DNA from: Comamonas sp.
GTDB lineage: Bacteria > Pseudomonadota > Gammaproteobacteria > Burkholderiales > Burkholderiaceae_C
NCBI GenBank assembly: GCA_021166775.1
Contig: JAJPEQ010000013.1
Span: forward strand, 62,001 to 126,000
Reading direction: 5' to 3'
Length of the DNA: 64,000 bases
Shown here: positions 1 to 64,000 of the stretch, piece by piece
Layout: every line of letters begins with the position of its first letter
How positions within the stretch are numbered: the first letter of the stretch is position 1
The notes under the pieces: generated by a model
Told to the model about the DNA's origin: nothing
The model's database searches: none
Seen by the model: only the letters and a program-made list of their open reading frames with translations
Program-made: the position numbers and the translations under genes

Positions 1-1661
1 ATTTCCGGCGCACGACCGATGGCGCGGGACGGGTCGTGCTGCAACTGGGCAGCAGCGACGTGGGCGTGGATATCCAGCAGCAGGGCAAGGACCTCGTGCT
101 CGACATCCCCCGTACTTCGCTGCCTGAAGGCTTGCGCCGGCGCTTGGATGTGACGGATTTCGGCACGCCGGTGCAAACCATCACCGCCGAGCAGCGCGGC
201 GAGCGCGTGCGCGTGACGATCAAGGCGGTGGGCGACTGGGAGCACAGCGCCTATCAGAGCGATCAGCAGTTCGTGGTGGAAGTGCGCGCGAAGAAGGTGG
301 ACGTCAACAAGCTGGCGCAGGGCCCAACCTACACCGGTGAAAAGCTCTCACTGAACTTCCAGAACATCGACGTGCGCTCCTTGCTGCAGGTCATTGCCGA
401 TTTCACCAATTTCAACATCGTGACGTCCGACACGGTGACCGGGGCGCTCACCCTGCGCTTGAAGGATGTTCCCTGGGATCAGGCGCTGCAGATCATCATG
501 GACGCCAAGGGTCTGGGCATGCGCAAGACCGGCACGGTGCTGTGGATCGCGCCCAAGGATGAAATCGATGCGCGCACCAAGAAAGACCTGGAATCCGCCG
601 ACGCGATCAAGAAACTGGAGCCGCTGCGCTCGCAGGCGTTCCAGCTCAACTATGCCAAGGCGACAGACCTCGTGGCGCAGCTGACGGGCGGCGGCTTGCC
701 CGGGGCGTCCGCGGGGGGAGGGCAGACGAACAAGTTCCTTTCCGAGCGTGGCAGCGTGATGGCCGAGCCGCGCACCAATCAGTTGTTCGTCACCGACATC
801 GCGAGCAAGCTTGAGGAAGTGGCCAAGCTGATCCAGTCGCTCGATGTGCCGGTGCGCCAGGTGATGATCGAAGCACGCATCGTCGAGGCCAGCGATACCT
901 TCGGCCGCTCTCTCGGGGTGCGCCTGGGTGGCGGCGATCTGCGCGCACAAAAGGGCGGCGACGGCGGTTACGGCCTCTTTGGCGGCAATCGCGTGGCCAT
1001 TGGCACCGATTACACCAACGCCACCAATTCCTCCGGTTTCGGCGGTCCGGTGAATGTGGGCGGGAATTTCGTCAACATGCCGGCGGCGCTTTCCGGTGTG
1101 ACGGGTACGGGCTCTTTCGCCCTTTCGATCTTCAATTCGGCGGCCAACCGTTTCCTGACGCTGGAACTCTCGGCGATGGAGGCGGACGGCCAGGGCAAGA
1201 TCATTTCCAGTCCGAGGCTGGTTACGGCCGACCAGACCAAGGCGCTGATCGAGCAGGGCACGGAAATCCCCTACAACGTGACGGCGCCGAACGGGGCCAC
1301 CACCATCGCGTTCAAGAAGGCGGTGCTCAAGCTGGAGGTGTCACCGCAGATCACCCCCGAGGGCAACATCATCCTGAACCTCGACGTCAACAAGGACAGC
1401 GTCGGGCAGGTGACGGATCAGGGCGTCGCGATCGACACCAAGCACGTCACGACGCAGGTGCTCGTCGAAAATGGCGGCACTGTCGTGATCGGCGGCATCT
1501 TCGAGCTGGAAGAAACCAGTCAGGTGAACAAGGTGCCGTTGCTGGGCGACGTGCCCATCGTGGGCAATCTGTTCAAGAACACCACGAAGACGGCCAACAA
1601 GCGCGAAATGATGGTCTTTATCACGCCCAAGGTCATTTCGGACCGCGGGCCGGTACGTTGA
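1..1661 (+). CDS. pilQ: Type IV pilus secretin PilQ, 5'-truncated by window edge
   Basis: The reading frame is open from the first bases, so the start lies upstream. The visible product is the C-terminal 550 or so residues of the outer-membrane secretin that lets type IV pili cross the outer membrane. The first residues (FRRTTDGAGRVVLQLGSSD) look like the end of an AMIN peptidoglycan-binding domain. A secretin N-terminal domain follows (LSLNFQNIDVRSLLQVIADF), then an N1-type domain, then the secretin core with EARIVEAS, PLLGDVPIVGNLFK and the ending MVFITPKVI. The core looks complete and intact. The lipoprotein gene starts 22 bases downstream and may be co-transcribed. Confidence 0.95.
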   Translation, partial: FRRTTDGAGRVVLQLGSSDVGVDIQQQGKDLVLDIPRTSLPEGLRRRLDVTDFGTPVQTITAEQRGERVRVTIKAVGDWEHSAYQSDQQFVVEVRAKKVDVNKLAQGPTYTGEKLSLNFQNIDVRSLLQVIADFTNFNIVTSDTVTGALTLRLKDVPWDQALQIIMDAKGLGMRKTGTVLWIAPKDEIDARTKKDLESADAIKKLEPLRSQAFQLNYAKATDLVAQLTGGGLPGASAGGGQTNKFLSERGSVMAEPRTNQLFVTDIASKLEEVAKLIQSLDVPVRQVMIEARIVEASDTFGRSLGVRLGGGDLRAQKGGDGGYGLFGGNRVAIGTDYTNATNSSGFGGPVNVGGNFVNMPAALSGVTGTGSFALSIFNSAANRFLTLELSAMEADGQGKIISSPRLVTADQTKALIEQGTEIPYNVTAPNGATTIAFKKAVLKLEVSPQITPEGNIILNLDVNKDSVGQVTDQGVAIDTKHVTTQVLVENGGTVVIGGIFELEETSQVNKVPLLGDVPIVGNLFKNTTKTANKREMMVFITPKVISDRGPVR

Positions 1662-1683
1662 ATTTCGAAGGTAGAGAATTTTT

Positions 1684-3267
1684 ATGAAGATACTGAAAAA
1701 TCTGGCACTTTCCGCGGCGGCCGCCGTGTTGGCTGTGGCTTGTGGCGGCGGCGGTGGCAGTCCCGGGGAGACGCACACTGGCTATCAGATCACTCTGCGT
1801 GCCGAGCGCACGCAGTTGCCGGTGAATCTCGGCAACGTCGGGCCAGGTATCGGTGTTTCCTCGCCCTATACGACCACGATTTACGTGAATGCCACCGAAG
1901 GAGGCAACCCGATTCCGGGTGGCGAGGACATCTTCGGTTGCAATACTGCCTATGGTCTGTCTTCGGGCCCGCTGTACTACTTGGATGGCAAGGATGAGCA
2001 TGAGCATGACGTCACCTTGCCCGACGGTACTACCGTCAAGGTGCCCAGCGCCTACCGCTCGATTACCCTGGGTTCCAACGCGGGGGGCAACTCGTTTCAC
2101 TTCCATGCGCAGGACACAGCCGGCAAGGCTACCATCACCTGCTCGGTGACAGACCCGCGAGACAAGCGGAACGTTTCCGCAAGCATCGACATTACCGTCG
2201 GTGCAGCTACCGGCAAGGCGGCAAGTATCGAGACAATCGTGACTACGCCGGCGTTGGGCACGCAAGGTAATCCGAATAATGTGCCGGGCAGTACAGCAGT
2301 CAACGTGCATGTACGTGACGATGCCAACCAGCCGATTCCTGATGGTGCTCAACCGAATCTTCAGGTGGCTATTGTGGCGGGCGGGGCGTCGGCTGGCGCC
2401 CGCCTGTTCACCGCCACGCAAGATGGCAGTGTCGTGCAGGTCAGGACGAACAACGGGGTGGGTCTATTTTCCTTGGCTAGCGGTGCGGCGGAAGGCACCA
2501 TATTGCTGGAGCTGACGGCGGACCGTGCTGACAATGACGTCAGCAACGGTATCCAAAATCCGGTGGTGCAACTTCTGGCCGTATCGGTAACTGCGGGCAC
2601 CCCAACGGGCACTGCGCCGGTACCGGTCGTGATCGGCGAAGCCACGCCAGCGGATGCAACCAATGGATTGCCCTACAGCTATGCCTTTAGCGCGACGGGC
2701 GGAACCGCACCTTATACGTGGATTGCGCTTGGGGGTTTGCCGGACGGCCTCAGCCTCAGTGCTTCGGGCGTGCTGAGCGGAACGCCGACCGCAACCAACT
2801 TGATAGGTACCTACGTGATCGCAGTGCGTGTGACGGATAGCAAGGGTTCCACGGCCACAGCCAACTTTTCTATGAAAGTGGAGGAGACACCAGATGGCGA
2901 TCCCCTCTCCGACGTGCTGGCCATTACTGCGGCAGGCTGCGGTTCTGATTTCTGCAAGTTTGCCGTGGCCAATCCGGCGGCGACAGCTCCGACGGATGAT
3001 CTCTATTACAAGTACGCGCTGACAGTTGCGGGGACAGGTACTGGGAGTGCCGTGTGGGTATCCGCCCCCACGCCTCCGCGTACCTGGGTATCTTTGTCGG
3101 TCGATGGTACTTTGGCCGTGTCTTGGGCAGCCACACAAGCACCGGCGCCGCAAGTCAAAGACTGCACGAGTCCGCCTTTCACAGTGACAGCAGCCCGTGG
3201 AGGCAAAACCGCTACGCGTACCGTTGTCATGGTCGTGGGCAGTGGAGCGGGAACTTGCAAACCATAA
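1684..3267 (+). CDS. Lipoprotein with putative Ig-like (He_PIG) domain, unknown function
   Basis: A 527-residue predicted lipoprotein. It has a lysine-containing start, a hydrophobic stretch and a lipobox-like LAVAC ending at Cys20, followed by a glycine-rich linker. Residues around 320-400 resemble a putative Ig domain of the He_PIG type (GLPDGLSLSASGVLSGTPT). The last ~100 residues hold several cysteines (GCGSDFC, KDCTS, GTCKP) that could form disulfides outside the cytoplasm. Base composition is visibly less GC-rich, with more A/T-ending codons than the flanking genes, suggesting acquisition. It sits between pilQ and aroB, where related genomes usually carry aroK, and is followed by a terminator. 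A role with the pilus or cell surface is only inferred from position. Confidence 0.8.
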   Translation: MKILKNLALSAAAAVLAVACGGGGGSPGETHTGYQITLRAERTQLPVNLGNVGPGIGVSSPYTTTIYVNATEGGNPIPGGEDIFGCNTAYGLSSGPLYYLDGKDEHEHDVTLPDGTTVKVPSAYRSITLGSNAGGNSFHFHAQDTAGKATITCSVTDPRDKRNVSASIDITVGAATGKAASIETIVTTPALGTQGNPNNVPGSTAVNVHVRDDANQPIPDGAQPNLQVAIVAGGASAGARLFTATQDGSVVQVRTNNGVGLFSLASGAAEGTILLELTADRADNDVSNGIQNPVVQLLAVSVTAGTPTGTAPVPVVIGEATPADATNGLPYSYAFSATGGTAPYTWIALGGLPDGLSLSASGVLSGTPTATNLIGTYVIAVRVTDSKGSTATANFSMKVEETPDGDPLSDVLAITAAGCGSDFCKFAVANPAATAPTDDLYYKYALTVAGTGTGSAVWVSAPTPPRTWVSLSVDGTLAVSWAATQAPAPQVKDCTSPPFTVTAARGGKTATRTVVMVVGSGAGTCKP

Positions 3268-3327
3268 TGGTTTCGGCGCTACCGTAGAAGTGCAGGAGCG
3301 CGCCTCGAGCGTTTCTCTTCTTGTGTA

Positions 3328-3354
3328 AATCCCCGGTTCGTCCGGGGATTTTTG
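3328..3354 (+). terminator. Rho-independent terminator after the lipoprotein gene
   Basis: A perfect 9-bp stem (AATCCCCGG / CCGGGGATT) with a 5-base loop TTCGT runs directly into a T run. It separates pilQ-lipoprotein transcription from aroB. Confidence 0.85.
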
Positions 3355-3425
3355 TTCCGACCGCTGCCGCACACCTCGGCAATGCCCGGCAGAGCGGTGT
3401 TCTCTTTAACGTTAGGAGAGGATTT

Positions 3426-4532
3426 ATGAACGTTCCCACCCAGAGTGTCAACATCGATTTGGGCGAGCGCAGTTACCGCATTTCCATCGGCGAGGGCTTG
3501 TTCACAACGTTAAACGCTTGCGCTGATGTGCCTTCTACGGATAGCGCTTTGGTGGTGAGCAACACTACAGTCGCGCCGCTTTATATACAAGAGTTGAAAT
3601 CAGTGCTTGCAGGAAAAGGCGTTCATGTCCATGAGGCCATCCTCCCCGACGGCGAAGCCCACAAAGACTGGCAGACCCTCAATCTGATCTTCGACGCCCT
3701 GCTCACCCATGGCTGCGATCGCAAGACGGTGCTCTACGCGCTGGGTGGCGGCGTGATTGGCGACATGACCGGCTTTGCCGCTGCCTGCTACATGCGCGGC
3801 GTGCCCTTCGTGCAGGTGCCGACGACGCTGCTGGCGCAGGTGGATTCGAGCGTGGGCGGCAAGACGGCGATCAACCATCCGCTGGGCAAGAACATGATCG
3901 GGGCGTTCTACCAGCCACGTCTCGTGATCTGCGATCTTTCCACGCTCGACACGCTGCCCGATCGCGAGCTGTCCGCAGGCCTGGCGGAAGTGATCAAGTA
4001 CGGGCCGATCGCCGACATGGCATTTTTTGCCTGGCTGGAGGCGCACATCGACGCTGTGCGCGCGCGCGACCGGGCGGCGCTCGCCCACGTGGTGTGCCGC
4101 TGCTGCGAGATCAAGGCCGAGGTGGTGGCGCAGGACGAGCGCGAATCGGGCCTGCGCGCCATCCTCAACTTTGGCCACACTTTCGGTCATGCGATCGAGA
4201 CCGGCCTGGGCTACGGCGCGTGGCTGCATGGTGAAGGCGTGGCCGCGGGCATGGTGATGGCGGCCGAGCTTTCGCAGCGGCTGGGCATGGTAGATGGGGA
4301 ATTCGTCCGCCGCCTGCGTTCGCTGATCGAGCGCGCAGGGCTGCCGACGCAGGGGCCGGTGCTCGACGGCGGTGACAATGCGGGCCGTTACCTGGAGCTG
4401 ATGCACGTGGACAAGAAGGCCGAGGCGGGCGAAATCCGCTTCGTGCTGATCGACGGGCCGGGGCGGGCGGTGGTGCGCAGCGCGCCCGATGCGCTGGTGC
4501 GCGACGTGATTGATGCCTGCTGCGTGGCCTGA
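3426..4532 (+). CDS. aroB: 3-dehydroquinate synthase
   Basis: Second step of the shikimate pathway: NAD- and metal-dependent cyclisation of DAHP to 3-dehydroquinate, in the cytoplasm. The protein is 368 residues, normal for AroB. It has the glycine-rich NAD region ([16 protein letters not shown]), the conserved [19 protein letters not shown] and the metal-site region HTFGHAIE. I chose ATG 3426 because TAGGAGAGG lies just upstream and the family's N-terminus begins there; an open frame runs further upstream through the terminator and is not coding. No shikimate kinase (aroK) lies beside it, unlike the usual pilQ-aroK-aroB order. Confidence 0.96.
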
Positions 4533-4539
4533 CGACACT

Positions 4540-4592
4540 ATTTATCTGATAGCTGACTGCGCTTACTCAGTCTGCGTTCAAGTCTAATTTGA
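4540..4592 (-). repeat. Diverged copy of the dispersed palindromic repeat
   Basis: ATAGCTGACTGCGCTTACTCAG followed by a T-rich end matches, loosely, the copy at 47513-47572. It fills the aroB-dgt gap. This is the most degenerate of six copies in the window. Confidence 0.5.
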
Positions 4593-4594
4593 CC

Positions 4595-5764
4595 ATGAAT
4601 CCCGAATTGGCTGCCTACGCCTGCGACGCAGGCCGCACGCGAGGGCGCCGTTACCCCGTTTCGCCTGATCCGACGCGCAGCGACTACCAACGCGACCGCG
4701 ATCGCATCGTGCATTCGTCGGCATTTCGCCGGCTTGAATACAAGACGCAGGTGTTCGTGAATCACGAAGGCGATCTGTTTCGCACGCGGCTCACGCACTC
4801 GCTGGAGGTGGCGCAGCTTGGGCGCTCGATTGCGCGCTCGCTCGGGCTCAACGAGGATCTGGTGGAGGCGATCTGCCTGGCGCACGACCTCGGGCACACG
4901 CCGTTTGGCCATGCGGGACAGGAGGCGCTCAACGATTGCATGCGCGAGTGGGGCGGGTTCGAGCACAACCTGCAGAGCCTGCGCGTCGTCGATGCGCTCG
5001 AGCACCGCTACCCGGCGCACGACGGGCTCAACCTCACGTTTGAGACACGCGAGGGCATACTCAAGCACTGTTCCCGACGCAATGCCCAATGGCTTGAGGC
5101 GCGCGAGCCGGGCGGCGTGGGCGCGCGTTTTCTGCTGGGGCACCAACCCAGCCTGGAGGCGCAGCTGTGCAACCTGGTCGATGCGATCGCCTACAGCGCG
5201 CACGACGTGGATGACGGCGTGCGCTCCGGGCTGATCAGGCTGGAGCAGCTCGAAGATGTCGCGCTGGTTCGGCGCCACATCTCCCGGGTCAAGTCCGACT
5301 ACCCGATGCTTGCGGCAGCGCATGAGAGCCGCCGGCTGCTCTACGAGACGATACGCCGCATGCTCAGCGAACAGGTGTACGACGTGGTGGACACGACGCG
5401 TGCGGCCGTCGGCCGTGCTGGCCCGGAGGACGTGGATGCGGTGCGTGGATTGCCGCCCCTGGTGTGTTTTTCCGTGGCCATGCAGGCGGATACGACACAG
5501 TTGCAGCAATTTTTGCTGCATGACCTGTACCGCCATCCGCGGGTGGCGCGCACCATGGACGCGGCGCAGCGGGTCGTGCGCGAGCTGTTTGCGATCTACG
5601 GTGCCGATCATGGGCAGTTGCCCGGCAGCCGTGCGGCGCGCATACGTGCCGCAGGCTCCCTGGCGCAGCGCATGCGTGCGATCGCGGATTTCATTGCCGG
5701 CATGACGGACCGGTTTGCGCTGCACGAGCACGAGCGCCTCACGGGACAGCGGTTGCTCGCGTGA
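4595..5764 (+). CDS. dgt: Deoxyguanosinetriphosphate triphosphohydrolase-like protein
   Basis: HD-domain dNTP triphosphohydrolase that removes triphosphate from dGTP or other dNTPs and so affects nucleotide pools. The 389-residue protein carries the HD signature: H68 in RLTHSLEVAQ and H97-D98 in AHDLGHTPFGHAG. The length and N-terminus (DYQRDRDRIVHSSAFRRL) match the shorter dgt-like subfamily common in beta-proteobacteria. ATG 4595 is chosen over a TTG six bases upstream. Its stop overlaps the start of the MFS gene, so the two are probably translated together. Substrate range cannot be read from sequence. Confidence 0.92.
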   Translation: MNPELAAYACDAGRTRGRRYPVSPDPTRSDYQRDRDRIVHSSAFRRLEYKTQVFVNHEGDLFRTRLTHSLEVAQLGRSIARSLGLNEDLVEAICLAHDLGHTPFGHAGQEALNDCMREWGGFEHNLQSLRVVDALEHRYPAHDGLNLTFETREGILKHCSRRNAQWLEAREPGGVGARFLLGHQPSLEAQLCNLVDAIAYSAHDVDDGVRSGLIRLEQLEDVALVRRHISRVKSDYPMLAAAHESRRLLYETIRRMLSEQVYDVVDTTRAAVGRAGPEDVDAVRGLPPLVCFSVAMQADTTQLQQFLLHDLYRHPRVARTMDAAQRVVRELFAIYGADHGQLPGSRAARIRAAGSLAQRMRAIADFIAGMTDRFALHEHERLTGQRLLA

Positions 5765-7056
5765 TGATGGCACAGGCACGGCGCAACCAGGGCGCCTGGA
5801 TCGTGCTGCTCGCCGGAGTGGCCGCGGCCCTGCACATCGCCAAGCTGCCCCCGGCCATTGCGGTGTTGCAGCGCGAGCTGGGCATCACGCTGGTGCAGGC
5901 GGGTTTCCTGCTGTCGCTGGTGCAGCTGGCCGGGATGGGCCTGGGCATCGTGGCCGGGCTCGTGGCCGATGGCTTCGGGCTGCGGCGCAGCATGCTCGTT
6001 GGTCTGGCGCTGCTTTCGGGCGCTGGATTCGCGGGAGGGCTGGCCGACGACGTCACCACGCTCCTGATCCTGCGGGCGGTGGAGGGGCTGGGTTTTCTCA
6101 TGACCACCGTGCCCGCGCCCAGCCTGATCCGGCGCTGCGTGCCGCCGGAGCAGCTCACGCACATGCTGGGGTACTGGGGCAGCTTCATGCCGTTTGGCAC
6201 GGCGCTGGCCCTGCTCGTGGGGCCGGCGGTGATGGGCGTGGCGGGTTGGCAGGGCTGGTGGTGGCTGATGGCCTGCGTGTCCACGGTGATGATGATCTGG
6301 CTGGCCTGGGCCGTGCCCGCGGATGCGGCTCATCCCTCATCGGGCGCGGTCCGCGCTGGCTGGTGCGAGCGTTTGGTGCAAACCCTGAGCTCGGGCGGCG
6401 TGTGGCTGATCGCCCTGATTTTTGCAAGCTATTCGGCGCAATGGCTGGCCGTCATCGGCTTTCTTCCCGCGCTCTACGAAGCGATGGGCTGGGGTGGCAT
6501 GCTGGGCGCGGTGCTGACGGCGGTCGTCGCGGCGGTCAACATGGTCGGCAATATCGTCGCGGGTCGTCTGCTTGCGCACGGCGTCGCGCCCCGGGCCGTG
6601 CTTTGGGGGGGCTTTGCCGTCATGGCCCTGGGCACGTTCATGGCGTTTGGCACGCTCACGCAAGATCTGCCGGTGCTGCGCTACCTGGGCGCGGTGCTGT
6701 TCTCGCTGTTCGGCGGCTTGATTCCCGGGGGGCTGTTCGGGCTGGCGCCGCGTCTGGCACCGAGCGAGCAGACCGTCTCGACGACGATAGGCTGGATGAT
6801 GCAGTGGTCGGCCATCGGCCAGTTCAGCGGACCGCCGACGGTGGCATGGATGGCGAGCCGGCTGGGCACGTGGCAGTGGTCCTGGGTGTTGCTGGGCCTG
6901 TGCAGCGCCTTGGGCATGGGCCTGGCGTGGCGGATGAGCCGGCGCCTGGCAAGAGGGGCTTGCATCGGCGCGGTGATGTCACAGCAAAATAGCGTCGGGA
7001 GCCGCCCCGCTGCCTGCGGGCAGCGATCCGCCCGGGCGTGCAAGGATGGCAGATGA
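5764..7056 (+). CDS. Major facilitator superfamily transporter
   Basis: About 430 residues with roughly twelve hydrophobic segments. It has an MFS-type loop after TM2 (GLVADGFGLRRSM) and a large central loop near residue 190-205, typical of two six-helix halves. The organisation resembles CynX/NimT-like or drug:H+ antiporter MFS families, but the substrate is unknown. The start overlaps the dgt stop (GTG 5761, ATG 5764 or ATG 5767 are all possible). The stop overlaps the next gene as ATGA, so dgt, this gene and the methyltransferase look like one transcription unit. Confidence 0.85.
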   Translation: MMAQARRNQGAWIVLLAGVAAALHIAKLPPAIAVLQRELGITLVQAGFLLSLVQLAGMGLGIVAGLVADGFGLRRSMLVGLALLSGAGFAGGLADDVTTLLILRAVEGLGFLMTTVPAPSLIRRCVPPEQLTHMLGYWGSFMPFGTALALLVGPAVMGVAGWQGWWWLMACVSTVMMIWLAWAVPADAAHPSSGAVRAGWCERLVQTLSSGGVWLIALIFASYSAQWLAVIGFLPALYEAMGWGGMLGAVLTAVVAAVNMVGNIVAGRLLAHGVAPRAVLWGGFAVMALGTFMAFGTLTQDLPVLRYLGAVLFSLFGGLIPGGLFGLAPRLAPSEQTVSTTIGWMMQWSAIGQFSGPPTVAWMASRLGTWQWSWVLLGLCSALGMGLAWRMSRRLARGACIGAVMSQQNSVGSRPAACGQRSARACKDGR

Positions 7057-7922
7057 ACAAGCGACATCATTCAGGCATGGAGGCCGCCCGCGCGGCGGTT
7101 CTCGCGGAGTTGCGCCCAGGGCAGTCCGTGGCGTTGCTGCAGGAGCTGCACATCCTCACGCGCGATGCGCTGATGAATCAGGACTCGCGGCGCAAGCTCA
7201 AGCAGGTCTACCACCTGTACCAGTTCATCGAACCGCTGCTGCAGGAGCTGGCGCAGGACGGTCACGCGCCGCTGCTCGCGGACCATGGCGCGGGCAAGTC
7301 CTACCTGGGCTTCATCCTGTACGACCTGTTCTTCAAGCCGCTGGGGTGCGGCGAAGTCGTCGGCATCGAGTGGCGTGCCGATCTGGTTCGGCGTTCACGC
7401 GAGCTTGCGGCGCGGCTGGGTTTCGAGCGCATGCGCTTTCTGGACATGGCGGTGGCCGATGCCGTGCAGGCCGACTTGCCCGAGCGCTTTGACATCGTCA
7501 CCGCGCTGCACGCCTGCGATACCGCCACCGATGATGCCATCGACTTCGGCCTGGCCAAACAGGCGCGCTTCATGGTGCTCGTGCCCTGCTGCCAGGCCGA
7601 GGTGGCCCGGGGCCTCAGGCAGAACAAGGCCTTCAACCTGGCGCGCACGCCGCTGGCCGAGCTCTGGCGCCACCCCATCCACACGCGTGAGATGGGCAGT
7701 CAGATCACCAATGTGCTGCGCTGCCTGAGGCTGGAGGCGAATGGTTACCAGGTGACGGTGACCGAGCTCGTGGGCTGGGAGCACAGCCTGAAGAACGAGC
7801 TCATCGTTGCGCGTCATACCGGGCAGAAAAGGCACAGCGCGGGCGAGAGGCTCAGGGCCATCCTGGATGAATTCGGGCTGACGTCCGTGCTGGGCCCGCG
7901 TTTTGGAGTGGATCCGGTCTGA
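7053..7922 (+). CDS. SAM-dependent methyltransferase (Methyltransf_32-like)
   Basis: A 289-residue predicted class I methyltransferase. A SAM-binding motif I is seen in LLADHGAGKSYLGFILYDLF, an acidic second strand end in GIEW, and a motif like those in RNA or protein methylases in LVPCCQAEVA. The substrate is not evident; similarity to the GSTCD/TRM13-type fold is from memory. ATG 7053 overlaps the MFS stop (ATGA), implying coupling; an upstream ATG at 7038 is possible but lies inside the MFS gene. Confidence 0.75.
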   Translation: MNKRHHSGMEAARAAVLAELRPGQSVALLQELHILTRDALMNQDSRRKLKQVYHLYQFIEPLLQELAQDGHAPLLADHGAGKSYLGFILYDLFFKPLGCGEVVGIEWRADLVRRSRELAARLGFERMRFLDMAVADAVQADLPERFDIVTALHACDTATDDAIDFGLAKQARFMVLVPCCQAEVARGLRQNKAFNLARTPLAELWRHPIHTREMGSQITNVLRCLRLEANGYQVTVTELVGWEHSLKNELIVARHTGQKRHSAGERLRAILDEFGLTSVLGPRFGVDPV

Positions 7923-8030
7923 CTGCGCCACTGGCCGCTGCGGTCCGGGAGGTGGCGGGATCAATGGGACAATACTTGGCTTTGCCGGACCTTCCGGCGC
8001 GAACCCCTGTTTTGTCGAGGATCATCTGAC

Positions 8031-8825
8031 ATGAAGAATTTTGCCGCCGTCGCCTTGCTGAGCCTGGGCGTGATGCTTGCAGGTTGCTCCAAACAAGAGA
8101 GCGCCGCACCCGCTCCTGCAGCCGCACCCGCGGCCGTGACCAAGATCGTGGTGGGCCTGGACGACAATTTTCCGCCGATGGGTTTTCGTGACGAAAAGAA
8201 CGAGCTGGTGGGCTTTGACATCGACATGGCCAAAGAAGCGGCCAAGCGCCTGGGGCTGCAAGTGGATTTCAAGCCGATCGACTGGAGTGCGAAGGAAGCG
8301 GAACTCTCGGGCAAGCGCGTGGACGTGCTCTGGAACGGCCTGACCATCACCGAGGAGCGCCGCCAGAACATCGCGTTCACCGCACCCTACATGGAAAACC
8401 ACCAGATCATCGTCGTGCCCGCCGATGCGGCGATCAAGACCAAGGCCGATCTGGCGGGCAAGGTGGTCGGCGCGCAGGAAGGTTCGAGCGCGGTCGATGC
8501 GGTCAAGAAGGAGGAGGGCGTGTTCAAGTCGTTCAAGGAGTTCAAGACCTTCGGCGACAACGTGACCGCGCTGATGGATCTCTCGGCCGGACGCCTCAAT
8601 GCGGTGGTGGTCGACGAGGTGGTGGGACGCTATTACGTGGCCAAGAAGCCTGACCAGTACGCCGTCCTCGACGACAACTTCGGCACAGAGGAATATGGCG
8701 TGGGCCTGCGCAAGGACGACGCCGAGCTGCTGGGCAAGCTCGACAAGGCGCTTGCGGACATGAAGGCGGATGGCGCGGCCGCGAAGATTTCCGAGCAATG
8801 GTTCGGCAAGAACATCGTCAAATAA
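8031..8825 (+). CDS. Amino-acid ABC transporter substrate-binding lipoprotein
   Basis: A 264-residue periplasmic binding protein of the polar amino acid family (SBP_bac_3). It has a signal peptide with lipobox MLAGC (Cys19), an Ala/Pro linker, then the fold starting VGLDDNFPPMGFRDEKNELVGFDIDMAKEAA. The segment DVLWNGLTITEERRQNIAFTAPY is the usual ligand-binding loop. It is the first of three consecutive transporter genes; the permease follows after 58 bases. The ligand is probably a polar amino acid or cystine but cannot be fixed from sequence. Confidence 0.92.
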   Translation: MKNFAAVALLSLGVMLAGCSKQESAAPAPAAAPAAVTKIVVGLDDNFPPMGFRDEKNELVGFDIDMAKEAAKRLGLQVDFKPIDWSAKEAELSGKRVDVLWNGLTITEERRQNIAFTAPYMENHQIIVVPADAAIKTKADLAGKVVGAQEGSSAVDAVKKEEGVFKSFKEFKTFGDNVTALMDLSAGRLNAVVVDEVVGRYYVAKKPDQYAVLDDNFGTEEYGVGLRKDDAELLGKLDKALADMKADGAAAKISEQWFGKNIVK

Positions 8826-8883
8826 GCACGTGATGACGGCATCGGCCTTGTGCCGATGCCGCGGTGCTCGCCGCTGACAGCGC

Positions 8884-9537
8884 ATGGACTATTTCCTGTC
8901 TCTTCTGGGGCCGCTGGCGCAGGGCGCCGCCGTCACGCTCAAGCTGTTCTTCATCACGGTGGCGCTGGCGCTGCCGTTGGGGCTGCTGCTGGCGCTCGCG
9001 CGCGTGTCGCACCTGCGCCCGCTCTCGGCCGCGGTCAACGGCTACATCTGGTTGATGCGCGGCACGCCGCTGATGCTGCAGATGCTGTTCATCTACTTCG
9101 CGCTGCCCTTCGTGCCCGTCATTGGCGTGAGGCTGCCGGATTTCCCGTCGGCGGTCGTTGCCTTCACGCTGAACTACGGCGCCTATTTCGCCGAGATTTT
9201 CCGGGCCGGCATTCTCTCGGTCGATCGCGGCCAGTACGAGGCGGCGCGGGTGCTGGGCATGAACTATCGCCAGACCATGCGCCGCATCGTGCTGCCGCAG
9301 ATGGTGCGCAACATTCTGCCGCCGCTGTCCAACGAGACCATCACGCTGGTCAAGGACACGTCGCTCATCTACGTGTTGGCGCTCAACGACCTGCTGCGCG
9401 CCGCGCGTGGCATCGTGCAGCGTGATTTCACGACGTCGCCCTTCATCGTGGCGGCCGCTTTCTATCTCATCATGACGCTGGTACTCACCTGGGGTTTCCA
9501 GCGGCTGGAACGCCACCATGCCCGCTTCGATCAGTGA
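8884..9537 (+). CDS. Amino-acid ABC transporter permease
   Basis: A 217-residue inner-membrane permease of the HisM/GlnP type. It has about five hydrophobic helices and the EAA-loop EAARVLGMNYRQTMRRIVLPQMVRNILPP, which contacts the ATPase. The early segment GTPLMLQMLFIYFALP is typical of the family. The gene follows its binding protein and overlaps the ATPase start by 20 bases, so the three products form one importer. A single permease gene suggests a homodimer. Confidence 0.93.
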   Translation: MDYFLSLLGPLAQGAAVTLKLFFITVALALPLGLLLALARVSHLRPLSAAVNGYIWLMRGTPLMLQMLFIYFALPFVPVIGVRLPDFPSAVVAFTLNYGAYFAEIFRAGILSVDRGQYEAARVLGMNYRQTMRRIVLPQMVRNILPPLSNETITLVKDTSLIYVLALNDLLRAARGIVQRDFTTSPFIVAAAFYLIMTLVLTWGFQRLERHHARFDQ

Positions 9538-10300
9538 CGACGTGCCGATGATCGAGGCGATCGGCGTCAAGAAGCGCTTCGGCGACAACGAGGTGCTGCG
9601 TGGCGTCTCGCTCTCGGTCGCGCGCGGCGAGGTCGTGGCGCTGATCGGCCCTTCGGGCTCGGGCAAGAGTACCTTCCTGCGCTGCCTCAATCATCTGGAG
9701 ACGATCGATGCGGGCGAGATCCGCATCGGCGGCGAGGTGCTGGCGAGCACCGATGCCGAGGGCCGCTGCCGCTATGCGCCCGAGGCCGATGGCCGGCGGT
9801 TGTGCCGCAAGAGCGGCATGGTGTTCCAGCACTTCAACCTGTTCCCGCACCTGACGGTGCTGGAGAACCTGATAGCGGCGCCGATGGTGGTGACGGGTGT
9901 GCCGCGTGGGCAGGCCGTCGAGCGCGCCGAAAAGCTGCTCGCCAAGGTGGAGCTGTCGGCCAAGCGTGACAACTACCCGGCGCGGCTCTCGGGCGGGCAG
10001 AAGCAGCGCGTGGCGATCGCGCGCGCGCTGGCGATGGAGCCTGAGCTGATGCTGTTTGACGAGCCGACCTCGGCGCTCGATCCCGAGCTGACCGGCGAGG
10101 TGCTGCGAACCATGCGTGAACTGGCCGAGGAGCGCATGACCATGCTGGTCGTGACGCATGAGATGGGTTTCGCGCGCGAGGTGGCGCGTACCGTCGCCTT
10201 CATGGACCAGGGCGAGCTGCTCGTGACGCGGCCCGCCGCCGAGTTCTTCGCCGACCCCGGACACGAGCGCGCCCAGGCCTTTCTCGACCACATGCTGTGA
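9518..10300 (+). CDS. Amino-acid ABC transporter ATP-binding protein
   Basis: The 260-residue ATPase subunit that drives the importer. Walker A is GPSGSGKST, the signature is LSGGQKQR and Walker B is LMLFDEPTSALDPE, with the H-loop in VVTHEM. The region RYAPEADGRRLCRKSGMVFQ is somewhat longer than in GlnQ. ATG 9518 overlaps the permease; ATG 9548, ten bases beyond the permease stop, also fits the family start (MIEAIGVKKRFGD). Neither has a strong ribosome site, so the exact start is open. Confidence 0.93.
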   Translation: MPASISDDVPMIEAIGVKKRFGDNEVLRGVSLSVARGEVVALIGPSGSGKSTFLRCLNHLETIDAGEIRIGGEVLASTDAEGRCRYAPEADGRRLCRKSGMVFQHFNLFPHLTVLENLIAAPMVVTGVPRGQAVERAEKLLAKVELSAKRDNYPARLSGGQKQRVAIARALAMEPELMLFDEPTSALDPELTGEVLRTMRELAEERMTMLVVTHEMGFAREVARTVAFMDQGELLVTRPAAEFFADPGHERAQAFLDHML

Positions 10301-10370
10301 TCTGACGCGCGTCACCCATGGTCCGAATGGCGCATGGTGCCCGCAGCGGGGCGGCGCTACAGTGCTCCGC

Positions 10371-11270
10371 ATGCAGCCGTACCTTGCCCTGCTGGCGCGC
10401 GCCAGCCTGGCTTTCTTCGCGTTGACCGCTTACGCCGCCGTGCATGCCCAGGAGGGCGGGGGCGCGCTCGGCTGGAATGATGAGCCGCCGGTGGTCATGC
10501 GCCTGCTCGACCAAGGCTATGCGGCTGAATTCCGTGGCGACCGCGCTGCGGCGCAGGAGCGCTACTGCGCCGCCGCGCGCGAAGGCAGCCTGGAAGGGCA
10601 GTACCGCCTGGGCCGGCTGCTGTGGGTGACCAGCGCGCCGGCCGACCATGCGGTGGCGGCTACGCTGCTGGCCCTTGCCGCGCAGCGCGGGCATGAAAAG
10701 GCTCGGATCCTGCTGGCAGGCGAGCCGTCGGGCGACCAGTTGCCGGATTGCCTGAAGCCGAGCGCCAGCCCGGCAGAGCCAGCGCCGGAGGCCGTGGTGC
10801 CTGCCGAGGTGGTGGAGCGCTACGTCGCAGGGTTGTCGCCGGCGCAGCGGCGCCAGGCCCGACTGGTGGAGCGCCTGGCGCCGCGCTTCGCGGTCGATCC
10901 GCGCCTGGCGCTGGCCATCGTGAAAGCGGAATCGAACTTCGACCCGCTCGCACTCTCGCCGCGCAATGCCCAGGGGCTGATGCAATTGATCCCTGAAACC
11001 GCCGAACGATATGGCGTGCGTGATGTCTGGAACGCCGAGCAGAACACGCGCGGCGGCCTGGCGTACCTGCGCTGGCTGCTGCAGCGCTTCGAAGGCGACG
11101 TGGCTCTGGTGTCCGCCGCGTACAACGCGGGCGCGGGCGCGGTCGAGCGCCATGGCGGCGTGCCGCCGTTCGCGGAAACGCGGGAATACGTCAGGCGCGT
11201 GCTTGCGTTCTACCGCGCCGGGCGCCACGTGGCGCCCGATACGCAGACCCTGGCCGATGCCCGCCGCTGA
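10371..11270 (+). CDS. Lytic transglycosylase (SLT domain) with Sel1-like repeats
   Basis: A 299-residue exported murein hydrolase. An N-terminal signal peptide (LAFFALTAYAAVHAQ) is followed by a TPR/Sel1-like helical part (EGSLEGQYRLGRLLW and QRGHEKARILL). The C-terminal half is an SLT domain: the catalytic Glu lies in IVKAESNFDPLALSPRNAQG, followed by LMQLIPETAERYGV and AYNAGAGAVERHGGVPPFAET. It would cut glycan strands to 1,6-anhydroMurNAc ends. ATG 10371 gives a good signal peptide; GTG 10362 is an alternative. It converges on dnaJ with a 17-base gap. Confidence 0.88.
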   Translation: MQPYLALLARASLAFFALTAYAAVHAQEGGGALGWNDEPPVVMRLLDQGYAAEFRGDRAAAQERYCAAAREGSLEGQYRLGRLLWVTSAPADHAVAATLLALAAQRGHEKARILLAGEPSGDQLPDCLKPSASPAEPAPEAVVPAEVVERYVAGLSPAQRRQARLVERLAPRFAVDPRLALAIVKAESNFDPLALSPRNAQGLMQLIPETAERYGVRDVWNAEQNTRGGLAYLRWLLQRFEGDVALVSAAYNAGAGAVERHGGVPPFAETREYVRRVLAFYRAGRHVAPDTQTLADARR

Positions 11271-11287
11271 GATGGCGCCGTCGCGCC

Positions 11288-12430
11288 TCAGCTGAAGAAG
11301 CTGCGCTTGAGCCGCTCGGTCCAGCTCTCGGTCGACGGCGAGTGCTTGGCGCCACCCTTCTTGAGTGATTCTTCCAGATCACGCAGGAGCTTGCGCTGGT
11401 ATTCGGTCAGCTTGACCGGCGTCTCGACCACGATGTGGCAGTACAGATCGCCCGGGTAGCTCGCGCGCAGGCCCTTGATACCCTTGCCGCGCAGGCGAAA
11501 CTGCTTGCCCGCCTGCGTGCCTTCGGGGATGTCGATCGCGGCCTTGCCGGCCAGCGTGGGCACCTCGATCTCGCCGCCGAGCGCGGCGGTGATGAAGCTC
11601 ACCGGCACCTCGCAGTGCAGGTCGTCGCCATCGCGCGCGAAGATCTCGTGCTTTTTGGTGCGGATCTCGATGTAGAGGTCGCCGGGCGGACCGCCATTGG
11701 TGCCGGGCTCGCCATTGCCGGTGCTGCGGATGCGCATGCCATCGTCGATGCCGGCGGGAATCTTCACCTCCAGCGTCTTCTGGCGTTTGACCTTGCCCTG
11801 GCCGTGGCAGGTGACGCAGGGCTCGGTGATGATCTTGCCCGTGCCGCGGCAGTGTGGGCAGGTCTGCTGCACACTGAAAAAGCCCTGGCGCATCTGCACC
11901 ACACCCGAGCCATTGCAGGTGCCGCAGGTCTTGGGGCTGGTGCCGGGCTTGGCGCCGCTGCCGTGACAGGTCTCGCAATTGTCCCAGCTGGGAATGCGAA
12001 TCTGCGCGTCCTTGCCGTTGGCGGCTTCCTCGAGCGTGATTTCCATCGCGTACGACAGATCGCTGCCGCGGTACACCTGTCGCCCGCCGCGAGCTCCGCC
12101 GCGCTGACCGCCGAACATGTCACCGAAGATGTCGCCGAAGGCCTCGGCAAAGCCGCCGAAACCTTCCGCGCCGCCCATGCCGCCACGCAGGTTCGGGTCG
12201 ACGCCCGCGTGACCGTACTGGTCGTAAGCCGCGCGCTTGCCGCTGTCGGAAAGCATCTCGTAGGCTTCCTTGGCCTCCTTGAATTTTTCCTCGGCGGCCT
12301 TCGCTGCATCCCCCTGATTGCGGTCAGGGTGGTACTTCATCGCCAGCTTGCGATAAGCCTTCTTGATTTCGTCCTCGCTGGCGTTCTTGGGAACGCCCAG
12401 GACTTCGTAGTAGTCTCGTTTATTGGCCAT
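11288..12430 (-). CDS. dnaJ: Chaperone protein DnaJ
   Basis: Hsp40 co-chaperone that delivers substrates to DnaK and stimulates its ATPase. The 380-residue protein has a J domain with HPD at about residue 33 (YHPDRNQGD), then a G/F-rich part ([26 protein letters not shown]). Four zinc-binding CxxCxGxG-type repeats follow ([32 protein letters not shown]), then the C-terminal substrate-binding part. It is last in the grpE-dnaK-dnaJ operon; a strong hairpin lies between dnaK and dnaJ. Confidence 0.97.
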
Positions 12431-12498
12431 GGGCTAAGGTCTTCAATTCGCTGTGACGCCGGACAGGGGTGGTCGGCAAGGCCGCTCACCATCAGCGC

Positions 12499-12530
12499 AA
12501 AGGGCGGCAAGGCACCCGTGCCTGCCGCCC
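12499..12530 (-). terminator. Hairpin between dnaK and dnaJ (attenuator or processing site)
   Basis: Read on the minus strand, GGGCGGCAGGCAC and GTGCCTTGCCGCCC form a 13-bp stem with one bulged base and a two-base loop, followed by only three T. This would give partial termination or mRNA protection between dnaK and dnaJ. Confidence 0.6.
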
Positions 12531-12550
12531 CATGGTTTGTGTGCCGCCGC

Positions 12551-14503
12551 TTAACCCTTCTTGACTTCCTTGACTTCGGCGTCCACCACGTTGTCGTCCG
12601 CCGCGGCCGAGGCCTGAGCCTGCTCACCCGAGGAAGTGGCTCCGGCGGTCGCACCGGCCCCCGCAGCCTGTGCGGCGGCGGCCGCATCGGCGTACATCTT
12701 CTCGCCGAGCTTCTGGCTGGCCGTCATCAGGGCGTTGGTCTTGTCGTCGATCGCAGCCTTGTCCTCACCCTTGAGGGCTTCTTCCAGCTCCTTGATCGCG
12801 GCTTCGATCTTGTCCTTCTCGCCGGCGTCGAGCTTGTCGCCGTGCTCGGTCAGGGCCTTGCGCGTGCTGTGCACCGCCGCCTCGCCCTGGTTGCGCGCCT
12901 GCACCAGTTCCAGCTTCTTGTGGTCCTCGGCGGCGTTGAGCTCGGCATCCTTCACCATCTTCTGGATTTCTTCTTCCGAGAGGCCCGAGCTGGCCTTGAT
13001 GGTGATCTTGTTTTCCTTGCCGGTGCCCTTGTCCTTGGCGCCCACGTGCAGGATGCCGTTGGCGTCAATGTCGAAGCTCACCTCGATCTGCGGCGTGCCG
13101 CGGCTGGCCGGCGGGATGCCTTCCAGATTGAACTCGCCCAGCAGCTTGTTGGCGGTGGCGATCTCGCGCTCGCCCTGGAAGACCTTGATCGTCACGGCGG
13201 GCTGGTTGTCCTCGGCGGTGGAGAAGGTCTGCGCGAACTTGGTCGGGATCGTCGTGTTCTTGGCGATCATCTTGGTCATCACGCCGCCCAGGGTTTCGAT
13301 GCCCAGCGACAGCGGCGTCACGTCCAGCAGCAGCACGTCCTTGCGGTCGCCGGAAAGCACCTGCCCCTGCACGGCCGCGCCCACGGCCACGGCCTCGTCG
13401 GGGTTCACGTCCTTGCGTGGATCCTTGCCGAAGAACTCCTTGACGGTTTCCTGCACCTTGGGCATGCGCGTCATGCCGCCGACGAGGATCACGTCGTTGA
13501 TGTCAGAGACACCGATGCCCGCATCCTTGATCGCGGTGCGGCAGGGCGCGATGGTGCGCTCGATCAGGTCCTCGACCAGGGATTCGAGCTTGGCACGCGT
13601 GAGCTTGATGTTCAGGTGTTTCGGGCCCGAGGCATCGGCCGTGATGTAGGGCAGGTTGATGTCGGTCTGCGCGCTGTTGGACAGCTCGATCTTGGCCTTC
13701 TCGGCGGCTTCCTTCAGGCGCTGCAGCGCGAGCACGTCGGCCTTCAGATCGACGCCTTGCTCTTTTTTGAACTCGCCGATGATGTAGTCGATGATGCGTT
13801 GGTCGAAGTCTTCGCCGCCGAGGAACGTGTCGCCATTGGTGGCCAGCACCTCGAATTGCTTTTCGCCATCGACGTCGGCGATTTCGATGATGGACACGTC
13901 GAACGTGCCGCCGCCCAGGTCATAGACGACGATCTTGCGGTCGCCCTTGCCCTGCTTGTCCAGGCCGAAGGCCAGCGCCGCGGCCGTGGGCTCGTTGATG
14001 ATGCGCTTGACGTCCAGGCCTGCGATGCGGCCCGCGTCCTTGGTGGCCTGGCGCTGGCTGTCATTGAAGTAGGCCGGCACGGTGATCACGGCTTCGGTCA
14101 CGGGCTCGCCCAGGTAGTCCTCGGCGGTCTTCTTCATCTTGCGCAGCACCTCGGCGCTGATCTGCGGCGGGGCGAGCTTCTGACCCCGCACCTCGACCCA
14201 GGCGTCACCGTTGTCGGCCTTGATGATGGAAAACGGTGCCAGACCCAGGTCCTTCTGCACTTCCTTGTCTTCGTACTTGCGGCCGATCAGGCGCTTGACG
14301 GCGTAGATCGTGTTCTTCGGGTTGGTCACGGCCTGACGCTTGGCCGAGGCGCCCACCAGGATTTCGCCGTCTTCCTGGTAGGCCACGATGGACGGCGTGG
14401 TGCGCGCGCCTTCGCTGTTTTCGATCACGCGCGTGGTGTTGCCTTCCATGATGGACACGCAGCTGTTGGTGGTGCCCAGGTCAATGCCGATGATTTTTCC
14501 CAT
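12551..14503 (-). CDS. dnaK: Chaperone protein DnaK (Hsp70)
   Basis: ATP-driven Hsp70 chaperone, 650 residues. The ATPase domain starts [21 protein letters not shown], with the phosphate-2 loop [11 protein letters not shown] and the site [11 protein letters not shown]. The substrate-binding domain follows the linker near [19 protein letters not shown]. The C-terminus is the acidic [13 protein letters not shown] chose ATG 14503 because GGAG lies about 7 bases upstream and the family starts there; an in-frame ATG 18 bases further up would add MNPENN. It is the middle gene of the chaperone operon. Confidence 0.98.
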
Positions 14504-14597
14504 GTTGTTCTCCGGATTCAAAAATGATTGAAAGTGCGATGGTTCTGAGGTGTGGTTGCCCTCGCTGCTTTCAAGTGAGCGCCGCCCAGAGCAGGCA

Positions 14598-15149
14598 TTA
14601 CCTGGGTGCCGCGACGGTGACGAGGGCCGGCCGCAGGACGCGATCGAAGATCAGATAGCCCTTTTGCAGCACGTTCACGATGGTGTTGGGCTCCTGCTCC
14701 GAGGGCACCACGCTGATGGCCTGGTGCTGGTGCGGATCGAACTTGTCGCCCACGCCCGGGTTCACCACCACCACCTTGTTGCGTTCCAGCGCCGAGGTCA
14801 GCTGGCGCAGCGTGGCGGTGCTGCCTTCGCGCAGTTGCGCGGCGTTGGCGTTTTCGAGCGCCAGGGCGGCATCCAGGCTGTCGCAGACGGCCAGAAGGTT
14901 TTCTGCAAAGGCTTCGATGCCGAATTTGCGCGCCTTGGCGATGTCTTCCTCGGCACGGCGGCGCGCGTTTTCGGCCTCGGCCTTGGCGCGCAGGTACTGG
15001 TCGGCCAGTTCGGCGCTCTTGGTCTTGAGTTCGGCCAACTCGGCCTGCAGGCGTGCGATCTCGTCCAGGGTATCGGCAGTCATCGTGGACTGCAGCGTTT
15101 CATCGGCCTGCTCGGCCGACGGCGGGGTGGAGGCGTGGTTGTCGGGCAT
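14598..15149 (-). CDS. grpE: Nucleotide exchange factor GrpE
   Basis: Releases ADP from DnaK. The 183-residue protein has a long coiled-coil N-terminal part ([20 protein letters not shown] onward, then [20 protein letters not shown]) and a C-terminal beta domain ([28 protein letters not shown]). The start is the ATG whose product begins [10 protein letters not shown]; an open frame extends far upstream into the rpsF region but has no GrpE similarity there. First gene of grpE-dnaK-dnaJ, preceded by a sigma-32 promoter. No hrcA lies beside it. Confidence 0.97.
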
Positions 15150-15187
15150 GTCTGAAAATTTGTTGTGACGGACGGCAAATACTTTGT

Positions 15188-15215
15188 ATCTGGGGCCTGC
15201 GCCCGGTGTTTCAAG
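15188..15215 (-). promoter_or_regulatory. Heat-shock (sigma-32) promoter of grpE-dnaK-dnaJ
   Basis: On the minus strand, CTTGAAA (15215-15209), a 13-base spacer and CCCCAGAT (15195-15188) match the sigma-32 consensus CTTGAAA-N11-16-CCCCATNT with one mismatch. The -10 ends about 39 bases before the grpE start. No CIRCE element was seen. Confidence 0.8.
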
Positions 15216-15286
15216 CCGGGTGGTGCCGCAAGGTGTTCGGTTGCGCGGAGTCAAGCCAAGTAGTGTACGTCTGACGCGTTCGATCC

Positions 15287-15292
15287 TATAAT
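15287..15292 (+). promoter_or_regulatory. Perfect -10 hexamer upstream of rpsF
   Basis: TATAAT lies 82 bases before the rpsF start. No convincing -35 is seen at 16-18 bases, so the promoter call rests on the -10 and the position ahead of a ribosomal operon. Confidence 0.5.
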
Positions 15293-15374
15293 CGCCGGTT
15301 TTCCTTGCCACACCGCCTGGACCATGATGGGCCGGACAAGACGCAGCGGGTGGCTTCAACCAGAAGGAGGTTTC

Positions 15375-15743
15375 ATGCGTCATTACGAGATTGTCTTGCT
15401 CATCCACCCGGACCAGAGCGAACAGGTGCCTGCCATGCTGGAGCGCTACAAGGGCATGATCACCGCAGGCGGTGGCCAGGTGCACCGCGTGGAAGACTGG
15501 GGTCGGCGCCAGCTGGCCTACATGATCAGCAAGCTGGCCAAGGCGCACTATCTGTGCTTGAACATCGAGGCTGATCAGGCGGTGATGGCCGAGCTCGAGC
15601 ATGCGTTCAAGTTCAACGATGCCGTGCTGCGTCACCTCACGGTACAAAAGGCCAAGGCCGAAACCACGCCGTCCTCGATGATGAAGACCGTCGAGCGCGA
15701 GGAAGCACGCAAGGCCGGCCAGGCCGAGACGGCCCAGGGCTGA
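15375..15743 (+). CDS. rpsF: 30S ribosomal protein S6
   Basis: Small-subunit protein that binds 16S rRNA as a dimer with S18. It is 122 residues, starting [19 protein letters not shown], with the conserved [12 protein letters not shown] and a lysine/glutamate-rich tail typical of Burkholderiales S6. AAGGAGG ends four bases before ATG 15375, a strong ribosome site that decides the start. First gene of the rpsF-priB-rpsR-rplI operon. Confidence 0.97.
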
Positions 15744-15769
15744 GCCCGGGCACGTCACCCACGGCGGAT

Positions 15770-16090
15770 GTGAACACGACCGGCGGCGCGCACGCGAGCA
15801 ACCATGCCAGCCTGACGGCAAGCCTGGAGCAGGTGCAGCCCTTGCGCCATACGCCTGCGGGCCTGCCCGTGCTGGACATGCAGCTGGTGCATGCTTCGAC
15901 GGGCCAGGAGGCGGGAGCGCAGCGCCAGATTGCGTTGGGTATCAAGGCTGTGGCCTTTGGTACCCAGGCCGAGAGGCTGGCACGTCAGGCGCTGGGGAGT
16001 CTCTGGGATTTTCAGGGCTTTCTGGCGCAGGGGCGAAACGGCAAAGGCGTGGTGTTTCATATCCGTGAGTTTCAACCGCATCAGTTTTAA
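15770..16090 (+). CDS. priB: Primosomal replication protein N (PriB)
   Basis: Single-stranded DNA-binding OB-fold protein that helps PriA reload DnaB at stalled forks. It has 106 residues, with typical PriB features [17 protein letters not shown] and the C-terminal [15 protein letters not shown]. The start is GTG 15770; no in-frame ATG is available upstream. It lies between rpsF and rpsR, the classical arrangement, and 12 bases before rpsR. Confidence 0.92.
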
Positions 16091-16102
16091 AAGGTTCAGA
16101 CC

Positions 16103-16390
16103 ATGTTCAAGAAATTCAACAAGAATGGCAAGAATGGCAAGAACGGCAGGCGCAACAACCAGTCTCTGCTGTTCAAGCGCAAGCGTTTCTGCCGTTTCAC
16201 CGTCGCGGGCGTCGAGGAAATCGATTACAAGGATGTCGATACGCTGCGTGATTTCATTGCCGAGAACGGCAAGATCATTCCCGCGCGCCTGACGGGCACG
16301 CGCGCCATCTACCAGCGCCAGCTCAACACCGCCATCAAGCGCGCGCGCTTCCTGGCCCTGGTGCCCTACAGCGACCAGCACAAAATCTGA
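16103..16390 (+). CDS. rpsR: 30S ribosomal protein S18
   Basis: A 95-residue basic small-subunit protein. The N-terminus has a Lys/Asn/Gly-rich extension ([20 protein letters not shown]) common in this group. The conserved S18 core follows: [31 protein letters not shown] and [20 protein letters not shown]. An AAAAGG precedes the start by about nine bases. It pairs with S6 on the ribosome platform, in line with their shared operon. Confidence 0.97.
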
Positions 16391-16404
16391 GGAGCACCCA
16401 TTCC

Positions 16405-16857
16405 ATGCAAGTCATTCTGCTCGACAAGGTTGTCAACCTCGGCGCACTCGGCGACATCGTCAAGGTCAAGGACGGTTACGCCCGCAACTATCTGATCCCC
16501 ACGGGGCGTGCCCACCGCGCCACGGCCACCGCCAAGGCGGAATTCGAAGCCCGGCGCGCCGACCTCGAAAAGGCCGCGGCCGACAAGCTTGCCCAGGCGC
16601 AGGCCCACGCGGCCCAGCTGGCCGAAACCACCATCAAGCTCACGCAGAAGGCGGGGGTGGATGGCCGTCTGTTCGGCTCGGTCACGAGCTACGACATCGC
16701 CGACGAACTGCATCGCCAGGGCGTGAAGGTGCACAAGGCGCAGATCCGCATGCCCAATGGGCCGATCAAGGTCGTGGGCGAGAGCTCCGTCACGGTGGTG
16801 CTGCACACGGACGTGTCCGTGGACCTGACGGTCGTCGTCTACGGTGAAACGGCCTGA
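16405..16857 (+). CDS. rplI: 50S ribosomal protein L9
   Basis: A 150-residue large-subunit protein. The N-terminal domain starts [32 protein letters not shown], the signature of L9. A long connecting helix rich in Ala, Lys and Glu leads to the C-terminal domain ([14 protein letters not shown]). GAGGAGC lies 11 bases upstream of ATG 16405. Last gene of the operon, followed at once by a terminator. Confidence 0.97.
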
Positions 16858-16879
16858 CGGAGACCGTGTCACCCGATGC

Positions 16880-16908
16880 AAAAGCCGCTTTCGGGCGGCT
16901 TTTGTTTT
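16880..16908 (+). terminator. Terminator after rplI, usable from both sides
   Basis: AAAAGCCGC / GCGGCTTTT form a perfect 9-bp stem with a 6-base loop, followed by GTTTTG. The A run on the left also gives a T run on the minus strand, so it could end the convergent PilZ gene too. Confidence 0.85.
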
Positions 16909-16911
16909 GCC

Positions 16912-17277
16912 TCAATGCAGGCCGCTGAGTTGCGCCAGATCGCGATCCAGCAGGGCCGGGTCACCCAGCTGGAGCTCGATGAGGCGGCGCAGGTGGGTGA
17001 CGCTGTCGATGTCCACGCCGCGGCAGACGACGCCTATGTTTTCGTCCTGCAGGTGGGTCACTTGCACCGACATGGCGATGTACTCCTGGCGCGCCAGCGG
17101 CACGGTGAGCTCGCATTGCAGTCCGGGATGCAGCGTGGCGGCGTCGGATGTGGCCTGCAGCAGGGCCCCCTTGAGGGACAGGTCCAGGACGCGCACGGGG
17201 ATGGCCTGTCCGGCCCATCGCAGCTGGCCTGGAGAATCGAACTGGACGCGGACGTAGTGGCGGCGCTCGTATGGCAT
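16912..17277 (-). CDS. PilZ domain protein, likely cyclic di-GMP receptor
   Basis: A single-domain PilZ protein of 121 residues. The first cyclic di-GMP contact motif RxxxR is RHYVR near residue 6-10, and the second, DxSxxG, is DLSLKG near residue 32-37. No other domain is present, so it probably acts by binding a partner. It faces the rplI operon and is divergent from dnaB with a 200-base gap. The partner or process is unknown. Confidence 0.85.
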   Translation of the reverse strand: MPYERRHYVRVQFDSPGQLRWAGQAIPVRVLDLSLKGALLQATSDAATLHPGLQCELTVPLARQEYIAMSVQVTHLQDENIGVVCRGVDIDSVTHLRRLIELQLGDPALLDRDLAQLSGLH

Positions 17278-17477
17278 GGCGATCCCGTGGGTGGCGTGAC
17301 ATCCGCGATGCTAGCCTCTGCGGGCGCCTGTGCAACCCCTGTCGCGGCGAAGACTCTGCGCGCGTCGTGCACCGGTTTCCCATGGCTTGTACACCTGTTG
17401 TCCACAGCCTTGTGCCGTGACTTGGCGCCTGCGCGTGGTTAGCATAGCCCGCATTGTTTTTCAGGATGGTGTGATTG

Positions 17478-18896
17478 ATGTCTGCCGTGATTTCCGCGCC
17501 GCTGGAAGCCTTTGATCCAGCGGGATTTGTCGACCAGGAGGTGGCGCGGCTGCGCGTTCCTCCGCATTCCATCGAGGCCGAATCCAGCGTCCTCGGGGGC
17601 CTGCTGCTGGACAACATGGCCTGGGATAGGGTCGGCGACCTGCTGGTGGATGGCGACTTCTACCGCAACGAACACCAGCAGATTTACGCGGCCATCGGCG
17701 CGCTGGTCGGTGCGGGCAAGCCGGCCGACGTGATCACGGTGTATGAGCGCCTGCAGAGTCTGGGTCGGGCCGAGGAAACCGGAGGTCTCGCCTACCTGAA
17801 CAGCCTGGCGCAATACGTGCCGAGCGCGAGCAACATCCGCCGCTACGCCGAAATCGTGCGCGAGCGCGCGATCTTGCGCAAACTGGTGACGGCGAGCGAC
17901 GAGATCGCGACCAATGCCTTCAACCCTCAGGGGCGGCCGGTGGACCGCATTCTCGACGAGGCCGAGCAGAAAATCTTCGCCATCGGCGAGGAAGGCTCGC
18001 GCATGAAGCAGGGCTTCCAGGCCATGGAGTCGCTGGTCGTGACGCTGCTCGATCGCGTCACTGAAATGGCTGACAACCCCATGGACGTGACCGGGGTGCC
18101 CACGGGATTCACCGATCTGGACCGCATGACCAGCGGCCTGCAGGCGGGCGATCTGGTGGTGCTGGCGGCGCGCCCGTCCATGGGCAAGACGTCGCTCGCG
18201 GTCAATATCGCCGAGCATGTGGCGCTCAACGAGCAGCTGCCGGTGGCGATCTTTTCGATGGAAATGGGCGCGGCTCAGCTGGCAGTGCGCATCGTCGGCT
18301 CGATCGGCCGCATTCATCAGGGGCATCTGCGCACCGGCAAGCTCACGGACGAGGAGTGGCCGCGCCTGACGGAAGCGATCGAGCGTCTGCGCAGCGTGTC
18401 GCTGCACATTGATGAAACGCCGGGCCTGACGCCGTCCGAGCTGCGCGCCAATGCCCGGCGCCTGGCGCGCCAGTGCGGCAAGTTGGGCCTCATCGTGGTG
18501 GACTATCTGCAGCTGATGAGCGGTTCGGGCGGCTCCCAGGGGGAAAACCGGGCCACCGAGCTGGGCGAGATTTCGCGCGGCCTGAAGATGTTGGCCAAGG
18601 AGCTGCAATGTCCGGTGATCGCGCTCTCGCAGCTCAATCGCAGCGTGGAGACGCGCACCGACAAGCGTCCCATGATGAGCGATCTGCGTGAATCGGGCGC
18701 GATCGAGCAGGACGCGGACATCATCATGTTCATCTACCGCGACGATTACTACAACAAGGAGAGCAAGGAGCCCAATGTGTCAGAAATCATCATCGGCAAG
18801 CAGCGCAACGGGCCGACAGGCACGGTCAAGCTCTTCTTCCAGAAGGATCAGACGCGCTTTGAGAATCTGGCGATCGAGCAGATGGATGGCTATTGA
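17478..18896 (+). CDS. dnaB: Replicative DNA helicase DnaB
   Basis: Hexameric helicase that unwinds DNA ahead of the replisome. The 472-residue protein has the N-terminal domain (VPPHSIEAESSVLGGLLLDN), a linker, and a RecA-like domain with Walker A ARPSMGKTS near residue 231-239, Walker B in LIVVDYLQLM, and the C-terminal RESGAIEQDADIIMFIYRDD. No intein is inserted. ATG 17478 is used; a TTG immediately before it is in frame. The 200-base upstream region holds one near-match to a DnaA box. Confidence 0.97.
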   Translation: MSAVISAPLEAFDPAGFVDQEVARLRVPPHSIEAESSVLGGLLLDNMAWDRVGDLLVDGDFYRNEHQQIYAAIGALVGAGKPADVITVYERLQSLGRAEETGGLAYLNSLAQYVPSASNIRRYAEIVRERAILRKLVTASDEIATNAFNPQGRPVDRILDEAEQKIFAIGEEGSRMKQGFQAMESLVVTLLDRVTEMADNPMDVTGVPTGFTDLDRMTSGLQAGDLVVLAARPSMGKTSLAVNIAEHVALNEQLPVAIFSMEMGAAQLAVRIVGSIGRIHQGHLRTGKLTDEEWPRLTEAIERLRSVSLHIDETPGLTPSELRANARRLARQCGKLGLIVVDYLQLMSGSGGSQGENRATELGEISRGLKMLAKELQCPVIALSQLNRSVETRTDKRPMMSDLRESGAIEQDADIIMFIYRDDYYNKESKEPNVSEIIIGKQRNGPTGTVKLFFQKDQTRFENLAIEQMDGY

Positions 18897-18915
18897 GACC
18901 GGACAAGGCGGGCAC

Positions 18916-20448
18916 ATGATGGATACGCGCGAACGTTGGGAGCGGCTCAGGCTGGCTCTGGGACTGGATGAGGCGGGTTTGCCGCCGGGCCAAGAGGTGG
19001 CGCGCTCGCCGCGCGACGGTGCGGAGCTGATGCGGCTCGGACATTGCAGCGGCGACCAGGCTCGCCGGGCGATCGCCGCGGCGCATGAGGCGGCGCTGGC
19101 CTGGCGCGGCGTGCCTGCGCCGGTGCGCGGCGAGCTGGTGCGGCGCCTCGGTGAGCTGCTGCGTCGGCACAAGGCGGCGCTCGGGGAACTGGTGTCGCTG
19201 GAGGCGGGCAAGATCACCAGCGAAGGCCAGGGCGAGGTGCAGGAGATGATCGACATCTGCGACTTTGCCGTGGGGCTGTCGCGCCAGTTGCACGGGCTGA
19301 CGATCGCCAGCGAGCGCCCCGGCCACCGCATGATGGAAACCTGGCATCCGGCAGGGGTGGTGGGCATCATCTCGGCCTTCAACTTCCCGGTGGCGGTGTG
19401 GTCCTGGAATGCGGCGCTGGCGCTGGTTTGCGGCAATGCCATCGTCTGGAAGCCTTCGGAAAAGACGCCGCTGACGGCCGCCGCGTGCCAGCACCTGCTG
19501 CTGCAGGCCGCGCGCTCGCTCAATGCCGAGCGGCCCGCGAGCGTGCCCGAGGGACTGAGCCAGCTCCTGATCGGCGGGCAGGGCGTGGGCGAGGCGCTTG
19601 CCGCGGATCCGCATGTGGCCGTGGTCAGCGCCACGGGCTCGACGCGCATGGGCCGGCAGGTGGCCGTGCGGGTGGCCGAGCGTTTTGGCCGCAGCATTCT
19701 GGAGCTCGGGGGCAACAACGCGATGATCGTCACGCCCTCGGCCGATCTGGAGCTGGCGGCACGCGCCATCACCTTCGCCGCGGTCGGCACGGCCGGGCAG
19801 CGTTGCACCACGCTGCGCCGCCTGATCGTGCATGCGTCGGTGGCCGATGCGTTGCTTGCGCGCCTGAGCGCGATCTACCGGAGCATCGCGGTGGGCGATC
19901 CGCTGCAGGAGGGTGTGCTGGTCGGTCCGCTGATCGATCGCGCGGCGTTCGATGCCATGCAGGCGGCGCTGGTTCAGGCGCGCGCCGAGGGCGGCCAAGT
20001 GCAGGGCGGGGAGCGCGTGTGCGAGGAGCTGGGGGCACACGCCTGGTACGTGCGCCCCGCGCTGGTGCAGATGCCGCGCCAGAGCGCGGTGGTGGCGCAG
20101 GAGACGTTCGCGCCCATCCTGTATGTGCTGCGCTACGACGGCGACCTGCAGGCCGCCGTGGCGCTGCAGAACGCCGTGCCGCAGGGCCTGTCGTCGGCCA
20201 TCTTCACGCAGAACCTGGGCGAGGCCGAGCGCTTCATGTCGTCGGCGGGCAGCGATTGTGGCATTGCCAACGTCAACATCGGCACCTCGGGCGCAGAGAT
20301 CGGCGGTGCGTTCGGCGGCGAGAAGGAGACCGGCGGCGGGCGCGAATCGGGCTCGGACGCCTGGAAGGGCTACATGCGCCGAGCCACCAACACGATCAAC
20401 TACAGCGGCGCGCTGCCGTTGGCGCAGGGCGTGCGCTTTGACGTGTAG
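18916..20448 (+). CDS. ALDH7-family aldehyde dehydrogenase (piperideine-6-carboxylate type)
   Basis: A 510-residue NAD(P)-dependent dehydrogenase of the ALDH7 (antiquitin/AmaB) family, which oxidises alpha-aminoadipate semialdehyde in lysine breakdown. Family marks are ELGGNNAMIV, the active-site segment FAAVGTAGQRCTTLRRL with the catalytic Cys, and FGGEKETGGGRESGSDAWK near the C-terminus. It starts 19 bases after dnaB at ATG 18916 or 18919. No other lysine-catabolic gene is nearby, so the physiological substrate is inferred from family only. Confidence 0.88.
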   Translation: MMDTRERWERLRLALGLDEAGLPPGQEVARSPRDGAELMRLGHCSGDQARRAIAAAHEAALAWRGVPAPVRGELVRRLGELLRRHKAALGELVSLEAGKITSEGQGEVQEMIDICDFAVGLSRQLHGLTIASERPGHRMMETWHPAGVVGIISAFNFPVAVWSWNAALALVCGNAIVWKPSEKTPLTAAACQHLLLQAARSLNAERPASVPEGLSQLLIGGQGVGEALAADPHVAVVSATGSTRMGRQVAVRVAERFGRSILELGGNNAMIVTPSADLELAARAITFAAVGTAGQRCTTLRRLIVHASVADALLARLSAIYRSIAVGDPLQEGVLVGPLIDRAAFDAMQAALVQARAEGGQVQGGERVCEELGAHAWYVRPALVQMPRQSAVVAQETFAPILYVLRYDGDLQAAVALQNAVPQGLSSAIFTQNLGEAERFMSSAGSDCGIANVNIGTSGAEIGGAFGGEKETGGGRESGSDAWKGYMRRATNTINYSGALPLAQGVRFDV

Positions 20449-20455
20449 GAAATTT

Positions 20456-20509
20456 CAATGAAATAGGGCTCCAGCGCTTGCTGGACATGCGCTGGCAGCT
20501 ATTTTTTTC
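20456..20509 (+). repeat. Dispersed palindromic repeat copy; probable terminator
   Basis: CCAGCGC and GCGCTGG form a stem, followed by CAGCTATTTTTTT. It fills the gap between the convergent ALDH7 gene and phoH, so it may end transcription from the left. Confidence 0.75.
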
Positions 20510-20522
20510 AGCAACTCGCCGA

Positions 20523-22178
20523 TCAGAGCACCTCGCTGGCGAAATCCGCCAGGCGCGAGCGCTCGCCGCGCGCGAGCAGGATGTGGCCGCTGTGCGCCCA
20601 GCCCTTGAAGCGGTCCACGGCGAAGGTCAGGCCCGAGGAGCCTTCGGTGAGGTAGGGGGTGTCGATCTGGCCGAGGTTGCCCATGCAGATGATCTTGGTG
20701 CCCGGCCCCGCGCGGGTGATGAGTGTCTTCATCTGCTTGGGCGTGAGGTTCTGCGCCTCGTCGATGATCACGTACTTGCTCATGAACGTGCGCCCACGCA
20801 TGAAGTTCATGCTCTTGATCTTGATGCGGCTCCTGATCAGCTCATTGGTGGCCGCGCGCCCCCACTCGCCGGCGCTGCTGCCCTCGCCCTTGGCGAGGAA
20901 TTCGAGGTTGTCGTCGAGCGCCCCCATCCACGGCCCCATCTTCTCCTCTTCGGTGCCGGGCAGAAAGCCGATGTCCTCGCCCACGCTCACGGTGGCGCGG
21001 GTCATGATGATTTCCGTGTAGCGGCGCTCGTCAAGCACCTGCGTGAGGCCCGCGGCCAGCGCCAGCAGCGTCTTGCCCGTGCCGGCCTGGCCGGTGAGCG
21101 TGACGAAGTCCACCTCGGGGTCCATCAGCAGGTTCATCGCGAAGTTCTGCTCGCGGTTGCGCGTGTTCACGCCCCAGACGGCGTTCTTGGCCGAGCCGTA
21201 GTCCTTGAGCGTCTGCAGCACCGCGGTCTTGTCGCGGATTTCGGTCACGCGCGCGTACAGGCTGGGCTCGCCCGGGGCCTCGAAGAAGACGAACTGGTTG
21301 ATCATCATCTGCGCCACCAGCGGGCCGCTCACGCGGTAGCAGGTGTGCGCGCCGTTTTGCCAGCTTTCCACCTTTCTGCCCGCCTTGGCCCAGAAATCGG
21401 GCGGCAGCGCGAGATAGCCCGAGTACAGCAGATCGTCGTCGTCCAGGACCTTGTCGTTCTGATAGTCCTCGGCCGCGAGACCCAGCGCGCGCGCCTTCAC
21501 GCGCATGTTGATGTCCTTGGAGACCAGAACCACCTCGCGCGGCGCATGGCGTTCGCGCAGCGCGTGCACCACGCCGAGAATCTGGTTGTCGGCCTTGCCC
21601 AGGGGCAGGCTCGCGGGCAGCTGGTAGCTCAGCGGTTCGGTCTGGAAGTACAGCTGGCCGGTGGCCGCGCGCTGGCCCGTGCCTTTCAGGGGCACGCCGC
21701 TGGCGATGTCCGAGGGCCCCGCGGCGGCGACCAGCGCGTCGAGCGTGCGGCTCGCCTGGCGGCCGTTGCGCGCCACCTCGGTGGTGCCGCGCTTGTGCGC
21801 ATCCAGCTCCTCGAGCACCACCATGGGCAGGAGGATGTCGTGCTCCTCGAAGCGAAAGAGGCTGGATGGGTCGTGCAGCAGCACGTTGGTGTCGAGCACG
21901 AACAGCTTGGCTGTGCCCGCGTGCCGGGTCGTCTTGCGGGCCGCCGGTTCGCGCCGCCGCGCCGCCGCCAGGCCAGCGGCCTTGTCCGACGGGGCCGCTG
22001 CGCGGGCGGATTGCGCGGGCGCGGCGGTGGGCTTTGCAGCGGCGCGTGCTGCGGCGAGGGGCCGTTCGGGGTCGGCGGGGAGCTGGGCGCCTGCCGGGCG
22101 CTTGCGTGGCTCGGTGGCGGCATAGGCACTGGTGGCCAGCAGGGCGGCGCGTTTGGCGGGAGCGGGAGGCAGCGGCAT
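20523..22178 (-). CDS. PIN-PhoH family ATPase (YlaK/PhoH2-like)
   Basis: A 551-residue two-domain protein. Residues ~1-90 are low-complexity, rich in Ala, Pro, Arg and Lys. A PIN RNase-like domain follows (KLFVLDTNVLLHDP, with acidic VLEELDAHKRG and VSKDINMRVKA). The C-terminal half is a PhoH ATPase with Walker A TGQAGTGKTLLALAAG and Walker B YVIIDEAQNLTPKQM. PhoH2 proteins of this layout are reported as RNA helicase/RNases. It lies downstream of a peroxiredoxin gene but a terminator separates them. Confidence 0.9.
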   Translation of the reverse strand: MPLPPAPAKRAALLATSAYAATEPRKRPAGAQLPADPERPLAAARAAAKPTAAPAQSARAAAPSDKAAGLAAARRREPAARKTTRHAGTAKLFVLDTNVLLHDPSSLFRFEEHDILLPMVVLEELDAHKRGTTEVARNGRQASRTLDALVAAAGPSDIASGVPLKGTGQRAATGQLYFQTEPLSYQLPASLPLGKADNQILGVVHALRERHAPREVVLVSKDINMRVKARALGLAAEDYQNDKVLDDDDLLYSGYLALPPDFWAKAGRKVESWQNGAHTCYRVSGPLVAQMMINQFVFFEAPGEPSLYARVTEIRDKTAVLQTLKDYGSAKNAVWGVNTRNREQNFAMNLLMDPEVDFVTLTGQAGTGKTLLALAAGLTQVLDERRYTEIIMTRATVSVGEDIGFLPGTEEEKMGPWMGALDDNLEFLAKGEGSSAGEWGRAATNELIRSRIKIKSMNFMRGRTFMSKYVIIDEAQNLTPKQMKTLITRAGPGTKIICMGNLGQIDTPYLTEGSSGLTFAVDRFKGWAHSGHILLARGERSRLADFASEVL

Positions 22179-22190
22179 GGAGATGGTTCA

Positions 22191-22222
22191 GAAAATGAAA
22201 AGCCGCCCGGAGTGGGCGGCTT
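22191..22222 (-). terminator. Terminator after the peroxiredoxin gene
   Basis: Minus strand: AAGCCGCCC / GGGCGGCTT, perfect 9-bp stem, 5-base loop, followed by a T-rich tail. It lies between bcp and phoH. Confidence 0.75.
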
Positions 22223-22291
22223 GTGGTGTGTGGCGAAGGCTCAGACCCATGGGGCCATTATGCATGCCCGCCCCGGGCGAACAGGGTGCGC

Positions 22292-22780
22292 TCAGGCAAC
22301 TTTCTTGACCTGGGCCTTCAGGGCCTTGACGGCCTTGAGCACGTCTTCCACGTGGCCGGGCACCTTCAGGCCGCGCCACTCCTGCACGACGATGCCATCG
22401 GCGTTGATGAGGAAGGTGGAGCGCTCGATGCCCTTGACCTTCTTGCCATACATGATCTTGTTCTTGACCACGCCGAACATGTGGCACATTTTTTCTTCGG
22501 TGTCGGCGATGAGCTCGAAGGGCAGTTCCAGCTTGGCCTTGAAGTCGTCGTGCGACTTCATGTTGTCGCGCGAGACGCCGAAAACCTCGGCGCCGACCTT
22601 CACGAAGTCCTTGTACTTGTCGCGGAACTGCATCGCTTCCGTCGTGCAGCCGGGGGTGTTGTCTTTGGGGTAGAAATAGAGCACCAGGGCCTGGCCCAGA
22701 TGCGAAACGTTCGAGACCTGTACTCCGCCTGTCGCGTTGGCTTCAAATTCTGGAAGGGGTTTGTTGACAGCGATCGCCAT
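22292..22780 (-). CDS. bcp: Thioredoxin-dependent peroxiredoxin (Bcp/PrxQ)
   Basis: Reduces hydrogen peroxide and organic peroxides. The 162-residue protein has the peroxidatic Cys45 in FYPKDNTPGCTTEA. The usual resolving Cys five residues later is replaced by Met50, so it must use Cys99 (EEKMCHMFG), another thiol, or a one-Cys cycle. ATG 22780 gives MAIAVNKPLPEFEA, a normal start. It is preceded by its own 168-base upstream region. Confidence 0.93.
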   Translation of the reverse strand: MAIAVNKPLPEFEANATGGVQVSNVSHLGQALVLYFYPKDNTPGCTTEAMQFRDKYKDFVKVGAEVFGVSRDNMKSHDDFKAKLELPFELIADTEEKMCHMFGVVKNKIMYGKKVKGIERSTFLINADGIVVQEWRGLKVPGHVEDVLKAVKALKAQVKKVA

Positions 22781-22948
22781 GGCGGTGTTATCTCTCTCGT
22801 GTAAAGCCGTGAAAGTGCCGGGGGAAGTAGGGTGCGGTAGCGGATGCCCCCGGCTGCAAGGCAGCTATTTTAACGTGTAGCAGCTGAAAAGGCCAGTGAC
22901 CCGGGGCGTTGGCGGGGCGCCGTCGCGGGCCTGGGGCCCGTGGACACG

Positions 22949-23320
22949 TCAGTGGGTGACGAGCAGCGCGGCAAAGACCTTGCGGCCTTCGCCGGCAAGG
23001 ATGTTGTAGGTGCGACAGGCCGCATGCGTGTCCATGGTCTCCAGGCCGATGTGGCGCTTCATGAGCGGGCCGAGCCAGCGGGGCGAGACAAAACGGCCTT
23101 TTTCGCCGCTGCCGAAGATGACCACCTCGGCGTCGAGTTCGGCGAGCCTGGAGAAGTGCGCTTCGCTCAGATCCTCGAAGCGCTCGCACTCCCAGTCGAA
23201 GCGCGCGCCGTTGGCGCCGATGACGACGCTGTGCGTCAGGCGCTCGGCATTGACCGCGATCCAGCCCGGGCCGTAGCCGGTGATGGTTTGAGCGTCGCTT
23301 TGATCGGGTTCGAATTTCAT
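22949..23320 (-). CDS. Mth938-like (DUF498) domain protein
   Basis: A 123-residue protein of the Mth938/NDUFAF3-like family. Characteristic stretches are ITGYGPGWIAVN, SVVIGANG, DAEVVIFGSG and the C-terminal MDTHAACRTYNILAGEGRKVFAALL. Family members are small, globular and of uncertain bacterial function; mitochondrial relatives help complex I assembly. The start MKFEPDQSDAQ (23320) fits the family; a further upstream ATG (23371) would add 17 residues. It is divergent from alaA. Confidence 0.8.
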   Translation of the reverse strand: MKFEPDQSDAQTITGYGPGWIAVNAERLTHSVVIGANGARFDWECERFEDLSEAHFSRLAELDAEVVIFGSGEKGRFVSPRWLGPLMKRHIGLETMDTHAACRTYNILAGEGRKVFAALLVTH

Positions 23321-23406
23321 GGTGCCGCCGGTGCCTGCGCCCGCATGGGCCGCGCGGGCAAATGTGGTCAAATTATAGGTTTCGCCAGTTTGCCAGGCAC
23401 GCGGCC

Positions 23407-24681
23407 ATGAAACTCCTGCACAAATCCTCCAAGCTCAACAACGTGCTCTATGACGTGCGCGGCCCCATCGTGGACGCGGCGCGCCAGATGGAGGAGGAAG
23501 GGCAGAAGATCATCAAGTTGAACATCGGCAACATGGCGCCGTTCGGCTTCGATCCGCCCGACGAGGTGGTGCAGGACATGATCCGCAACCTGCCCGAGTC
23601 GGCGGGCTACTCGGACAGCAAGGGCATCTTCGCCGCGCGCAAGGCGGTGATGCACTACACGCAGCAGCAGGGCATCGCCGGGGTGACGCTGGACGACATT
23701 TATCTCGGCAACGGCGCGAGCGAGTTGATCGTGATGGCGACCAACGCGCTGCTCAACGACGGCGACGAGCTGCTGCTGCCCGCGCCCGACTACCCGCTGT
23801 GGACGGCGGCCACCAGCCTGGCGGGCGGTGTGCCCGTGCATTACGTCTGCGACGAGGCCAACGGCTGGATGCCCGACCTGGCCGACATGCGCGCCAGGAT
23901 CACGCCGCGCACGCGCGGCATCGTGGTCATCAACCCGAACAACCCGACGGGCGCGCTGTATTCGGATGAGCTGCTGCGCGGCATCGTGCAGCTGGCGCGC
24001 GAGCACGACCTGGTGCTGCTGGTCGACGAGGTCTACGACAAGGTGCTGTACGACGGCGAGAAGCACACCGCGATGGGGAGCCTGTCGACCGATGTGCTGA
24101 CGCTCACCTTCAACTCGCTCTCCAAGGCCTACCGCTCGTGCGGCTACCGCGCGGGCTGGATGGTGGTCTCGGGCGACAAGGGGCAGGCGCGCGACTACAT
24201 CGAGGGCCTGAACATGCTGGCCAACCTCAAGCTCGGCTCCAACGTACCGGGCCAGTGGGCCATCCAGACCGCGCTGGGCGGCTACCAGAGCATCAACGAC
24301 CTGATCAGGGAAGGCGGACGCCTGCGCGTGCAGCGCGACCTGGCGTACGAGCTCATCACCGCGATTCCGGGCGTGAGCTGCGTCAAGCCCAAGGCGGCGC
24401 TGTACATGTTCCCGCGCCTGGACCCGCAGATGTACCCGATCGAGGACGACCGCCAGTTCTTCATGGAGGTGCTGCGCGCCACGCGCGTGATGCTGGTGCA
24501 GGGCACGGGCTTCAACTACCCGGACAACCAGCACTTTCGCATCGTCTTCCTGCCGCACAAGAGCGACCTGCGCGAGGCGATCGGGCGCCTTGCGAAGTTC
24601 CTCGAGCAGTACCGCCAGCGCCGTGCCAAACCGGCGGCGGTGTTGCCCATCAATTCAAAAAAAGAAGCTGCCAGTGCTTGA
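23407..24681 (+). CDS. alaA: Alanine-synthesising aminotransferase (AlaA-type)
   Basis: PLP-dependent aminotransferase that makes alanine from pyruvate and glutamate. The 424-residue protein aligns well from memory with E. coli AlaA: KSSKLNNVLYDVRGP, KLNIGNMAPFGFDPPDE, INPNNPTGA, and the PLP lysine in NSLSKAYRSCGYRAGW. It is about 20 residues longer than AlaA at the C-terminus. The last nine residues (NSKKEAASA) are encoded by the left half of a dispersed repeat that supplies the stop codon. Followed by hom after 40 bases. Confidence 0.9.
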   Translation: MKLLHKSSKLNNVLYDVRGPIVDAARQMEEEGQKIIKLNIGNMAPFGFDPPDEVVQDMIRNLPESAGYSDSKGIFAARKAVMHYTQQQGIAGVTLDDIYLGNGASELIVMATNALLNDGDELLLPAPDYPLWTAATSLAGGVPVHYVCDEANGWMPDLADMRARITPRTRGIVVINPNNPTGALYSDELLRGIVQLAREHDLVLLVDEVYDKVLYDGEKHTAMGSLSTDVLTLTFNSLSKAYRSCGYRAGWMVVSGDKGQARDYIEGLNMLANLKLGSNVPGQWAIQTALGGYQSINDLIREGGRLRVQRDLAYELITAIPGVSCVKPKAALYMFPRLDPQMYPIEDDRQFFMEVLRATRVMLVQGTGFNYPDNQHFRIVFLPHKSDLREAIGRLAKFLEQYRQRRAKPAAVLPINSKKEAASA

Positions 24682-24712
24682 TGGACAAGCGCTGCAGCCG
24701 TTTTTCATTCAA
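24657..24712 (-). repeat. Dispersed repeat copy overlapping the 3' end of alaA
   Basis: AAAGAAGCTGCCAGTGCTTG and a following GACAAGCGCTGCAGCC match the reverse complement of the 20456-20509 copy. The alaA stop codon (24679-24681) lies inside it. Confidence 0.75.
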
Positions 24713-24721
24713 AACTCAACC

Positions 24722-26055
<1,334 letters not shown>

Positions 26056-26056
<1 letters not shown>

Positions 26057-27483
26057 TGCGCTACCTCTCCACCCGTGGCGATGCGACCCCGCGCCAGTTC
26101 TGCGATATCCTGCTCGAGGGCCTCGCGCCCGATGGCGGCCTGTACCTGCCCGAGCGCTATCCGCAGGTCGATGCGGCCGAGCTCGCCCGACTGCGCGCGG
26201 TGCACGCGAACGAGGGCTACGCGGCGCTGGCGTTCGAGATCCTGAGCCGCTACATCGACGACATTCCTGCCGCCGACCTTCGGGCGATCTGCGAGCAGAC
26301 CTACACCGCCGAGGTTTTCGGCACGCGCGAGATCGTGCCGCTCAAGCAGCTGGACGACGGGTTTTACCTGGAGGCGCTCTCCAACGGTCCGACGCTCGCG
26401 TTCAAGGACATGGCGATGCAGCTGCTGGGCCACCTGTTCGAGTACGAGCTGGGCCGGCGCGGGCAGCAGCTCAACATCCTGGGCGCCACCAGCGGCGACA
26501 CCGGCAGCGCCGCCGAATACGCGATGCGCGGCAAGAAGGGCATCCGCGTCTTCATGCTCAGCCCGCACGGGCGCATGAGCCCGTTCCAGCAGGCGCAAAT
26601 GTTCTCGCTGCAGGATGCGAACATCCACAACATCGCCATCGAAGGCGTGTTCGACGACTGCCAGGACATCGTCAAGGCCGTGAGCAACGACCTGGCGTTC
26701 AAGGCGCGCCAGCACATCGGCACGGTCAACTCGATCAACTGGGCGCGGCTGCTGGCGCAGGTGGTCTATTACTTTGCCGGGTACTTCCAGGCGACGAGCG
26801 GCGCGGGTGACAAAGTGAGTTTCACCGTGCCCAGCGGCAATTTCGGCAACATCTGCGCCGGCCACGTGGCCCGCATGATGGGGCTGCCGATCAAGCACCT
26901 GGTGGTGGCGACCAACGAGAACGACGTGCTCGACGAATTCTTTCGCACCGGTGTCTACCGCGTGCGCGCCGCGGCCGACACGCTGGAGACGTCCAGCCCC
27001 TCGATGGACATCTCCAAGGCGAGCAATTTCGAGCGCTTCATCTTCGACCTGCTCGGGCGCGATGGCGCGGCCGTGCGTGAGCTCTTTGGCGTGCAGTTGG
27101 CGCGCCAGGGTTTTTTCGATCTCAGCGAGGATGCGCGCTTCAAGGAGGCGGCGCAGCGCTACGGCTTTCAGAGCGGCCGCAGCACCCACGCCGACCGCCT
27201 CGCGACGATACGCGGCGTGCACGAGCGCCATGGCGTGACCATAGACACGCACACGGCCGATGGCGTGAAGGTGGCGGGTGAGCATCGCACCGACGTGCCG
27301 ATGATCGTGCTGGAGACCGCGCTGCCCATCAAGTTCGCCGAGACCATCACCGAGGCCCTGGGTCACCCGCCCGAGCGGCCCGCCCGGTTCAACGGCATCG
27401 AGGGCCTGCCCAAGCGCGTCACCGTGCTGCCCGCCGACGTCGAGCAGGTCAAGGCGATGATCGTTCGGTTCGGTGGAAATTAA
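26056..27483 (+). CDS. thrC: Threonine synthase
   Basis: PLP enzyme converting phosphohomoserine to threonine. The 475-residue length fits the longer class found in proteobacteria. It starts MRYLSTRGDATPRQFCDIL; the PLP lysine is in NGPTLAFKDMAMQ, and the phosphate-binding loop is GATSGDTGSAAEYA. ATG 26056 shares its A with the hom stop TGA. Homoserine kinase is not in the window. Confidence 0.96.
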
Positions 27484-27485
27484 TG

Positions 27486-27538
27486 GTCAAATCGGCCTCA
27501 AACGCTTTCCTGTCAAGCGCGGATAGCTCTCGATTCAG
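27486..27538 (+). repeat. Dispersed repeat copy, diverged
   Basis: Matches the reverse complement of the 47513-47572 copy through AAATCGGCCTCAAACGC and CAAGCGCGGATAGCT. It fills the thrC-mobB gap. Confidence 0.6.
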
Positions 27539-27547
27539 GAGTTTTGA

Positions 27548-28117
27548 ATGAAGGTGGTCGTGTTCGCCGGCTTTTCCGGTTCCGGCAAGACGACGCTGCT
27601 GGAGCAGATCATCGCGCTCCTGAAGGCGCGGGGGTTGCGCGTGTCGGTACTCAAGCACGCGCACCACCACTTCGACATCGACCAGCCGGGCAAGGACAGC
27701 TGGCGCCACCGCCAGGCCGGCGCCTACGAAGTGCTCATCGCCTCGGACCAGCGCCTGGCGCTGATGCGTGAATACGGTTCGGCGATCGAGCCCGACGTGC
27801 ACGCGCTGCTGGCGCAGCTCAGCACGGTGGACTGGGTGCTGGTGGAGGGCTTCAAGCTCGCCGCGCTGCCCAAGATCGAAGTCTGGCGCGAGCCCGAGCC
27901 GGGCCGCGGCGAGCGCCCCGTGCGCTATCCGCACGATCCGCGTATCCTTGCCGTCGCCACCGACGACCCCGCGCGTTTGCCCGAGCCCGTGCGCCAGCCG
28001 CTGCTGGACCTCAACGATCCGGCCGGCATCGTGCAGTGGATGCTGCAGAACGCGAGCGACTTCGAGTACGCGCCGCCCCATGCGCATCCCGCGGTGGCAT
28101 CGGGAGAGCATGCATGA
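27548..28117 (+). CDS. mobB: Molybdopterin-guanine dinucleotide biosynthesis protein MobB
   Basis: GTP-binding helper of molybdenum cofactor nucleotide attachment. The 189-residue protein has a P-loop GFSGSGKTTLLEQ near residue 8-20, and later DWVLVEGFKLAALPKIEVWR typical of MobB. A loosely charged C-terminal tail follows. Its stop overlaps moeA (ATGA). The partner MobA is not in the window. Confidence 0.92.
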   Translation: MKVVVFAGFSGSGKTTLLEQIIALLKARGLRVSVLKHAHHHFDIDQPGKDSWRHRQAGAYEVLIASDQRLALMREYGSAIEPDVHALLAQLSTVDWVLVEGFKLAALPKIEVWREPEPGRGERPVRYPHDPRILAVATDDPARLPEPVRQPLLDLNDPAGIVQWMLQNASDFEYAPPHAHPAVASGEHA

Positions 28118-29343
28118 AGACACCCCTCAAACCGCTGGACGACGCACTGGCCGAGCTGATTGCGCACGCGGCGGCATTGACCGACACCGAATCGGTCTCG
28201 CTCTTCGAGGCCGAGGGCCGCGTGCTGGCGGCGGATGTGGTCTCCGCGCTGCAGGTGCCGCCACACGACAACAGCGCCATGGACGGCTACGTGCTGCGCA
28301 GCAGCGATGTGGCGCAGGCGGGCACGGTGCTGCCCCTCTCACAGCGTATCGCAGCGGGGCATGTGGGGGCGCCACTGGCCCAAGGCACGGCCGCGCGCAT
28401 CTTCACCGGAGCGCCGATTCCCGAAGGCGCGGATGCCGTTGTGATGCAGGAAGAATGCGCGCCGCTCGATGGTGATCGCGTGCAGGTCAACACCGTGCCC
28501 CGACCCGGGCAGTGCATACGCCGCAGCGGCGAGGACATCCTGCGCGGCAGCGTCGTGCTGGGGGCGGGCACTCGCCTGGGGCCGGCCGAGCTCGGCCTCG
28601 CGGCCAGCGTCGGCATGGCCGAGCTGACCGTCGCGCGCCGCCCGCGCGTGGCGCTTTTTTCCACCGGCGACGAACTCGTGATGCCCGGCGCCGTGGCGCC
28701 CGAACAGATGCGCGAGGGCCGCATCTACAACAGCAACCGCTTCTTTCTGCGCAGCCTGCTGCAGCGCCTGGGCTGCGAGGTGCTGGATCTGGGCGTGGTC
28801 GAAGACACGCTCGGCGCGACGCTGGCGGCGCTCACGCAGGCCGCCGAGCGCTGCGACGTGATCGTCACCAGCGGCGGTGTCTCGGTCGGCGAGGAAGATC
28901 ACGTCAAGCCCGCCGTGCAGCAGCTCGGGGCGCTCGATCTGTGGAAGATCGCCATCAAGCCCGGCAAACCCTTTGCCTTCGGCCATGTGCGCGCCGGTGG
29001 ACGCCAGGCGCACTTCATGGGGCTGCCGGGCAACCCGGTGTCCAGCTTCATCACCTTCGTGCTGCTGGTGCGCCCCTTCCTGTTGCGCCTGCAGGGGGTG
29101 CGCGAGGTGGCCCCCCAATCCGTCGCCGTGAGCGCCGATTTTGATTGGCTCAAGGCCGATTCGAGGCGCGAGTTCCTGCGTGTGCGCCGGGCGGCCGATG
29201 GGCGCCTCGAGCGTTACGCCAACCAGGGCTCGGGCGTGCTCACGTCCGTCGCCTGGGCCGATGGCGTGGTGGACAACCCGCCGCACACGCCCATTGCGCG
29301 GGGCGATGTCGTGCGCTTCATCCCGTGGTCGGAGCTGCTGTGA
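28114..29343 (+). CDS. moeA: Molybdopterin molybdotransferase MoeA
   Basis: Inserts molybdate into adenylylated molybdopterin. The 409-residue protein begins with the MoeA N-terminal domain (AALTDTESVSLFEAEGRVLA, DNSAMDGYVLRS). The central MoCF-binding domain has PRVALFSTGDEL and VTSGGVSVGEEDHVKPA. The C-terminal domain IV is present. Start and stop both overlap neighbours (mobB and moaD), showing a tightly packed operon. Confidence 0.95.
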   Translation: MKTPLKPLDDALAELIAHAAALTDTESVSLFEAEGRVLAADVVSALQVPPHDNSAMDGYVLRSSDVAQAGTVLPLSQRIAAGHVGAPLAQGTAARIFTGAPIPEGADAVVMQEECAPLDGDRVQVNTVPRPGQCIRRSGEDILRGSVVLGAGTRLGPAELGLAASVGMAELTVARRPRVALFSTGDELVMPGAVAPEQMREGRIYNSNRFFLRSLLQRLGCEVLDLGVVEDTLGATLAALTQAAERCDVIVTSGGVSVGEEDHVKPAVQQLGALDLWKIAIKPGKPFAFGHVRAGGRQAHFMGLPGNPVSSFITFVLLVRPFLLRLQGVREVAPQSVAVSADFDWLKADSRREFLRVRRAADGRLERYANQGSGVLTSVAWADGVVDNPPHTPIARGDVVRFIPWSELL

Positions 29344-29603
29344 TCGCCGCCAAAACCGTGACCGTGCGCTATTTCGCCTCGATCCGCGAGGCCGTGGGCC
29401 GCGACCATGAGCGCGTGAGCACCCACGCCGCCACGCTTGCGGCGCTGCGCGAGGAACTGATCGCGCGTGGTGCGCCCTGGGCCGAATGCCTGGCCGCCGG
29501 TCGCGCGGTGCGCATGGCGGTTGATCAGCTGATGGCCCATGACGACGCGGCCCTGCCCGACGGCGCCGAAGTGGCGTTCTTCCCGCCGGTCACCGGGGGC
29601 TGA
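29340..29603 (+). CDS. moaD: Molybdopterin synthase sulfur carrier subunit MoaD
   Basis: An 87-residue ubiquitin-like sulfur carrier. It ends FFPPVTGG, the double glycine that is thiocarboxylated. The start is GTG 29340, overlapping the moeA stop as GTGA; the product then begins VIAAKTVTVRYFASIREA. Its last 14 bases overlap the 3' end of a convergent small gene. The partner MoaE gene lies 630 bases further on, on the other side of two minus-strand genes. Confidence 0.93.
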   Translation: MIAAKTVTVRYFASIREAVGRDHERVSTHAATLAALREELIARGAPWAECLAAGRAVRMAVDQLMAHDDAALPDGAEVAFFPPVTGG

Positions 29604-29916
29604 GGCCGGGTTCGGCCAGTTCCGGGCTGTGCCAGCCCAGCAGTTCCGCCAGCCGCAGCACCACCCAGCGCGCCTCCTCGGGCGCCAGAGCGCTGGTCGG
29701 CGTGACCAGGGCGGCGTGCATGCCCGCGAGCACGCCCTGCTCGGAAGGCGCGTCGTGATGCAGCTGCTGCGCGCGCTCCACCAGACCGCAGGCCAGGTCT
29801 TCGCACAGTTCATGGCGATCGCGCACCGCGGCGGCGCTCATGCGCAAACGCCCCCGCGCATCGCTGCACAGTGCGATGAACGAGGGCGGCACGATGATCT
29901 GGTTGTCGTCGTCCAT
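29590..29916 (-). CDS. Conserved-looking hypothetical protein between moaD and moaE
   Basis: A 108-residue, probably soluble and mostly helical protein of unknown function, starting MDDDNQIIVPPSFIALCSDA. No known motif is recognised. It overlaps the end of moaD by 14 bases and follows the next upstream minus-strand gene by only 3 bases, so those two are likely an operon. Coding bias matches the neighbours, which supports it being real. Confidence 0.65.
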   Translation of the reverse strand: MDDDNQIIVPPSFIALCSDARGRLRMSAAAVRDRHELCEDLACGLVERAQQLHHDAPSEQGVLAGMHAALVTPTSALAPEEARWVVLRLAELLGWHSPELAEPGLSPR

Positions 29917-29919
29917 GCG

Positions 29920-30174
29920 TCAATTGGCTGTGAAGCGCTGCTCGAAGCGCAGCCGGTCCGCGTGCAGTTCGAAGGTCACCAGCTGCCCCATCTTGCCGTC
30001 GGCCGTGCGGTGCGCGGCAAACAGGCTGGCACGCCCGCTCAGCGCCATGCTCTCCAGGTCGATGATGGCGTAGGGATGGGGCACGAAGACGTGGAATTCA
30101 AAGACGGCGCGGTGCGCGCTCTGTGGCGAGGGATAGAGCGTGTAGCCGTGGGCGGAGAAGGCGAGGGTGGCCAT
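29920..30174 (-). CDS. Small hypothetical protein, possible exported protein with unclear start
   Basis: 84 residues from the first ATG (MATLAFSAHGYTLYPSPQSA). The in-frame codons just upstream would encode KLVATRLLYALALMATLAFSA, a good signal peptide, but no ATG, GTG or TTG is found there before a stop. An ACG at 30217-30219 would restore MNKLVATRLLYAL, with AAGGA about 11 bases before it. So either translation begins at a rare codon, or the start was lost and a shortened cytoplasmic form remains. Function unknown. Confidence 0.6.
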   Translation of the reverse strand: MATLAFSAHGYTLYPSPQSAHRAVFEFHVFVPHPYAIIDLESMALSGRASLFAAHRTADGKMGQLVTFELHADRLRFEQRFTAN

Positions 30175-30236
30175 GAGGGCAAGGGCGTAAAGTAGGCGGG
30201 TCGCGACAAGTTTATTCGTCCGTGCGATCGTCCTTC

Positions 30237-30743
30237 ATGTTCAGCAGCGTTTCCATCCAGACCGAGGATTTCGATGTCTCCGCCGAGCTGGCCCGCCTGC
30301 GCGAGCGCGATGCCCGCGTGGGCGCCGTCTGCTGCTTCGTCGGCACGGTGCGCGATCGCGGCGGCGACGGCGCAGTGAGCGCGATGGAACTGGAGCACTA
30401 CCCCGGCATGACGGAAAAATCCATCATTGCCATGATCGAGGAGGCGCGCGCCCGCTTCGAGCTGCTTGGCGTGCGCGTGATTCACAGGGTGGGGCTGCTG
30501 CAGCCGCTCGATCAGATCGTGCTGGTGGCCGTGACCTCGGCGCACCGCGGCGAGAGTTTCATGGCCTGCGAGTTCCTGATGGACTACCTCAAGACCCAGG
30601 CGCCGTTCTGGAAGAAGGAAACCACCCCCGAGGGCACGCGCTGGGTGGATGCGCGCGAGAGCGACGACGCGGCGCTCGCGCGCTGGGGCGTTCAGGTCAC
30701 GCCCATGGCGACGCGGCCCCCACTTGGGGTACCCGAAGGCTGA
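30237..30743 (+). CDS. moaE: Molybdopterin synthase catalytic subunit MoaE
   Basis: With MoaD, converts cyclic pyranopterin phosphate to molybdopterin. The 168-residue protein has CCFVGTVRDRGGDGAVSAMELEHYPGMTE and the catalytic-lysine region LKTQAPFWKKETTPEGTRWVDA. ATG 30237 is chosen (MFSSVSIQTED). The C-terminus carries a ~20-residue tail ending GVPEG. It is separated from moaD by two opposing genes and ends 10 bases from birA, which converges on it. Confidence 0.93.
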   Translation: MFSSVSIQTEDFDVSAELARLRERDARVGAVCCFVGTVRDRGGDGAVSAMELEHYPGMTEKSIIAMIEEARARFELLGVRVIHRVGLLQPLDQIVLVAVTSAHRGESFMACEFLMDYLKTQAPFWKKETTPEGTRWVDARESDDAALARWGVQVTPMATRPPLGVPEG

Positions 30744-30753
30744 CGGGCTGCCC

Positions 30754-31734
30754 TCAAGGCGCTGGGGCGATCCGCACCGACACCTGGCTGCTCTCGATCA
30801 GCGTGATGATTCCCCCGTGCTGCACGCGCAGTGCGCCGCGATCGTTGATGCCCCGGCCCGTGCCCTCGCGCAGTGCTCCGGCGCCCTGAAGGCACAGTGG
30901 CTGATCGGCCAGCGCATCCAGTCGCGCAAAATCATCCAGAAACGGCGCCAGGCCTGAATGCTCGAAGCTCAGCAGACCCGCGCGCAGGTGGCGAATCAGC
31001 GCGGCCGCGATCGCGTTGCGCCCCGGTGGCTGGCCGCTGCACAGCGTGGCCAGGTCGATCACCGGTTGGGTCACGGTCTGGTGCAGATCCTCTGGCAGGC
31101 GCAGGTTCACGCCCACGCCCACGCGCGCGGTGCACGGGCCATCGTATTCGCCCTGTACCTCGATCAGGATGCCCGCAAGCTTGGCGCCGCGCGCCAGCAG
31201 ATCGTTGGGCCATTTGAGACGCAGATCGGGCACGCCCAGCTCCGCCAGCGCGTGCGCGGTGCACACACCCGCCGCGATCGACAGCCCCGAGAGCGTGGCC
31301 GGGCCGCCCGCAAAGCGCTTGAGGCACGAAAGGTACACGCCCATGCACGGAGGCGAGCTCCAGACGTGGCCACGCCGCCCGCGCCCGCCCGTCTGCTGTT
31401 CCGCGAGCACCACGGCCAGATCGGGCTGGGCATGGAGCGTTCGCGCCAATTCGTCCTGTGTCGAATCCAGCGCCCAGTGCACTTGTATCGGCGGCCCCGC
31501 TGCGCCGCTGAGTTGCGCGATGCGCGTGGCGTCCAGCAATTCGACGGGCCACGGCAGGCTGTAGCCCACATTGGTGCGCGCCTCGATCGGCAGGCCAAGC
31601 GCGCGCAGCGCGGCGATCTGCTTCCACACGGCAGCGCGCGTCACGCCCAGCTGTTCGGCCAGCGCCTCGCCCGAGATCGGCATGCCCGGCGCCAGCCGCT
31701 GCATCACTTCATGAGGAGATAGTGTGCGCTTCAT
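30754..31734 (-). CDS. birA: Biotin-protein ligase and biotin repressor BirA
   Basis: Makes biotinyl-AMP and attaches biotin to acetyl-CoA carboxylase carrier protein. The 326-residue protein has an N-terminal helix-turn-helix (GEALAEQLGVTRAAVWKQI), the ligase loop TGGRGRRGHVWSSP, KWPNDLLARGAKLAGILIE and a short C-terminal SH3-like domain. The helix-turn-helix means it can also act as a DNA-binding repressor. The start is ATG 31734 (MKRTLSPHEV). It is divergent from bioY, with a BirA-type operator in between. Confidence 0.94.
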   Translation of the reverse strand: MKRTLSPHEVMQRLAPGMPISGEALAEQLGVTRAAVWKQIAALRALGLPIEARTNVGYSLPWPVELLDATRIAQLSGAAGPPIQVHWALDSTQDELARTLHAQPDLAVVLAEQQTGGRGRRGHVWSSPPCMGVYLSCLKRFAGGPATLSGLSIAAGVCTAHALAELGVPDLRLKWPNDLLARGAKLAGILIEVQGEYDGPCTARVGVGVNLRLPEDLHQTVTQPVIDLATLCSGQPPGRNAIAAALIRHLRAGLLSFEHSGLAPFLDDFARLDALADQPLCLQGAGALREGTGRGINDRGALRVQHGGIITLIESSQVSVRIAPAP

Positions 31735-31803
31735 GAGCCGAGTGTGCCCGCAAATGGTTGGAGCGCGCGGCCCCGCTGGTTGGGTGATCAAACGCCGCAG
31801 GAA

Positions 31804-31835
31804 TTGTCAACGTAATTATGAATTCAAGTTGACAC
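31804..31835 (+). promoter_or_regulatory. BirA-type operator in the birA-bioY intergenic region
   Basis: TTGTCAACG, 14 bases, AGTTGACAC: inverted 9-bp arms (7 bp perfect) with the arm length and spacing of the known BirA site (TTGTAAACC-N14-GGTTTACAA). The right arm contains the -35 of the predicted bioY promoter. Confidence 0.75.
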
Positions 31836-31857
31836 GAGGCTGATCGGCGTAGATACT
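31829..31857 (+). promoter_or_regulatory. Predicted bioY promoter
   Basis: A consensus -35 TTGACA (31829-31834), a 17-base spacer, and GATACT as -10, 59 bases before the bioY start. Overlap of the -35 with the BirA operator would allow repression when biotin is plentiful. Confidence 0.65.
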
Positions 31858-31916
31858 TGCGCCTCGCCCGTGCGGCCGAGGGTTGGCCCGCTCGGGGTTT
31901 TTTGCAGGAACTCATC

Positions 31917-32498
31917 ATGACACAAGAAGCTTCGGTTGCTCTTTCCAATGGCGCTGCCGGTGGTGCACGCTGGCTGCGTCAGGCCGCGCTGGTGCTCGCT
32001 GGCACGGCGGTGCTCACGGCCTCCTCCTACGTCAGCATTCCCATGGTGCCCGTGCCGGTTTCCATGCAGACCTTTGCGGTGCTGATGGTGGGTGCGCTCT
32101 ATGGCTGGCGCCTGGGCGGCATCACGGTGCTGGCCTGGCTGCTCGAGGCGTTGCTGGGCATGCCGGTGCTCGCGGGAGGCAAGGGGGGGCTCGCCCCCTT
32201 CGTCGGGCCGACGGCCGGATATCTGTTGGCCTTTCCCGTCGGTGCGATGCTGATGGGGTGGCTGGTCGAGCGTGGTTTCGACGGCACACGCCCGCTGCGC
32301 GCGTTCGGCGCCATGTTGCTGTGCACCACGCTGATCCTGGCGATCGGCGGGCTGTGGCTCGGCACGATGATCGGCGCGGCCAAGGGCTGGGCGCTGGGTG
32401 TTGCGCCTTTCCTCGCGGGTGAGGTGGTCAAGTCGGCGCTGGGCGCGGCCTCGCTCGTGCTCTGGAGTACCGCGCGCAAGGCATTGGGCCGCCGGTGA
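31917..32498 (+). CDS. bioY: Biotin transporter S-component BioY
   Basis: Membrane biotin-binding component of an ECF-type importer, or a solitary transporter. The 193-residue protein has about six hydrophobic segments and the family pattern SSYVSIPMVPVPVSMQTFAVLMVGALYG, followed by GPTAGYLLAFPVGA. No bioM or bioN lies beside it. Regulation by BirA is indicated by the operator upstream. Its stop overlaps the GTG start of the DUF1284 gene. Confidence 0.95.
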   Translation: MTQEASVALSNGAAGGARWLRQAALVLAGTAVLTASSYVSIPMVPVPVSMQTFAVLMVGALYGWRLGGITVLAWLLEALLGMPVLAGGKGGLAPFVGPTAGYLLAFPVGAMLMGWLVERGFDGTRPLRAFGAMLLCTTLILAIGGLWLGTMIGAAKGWALGVAPFLAGEVVKSALGAASLVLWSTARKALGRR

Positions 32499-32920
32499 CG
32501 GTGCGCCTGCGTGCACACCATCTGTTGTGCATGCTGACCTACTCGGGCAAGGGCTACAGCGAAGCCTTTGTCCACTCGTTTGACCGCCTCGTTCAGCGCA
32601 TCGGCGCGGGCGAGGCGATCGAGCTTCTGGCAGGCCCGGATGATGTGTGCGAGCCGATCGCGGGCAACGCCGGGGAGCACTGCCACTGCACCAGCGTGAT
32701 CGAGCGCGACCGCCTGGCCGCTGGGCAGTTGGCGCGGCTCGCCGGCCTGCCGTTGACGCCGGGCACGCGAGTGACGGTGACCGCGCCGCTCGTGCAGCGC
32801 CTGCGCACGGCGTTTGCCGAAGGCTCCATCCGCGCCGCTTGCGCCGACTGCCCCTGGTACGCGATGTGCACTGAAGTCGCCGCAGGGGGCTACGCTAGCG
32901 CGTTGCTGCGCGCGCACTGA
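32495..32920 (+). CDS. DUF1284 family cysteine-rich protein
   Basis: A 141-residue protein of the DUF1284 family, beginning [21 protein letters not shown]. It has seven cysteines, several in close pairs ([15 protein letters not shown]), which suggests metal or Fe-S binding, but no function is established. The start is GTG 32495, overlapping the bioY stop as GTGA, so the two are translationally coupled and probably share BirA control. That suggests, without proof, a link with biotin. Confidence 0.75.
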
Positions 32921-32934
32921 CGGGCGCGCCCCGT

Positions 32935-32963
32935 CTTGAAGTGGGGCGCCCTGCCCCTCATAT
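32935..32963 (+). promoter_or_regulatory. Heat-shock (sigma-32) promoter of clpB
   Basis: CTTGAAG (32935-32941), a 14-base spacer and CCTCATAT (32956-32963): one mismatch in each box against CTTGAAA and CCCCATNT. The clpB start is 32 bases further on. Confidence 0.7.
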
Positions 32964-32994
32964 CGGATGTAACTCACATTTCACGGGTTGCATC

Positions 32995-35595
<2,601 letters not shown>

Positions 35596-35789
35596 GGAGG
35601 CCGGGCGTGGCGCCGACTTGAACTTCCCCGTCCGGCCGCCGTCTGTGTAAACAGGCATCGTCGTGCGGTTGCAGCGTGCGGACGTCGTTTTCCGGGTATT
35701 CGCAGGCCGTGATGATGCATCGCCGATTGCGGCTTACCATAGATGGGTGTGCAGCGCCACGCGGCGCACCCACCCCAACAGAAAGAGGC

Positions 35790-36107
35790 ATGGATTTGAA
35801 CGAAGTCGTCACCACCGTCGCGCGCTGGAGCCTGCGCCTGCTCGTGATCGTCATGGGCGCGGTGCTGTTCCTGAGCTTGCTGGCCGCTGCCGGTGTGTTG
35901 GCGCTGGCGTGGGGCATCCGCCTGCTCTGGGCGCGCCTGACGGGCCGCCCCGCCAGGCCCTGGGTCATGCGCATGGATCCGCGCCATGGCTTCAGCACGG
36001 TGTACCGAAGCACCGCGCGATGGACATCGCACACCGCCAGCAAGGCCAGGAGCAGCGTCAGTCGCCTGGGCGACGTGACCGACGTGGAGCCGCGCGAAAT
36101 CCGCTGA
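35790..36107 (+). CDS. Small membrane protein, unknown function
   Basis: A 105-residue protein with one or two hydrophobic segments (LLVIVMGAVLFLSLLAAAG and VLALAWGIRLLWA) and a basic C-terminal tail. ATG 35790 is preceded by AAGAGG. It is not recognised as a known family. It lies alone between clpB and an aldehyde dehydrogenase gene. Confidence 0.6.
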   Translation: MDLNEVVTTVARWSLRLLVIVMGAVLFLSLLAAAGVLALAWGIRLLWARLTGRPARPWVMRMDPRHGFSTVYRSTARWTSHTASKARSSVSRLGDVTDVEPREIR

Positions 36108-36203
36108 GCGCGGTGCCACACTGCGCCGGTATTTCACGGGCGCGACCTGCGCGTGGACTGCGTTGGCATGCGGGCGCGCCCCACCCTTTTGGAAGGCCAG
36201 GAC

Positions 36204-37649
36204 ATGCCCGATACCAGTTCCGAAGAAGTGCAGCGGCTCTTCAAGGCCCAGCATGCCGCCAGCCGCGCGCAGCCCGATGCGCCCCTCGGTGTGCGCCGCG
36301 AGCGGCTGCTGCGCCTGCGCTCGCTGCTTGAACAACACGCCCCCACGCTGGCCGCGGCCGTGCAGGCCGATTTCGGCATGCGTTCGCCGCGCCTCACCGA
36401 AGTGGCGGATTTCTTCCTGCTGCGCGCGCAGCTCGCGTCCACGCTCAAGCATCTGGCACGCTGGTGCCGCCCGCAGAAGGTGCGTACGCCCTTGTACCTG
36501 CAGCCCGCGCGCGCCTGGGTGCAGCGCCAGCCGCTGGGGGTGATCGGCGTCATCTCGCCGTGGAACTATCCGGTGCAGCTCGCCCTCGGTCCCGCGATCG
36601 GGGCGCTCGCGGCCGGCAACCGCGTGCTGCTCAAACCCAGCGAACTCACGCCGCACACCTCGGCCAAGCTGGCCGATCTGGTCGCGCAGTTCTTCGCGCC
36701 TGACGAATTCTGCGTGGTGCAGGGCGGTGCCGACGTGGCCGCGCAGGTGGCGTCGCTCCCGCTCGATCATCTGGTGTTCACGGGTTCGACGGCTGTGGGT
36801 CGCAAGGTGGCTCTGGCCGCCGCCGCCCACCTCACGCCGACCACGCTGGAGCTCGGCGGCAAGTCGCCCGCCATCCTCGACGCCGACTGCGATTTGCGTG
36901 ACGCGGCCACCAAGATTGCGCACGGCAAGCTGCTCAATGCCGGGCAGACCTGCATTGCGCCCGACTATCTCTTCATTCCCAAGGGCAGCGAGGCAGCCTT
37001 TGCCGAGGCGTACCGCGCGGCCGTGGCGAGGCTTTTTCCGTACTTCGAGGGCAACCCCGACTACGCTTCCATCATCACGCCGCGCCACCTCGCGCGTCTG
37101 CGCGACCTGCTGCGGGAGGCGCGCGAGTTGGGCGCCGACGTGCAGGAGCTTGGCGCCGTCCCTGGCTCGCCCGCGGCGCCGCAGCAAAGCCTGGGCGACG
37201 GCATCGCCCGCCAGATGGCGCCTGCGCTGGTTTTCGGCGCCACCGGCGACATGCGCCTCATGCAGGAGGAAATCTTCGGTCCGGTGCTGCCGGTGATCGG
37301 CTACGAAGCGCTCGACGAGGCGGTCCACCACATCAACGCGCACCCGCGCCCGCTCTCGCTGTACTGGTTCGGCAACCGCCAGGCGGTGCGCGACGAGGTG
37401 CTGGCACGCACCGTGAGCGGTGGCGTCACGGTGAACGACACGCTGCTGCACATCGCGCACGAGAACCTGCCCTTCGGCGGCGTGGGGGACAGCGGCTGGG
37501 GTGCCTACCACGGCGAGCCGGGCTTCGTGCGCTTCAGCCACGCCAAGCCGGTGCTCGTGCAGTCGCGCTTCAGTGCCGGGGGGGCGCTTTATCCGCCTTA
37601 CGGCGCGCGTTTCGACCGCGTCATGAGCGTGCTGCGCAAGCTCCTGTAG
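36204..37649 (+). CDS. Aldehyde dehydrogenase, coniferyl-aldehyde dehydrogenase-like
   Basis: A 481-residue class-3-like aldehyde dehydrogenase. It has GVIGVISPWNYPVQL, the NAD-linked FTGSTAVGRKVA, LELGGKSPAIL with the active-site Glu and NAGQTCIAPDY with the catalytic Cys. The C-terminal hydrophobic tail is short. The pattern resembles CalB-like enzymes that oxidise aromatic aldehydes, but substrate specificity is a guess. GGAAGG lies ahead of ATG 36204. Confidence 0.85.
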   Translation: MPDTSSEEVQRLFKAQHAASRAQPDAPLGVRRERLLRLRSLLEQHAPTLAAAVQADFGMRSPRLTEVADFFLLRAQLASTLKHLARWCRPQKVRTPLYLQPARAWVQRQPLGVIGVISPWNYPVQLALGPAIGALAAGNRVLLKPSELTPHTSAKLADLVAQFFAPDEFCVVQGGADVAAQVASLPLDHLVFTGSTAVGRKVALAAAAHLTPTTLELGGKSPAILDADCDLRDAATKIAHGKLLNAGQTCIAPDYLFIPKGSEAAFAEAYRAAVARLFPYFEGNPDYASIITPRHLARLRDLLREARELGADVQELGAVPGSPAAPQQSLGDGIARQMAPALVFGATGDMRLMQEEIFGPVLPVIGYEALDEAVHHINAHPRPLSLYWFGNRQAVRDEVLARTVSGGVTVNDTLLHIAHENLPFGGVGDSGWGAYHGEPGFVRFSHAKPVLVQSRFSAGGALYPPYGARFDRVMSVLRKLL

Positions 37650-37681
37650 CCTCCATCCGGGGCGCGACGCCGCACTAGCAC

Positions 37682-37721
37682 AAAACTTCGTTTCGCCTTC
37701 GTAAGGCAGATAAAAGTTTTT
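37682..37721. other. Two-stem inverted-repeat structure upstream of the GNAT gene
   Basis: Outer arms AAAACTT (37682-37688) and AAGTTTT (37714-37720) enclose an inner hairpin GCCTT-CGT-AAGGC (37695-37707). It may be a terminator for the aldehyde dehydrogenase gene or an RNA/protein-binding site. Confidence 0.5.
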
Positions 37722-37764
37722 GCGCGAGAATCGCGGCCTTTCTCACGTTTGTGTTTGTGTTTTC

Positions 37765-38286
37765 ATGTCTCGTATTCAGGTACGCCCCGCCACGTTGCGC
37801 GATGCCAAGGCCATCGCCCAAGTCCACACTTCCGCCGCCCTGCAAGTCTACAAAGGCGTCGTCCCCGACGAGCAGCTCAAGGTCATGTCTTCCCCCGAAA
37901 AGCGCCAGGCCTACTGGCGCGAAGCCATCGACTACTGCGAGCCGCAGGTGCAGGTGGCCGTGGAGGACGACAAGATCGTCGGCTTCGTCGGCTTCGACCG
38001 CTCACGCGACCCCAAGACCCGCCCGACCACCGGCGAGATCTGGGCCATTTACGCCGACCCGGGTCACTGGGACCAAGGCGTGGGTCTGGCGCTGTGGGAC
38101 GCCGCGCGCGAAGGCCTGGCCGAAGAAGGCTGCACCACCGTGACCGCCTGGGTGCCGCTGCGCAACGAGCGCGCGCTGCGCTTTCACGAGGCAGCCGGTT
38201 TCAAGCGCGAGATGAGCACCGCCAAGACGGCGGTGATTGGCGGCGTGAAGATCGAGGAAGTGCGGCTGCAGCGCTCCTTGAACTAG
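37765..38286 (+). CDS. GNAT family N-acetyltransferase
   Basis: A 173-residue acetyltransferase with the GNAT fold: IQVRPATLRDAKAIAQVHTSA, then VGFVGFDRSRD, the acetyl-CoA loop region EIWAIYADPGHWDQGVGLALWDAA and the NERALRFHEAAGF motif. The substrate is unknown. ATG 37765 lacks a recognisable Shine-Dalgarno; the leader is T-rich (GTGTTTGTGTTTTC). It converges on ribD. Confidence 0.85.
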   Translation: MSRIQVRPATLRDAKAIAQVHTSAALQVYKGVVPDEQLKVMSSPEKRQAYWREAIDYCEPQVQVAVEDDKIVGFVGFDRSRDPKTRPTTGEIWAIYADPGHWDQGVGLALWDAAREGLAEEGCTTVTAWVPLRNERALRFHEAAGFKREMSTAKTAVIGGVKIEEVRLQRSLN

Positions 38287-38308
38287 AGCGGCTAGCGCCC
38301 GGCAGAAA

Positions 38309-38471
38309 AGGGCTCAGGCCATATTTCTCTTGGAAACTTGACCTTTGCGCCTGAGTCCCTTTCCCCTCTGAGGGAAGGCCGGGATGGGGCCGTTGCCAGT
38401 CCATGCGCCCGGCGCGAGCGCTGGTGTATCGCCCCCTCCCCGAGCGCTCGCACGGCGGGCAAGAGCCGTGC
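38309..38471. other. Cluster of inverted repeats between convergent genes
   Basis: AGGGCTCAGGC / GCCTGAGTCCCT (38309-38360), TTCCC / GGGAA inside 38361-38376, GAGCGCT / AGCGCTC (38416-38449) and GCACGGC / GCCGTGC (38450-38471) follow one another between the GNAT and ribD stops. Termination is likely; no gene is seen. Confidence 0.5.
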
Positions 38472-39608
38472 TCACAGACCTTCGGATACCGTAAGGCCGA
38501 AATCCGCCCGCCCCTTGGCCCGCGCCAGCAAGCGCAGATCCGGCCCCACGCGCTCCACGCCCTGCCACTCAAGCCCCAGGCCTTGCGACAGGGCCTGCAG
38601 CGGCCCCCAATCGGCCAGCCTCTGCCCGCCGCTGCCCAGCAGCATGGGGGCGAGGTACAGCAGCACTTCATCCACCAGCCCGGCCTGCACGAAGGCGCCG
38701 CTCAGCCGCGGGCCCGCCTCCAGGTGCAGCTCGTTCACGCTGCGCCGGCCCAGGTCGCGCAGCAGCGCGGGCAGGTCCACCTGGCCGTCGGCATTGGGCA
38801 GCGCGGTGACCGTGGCCCCGCGTGCGCGCAGCGCATCTGATGCAGCCGTATCCTCGCGCGCGGTGTAAATCCAGACCTGCCTGCCCGGCACGTCAAACAG
38901 CCGGGCGCCGGGCGGCGTGCGCAGGTGGCTGTCCAGCACCACCAGGTGCGGCTGGCGCGGCGTGGCCGCGCCGCGCACGTTCAGCAAAGGGTCGTCCGCC
39001 AGCACTGTGCCCACGCCTGTGAGCACCGCGCAGGCGCGTGCGCGCCAAGCGTGCCCATCCGTGCGCGCCTCGGGCGAGGTGATCCACTGGCTCGTGCCAT
39101 CGGCCAGCGCCGCCACGCCATCGAGCGAGGTGGCCGCCTTCATCCGCACCCAGGGCGTGCCGCGCACCATGCGGCTGAAAAAGCCGATGTTGAGCTCACG
39201 CGATTCGGCGGCCCCCGGCCCTATCTCGACCTGCACACCTGCCGCCCGCAGCCGCGCGAAGCCCTGGCCCGCCACCAGCGGATTGGGGTCGGCGATGGAC
39301 GCCACCACGCGGGCGATGCCCGCCGCGATCAAGGCGTCGCAGCAGGGCCCCGTGCGCCCCTGGTGCGCGCACGGCTCCAGCGTGACATAGGCGGTCGCGC
39401 CGCTCGCGGCTCGGCCTTGCGCCGCCGCGTCGCGCAGCGCCATCACCTCGGCGTGTGGCCCCCCGGCCTGCTGCGTAAAACCGCGGCCCAGCACCCGCCC
39501 GTCGGCCGCCGTGATGACGCAGCCCACGCGGGGGTTGGGGTTGGAAAGAAAAAGCGCCTGAGCGGCCAGCTCAAGCGCCTGGGTGATGGGGGAGGAGGCA
39601 GCGGTCAT
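38472..39608 (-). CDS. ribD: Bifunctional riboflavin deaminase/reductase RibD
   Basis: Two consecutive steps of riboflavin synthesis. The 378-residue protein has an N-terminal zinc deaminase (FLSNPNPRVGCVI, GGPHAEVMAL and EPCAHQGRTGPCC) and a C-terminal reductase (VRMKAATSLDGVAALADGTS, VLTGVGTVLADDPLLNVR). No other rib genes or FMN riboswitch is adjacent. Its start is about 33 bases from a tRNA-Ser gene on the same strand. Confidence 0.95.
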   Translation of the reverse strand: MTAASSPITQALELAAQALFLSNPNPRVGCVITAADGRVLGRGFTQQAGGPHAEVMALRDAAAQGRAASGATAYVTLEPCAHQGRTGPCCDALIAAGIARVVASIADPNPLVAGQGFARLRAAGVQVEIGPGAAESRELNIGFFSRMVRGTPWVRMKAATSLDGVAALADGTSQWITSPEARTDGHAWRARACAVLTGVGTVLADDPLLNVRGAATPRQPHLVVLDSHLRTPPGARLFDVPGRQVWIYTAREDTAASDALRARGATVTALPNADGQVDLPALLRDLGRRSVNELHLEAGPRLSGAFVQAGLVDEVLLYLAPMLLGSGGQRLADWGPLQALSQGLGLEWQGVERVGPDLRLLARAKGRADFGLTVSEGL

Positions 39609-39641
39609 GACGCCCGCGATGGTAGTCTGATGCGTGCCTGA

Positions 39642-39729
39642 TGGCGGAGACTGTGAGATTCGAACTCACGGACGGTTGCCCGTCGGCAGTTTTCAAGACT
39701 GCTGGTTTAAACCACTCACCCAAGTCTCC
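39642..39729 (-). tRNA. tRNA-Ser (anticodon UGA)
   Basis: An 88-base tRNA with CCA encoded. The acceptor stem is GGAGACT / AGTCTCC, the anticodon loop CTTGAAA gives anticodon UGA, a long variable arm as in serine tRNAs follows, and the T loop is GTTCGAATC. No integrase or attachment-site copy was seen nearby. Confidence 0.95.
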
Positions 39730-39768
39730 GTGGCGCGTTCCGCGATGGGCCACGGATTGTATCTGCGG

Positions 39769-40458
39769 CTACATCCCCAGCGATTTGAGCAGATCGTCCA
39801 TGTCCGAGCCGCTGCCTGCCTGCGGCGCAGCTGCGTGGTGCTGGCTGGCGGCCTGGGTCATGAGGCTGTCGGGGTCGGGCGCTTCCTGGGGCTCGAAGTC
39901 GTAGAGCTTGATGAACTGGGTGCGGTCGATTGCCAGTTCGAGGTAGAAGATGTTGTTCCTGGCGGTGTAGAAGGTGACGCGCCGGGCTTCGGGCTGGTCA
40001 AGATTGGCGTCGACGCTCAGCACGACCTGCTGGTTGAGCACAAGCATCTTGGGCTGGTTCTGCGTGATGCGGGTCTGCAACTCGCGCTGGATGGCGCTGG
40101 TGAAGTCGCCCACGACCTGGTTCATGAGCTCGCCCATCACGTTCGCGACCTCGTCCGAGGTGTAGGCGGGGGCGAGGTCGGTTTCGGACATGCCCATGCT
40201 CAGCAGGTAGCTCTGGTAGATCTCCATCGCCGCGGCGGCGGAGAAGTTGATCACCACCAGGCCGGAAAAGCCGCCGTTGAAGAGCACGAAGCAGCCGATG
40301 TCGGGCTTGAGGCAGGTCTTGCCGATGCGCTGCACCATGCCCGAATAGCGCACCGTGCCCTGCGTGGCCACCGAGAGCACGCGGGTGACGGAGTTGCACA
40401 GGCTGATGAGCACATCCTTGGTGCCGTAGACGACGGTGTTGTCGGGTGTATCGGTCAT
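39769..40458 (-). CDS. DUF3334 / CheX-like protein
   Basis: A 229-residue protein that fits the DUF3334 family from memory: VRYSGMVQRIGKTCLKPDIG, FNGGFSGLVVINFS, SDEVANVMGELMNQVVGDFT and ITQNQPKMLVLNQQV. The segment with E..N near MGELMNQ resembles CheX/CheC-type phosphatase motifs. The C-terminus, after a linker, ends DMDDLLKSLGM, like short motifs that dock to flagellar switch or chemotaxis proteins. Start ATG 40458 (MTDTPDNTVVYG). Function unproven. Confidence 0.75.
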   Translation of the reverse strand: MTDTPDNTVVYGTKDVLISLCNSVTRVLSVATQGTVRYSGMVQRIGKTCLKPDIGCFVLFNGGFSGLVVINFSAAAAMEIYQSYLLSMGMSETDLAPAYTSDEVANVMGELMNQVVGDFTSAIQRELQTRITQNQPKMLVLNQQVVLSVDANLDQPEARRVTFYTARNNIFYLELAIDRTQFIKLYDFEPQEAPDPDSLMTQAASQHHAAAPQAGSGSDMDDLLKSLGM

Positions 40459-40480
40459 TTTTTCTATCTCGAACCAGGGT

Positions 40481-42778
<2,298 letters not shown>

Positions 42779-42876
42779 GGTGGTTGACCTGGGATGCTTG
42801 CGGCTAGCTTACTGCAAACAGGAAGGCCGACAGGGCGGCTTCAAGCGCTCTGTCGGCCGGATGGGGCGATGGTCGG

Positions 42877-44355
42877 TCAGTGCGCGCTCGATTGCAGGCT
42901 GGCGGCCTGGGGGTCGTCCTTGGCGCCGTTGAAGAAGAGATTGAGCGCCACGGCGGCGATCGAGGCGAGCAGGATGCCCGATTCGATCAGCGGGTGGATG
43001 GCGTGCGGCATCCATTGGCGGAAGTTGGGCGCCACCAGCGGAATCATGCCGACGCCGATGGAGATGGCGACGATGATGGCGTTGTTGCGGTTGTTGTGGA
43101 AGTCCACGCCAGCGAGGATGCGGATGCCGGTGGCCGCGACCATGCCGAACATCACCAGGCCCGCGCCGCCGAGCACCACCGTGGGCAGCGACTCGACCAG
43201 CGCCCCCATTTTGGGCACGATGCCGAACAGGATCATGATGGCGCCGCCGGCCACGCACACCCAGCGGCTCTTGATGCCGGTGACCGCCACCAGGCCGACG
43301 TTCTGCGAGAAGCTGGTGTATGGGAAGGTGCTGAACAGGCCGCCGATCACCGTGCCCAGGCCATCGGTGCGCAGGCCGCGCTTGAGGTCGTCGGGTGTGA
43401 TTTCCTTGCCGGTCATCTCGCCCAGCGCGAGGAACATGCCGGTCGATTCGATCAGCACCACGATCATCACCAGCGACATCGTGAGGATGAGGATGGGGTC
43501 GAACACCGGGTAGGCGATCTGAAATGGCAGCACCAGATCAAACCAGGAGGCCTTGCCCACTTTCTCGAAGGTCATCAGCCCCATGGCCGCGGTGATGACG
43601 CCGCCCACGATGATGCCCACGAGTACCGAGATGTTGGCGAGAAAGCCCCTGCCGAAGCGCGCGACGAACAGGATGGTGAGCAGCACGACGGCCGAGATGC
43701 CCATGCCCGTGAGGTCGGCGTACTTGGGATTCGGCATCGTGGGCAGGATGGCCAGGCCCTTGGGCACGGGTGGCAATGATGAGCCTGGTGCGCTGACGGC
43801 GGCCTGCAGCTCGGAGAGCCACTTGATGTATTCGGGGTTGGTCACCGAGGGGGCGGTGGGGCCGACGGGGTTGCCGAAGATCCAGTTGATGCCGATGCGC
43901 ATCAGGCTGATGCCGATGACCGCGATGATGGTGCCCGTGACCACGGGCGGAAAGAAGCGAAGCATGCGGCTCATGAGTGGCGCGATGAGGATGGCGACGA
44001 CGCCCGCGCCAATGACCGAACCGAAGATGAGGCCGGCCCCGTAGGGTCCGCCGTTGGACTGCGCCATCGAGACCATGGGCGCGACGGCCGCGAAGGTCAC
44101 GCCCATCATCACCGGCAGCTTGATGCCGAACCACTGCGTGAGGCCACCGGCCTGGATCATCGTGACCAGGCCGCAGACGAAGAGATCGGCCGAGATGAGG
44201 TGCGCCACCTGCTCGGGCGTGAGGTTGAGCGCGCGCCCGACGATGAGCGGCACCGCCACGGCGCCCGCGTACATCACGAGCACGTGCTGCATCCCCAGGG
44301 TGATCATGTGGCCCCAGGAGAGTTTTTCATCTACCGGATGGACGGGTTTTTGCAT
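42877..44355 (-). CDS. NCS2-family xanthine/urate permease
   Basis: Nucleobase:cation symporter-2 of 492 residues, with about 12-14 membrane segments. The family motif is QNVGLVAVTG (Q-N-x-G-x4-T-G), the version seen in xanthine and urate carriers rather than uracil carriers. Start ATG 44355 has AGGAG upstream. A predicted purine-regulator site (44389-44404) lies 34 bases before the start. Together with the purine genes upstream on the same strand this supports import of xanthine or urate. Confidence 0.88.
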   Translation of the reverse strand: MQKPVHPVDEKLSWGHMITLGMQHVLVMYAGAVAVPLIVGRALNLTPEQVAHLISADLFVCGLVTMIQAGGLTQWFGIKLPVMMGVTFAAVAPMVSMAQSNGGPYGAGLIFGSVIGAGVVAILIAPLMSRMLRFFPPVVTGTIIAVIGISLMRIGINWIFGNPVGPTAPSVTNPEYIKWLSELQAAVSAPGSSLPPVPKGLAILPTMPNPKYADLTGMGISAVVLLTILFVARFGRGFLANISVLVGIIVGGVITAAMGLMTFEKVGKASWFDLVLPFQIAYPVFDPILILTMSLVMIVVLIESTGMFLALGEMTGKEITPDDLKRGLRTDGLGTVIGGLFSTFPYTSFSQNVGLVAVTGIKSRWVCVAGGAIMILFGIVPKMGALVESLPTVVLGGAGLVMFGMVAATGIRILAGVDFHNNRNNAIIVAISIGVGMIPLVAPNFRQWMPHAIHPLIESGILLASIAAVALNLFFNGAKDDPQAASLQSSAH

Positions 44356-44388
44356 GCAAGGCTCCTGAGATGGGAAGGTTACATACAA

Positions 44389-44404
44389 AAAGTGTATACA
44401 AAAT
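44389..44404. promoter_or_regulatory. Predicted GntR operator before the permease gene
   Basis: AAAGTGTATACAAAAT, 13 of 16 identical to the perfect palindrome AAAGTGTATACACTTT at 51341-51356, with the TGTATACA core intact. Confidence 0.75.
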
Positions 44405-44429
44405 TGGTGGTATAAATACTATGGGATAC

Positions 44430-44451
44430 ACGGGGTTGACATGAACCCCGT
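44430..44451. terminator. Palindrome after the M20 hydrolase gene
   Basis: ACGGGGTT / AACCCCGT, perfect 8-bp stem with a 6-base loop, 16 bases past the M20 gene stop (44467). There is no T run on the minus strand; TTTTC follows on the plus strand. It may end the upstream operon before the permease's own promoter. Confidence 0.45.
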
Positions 44452-44466
44452 TTTCAAATAGCGGTC

Positions 44467-45726
44467 TTACTGCGCCATCAGATCGCACAGGCTGCGCGCG
44501 ACGACCTTGGTGGCGCGGCGCAGGTCTTCCAGGTCGATGCGCTCGTCATTGCGCTTGGCGTGGCTCTCCAGCACGGTGCGCGGGCCGGCGCCGTAGATCA
44601 CGCCGGGTATGCCGCGTTCGACGTACAGGCGCACGTCGGTGTACAGCGGCGTGCCCACGGCGGGCGGCTTTTCACCAAACACGGCCTCGCCGTGCTTTTG
44701 CAGTGTGTCGACCAAGGGGGCGTTGCCCTTGAGCGGCGTCATCGCATGGGCCAGCAGGATGCGGCGCACGTCGGTGGTGACGGCCTGCTCGCCCTTCACG
44801 CCGCGCCAGCGGTTGAAGTGCCGGGTGGCATCCGCGATCACCTTGCGCAGGCGCGCCTCGACCCTGGCGGGATTTTCCTCGGGGATCATGCGGCGGTCGA
44901 GCTTGAGCACGACCTTGCCGGGGATCACGTTGGTGTTGGTGCCGCCTTCGATGCGGCCGATGTTCAGGTAGGGGTGGTCGATGCCCTTCACCCTGGAGCT
45001 CACCTCTTGGTAGGCGGTGTTCTCGGCATAGAGTGCGTTCATGATGAAGACCGCCGCTTGCAGGGCGTCCACGCCCGTGTGCGGCACGGCGGCGTGCGCC
45101 ATCCTGCCGTTGACGGTGACTTCCAGCTGCAGGCAGCCGTTGTGCGCGGTGACGACTTCATACGAAAAACCGGCGGCGATCATCAGGTCGGGCTTGGTGA
45201 GGCCCTGGGAAAGCAGCCAACCCGGGCCGAGCAGGCCGCCGAATTCCTCATCGTAGGTGAAGTGCAGTTCGATGGTGCCCTTGGCGGGCCGGGCCACGGC
45301 TTCGAGCGCGCGCACCGCGAAGCTGAAGGTGGAGAAGTCGCACTTGCTCACCGCGGCGGCGCGGCCGTAGAGCTTGCCGCCCTCGATCTCGGCGCCGTAG
45401 GGGGCGTGCTGCCAACCTTCGCCCGGCGGCACCACATCGCCATGGGCGTTGAGCGCGAGCGTGAGGCCGCCCTTGCCGTAGGGGCGGCGCACGATGAGGT
45501 TGGTGATGGACTGCATGCCGTAGGCCTTCACCTCGGCGTCGGGCACCGGGTGCTTCTCGGCCTCGAAGCCGAAGGCGCGGATGAGTTCGGCGGCGCGCTC
45601 CGCGTGCGGCGCGTTGTTGCCGGGCGGCGTGTCGGTGGGCACGCGCACCAGTTCCTGCAGAAAGCGTACCTGTTCGTCGAAGTGCTGGTCGATCCAGGCG
45701 TCGAGTTGTTCGTAGGTTGTGGTCAT
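44467..45726 (-). CDS. M20-family metallohydrolase in the purine operon
   Basis: A 419-residue ArgE/DapE-like hydrolase. Zinc-binding sites are visible in LNAHGDVVPPGEGW (HxD), YDEEFGG and the C-terminal ESHAKRNDERI; the dimerisation domain carries NGRMAHAAVPHTGVDAL. It starts 10 bases after the uraD-allC stop, so it is part of the gntR-puuE-uraD/allC operon. That position suggests an amide substrate from allantoin breakdown, such as a ureido compound, but the sequence alone does not give it. Confidence 0.85.
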   Translation of the reverse strand: MTTTYEQLDAWIDQHFDEQVRFLQELVRVPTDTPPGNNAPHAERAAELIRAFGFEAEKHPVPDAEVKAYGMQSITNLIVRRPYGKGGLTLALNAHGDVVPPGEGWQHAPYGAEIEGGKLYGRAAAVSKCDFSTFSFAVRALEAVARPAKGTIELHFTYDEEFGGLLGPGWLLSQGLTKPDLMIAAGFSYEVVTAHNGCLQLEVTVNGRMAHAAVPHTGVDALQAAVFIMNALYAENTAYQEVSSRVKGIDHPYLNIGRIEGGTNTNVIPGKVVLKLDRRMIPEENPARVEARLRKVIADATRHFNRWRGVKGEQAVTTDVRRILLAHAMTPLKGNAPLVDTLQKHGEAVFGEKPPAVGTPLYTDVRLYVERGIPGVIYGAGPRTVLESHAKRNDERIDLEDLRRATKVVARSLCDLMAQ

Positions 45727-45736
45727 GGTCTGGGTT

Positions 45737-47503
45737 TTAATGGGCGAGTTGGTTTAGCACGTGGCTGTAGGCGAGCACGGCCAGCTGCAGGTCGTCGGCC
45801 GTGGTGGATTCGAGCGGGTTGTGGCTGATGCCGCTGTTTTCGCCGCGCACGAAGAGCATGGCCTGTGGCAGCATCTGATGGATCTTCATCGCGTCGTGCC
45901 CGGCGCCGCTGGGCATGCGGTGCACGGGCAGGCCCAGCGCCTGCACCGCCGCTTCCCAGCGCGCCTGCAAGACCGGGTTGCTGGGGGCGGCGCTCGCCTG
46001 CATGCTGCGTTCGGCCACGTACTGCAGGCCGCGGCGCTGGCAGACGTCGTCCAGGCGCTGCAGGATGTCGGCCACGAGGGCATCGCGCTGGGCGTTGCCG
46101 GGGGCGCGCAGGTCCAGGCTGAATTCGCAGCGCCCCGGCACCACGTTGACCGAACCGCTGGGCACGCTGAGCATGCCCATGGTGGCCACGCTGTCGCCAT
46201 CGCGGGCGGCGCGCTCTTCCATGTACAGCAGCAGTTCGGCGGCGGCGGCGGCGGCGTCGCGGCGGTGGTTCATGGGCGTGGTGCCGGCGTGGCTCGCCAT
46301 GCCGGTGATCGCGCACAAGTAGCGGCTGCTGGCGTTGATGCTGGTGACCACGCCCAGCGGCAGGCCCATCTCGTTGAGCACCGGGCCCTGTTCGATGTGC
46401 ACTTCGATGTAGCCCAGGTACCGGGCCGGATCGCGCTTGAGCCTGGGGATGTCGGCGATGCACAGGCCCGCGTGCTCCATCGCGGCGCGCAGGGTGATGC
46501 CATCGGCGTCCTCCTGATCCAGCCAGCTTGGGTCGAAATCGCCCACGAGCGCGCCCGAGCCGAGGAAGGTGGCCTTGTATCGCTGGCCTTCTTCTTCGGC
46601 GAAGGCGACGAGCTCGATGCCGAAGGGCAGGCGGCGCCCCGCGCGGTGCAGCTCGCGCACGCAGGCCAGCGGCACAAAGATGCCGGTGCGGCCGTCGTAC
46701 TTGCCGCCGTTCCTCACGGTGTCGTAATGGCTGCCGGTCAGCAGGTATTTGCCGTCCTCGGCAGCGGGTTTGTAGCGGCCCACGACGTTGCCCACGGCGT
46801 CGATCTCGACTTCGTCGAAGCCGCTCTCGCGCATCCAGTGGCTGATGCGTTGCGCGCAGGCGCGGTGCGCGTCGGTCAGGTAGGTGACGGTGAGCTGGCC
46901 GCGTTCGGCATAGCCCGCGTCGCTGTGCTGCGCCAGACGCTCGTGCCAGTCCCAGACATCGTTGCCCAGCAGCGGCTCGGCGCCGAATTTCTCGTTCAGA
47001 CGGATTTCCGCGATGCGGTGGATGTTGCGCAGCGCCTCGGCACGCTCGAACTCCGGGTGGTTGGCCAGGCGCCGCGCAAACGTGTCGATGATCTGCTGCT
47101 TGCTCAACCCCGTGCCGCGCGGGCCGCGCACCGCCAGGATGAAGGGAAAGCCGAAGCGCGCGTTGTAGTCGTGGTTCAGTTGCTGGATGCGGGCGAATTC
47201 GTCGGGGGTGCAGCTCGTCAGGCCCGCCCGGTTTTGCTCGTTCGTTGATTCGGCCGTGAGGGTCTTGGCCACCATCGCCTTGCCCGCGAGCTCGGGGTGG
47301 GCGCGGATGAGCTTCAGCTGCGCGTCCGTGCCCGCTGCCTCCAGCGCCTGCACCATGGCGTATTTGAGCTGCGCCAGCGTGGCGAACGGGCGGTGCGCAA
47401 GGGCTGCCTCGGCGATCCAGGGGGAATGCTCGTAAATGCCGTCCAGCAGCAGCGTGGCCTGCGCCAGCGGTGCCGCGTTGAGTTGTTCCAGCGTCAAGGG
47501 CAT
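45737..47503 (-). CDS. Fused OHCU decarboxylase (UraD) and allantoate amidohydrolase (AllC)
   Basis: A 588-residue bifunctional protein. Residues 1-~170 are UraD: H69 in RAHPELAG, the SxxEQ motif STNEQ and NARFGFPFI, turning OHCU into S-allantoin. Residues ~180-588 are an M20 allantoate amidohydrolase: GSHYDTVRNGGKYDG, AFAEEEGQRY, EVHIEQGPVL and SGAGHDAMKI. The two halves act on either side of the allantoinase step, which PuuE, encoded just upstream, should supply. A dispersed repeat separates it from puuE. Confidence 0.93.
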   Translation of the reverse strand: MPLTLEQLNAAPLAQATLLLDGIYEHSPWIAEAALAHRPFATLAQLKYAMVQALEAAGTDAQLKLIRAHPELAGKAMVAKTLTAESTNEQNRAGLTSCTPDEFARIQQLNHDYNARFGFPFILAVRGPRGTGLSKQQIIDTFARRLANHPEFERAEALRNIHRIAEIRLNEKFGAEPLLGNDVWDWHERLAQHSDAGYAERGQLTVTYLTDAHRACAQRISHWMRESGFDEVEIDAVGNVVGRYKPAAEDGKYLLTGSHYDTVRNGGKYDGRTGIFVPLACVRELHRAGRRLPFGIELVAFAEEEGQRYKATFLGSGALVGDFDPSWLDQEDADGITLRAAMEHAGLCIADIPRLKRDPARYLGYIEVHIEQGPVLNEMGLPLGVVTSINASSRYLCAITGMASHAGTTPMNHRRDAAAAAAELLLYMEERAARDGDSVATMGMLSVPSGSVNVVPGRCEFSLDLRAPGNAQRDALVADILQRLDDVCQRRGLQYVAERSMQASAAPSNPVLQARWEAAVQALGLPVHRMPSGAGHDAMKIHQMLPQAMLFVRGENSGISHNPLESTTADDLQLAVLAYSHVLNQLAH

Positions 47504-47512
47504 GGGATTCCT

Positions 47513-47572
47513 ATTAAATAAATAGCTGATTGCGCTTGATTGGCAAGCGTCTCAGCCCGATTTGGCTTGAAT
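47513..47572 (-). repeat. Dispersed repeat copy between puuE and uraD-allC
   Basis: AAATAGCTGATTGCGCTTGA with GGCAAGCGTCTCAGCC, reverse orientation relative to the 20456 copy. It lies inside the purine operon, so if it terminates transcription it would reduce downstream expression. Confidence 0.65.
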
Positions 47573-47574
47573 CT

Positions 47575-48543
47575 TCAGACCGGCGCGGGAAACTGCCTGG
47601 CCCAGTGGCGCGCCAGGTCGATGCGGCGGCACACCCACACCTGGTCGTGGCGCGCGATGTGGTCCAGGAACTTCTGCAGCGCGATGAAGCGCCCCGGACG
47701 CCCCACCATGCGGCAGTGCAGGCCGATGGTCATCATCTTGGGTGCGTTCAGGCCCTGGGGGTCGCCCTCGGCGTAGAGCACGTCAAACGCATCGCGCATG
47801 TACTGGAAGAAGGGGTCGGCGTGCGAATAGCCCTGCGGCAGGCCGAAGCGCATGTCGTTCACGTCGAGCGTGTAGGGCACGACGAGCTGCTGGTGTGCGG
47901 AACCGTCGGTCTTGGCGACTTTCATCCAGAACGGCAGGTCGTCGCCGTAGTAGTCGGCGTCGTAGGTAAAACGCCCGGTGTCGGCGACCAGCCGATGAGT
48001 GTTGGGGCTGTCGCGCCCGGTGTACCAGCCCAGCGCGTGGTCGCCGTGGCTGCCGTAGAGCTGCTCGAAGATGTCCAGGCACTGCTGCATGTGCGCGCGC
48101 TCCAGGTCTTCGGGCATGTCCTGGTAGTGAATCCAGCGCAGGCCGTGGCAGGCGACTTCGTGGCCGAGCTCGTCGAAGGCTTGGGCTACTTCGCGGTTTT
48201 TTTGCAGTGCGGTGGCGACGCCGTAGACCGTGAGCGGGAGCTTGCGGCGTTCAAACTCGCGCAGTACACGCCAGACCCCGGCGCGCGAGCCGTACTCGTA
48301 GATGCTCTCCATGCTCATGTGCCGCGCGGGGTAGGCCGCCGGGTTGAAGAGCTCGGAGAGGAACTGCTCGCTGCCCGCGTCGCCGTGCAGCACGCAGTTC
48401 TCGCCGCCTTCTTCGTAGTTCAGCACGAACTGCACGGCGATGCGTGCCTGGCCCGGCCAGTGCGGATGCGGCGTGGTGCGGCCGTAGCCGGCCAGGTCGC
48501 GTGGGTAGGGGGCGGTGGCGTCGTAAAAAGCGGTGGGGGTCAT
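47575..48543 (-). CDS. puuE: Allantoinase PuuE (polysaccharide-deacetylase family)
   Basis: Metal-independent allantoinase that opens allantoin to allantoate. The 322-residue protein has the family's NodB-like fold: QFVLNYEEGGENCVLHGD, HMSMESIYEYGSRAGVWR, HEVACHGLRWIHYQDM and GWYTGRDSPNTHRLV. ATG 48543 overlaps the gntR stop as ATGA, so the regulator and this enzyme are coupled. The open frame extends far upstream across gntR but that part has no similarity to the family. Confidence 0.94.
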   Translation of the reverse strand: MTPTAFYDATAPYPRDLAGYGRTTPHPHWPGQARIAVQFVLNYEEGGENCVLHGDAGSEQFLSELFNPAAYPARHMSMESIYEYGSRAGVWRVLREFERRKLPLTVYGVATALQKNREVAQAFDELGHEVACHGLRWIHYQDMPEDLERAHMQQCLDIFEQLYGSHGDHALGWYTGRDSPNTHRLVADTGRFTYDADYYGDDLPFWMKVAKTDGSAHQQLVVPYTLDVNDMRFGLPQGYSHADPFFQYMRDAFDVLYAEGDPQGLNAPKMMTIGLHCRMVGRPGRFIALQKFLDHIARHDQVWVCRRIDLARHWARQFPAPV

Positions 48544-49223
48544 GCGTTGCTGGCCGTGAGAGCCATGGACAGGTCGTTGGAGGGAACGTCGCGGTCGAAC
48601 ATCAGCCCGGCCTCCACGTTGTCGAGGTGCTCCTGCATCAGGCGTACCGCGCTCGCCTCGTCGCCGGCGACGAGGGCGTTGAAGATGCCTTCGTGCTCTT
48701 CGTGCGAATGCCCCGCCGCGGTGCTCGTCTGATACATCAGCGTGATCAGCGCACAGCGCGAGATGAGCTCGCCCAGCATCTGCGCCAGCACCTCGTTGCC
48801 CATGAGCTGCGCGATGCGCACGTGAAAGTCGCCCAGCAGCTCGGTGCGCAGGCTTACGTTCTGGCCCAGCATGGCCTTGCGCTCGGCCTCCATGTGCTTC
48901 TTCAGCGCCCGGATCTTGGCGGGCGTGCTTGCTGCGACGAAGGCGCGCACGGTGGCGATTTCCAGCATGCGGCGCACGGCGAAGACCTGGCGCGCTTCCT
49001 CGACCGAGGGCGTGGCCACGAAGGCTCCGCGCGCAGGTTCGAGCCGGATCAGCCGGTTTTGCGAGAGCTGGAACAGCGCCTGCCGTACCAGCGTGCGCGA
49101 GACGCCGAAGTGGTCGGCCAGTTTCTGCTCGGCCAGCTTGGTGCCGGGCAGCAGCCGGTGCTCGACGACGGCCCGGGTCAGGCTCTCGACAATGACTTCG
49201 GTGGTGGAGGCGGGTGTGTCCAT
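48540..49223 (-). CDS. GntR/FCD transcriptional regulator of purine catabolism (predicted)
   Basis: A 227-residue regulator. The N-terminal winged helix has LLPGTKLAEQKLADHFGVSRTLVRQAL. The C-terminal FCD ligand domain follows (RRMLEIATVRAFVAA, then HVRIAQLMGNEVL and the metal/ligand region SHEEHEGIFNALVAGDE). ATG 49223 is preferred; ATG 49232 is also possible. A near-palindrome (49251-49266) lies 18-27 bases upstream, and matching sites lie before three other purine genes, so it probably represses its own operon and the others. The ligand may be urate or a breakdown product. Confidence 0.88.
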   Translation of the reverse strand: MDTPASTTEVIVESLTRAVVEHRLLPGTKLAEQKLADHFGVSRTLVRQALFQLSQNRLIRLEPARGAFVATPSVEEARQVFAVRRMLEIATVRAFVAASTPAKIRALKKHMEAERKAMLGQNVSLRTELLGDFHVRIAQLMGNEVLAQMLGELISRCALITLMYQTSTAAGHSHEEHEGIFNALVAGDEASAVRLMQEHLDNVEAGLMFDRDVPSNDLSMALTASNA

Positions 49224-49250
49224 GCCGGCCATGATACAACGCGGACACAA

Positions 49251-49266
49251 AAATTGCATACACTTT
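49251..49266. promoter_or_regulatory. Predicted GntR operator before gntR-puuE operon
   Basis: AAATTGCATACACTTT matches the perfect site at 51341-51356 in 14 of 16 positions. It implies autoregulation. Confidence 0.75.
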
Positions 49267-49341
49267 TTGTCGACGATCGCACTCATCCCCGCCGAAGCGG
49301 TCCGTGGGCGGGAGGCTGGGGCGCTTTGCGGGCGCTCGTGC

Positions 49342-51111
49342 TCAGTACCCGAGCGTGCGCCCGTCCGGATTGCGCGGGTCGGATGCGCCGTACAGCAGGC
49401 CGTCGCGCACCTGGATGGTCTGCGTGCGACCCATCACCGGCTTGACCACGATCCTGTGTCCCTTGACCTGGAGCAGGTCCAGCGTGTCCCGGGACAGGCC
49501 TTTTTCCACGCGCAGCTCGTCGGGCGTCCACTGGTGGTGAAAGCGCAGCGTCGCGGCGGCCTCGGCCGGGTTCATCTGAAAGTCGATCATGTCCACCAGC
49601 GTTTCGAGCACCGTGGTGATGATGCGCGGCCCGCCAGGGCTGCCGGTGACGATGGCGATCCTGCCGTCCTTGAGCGCGAGGGTGGGCGTCATCGACGACA
49701 GCGGGCGCTTGCCGGCCTGCACCGCGTTGGCGTCCCCGCCCACCAGGCCGTAGGCATTGGCCACGCCGGGCTTGGCGGCGAAGTCGTCCATCTCGTTGTT
49801 CAGCAGGATGCCCGTGCCCTGCGCGACGATGCCGCTGCCGAAGTTCGTATTCAGCGTGTAGGTGACGGCCACGGCGTTGCCCGCCGCATCGACCACGGAA
49901 AAGTGCGTGGTCTGGTCGCTTTCGTAGGCCTGAGGCTGGCCCGGCCTGATCTCGCTGGCCGGGCGGGCGCGATGGGCATCGATGCTCGCGGCGAGACGAT
50001 CGGCATAGCGCTTGCTGATCAGGCCATGGAGCGGCACCTTGACGAAATCCGGATCGCCCAGGTACTCGGCGCGGTCGGCGTAGGCGAGCTTCATGGCCTC
50101 GGTCATGTGGTGGATGGTGGCGGCGCTGTTCACGCCCCATTGCCGGATCGGCCAGCGCTCGATGATGTTGAGCATCTGCACCAGATGCGCGCCACCCGAA
50201 GAGGGCGGCGGCATGGTCACGATGTCGTAGCCACGGTAGCTGCCGCGCACCGGTTCGCGCTCCATCACCTTGTAGTCCTTCAGGTCCGCGAGCGTGATGG
50301 CCCCCGCGTGCGGCGCCATTTCGGCGGCGATTTTCCGGGCTATCGCGCCCTCGTAAAACGCCTGGGCGCCTTCGCGCCCGATCAGGCGCAGCGACGCGGC
50401 CAGGTCCTTTTGCACCAACAGGTCGCCCGCCTGCATCGGCGCGCCATTCTTGAAGAAAATCGCCTGGCTCGCGGGCCAGGGGGCGAGGGTCTTTTTCCCG
50501 TGCGCGAGCGCCTGGGCCAGCGTCTCGCTCACGGCAAAGCCGTGTTCGGCCAGGCGGGCGGCGGGCTCGACCACCCGGGCCAGCGGCAGCGTGCCCCAGT
50601 GTTGCAGTGCGTGTGTCAGGCCCGCCACCGTGCCGGGCACGCCCACCGCGTAGTGCGTGAACAGCGACTTGCCGCTGATGACCTTGCCGTTCGCGTCCAG
50701 GTACATGCTGCGGTGCGCGCCGCTGGGCGCCATTTCGCGGAAGTCCAGCGCCACATCGCGGCCGGTCCTGGCGTCGTGCACCATCATGAAGCCGCCACCG
50801 CCGAGGTTGCCTGCATTGGGCAGCGCCACGGCCAGCGCGAAACCCACGGCGACGGCGGCATCGACTGCATTGCCGCCGCTCTCGAGGATGTCCAGGCCGA
50901 TGCGCGTGGCCAGCGCCTGTTCGCTCGCGACCATGCCATGGTGCGCCACCACCGGGTGGAACACGTCCATGTCATAGTCATAGGCGGCAGCAGCCTGCTG
51001 GGCAGCGCTGGTTTGCTGGGGCGCGGCAGTCGGCGCGACGGAGCTCGTTGTGCAGCCACCCAACAGGGCCAACGACAGGCAAACAGTCAACAAGGTGGGG
51101 CGCAGGAGCAT
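49342..51111 (-). CDS. ggt: Gamma-glutamyltransferase, lipoprotein form
   Basis: Cleaves gamma-glutamyl bonds of glutathione and related compounds outside the cytoplasm. The 589-residue precursor has a lipobox LLGGC (Cys20), whereas E. coli Ggt is soluble in the periplasm. The large subunit contains GNLGGGGFMMVHD and PPPSSGGAHLVQMLN. Self-cleavage should occur before T401 in DQTTHFSVVD, giving the small subunit with PLSSMTPT. It lies between gntR and uraH but has no palindrome directly before it, so membership in the purine regulon is uncertain. Confidence 0.93.
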   Translation of the reverse strand: MLLRPTLLTVCLSLALLGGCTTSSVAPTAAPQQTSAAQQAAAAYDYDMDVFHPVVAHHGMVASEQALATRIGLDILESGGNAVDAAVAVGFALAVALPNAGNLGGGGFMMVHDARTGRDVALDFREMAPSGAHRSMYLDANGKVISGKSLFTHYAVGVPGTVAGLTHALQHWGTLPLARVVEPAARLAEHGFAVSETLAQALAHGKKTLAPWPASQAIFFKNGAPMQAGDLLVQKDLAASLRLIGREGAQAFYEGAIARKIAAEMAPHAGAITLADLKDYKVMEREPVRGSYRGYDIVTMPPPSSGGAHLVQMLNIIERWPIRQWGVNSAATIHHMTEAMKLAYADRAEYLGDPDFVKVPLHGLISKRYADRLAASIDAHRARPASEIRPGQPQAYESDQTTHFSVVDAAGNAVAVTYTLNTNFGSGIVAQGTGILLNNEMDDFAAKPGVANAYGLVGGDANAVQAGKRPLSSMTPTLALKDGRIAIVTGSPGGPRIITTVLETLVDMIDFQMNPAEAAATLRFHHQWTPDELRVEKGLSRDTLDLLQVKGHRIVVKPVMGRTQTIQVRDGLLYGASDPRNPDGRTLGY

Positions 51112-51340
51112 GAAGACCTCGCGGAAGGTGGGAGCTGACCGAGCTTAAGGCAATGCGAAGCAAGTCCCTCGCGCGCGCCGCATCCCTGCCTGGGGCGGTC
51201 GGCGGCGCGGCCAATGCCCGCCATGGCCGCGGCCATGGCTGCGCTTGGCGTCTTGCCTTCCTGTCCCATTCAGTGCGCGCGGCATCGCGCAGGCTTGTTC
51301 AGTGCCGTCTTGACCAGGATCGGGGCTTGAAAGCGTACAA

Positions 51341-51356
51341 AAAGTGTATACACTTT
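51341..51356. promoter_or_regulatory. Predicted GntR operator before uraH-xdhC (perfect palindrome)
   Basis: AAAGTGTATACACTTT is a perfect 16-bp palindrome, 30 bases before uraH. It overlaps a possible -10 (TACACT) paired with TTGAAA at 51327-51332. Confidence 0.8.
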
Positions 51357-51386
51357 CATCTATTGCAATTCACGGGAGACCGCATC

Positions 51387-51737
51387 ATGGGCCTGAGTAC
51401 CCACGTTCTGGACACGATGCATGGCTGTCCGGCTGCCGGCATGCGGGTGTCACTCTACGCGACCGAGGGCGAGAAGGCCACGCTCATCAAGAGCCTGACG
51501 CTCAACCACGACGGCCGCACCGATGCGCCGCTGTTTGACAACGCGAGCCTGCGCGTGGGCACCTACCGCCTCACTTTTGACGTGGCGGCCTATTTCAAGG
51601 CCAGGGGCGTGGTGCTGCCAGAGCCCAACTTTCTGAACCGCGTGAGCCTGGATTTCGGCATTGCGCAGGTGGACCAGCACTACCACGTCCCGCTGCTGGT
51701 GAGTCCCTGGAGCTACTCCACCTACCGCGGCTCGTGA
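51387..51737 (+). CDS. uraH: 5-hydroxyisourate hydrolase (transthyretin-like)
   Basis: Hydrolyses 5-hydroxyisourate, the product of urate oxidation, to OHCU. The 116-residue protein begins [18 protein letters not shown] and ends STYRGS, the C-terminal YRGS mark of HIU hydrolases. GRTDAPLF and [13 protein letters not shown] complete the active site. No signal peptide is present, so it is cytoplasmic. It is first in a pair with xdhC, 13 bases apart. Confidence 0.96.
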
Positions 51738-51750
51738 GCGGCCACGCGCG

Positions 51751-52596
51751 ATGCTGACCCCCCTGGAGCAGTTGCTCGTGGCCCTGGACGCGGGCCCGGT
51801 GTGCCTCGTGACGGTGCAGGAGGCCAAGGGCTCGACCCCGCGCGAGGAGGGGGCCTGGATGGCGATCGCGCTGGCCGCGCCCGAGGTGCTGATCGGCTCG
51901 ATAGGCGGCGGACATCTCGAATGGCAGGCCATGCGCGAGGCGCATGAGCGGCTCAAGGCCTGCGCGGCGGGCGCCGTGGACACGACCGTGGCCGAACCCG
52001 TGGTGCGCAAGGCACTGGGGCCGAGCCTGGGGCAGTGCTGCGGCGGCGTGGTCTCGCTGCGCTTCGAATGTCTGGGGCCGCGGGACGCGGCCGGGGTGCG
52101 CGCGCGCCTGGCACCGCCGCTGCACAAGCTGGCGCTCTTTGGCGGCGGGCACGTGGGGCGGGCGCTGGTGCGGGTGCTTGAGCCGCTGCCCTTTGCGATT
52201 CGCTGGATCGACAGCCGGGACGAGATTTTCCCGGCCGGCTTGTCGAGCAAGGTCGAGTGCGAGCATTCCGACCCGGTGCAGGGTGCCGTGGCCGATCTCG
52301 CGCCCGGCTCCATGGTGCTGATCATGAGCTTCAGCCACGCCGAGGACCAAGACATCGTGGCCGAATGCCTCAAGCGCCAGCGCAGGCACGCCGACCTGCC
52401 CTTCATCGGCCTGATCGGCAGCAAGACCAAGTGGGCGACCTTTCGCCATCGGCTGGAGGCACGCGGCTTTGGCGAGGATGATTTTGCGCGCATCACCTGC
52501 CCGATCGGGGTGCCAGGCATCGTCGGCAAGGACCCGGAGGTGATCGCCGTGGCGGTGGCGGCGCAGTTGCTGATGCGGGTCGGCCCGCTGACGTAG
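51751..52596 (+). CDS. xdhC: Xanthine dehydrogenase accessory protein XdhC
   Basis: Binds molybdenum cofactor, promotes its sulfuration and inserts it into xanthine dehydrogenase. The 281-residue protein has VTVQEAKGSTPREEGAWM, GSIGGGHLEWQA, LGQCCGGVV and a Rossmann part LALFGGGHVGRALV, then GLIGSKTKWATFRHRL. The enzyme subunits XdhA and XdhB are not in the window, so this gene is separated from its target and grouped with uraH instead. Confidence 0.94.
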   Translation: MLTPLEQLLVALDAGPVCLVTVQEAKGSTPREEGAWMAIALAAPEVLIGSIGGGHLEWQAMREAHERLKACAAGAVDTTVAEPVVRKALGPSLGQCCGGVVSLRFECLGPRDAAGVRARLAPPLHKLALFGGGHVGRALVRVLEPLPFAIRWIDSRDEIFPAGLSSKVECEHSDPVQGAVADLAPGSMVLIMSFSHAEDQDIVAECLKRQRRHADLPFIGLIGSKTKWATFRHRLEARGFGEDDFARITCPIGVPGIVGKDPEVIAVAVAAQLLMRVGPLT

Positions 52597-52602
52597 CAAC
52601 CA

Positions 52603-52618
52603 AAAGTGCATACAATTT
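52603..52618. promoter_or_regulatory. Predicted GntR operator before puuD
   Basis: AAAGTGCATACAATTT, 13 of 16 identical to the site at 51341-51356. It lies 112 bases before the puuD start, just past the xdhC stop. A further half-like sequence (TGTCTACAAAT) follows. Confidence 0.7.
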
Positions 52619-52730
52619 ATGTCTACAAATCGGGTCGTAGCGGTGCCGAAGTATCTTCCAGCTTCGAGCGCGGCCCATCAATGTCTGCTCAGAGCGCCCG
52701 CCGTGGTGAGCAGCTGGAGACTTGAACACC

Positions 52731-53933
52731 ATGGAAGCTTATCTTCTGGACTGGGCCAACCTGCTGCTGCGCTGGTTGCACGTGATCACGGCGATCGCCT
52801 GGGTCGGTTCCTCGTTTTATTTTGTCTTTCTCGACAGCAGCCTCACGCCACCGGTCGATGACAAGCTGCGCCAGGATGGCGCCACCGGTGAGCTCTGGGC
52901 CGTGCACGGCGGCGGGTTCTACCACCCGGTCAAGTACAACGTCTCGCCGCCCAGGCTGCCCGATCATCTGCACTGGTTCTTCTGGGAGAGCTACACCACC
53001 TGGCTCTCGGGCTTCGCGCTGCTGAGCAGCTCCTATCTGTGGAATGCCGGCGTCTATCTCGTCAATCCGGCCAACCCGCTGATGTCGCCCGGCGTGGCGG
53101 TGGTGGCGGCGCTGGCCTTTCTGGCGGTGTTCTGGGTGCTGTACGACCTGATCTGCCGCATCTGGGGGCAGAAGGAGCATGGCGACGCCATCGTGGGCGC
53201 GCTGGTCATGGGGCTCGTGTGCATCGCGGCGTATCTGGCCTGCCGCATCTTTCCGGGGCAGGCGGCCTTCCTGCTCATGGGCGCGATGCTCGCCACCGCG
53301 ATGAGTGCCAACGTGCTGTTCTGGATCATCCCCGGCCAGCGCAAGGTGGTCGCCGCGCTCAAGGCGGGCCAGCCCGTCGATCCCATCCACGGCAAGCGCG
53401 GCAAGCAGCGCAGTGTGCACAACACCTATTTCACGCTGCCCGTGGTCTTTGCCATGCTCTCCACGCACTACGGCTGGATGAACACGCATGCGCTCAACTG
53501 GCTGGTGCTCATCCTCATGATGTTCGCCGGCGCGGCGATCCGCCAGTTCTTCGTGCTGCGCCACGGCTACAAGCTCGGGCGCAACCGCCATCCCTGGCCG
53601 TATGCGGTGGTGGGCATCGTGGTGCTGCTCGGGCTCGTCGCCTGGCTCAAACCCGCGCCGCAGGCGGTGAGCAGTTTGAACGAGCCGGTGAAGTTCGCCG
53701 ACCTGCACGCCGTCATGAAGGAGCACTGCTTCATGTGCCACAGCGAGGCGACCATCCAGCAAAAGGGCGTGAAGTTCGACACCGCCGAGGACGTCAAGGC
53801 CCACGCGCAGCAGATCTACCAGCAGGTGGTGCAGCTGCGCAAGATGCCCTTCGGCAACCCCGACGCGCTCACGCCCGCGCAGGTGAACATGTTCAAGCGC
53901 TGGTACGAGGGCGGCGCCCACGTTGATCGTTGA
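52731..53933 (+). CDS. puuD: Membrane urate hydroxylase PuuD with cytochrome c domain
   Basis: Oxidises urate to 5-hydroxyisourate at the membrane. The 400-residue protein has about eight membrane segments beginning LLRWLHVITAIAWVGSSFYFVFLD. The C-terminal ~90 residues form a cytochrome c domain with the heme site CFMCH, which implies electrons pass to the respiratory chain rather than straight to oxygen. ATG 52731 is chosen (MEAYLLDW); a TTG nine bases earlier is in frame. Urate is passed on to UraH. Confidence 0.93.
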   Translation: MEAYLLDWANLLLRWLHVITAIAWVGSSFYFVFLDSSLTPPVDDKLRQDGATGELWAVHGGGFYHPVKYNVSPPRLPDHLHWFFWESYTTWLSGFALLSSSYLWNAGVYLVNPANPLMSPGVAVVAALAFLAVFWVLYDLICRIWGQKEHGDAIVGALVMGLVCIAAYLACRIFPGQAAFLLMGAMLATAMSANVLFWIIPGQRKVVAALKAGQPVDPIHGKRGKQRSVHNTYFTLPVVFAMLSTHYGWMNTHALNWLVLILMMFAGAAIRQFFVLRHGYKLGRNRHPWPYAVVGIVVLLGLVAWLKPAPQAVSSLNEPVKFADLHAVMKEHCFMCHSEATIQQKGVKFDTAEDVKAHAQQIYQQVVQLRKMPFGNPDALTPAQVNMFKRWYEGGAHVDR

Positions 53934-53937
53934 ATTT

Positions 53938-53990
53938 GAATGAAATATGGCTCCAACGCTTGCTGGGCAAGCGCCAGCAGCTATTTTTAT
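53938..53990 (+). repeat. Dispersed repeat copy after puuD; probable terminator
   Basis: CGCTTG-CTGGG-CAAGCG stem, then CCAGCAGCTATTTTTAT. Same orientation and best match to the 20456-20509 copy. Confidence 0.75.
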
Positions 53991-54042
53991 TGATGTCTCG
54001 CATGGATGCCTCGATTAGAATCCGGGCAACAGGAGTTCTCGC

Positions 54043-54609
54043 ATGAGCATCAAGAGCGACAAGTGGATCCGCCGCATGGCGCAGCAGCACGGCATGATCG
54101 AGCCCTTCGAGCCCGGCCAGGTGCGCGAGGTGGACGGCCGCAAGGTCATCAGCTACGGCACCAGCAGCTATGGCTACGACATCCGCTGCGCGCGTGAGTT
54201 CAAGGTCTTCACCAACATCCACAGCACGGTGGTGGACCCGAAGAATTTCGACGAAAACAGCTTCGTCGATTTTTCGGGCGACTCCTGCATCATCCCGCCC
54301 AACAGCTTCGCGCTGGCGCGCACCGTGGAGTATTTCCGCATCCCGCGCGACGTGCTCACCGTCTGCCTGGGCAAGAGCACCTACGCGCGCTGCGGCATCA
54401 TCGTCAACGTCACGCCCTTCGAGCCCGAGTGGGAGGGCTACGTGACGCTGGAGTTTTCCAACACCACGCCGCTGCCTGCCAAGATCTACGCGGGCGAGGG
54501 CTGCGCGCAGGTGCTGTTCTTCCAGAGCGATGAGGTCTGCGAGACGAGCTACCGCGACCGCAAGGGCAAGTACCAGGGTCAGCAGGGCGTGACGCTGCCG
54601 CGCGCCTGA
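54043..54609 (+). CDS. dcd: dCTP deaminase
   Basis: Converts dCTP to dUTP, feeding thymidylate synthesis. The 188-residue trimeric enzyme has [48 protein letters not shown] and the catalytic-Glu region [23 protein letters not shown]. It starts at ATG 54043 after a short AT-richer leader; AGGAG lies about 10 bases upstream. Confidence 0.97.
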
Positions 54610-54623
54610 GCGGGGGCCGAACC

Positions 54624-55535
54624 TCAGCCGCGCTGGCGCAGCGCCAGGCGTGCCGCCGCCAGATCCCATCCGGCCCAGCCGCAGCTCTTGAAGAGCACCG
54701 GGCCCGCCGTGCGGGCCGGGTCCGTTCGCACCACGTCCTGCAGGCTGGGCAGGGGCGCTATGGGGATCTGGGCCTGCAGCAAGTCGCCCGCTTCGTGCTC
54801 GGCGTCACGCGTGTCCACCACGATGCGGCCGTGCGCCGCGATGTGACGGCAGAATTCAGGTGAGAGCTCGGCCATTTGCGGCGTGAACGCGCCCACGGCG
54901 GCGATGAAGGCGTCGGCACGCGGCAGCGCCCGCAGCACGATGTCGTGCGCCGGCGTGCAGGTGGCCACCAGCGGGCACAGGGCCAGTGCCGCATTCGCAT
55001 CGCGCGCTTCATTGGCCCGCAGACCCAGGGATCGGGCGTGCTCCACCAGGGCCTGCGCGCTGGTGCGGCTGCGCGAGGCAATGAAAAACTCACGCACGCC
55101 CAGCACGGCCGCGAAGGCCTGCAGATGCACGCGCGCCTGCACGCCCGCGCCCACGATCAGCATCGGCCCCTCCGGCCGTGGCGCCAGCAGACGCGCGGCC
55201 AGCGCGGAAACGGCCGCGGTGCGTCGCGCCGTCACCGCGGGGCCGTCCAAAATGAGCTGGCGCACGCCGGTGGCCACGTCGAACACCGTCACATCGCCCT
55301 GGATGGCGGGCAGCGCGCCTGCCGCATTGGCCGGCGTCAGGGTAATCAGCTTGGTCATCGCCACCTGGCCGTCGGTAGCGGGCATGACGAAGAGCACGGC
55401 GCCGTGGGCGGTGGGCATCACGATGCGCTCGGGCACCTGGACGGTGGGCGATTGCAGCAGGGACTCGATTTCATCGACCAGTGCAGCCCAGGGCAGGCAG
55501 GCGTCGGTGCGTTCGGGGTCAAGTGTGTAGGTCAT
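54624..55535 (-). CDS. Ornithine cyclodeaminase / mu-crystallin family reductase
   Basis: A 303-residue NAD(P)-binding enzyme. The Rossmann motif is MLIVGAGVQARVHLQAFAAV; upstream, VPERIVMPTAHGAVLFVMPA is the family's N-terminal part, and VTARRTAAVSALAARLLAP lies before the dinucleotide site. Relatives include delta-1-pyrroline-2-carboxylate reductases and ornithine cyclodeaminases; I cannot tell which. Its start overlaps the end of pcp by 17 bases. Both genes would fit proline or pyroglutamate metabolism. Confidence 0.82.
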   Translation of the reverse strand: MTYTLDPERTDACLPWAALVDEIESLLQSPTVQVPERIVMPTAHGAVLFVMPATDGQVAMTKLITLTPANAAGALPAIQGDVTVFDVATGVRQLILDGPAVTARRTAAVSALAARLLAPRPEGPMLIVGAGVQARVHLQAFAAVLGVREFFIASRSRTSAQALVEHARSLGLRANEARDANAALALCPLVATCTPAHDIVLRALPRADAFIAAVGAFTPQMAELSPEFCRHIAAHGRIVVDTRDAEHEAGDLLQAQIPIAPLPSLQDVVRTDPARTAGPVLFKSCGWAGWDLAAARLALRQRG

Positions 55536-56205
55536 CGGTGGCCTGGGTTTGATGCGGGGTGTTGAGCGCCACGCGGATGCCGGTGCGCACGCCATGCACC
55601 ATTTGCGCGAGCGGCATGCAGGGCCTGCCCTGCCCGAGCAGCAGCGGCAGGTGGATGAAGCCGCCGCGCGCGCCCTGCAGCTCGGGGTGGGTGGCGAGCC
55701 GGTGCATGAGGCCGAAGAACACGTGGTTGCAGACAAAGCTGCCGGCGCTCTGCGAGGTGTCCGTGGGCACGCCCGCAGCCGTCATCGCGCGCTGCATCGC
55801 TTCCAGCGGCAAGGTACTCAGGTAGGCGCTGGGTGCGCCCTCGATCACGGCCTGCCCCGTCGGCTGCGCGCCGCTGTTGTCGGGACGGCGGGCATCGTCA
55901 CGGTTGATGGCCACGCGTTCGAGCCGCAAGGTGGCACGCCCGGCCGCGAGGCCCAGGCAGATGACCAGTGCCGGACGATGCCGCGCCAGGAGTTGGTCGA
56001 GCTGCTGCAGCGCGGTGGCGAACACGGTGGGCAGCTCGGCGCCCACGATGCGGCAACCGGCCACCTGGCGCCGGTGCATCGCGGTGGCCACAAGCAGGGC
56101 CGGGTTGACGCTGTAGCCATCGAACGGATCGAATCCGGTGACGAGCACGGTGCCGCGTTCGCCGGTCGTGTCCGGTCTGCGCTGGCGTGGTGCGGGCGTT
56201 ACCAT
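55519..56205 (-). CDS. pcp: Pyroglutamyl-peptidase I
   Basis: Removes N-terminal pyroglutamate from peptides. The 228-residue cysteine peptidase has VLVTGFDPFDGYSVNPA, LGLAAGRATLRLERVAIN with the catalytic Glu, GSFVCNHVFFG with the catalytic Cys, and FIHLPLL with the catalytic His. The first ~16 residues before VLVTGF are extra and the true start may be later. It diverges from the metallopeptidase gene with only 30 bases between. Confidence 0.92.
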   Translation of the reverse strand: MVTPAPRQRRPDTTGERGTVLVTGFDPFDGYSVNPALLVATAMHRRQVAGCRIVGAELPTVFATALQQLDQLLARHRPALVICLGLAAGRATLRLERVAINRDDARRPDNSGAQPTGQAVIEGAPSAYLSTLPLEAMQRAMTAAGVPTDTSQSAGSFVCNHVFFGLMHRLATHPELQGARGGFIHLPLLLGQGRPCMPLAQMVHGVRTGIRVALNTPHQTQATDDLHT

Positions 56206-56235
56206 CGCCGCAATTTACTTCACTTGGGGCACGAC

Positions 56236-57105
56236 ATGCGCTGGGAAGGTGAACGCCAGTCGGACAATGTCGAGGATCGCCGTTCGGGTGGCGGCGGTGG
56301 AGGCTTCGGCCTGGGCGGGCGCAGCATCGGCATAGGCGCCATCGTGGTCGCGCTGATCGGCTGGGGCGTGTTCGGCATCAATCCGCTCACCACGCTGCAG
56401 GTGCTCTCGGGCGGCGGCGCGCCGCAGGTGACGCAGGCCCCGGCGCAGCGTCCGCCGCAGGACGACCGGCAGGCGGCCTTCGTCTCGACCGTGCTGGCCT
56501 CGACCGAGGACGTCTGGAGCCAGATTTTTCGCCAGGCGGGCGCGCAATATCCGGCGCCCCGGCTGGTGCTGTTTCGCGGCGCCACGCCGACGGCCTGCGG
56601 CACGGGCCAGTCCGCCATGGGGCCGTTTTATTGCCCCGGCGACCACAAGGTCTACCTCGACATCGACTTTTTCGACACCATGAGCCGCCAGCTTGGCGCG
56701 CCCGGCGTGTTCGCGCGTGCCTACGTGATTGCTCACGAGGTGGGACATCACGTGCAATCGGTGCTGGGCACGACGGCCAAGGTGGACGGCATGCGCGGGC
56801 GCATCGGCGAGCGTGAGCAGAATGCGCTTTCGGTCCGGCTCGAATTGCAGGCCGATTGCTACGCGGGCGTTTGGGCGCAGCACTCGCAGCAGGCGAAAAA
56901 CTGGCTGGAGCAGGGAGACATTGAATCCGCAGTCAACGCCGCGCAGCAGATTGGCGACGACACGCTGCAGCGCAAAAGCACCGGCACGGTGCGCCCCGAC
57001 GCCTTCACCCACGGCACCAGCGCGCAGCGCGTGCACTGGTTCACGCAGGGCTACCGGAGCGGCCGCGTGCAGTCGTGCGATACCTTCGGCGCGCGAACGC
57101 TGTAA
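56236..57105 (+). CDS. Neutral zinc metallopeptidase (YpfJ/KPN_02809 family)
   Basis: A 289-residue protein of the putative neutral zinc metallopeptidase family. A Gly-rich N-terminal part (DRRSGGGGGGFGLGGRSIG) leads to a single membrane anchor (GAIVVALIGWGVFG). The zinc site is VIAHEVGHHVQS, with a further ligand region RLELQADCYAGVWA. MRWEGERQSDNVEDRR is the usual family start. Function is not established; the domain should face the periplasm. Confidence 0.88.
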   Translation: MRWEGERQSDNVEDRRSGGGGGGFGLGGRSIGIGAIVVALIGWGVFGINPLTTLQVLSGGGAPQVTQAPAQRPPQDDRQAAFVSTVLASTEDVWSQIFRQAGAQYPAPRLVLFRGATPTACGTGQSAMGPFYCPGDHKVYLDIDFFDTMSRQLGAPGVFARAYVIAHEVGHHVQSVLGTTAKVDGMRGRIGEREQNALSVRLELQADCYAGVWAQHSQQAKNWLEQGDIESAVNAAQQIGDDTLQRKSTGTVRPDAFTHGTSAQRVHWFTQGYRSGRVQSCDTFGARTL

Positions 57106-57151
57106 GGCCGGATTTGCCCGTTTTTTGCTGCGATGCGACAATCACGGGTTC

Positions 57152-58582
57152 ATGACTACTCCGTACACCTCAGTAGCGCTGGCTGAACCCCTGCAGCGCG
57201 CCGTGGCCGACATGGGCTACGAAACCATGACGCCGATCCAGGCGCAGGCCATTCCGGTCGTGCTCACCGGCAAGGATGTGATGGGCGCGGCCCAGACCGG
57301 CACCGGCAAGACGGCCGCGTTTGCCCTGCCGCTGTTGCAGCGCATGCTGGCGCATGAAAACACCTCGGCCTCGCCCGCACGCCACCCGGTGCGTGCCCTG
57401 GTGCTGCTGCCCACGCGCGAGCTGGCGGACCAGGTGGCCGAGCAGGTCAAGCTCTACGCCAAGTACACGCAGCTGCGCTCCACCGTGGTGTTTGGCGGCA
57501 TGGACATGAAGCCGCAGACCCTGGAGCTGAAAAAGGGCGTCGAGGTGCTCGTCGCCACGCCGGGGCGGCTGCTGGACCATATCGAGGCGAAGAACGTGGT
57601 GCTCAACCACGTCGAGTACGTGGTGCTCGACGAGGCCGACCGCATGCTCGATATCGGTTTCCTGCCCGACCTGCAGCGCATCCTCTCTTACCTGCCCAAG
57701 GAGCGCACCACGCTGCTGTTTTCAGCGACGTTCTCGTCCGAGATCAGGCGCCTGGCCGCGAGCTATCTGCACGATCCGGTCACGATCGAGGTCGCGCGGC
57801 CCAACGCGACGGCCTCCACCGTGGAGCAGCGTTTTTACTCCGTGAGCGACGACGACAAGCGCCGCGTCATCCGCCAGGTGCTCAAGGAGCGTGACCTCAC
57901 CCAGGCCTTCATCTTCGTCAACAGCAAGCTGGGCTGTGCGCGGCTGGCACGCTCGCTGGCGCGCGACGGCCTCAAGACCGCCGCGCTGCACGGGGACAAG
58001 AGCCAGGATGAGCGCCTCAAGGCCCTGGAAGCGTTCAAGAGCGGCGAGGTGGATCTGCTCGTCTGCACCGACGTGGCCGCCCGCGGGCTCGATATCAAGG
58101 ACGTGCCTGCCGTGTTCAACCACGACGTGCCGTTCAACGCCGAAGATTACGTGCACCGCATCGGCCGTACGGGCCGCGCGGGCGCTTCGGGCCTGGCGGT
58201 GACGCTGGTCACCAGCCATGACGCACGTCTGATGGCCGAGCTGGAAAAATTGCTCAAGAAGAAGGTTGAAATCGAGCCGGTCGCGTTGGACGACGAGCGC
58301 CCGCGCCGCCACCATGGCGAGACGCAACGGGCGCAACGGGGCGACCCGGATGCACCGCGCACGCGCGCGCCGCACCGCACGACCCACGGTTTCGTGCCTT
58401 CGCGTGATCCCTTCTTTGACAAGCCGTACGAAACTCAGGCCTCGGGGGCCGTTCCCGCATCCTGGGAGCAGGCGCCCGCGCCTGTGGCCGCCCGCGGCAA
58501 GGTATCGGCCAATATCAAGCAGAGGCGGGTCGTGGCGGCGCTCTTCAAGGCGCCCTTGCAAACGCAAGACGCGGCCGCCTGA
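57152..58582 (+). CDS. rhlE: DEAD-box RNA helicase (RhlE-like)
   Basis: ATP-dependent RNA helicase of 476 residues. Motifs in order: Q motif MTPIQAQAIP, Walker A AQTGTGKT, PTRELADQ, TPGRLLDH, DEAD, SAT, then RGLDIKDVP and HRIGRTGRAG. A basic, Arg/His-rich C-terminal tail of ~90 residues likely binds RNA. RhlE-type is the best fit by layout, but other DEAD-box subfamilies cannot be fully excluded. Confidence 0.9.
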   Translation: MTTPYTSVALAEPLQRAVADMGYETMTPIQAQAIPVVLTGKDVMGAAQTGTGKTAAFALPLLQRMLAHENTSASPARHPVRALVLLPTRELADQVAEQVKLYAKYTQLRSTVVFGGMDMKPQTLELKKGVEVLVATPGRLLDHIEAKNVVLNHVEYVVLDEADRMLDIGFLPDLQRILSYLPKERTTLLFSATFSSEIRRLAASYLHDPVTIEVARPNATASTVEQRFYSVSDDDKRRVIRQVLKERDLTQAFIFVNSKLGCARLARSLARDGLKTAALHGDKSQDERLKALEAFKSGEVDLLVCTDVAARGLDIKDVPAVFNHDVPFNAEDYVHRIGRTGRAGASGLAVTLVTSHDARLMAELEKLLKKKVEIEPVALDDERPRRHHGETQRAQRGDPDAPRTRAPHRTTHGFVPSRDPFFDKPYETQASGAVPASWEQAPAPVAARGKVSANIKQRRVVAALFKAPLQTQDAAA

Positions 58583-58596
58583 TTTCAGCGTCGCCT

Positions 58597-59439
58597 TTAC
58601 CCGGGCTGCTGCGCCTGTGGGCAGCGCACCTGCAGGTGCTCGCGCTCAGCCAGGGTCGCGCCAAAGCGCACGGCGCTGAGGCTGCCGCCCCAGACGCATC
58701 CCGTGTCCAGGGCGAGCAGGTCCGGGCGATTCATCCAGCCCAGCGTGGACCAGTGGCCGAAGGCGATCAGCTGGCCCCGTGTGAGGCGGGTGGGCACGTC
58801 GAACCAGGGGATGAGCCCGGCCGGTGGAGTGGATGCGCTTTCACTGCTGGAAAAATCCATTTCTCCGGCGGGTGAACAAAAGCGCAGCCGTGTCAACGCG
58901 TTGACGATCACGCGCAGGCGGTTCGCGCCTCGCAGGTGGTCGCTCCAGGCGTTTGGCAGATCGCCATACATTTGTCCGACGAAATCCGGCCATTGCGTGC
59001 TGCTCAGGACGGCCTGAACCTCGCCCGCCAGACGCAGTACCTGCGCCGCCGACCACTGCGGCAGCACGCCAGCGTGCACGAGCAGCAGTTCTCCGCCGCC
59101 GTGGCGCGCCTGGCGAGCCAGGGGCTGACGGCGCAGCCAGTCCAGCATCGCCTGCCGGTGGGGATGGGCGAGCAGATCGTGCAAGGTGTCGCGCCGGGAT
59201 GGCGCGCGCACGCCGAGGGCGACGGCCAGCAGGTGCAGATCGTGGTTGCCCAATATCACTTGCACGCTGCCTTCCAGAGCCATGCAGCGGCGCAGTACCG
59301 CCGTTGAATCAGGGCCGCGGTTGACCAGGTCGCCCAGCAAAATCAAGGTATCCCGACTGGGTGAGAAGCCGATATGCGTGAGCAGTTGCTCAAACGCCTG
59401 CGCGCAGCCTTGAATATCTCCTGCGCAATAGAGAGCCAT
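58597..59439 (-). CDS. apaH: Symmetrical diadenosine tetraphosphatase
   Basis: Hydrolyses Ap4A to two ADP. The 280-residue metallophosphatase carries GDIQGC, GDLVNRGPDS, GNHDLHLL and later FGHWSTLG and LDTGCVWGG. It begins MALYCAGDIQG, the normal start. It is convergent with rhlE (14-base gap). Confidence 0.95.
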   Translation of the reverse strand: MALYCAGDIQGCAQAFEQLLTHIGFSPSRDTLILLGDLVNRGPDSTAVLRRCMALEGSVQVILGNHDLHLLAVALGVRAPSRRDTLHDLLAHPHRQAMLDWLRRQPLARQARHGGGELLLVHAGVLPQWSAAQVLRLAGEVQAVLSSTQWPDFVGQMYGDLPNAWSDHLRGANRLRVIVNALTRLRFCSPAGEMDFSSSESASTPPAGLIPWFDVPTRLTRGQLIAFGHWSTLGWMNRPDLLALDTGCVWGGSLSAVRFGATLAEREHLQVRCPQAQQPG

Positions 59440-59558
59440 TGCCTTCAGTCAAATTATCGAGACGAAGCTCAGATTGTGCATCGCATTCGGCCCGGCATGC
59501 CGGACGCGGCACGATTTTGTCGGTGTCGCTTGAAATTTTCGTCCGCCTGCATGGGAAC

Positions 59559-59588
59559 TTGATTTCCGTGCAACAAACTTTCTATAAT
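59559..59588 (+). promoter_or_regulatory. Predicted promoter of the H-NS family gene
   Basis: TTGATT (59559-59564), 18-base spacer, TATAAT (59583-59588), 46 bases before the start codon, in an AT-richer stretch. Confidence 0.7.
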
Positions 59589-59633
59589 GCGCGTGATTTT
59601 CAATCAGAACCCACAACCCATCTCGGTATAGCC

Positions 59634-59939
59634 ATGACCAATAGTTACCAGGAATTACTGAAGCAGCGCGCTGCGCTGGATCTGCAGATTCAGCAGGCCC
59701 GCGAAAGGGAAATTGCCGAAGCCGTGGCAAAAGTGCGCCAGACGGTGGCGGAATACGGTTTGACGGTGACGGATGTCTTTCCGTCCGGGCGCCGCGCACG
59801 CGGCGCGGGCAACAGTGCCGCATCGGCCGCCAAGGTGGCACCCAAGTATCGCAATCCGGCCACCGGACAGACCTGGACGGGCCGCGGCAAGCCGCCCAAG
59901 TGGATACAGGGGCAGGATCGTGCCGCATTCGCGATCTGA
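59634..59939 (+). CDS. H-NS family nucleoid protein
   Basis: A 101-residue H-NS-type DNA-binding protein. The N-terminal coiled coil (YQELLKQRAALDLQIQQAREREIAEAVAKV) would oligomerise. The C-terminal domain ends KYRNPATGQTWTGRGKPPKWI, with the family's TWTGRG hook that enters the minor groove of AT-rich DNA. It is likely a silencer of AT-rich genes. A good promoter and terminator flank it, so it is a single-gene unit. Confidence 0.92.
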   Translation: MTNSYQELLKQRAALDLQIQQAREREIAEAVAKVRQTVAEYGLTVTDVFPSGRRARGAGNSAASAAKVAPKYRNPATGQTWTGRGKPPKWIQGQDRAAFAI

Positions 59940-59982
59940 GCCCGCGCGCGCCGCGCGCTGACAAGCTGGCAAATGGCCGCTG

Positions 59983-60007
59983 AGCCCGCCGTCGAGCGGG
60001 CTTTTTT
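59983..60007 (+). terminator. Rho-independent terminator after the H-NS gene
   Basis: AGCCCGC / GCGGGCT 7-bp stem, 6-base loop, then TTTTTT. Confidence 0.85.
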
Positions 60008-60019
60008 ATTGCCTGGCGT

Positions 60020-60043
60020 CTATCCGCCATTTCAGGTGGATAG
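60020..60043. other. Inverted repeat upstream of acnA
   Basis: CTATCCGCC / GGTGGATAG, a 9-bp stem with one G-T pair and a 6-base loop, 139 bases before acnA and just past the terminator. It could be an operator or RNA hairpin. Confidence 0.4.
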
Positions 60044-60181
60044 CGCGCGCGGGCAAAGACCTGCGCCGTGTCGCGCCAGCCGGCTAAGCGTACACTCGCG
60101 CCCTGTATCGGGTGCTGCACAGCGCCGGGCATCCGCAGGTGTCGCTCAGCCTCGTTCCTGCATTTTCAAGGAGATCACGAT

Positions 60182-62971
<2,790 letters not shown>

Positions 62972-63073
62972 GCCCGGGTGGCGGGGCGGCCGACGGTCAC
63001 GGCAGCCGTGGCGCCACAGTGACTTGCAAGGCCGGTCGTGGGTGGTGTGCACCTGCACCGGCCTGAATTTTGT

Positions 63074-64000
63074 ATGCATCAGATTCTGATCGCGGGCGGT
63101 GGCATTGGCGGGCTGGCCGCTGCACTGGCCTGCCAGCGTGCGGGCTGGCACGTGCGCCTGCATGAGCGCGCCAGCGCGTTCGGCGAAGTGGGGGCGGGCG
63201 TGCAGCTCGGGCCCAACGCCGTGCGCTGCCTCGCTGCCTGGGGGCTGATGGCGCCGCTGCGGGCGCTGGCGTGTTTCCCCGAGACGCTGCAGGTGCGCAG
63301 TGCGCTCGATGGAGCGCAGCTTGCACGGATGGACCTGGGCCGCGCCGTCGCCGAGCGCTATGGCGCGGCCTATGTCACCGTGCACCGGGCCGACCTGCAT
63401 GGCCTGTTGCTGCAGGCCGCACGCGCGCTGCCCCAGATGCAGTTGCACTTGTGCCAGCAGGTGACGCATTTCAGCCAGCAGCCCCATGGGGTTTGCGCGC
63501 AGGTGCGGACGGCGGACGGCGCGCAGCTGCAGGTCGAGGCGGATGCCCTGCTGGGCGCCGACGGCTTGCACAGCCGTGTGCGCGACGTGATGCTGGGCGT
63601 CGTCGGCGAAGAAGTGGCTGGGCACGTCGCCTACCGCGCGGTCGTGTCTCAGCAGGCGCTGCCGTGGGCGCTGCGTACGCAGGTGGTGACGGTGTGGCTG
63701 GGCCCGCGCCTGCATGTCGTGCACTATCCCGTGCGCGGTGGCGAATGGCTCAATGTGGTGGTGATACGCGAGGGGCAGGCTCGGGAGTCCCTGCGACGCT
63801 GGGATCAGGCCGCCGATGCGGGCGAACTGTTGCCGGTTCTGGATGGCGTCTGCACCAACTTGCAGGACCTGGTGCGGGCCGTGCCTGCCGCCGGGGGCGT
63901 GTGGCGGCGCTGGCCTCTGGCGCTGCGCGCTGCGGTGGCTGGCGCGCATGAGATGGCGCAGGGGGCGGTGGCGCTGCTGGGCGATGCGGCACACCCCATG
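63074..64000 (+). CDS. FAD-dependent monooxygenase, 3'-truncated by window edge
   Basis: The first 309 residues of a class A flavin monooxygenase of the salicylate hydroxylase type. The N-terminal FAD motif is ILIAGGGIGGLAAALA, the middle motif is LLGADGLHSRVRD, and the window ends just inside GDAAHPM, the third FAD-binding motif. Start ATG 63074 follows an AT-rich stretch. The substrate (an aromatic hydroxy acid is usual) is unknown, and the C-terminus lies beyond the window. Confidence 0.88.
   Translation, partial: MHQILIAGGGIGGLAAALACQRAGWHVRLHERASAFGEVGAGVQLGPNAVRCLAAWGLMAPLRALACFPETLQVRSALDGAQLARMDLGRAVAERYGAAYVTVHRADLHGLLLQAARALPQMQLHLCQQVTHFSQQPHGVCAQVRTADGAQLQVEADALLGADGLHSRVRDVMLGVVGEEVAGHVAYRAVVSQQALPWALRTQVVTVWLGPRLHVVHYPVRGGEWLNVVVIREGQARESLRRWDQAADAGELLPVLDGVCTNLQDLVRAVPAAGGVWRRWPLALRAAVAGAHEMAQGAVALLGDAAHPM

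Follow-up and report, generated by a model that had tools for sequence, protein, structure and literature searches.

UgmR (PA1520) of Pseudomonas aeruginosa, for which Xu et al. 2022 is said to be the original study, is one of the described regulators with which the present system can be compared. In the passages of PMC12694930 that concern it, this GntR-family protein is reported to bind before and repress genes of the allantoin pathway, to respond to uric acid, which relieves the repression, and not to allantoin, and also to control gcl (glyoxylate). HpxS of Klebsiella pneumoniae, likewise a GntR-family protein, is linked to allantoinase and guanine deaminase genes by a title cited in PMC4609117, which counts it with the regulators that either activate or both repress and activate. 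The relevant part of PMC4494728 assigns HpxS to the FadR subfamily with a 2-nt GT-AC spacing and describes the operators of this subfamily as palindromes with GT...AC boxes 2–3 nt apart. The same source reports additional boxes at 7–12 nt, and its regulons, including that of HpxS, were deposited in RegPrecise.

Here we describe a purine catabolism cluster of Comamonas sp., found in a window of 64 kb (the whole stretch of DNA that was analysed). We propose that purine (urate) catabolism is repressed locally by P0001, an FCD-type GntR protein encoded within the cluster (48540–49223). A P0001 dimer would bind a palindrome centred on TGTATACA at four promoters, those of pbuX, gntR-puuE-uraD/allC-M20, uraH-xdhC and puuD, so that P0001 would also repress its own operon. 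A metabolite of the urate pathway, most likely urate, would free it from DNA when purines are available. We infer operon limits, binding, repression, autoregulation and ligand from sequence, and to the regulon of four promoters with P0001 as its regulator we assign a probability of about 0.85. UgmR and P0001 are both GntR-family proteins of the urate/allantoin pathway, with repression reported for UgmR and predicted for P0001. As described, HpxS resembles the P0001 system in its family, its FadR subfamily and its 2-nt GT-AC spacing. An FCD/GntR switch for purine catabolism is of a kind already known, and the regulon here is a new case; none of the literature matches listed reports it in Comamonadaceae, and it may already be in RegPrecise.

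The gene cluster and its palindromes

On the minus strand gntR, the presumed repressor gene (48540–49223; PF00392 and PF07729 above the Pfam cut-off), is followed by puuE for allantoinase (47575–48543; TIGR03212 above the NCBIfam cut-off), a uraD/allC fusion of an OHCU decarboxylase and an M20 amidohydrolase domain (45737–47503; PF09349 and PF01546 above cut-off, NF010373 just under) and, as the last gene of the presumed gntR operon, that for an M20 deacylase (44467–45726; TIGR01910 just under cut-off). The same strand carries pbuX for a xanthine/NCS2 permease (42877–44352; TIGR03173 above the NCBIfam cut-off). On the plus strand lie uraH for hydroxyisourate hydrolase (51387–51737; TIGR02962) and xdhC for the xanthine dehydrogenase accessory protein (51751–52596; TIGR02964), both above the NCBIfam cut-off, and puuD for the membrane-type urate oxidase (52722–53933; PF06181 above the Pfam cut-off). 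A gamma-glutamyltransferase gene (ggt, 49342–51111) separates gntR from uraH, yet both genes retain a strong site. An in-frame ATG at 49232, 9 nt upstream of the annotated gntR start (M-A-G-M-D), may be the true start. The M20 deacylase, which is above no NCBIfam cut-off among the 25 families listed and whose gene is matched in 73 of the 80 relative loci described below, is a candidate for a ureide step after allantoate.

The perfect palindrome AAAGTGTATACACTTT stands before uraH (51341–51356) and, allowing up to 3 mismatches, has four matches in the window, all given here on the plus strand. The other three candidate operator copies are AAAGTGTATACAAAAT before pbuX (44389–44404; 3 mismatches), AAATTGCATACACTTT before gntR (49251–49266; 2 mismatches) and AAAGTGCATACAATTT before puuD (52603–52618; 2 mismatches). 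With a PWM built from 32 distinct sites of relatives (maximum score 33.9), the uraH site scores 33.9, those of gntR and puuD 27.9 each and that of pbuX 22.9; the next best position in the window scores 4.5. In 100 shuffles of the window that preserved dinucleotides, the mean number of matches was 0.01 and the maximum 1. Scanning the genome (2,897,671 bases in 13 contigs, 95% complete) at the same threshold returned the same four matches and none beyond the cluster, and AAAGTGTATACACTTT read backwards matched once in the same sequence. The four copies and the gene assignments of the earlier note, the latter checked with NCBIfam and Pfam, were thus borne out, and the whole-genome scan gave no unrelated hits.

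The distance from site centre to start codon is 44.5 nt for pbuX, 35.5 for gntR, 38.5 for uraH and 111.5 for puuD. Promoter-like pairs were found twice in the 8.5 kb scanned, with 0.6 expected, and both are at sites: one at 51327–51354 overlaps the uraH site and one at 52588–52616 the puuD site. Because the sites lie 35–112 nt before start codons and two overlap promoter-like sequences, P0001 would presumably act as a repressor. We also considered a sigma-70 promoter in a constant position around the sites. In the relatives, a −35-like peak at an offset that would bring the −10 element within the site ranks second for uraH and pbuX, and neither gntR nor puuD shows one.

Each window site has one flank reading CACTTTT[T/G]GT. 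We considered a third half-site, TTGT, centred 10 nt from the site middle and thus within the 7–12 nt range given for additional boxes in the relevant part of PMC4494728; when 122 sites were pooled and read on both strands, 31 of the 244 readings had it, and it was rejected as too weak.

Conservation of the sites in relatives

Relatives were taken from a scan of named genomes as the best 80 of 476 loci by P0001, with which their regulators are 70–97% identical; most belong to Comamonadaceae genera. Genes were counted where the upstream region was whole and the match started within the first 40 residues. Across these 80 loci a motif copy with no more than 3 mismatches is located upstream of uraH in 70 of 72 cases, of gntR in 62 of 78, of puuD in 47 of 57 and of pbuX in 14 of 29. 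For ggt the count is 4 of 4, the copy lying in the gap common to ggt and uraH. No copy precedes the internal genes of the presumed operons (puuE 0/79, uraD/allC 0/75, M20 0/73, xdhC 0/57) or the neighbouring maeB (0/26). Altogether 135 of the 141 motif copies in these loci are upstream of a labelled cluster gene; when 40 permuted palindromes were scored in the same loci, the average was 0.55 (largest 10, next 6).

Three of the six remaining copies (L035:10119, L057:18849 and L072:17305) lie before NMT1/THI5-like substrate-binding ORFs, and another (L046:19735) precedes a PF02133 purine/allantoin-type permease; the ORFs behind these four copies are possible purine or ureide uptake genes. The copies in L012 and L015 have 3 mismatches and an interrupted core and are probably chance matches.

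In 59 of the 80 loci gntR and uraH are divergent neighbours, and in all but one of these (58) the 300 nt upstream of gntR contain a copy with at most 3 mismatches; uraH is absent from 8 loci. Of the 13 loci where gntR stands apart from uraH, 3 have a gntR copy with up to 3 mismatches and 8 have one with 4–5, a best match of the latter quality occurring in 23 of 1500 random 300-nt windows. The small number of gntR copies in such loci suggests that autoregulation may not be universal.

Limits of the proposed regulon

In this genome contig 1 (L159) carries xdhA, xdhB and guaD as a group, in which genes for a LysR protein and a PF00860 permease separate xdhB from guaD. The earlier note had suggested further sites before xdhAB or a guanine deaminase gene; the 19.5 kb of this region hold no site-like sequence, the best PWM score there being 0.6 against 22.9–33.9 for the four sites. 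We therefore rejected an extension of the regulon to xdhAB and guaD in this genome. The LysR-type protein encoded between xdhB and guaD (L159:11649–12617) may regulate the upper part of the purine pathway. Among the relative loci seven have an xdhA match, and in two of these (L025 and L068) xdhAB lies downstream of uraH on the same strand, before puuD, so that the uraH site could serve xdhAB there.

In Comamonas sp. the regulon would thus comprise urate oxidase and the subsequent steps, together with the permease and XdhC. This differs from HpxS, which is linked to a guanine deaminase gene, guaD being outside the regulon here, and from UgmR, which is also tied to gcl, the Comamonas sp. motif being confined to the cluster at up to 3 mismatches. 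The note's main claim of a purine catabolism regulon is strongly supported within these limits: the sites precede the same genes in relatives, are restricted to the cluster in the genome and, as described below, co-occur with the regulator.

The regulator and its presumed ligand

The metal site of FCD proteins consists of an Asp and three His and binds carboxylates, and some FCD proteins bind no metal. P0001 carries a GntR winged helix and an FCD domain by Pfam, which places it in the FadR/FCD subfamily of GntR regulators; among the matches listed it is above no curated NCBIfam cut-off. Its structure model (mean pLDDT 85, pTM 0.72) matches solved GntR/FCD proteins in a fold search. A Brucella GntR protein (7u5q) and PmiR (7xp0/7xp1) are its best-scoring solved FCD/GntR relatives by sequence and are also among the best fold matches, with 27–30% identity in the fold alignment. 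Residues D132, H134, H177 and H199 are invariant across 35 aligned sequences. At L130, nearly invariant as Leu, the aligned 7u5q has an Asp, four residues before the first His, a position which we take to be that of the metal-ligand Asp of FCD sites. PmiR, going by the title of the cited work, senses 2-methylisocitrate.

These residues bear on the strongest alternative, in which the sites and P0001 are correctly paired and either the ligand is allantoin, allantoate, HIU or OHCU, or P0001 is an activator. We regard this as a serious contender, somewhat short of even odds. The invariant H134, H177 and H199 would fit a carboxylate-binding FCD metal site, but with Leu at the presumed Asp position a canonical metal site is doubtful. 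HpxS, as one of the activators or repressor/activators of PMC4609117, offers a precedent for activation. UgmR, from the same pathway, answers to uric acid and not to allantoin in the account of PMC12694930, which argues against this alternative.

Returning to urate as the signal, we consider it the best guess since uric acid is reported to relieve repression by UgmR, a GntR protein that acts on the same pathway (PMC12694930, in the part concerned), and by this analogy give it an even chance of being the P0001 ligand. Together with UgmR, the limits of the regulon in this genome would favour urate, or an intermediate further down the pathway, over xanthine.

Pairing of motif and regulator

We examined 120 genomes drawn evenly from the family of the window, counting the motif at up to 2 mismatches and a P0001 orthologue at E ≤1e-58, a threshold chosen after a gap in the scores was visible. 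The motif was found in 78 genomes and the orthologue in 83: both occur in 71, the regulator without the motif in 12, the motif without the regulator in 7 and neither in 30 (Fisher p 2.5e-12, a value that ignores kinship). Thus 71 of 83 regulator-bearing genomes have the motif compared to 7 of 37 without the regulator. The backwards control pattern occurs in 13 of the 120 genomes and is not associated with the regulator (p 0.34). The most matches of the 16-mer in any of the 120 genomes, six at up to 2 mismatches, are in G029.

We inspected three of the seven genomes with the motif and no detected orthologue. In G056 a regulator 45% identical to P0001 is found at the site. G019 (L163:3330–3420) has uraH, puuE and the site but nothing matching gntR between them, and here the operator would have been kept and the regulator lost or placed elsewhere. 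G092 likewise has the site along with puuD and uraH, and the 10 kb read there gave no match to gntR.

Related cores are also found in other families. The core of the site matrix, TGTATACA (GT-AT-AC), has GT...AC boxes at 2-nt spacing, the distance that the part of PMC4494728 concerned gives for HpxS and for certain other members of the FadR subfamily. We read 11–20 kb at each of seven of 28 puuE loci from other families, chosen partly for cores or a GntR neighbour. In four of the seven (L166, L167, L168 and L170) TGTATACA lies shortly before gntR, puuE, uraH or puuD, and in two it is at other positions, in L171 inside puuE; L165 has no copy in the stretch read. Base composition alone predicts 0.03–0.27 copies per locus. 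The regulators beside these cores belong to other clades than P0001, so the core alone does not identify the binder. Use of this core thus seems to be common among regulators of this sort and does not prove a common descent of the regulon.

It is improbable that another FCD regulator of the genome binds the sites in place of P0001. FCD regulators of several clades do occur near TGTATACA cores, and seven of the 120 genomes have the motif with no detected orthologue, the locus L163 having uraH, site and puuE with no gntR match. Against this, the motif co-occurs with the P0001 orthologue, P0001 is encoded within the cluster, and a UgmR-like query at E ≤1e-15 matches one further protein here besides P0001, 28% identical. 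Taken genome by genome, the best match to the UgmR-like query is the purine regulator in G000 and G088 and another FCD protein in G069 and G044. Palindromes due to chance or composition can be dismissed, given the shuffles, the restriction of genome matches to the cluster, the conservation before the same genes and the co-occurrence with the regulator.

We also built a tree of 57 FCD-type proteins, keeping 7 of 10 UgmR-like rows after three identical to others were dropped; PA1520 is absent from it. The UgmR-like label rests on neighbours (an xdhA, guaD or permease gene) and for L115 on kinship. The purine regulators of Comamonadaceae group together (99/88), and the UgmR-like proteins, from two other families, make up a separate clade (97/85); a single clade of the P0001 line with the UgmR-like proteins was rejected (p-AU 0.0129). 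The UgmR-like protein of L168, a locus whose gene order presumably resembles that of the P. aeruginosa UgmR cluster, is 36% identical to P0001. Treating L113, L114, L115, L117, L119 and L123 as paralogues was dropped in favour of the UgmR-like label, five of the six adjoining an xdhA, guaD or permease gene and the short L115 locus having none of these. A P0001 relative is present in 477 plasmid records, and in a single one of them, a 1.2 Mb Variovorax replicon, it exceeds 60% identity.

The UgmR-like proteins, a class set mainly by gene neighbours, thus fall in another clade than P0001 (p-AU 0.013). We tentatively raise the possibility, which we hold to be rather less than probable, that the FCD regulator of the urate pathway in Comamonadaceae was recruited there separately from the UgmR line of pseudomonads, both lines using TGTATACA-centred operators in front of the same genes.

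Implications

The cluster would provide a compact, testable regulon for uric acid breakdown in a large bacterial family, and a likely target set for an FCD regulator that has so far matched no curated NCBIfam family above cut-off among those listed. In relatives, the same motif points to transporter genes.
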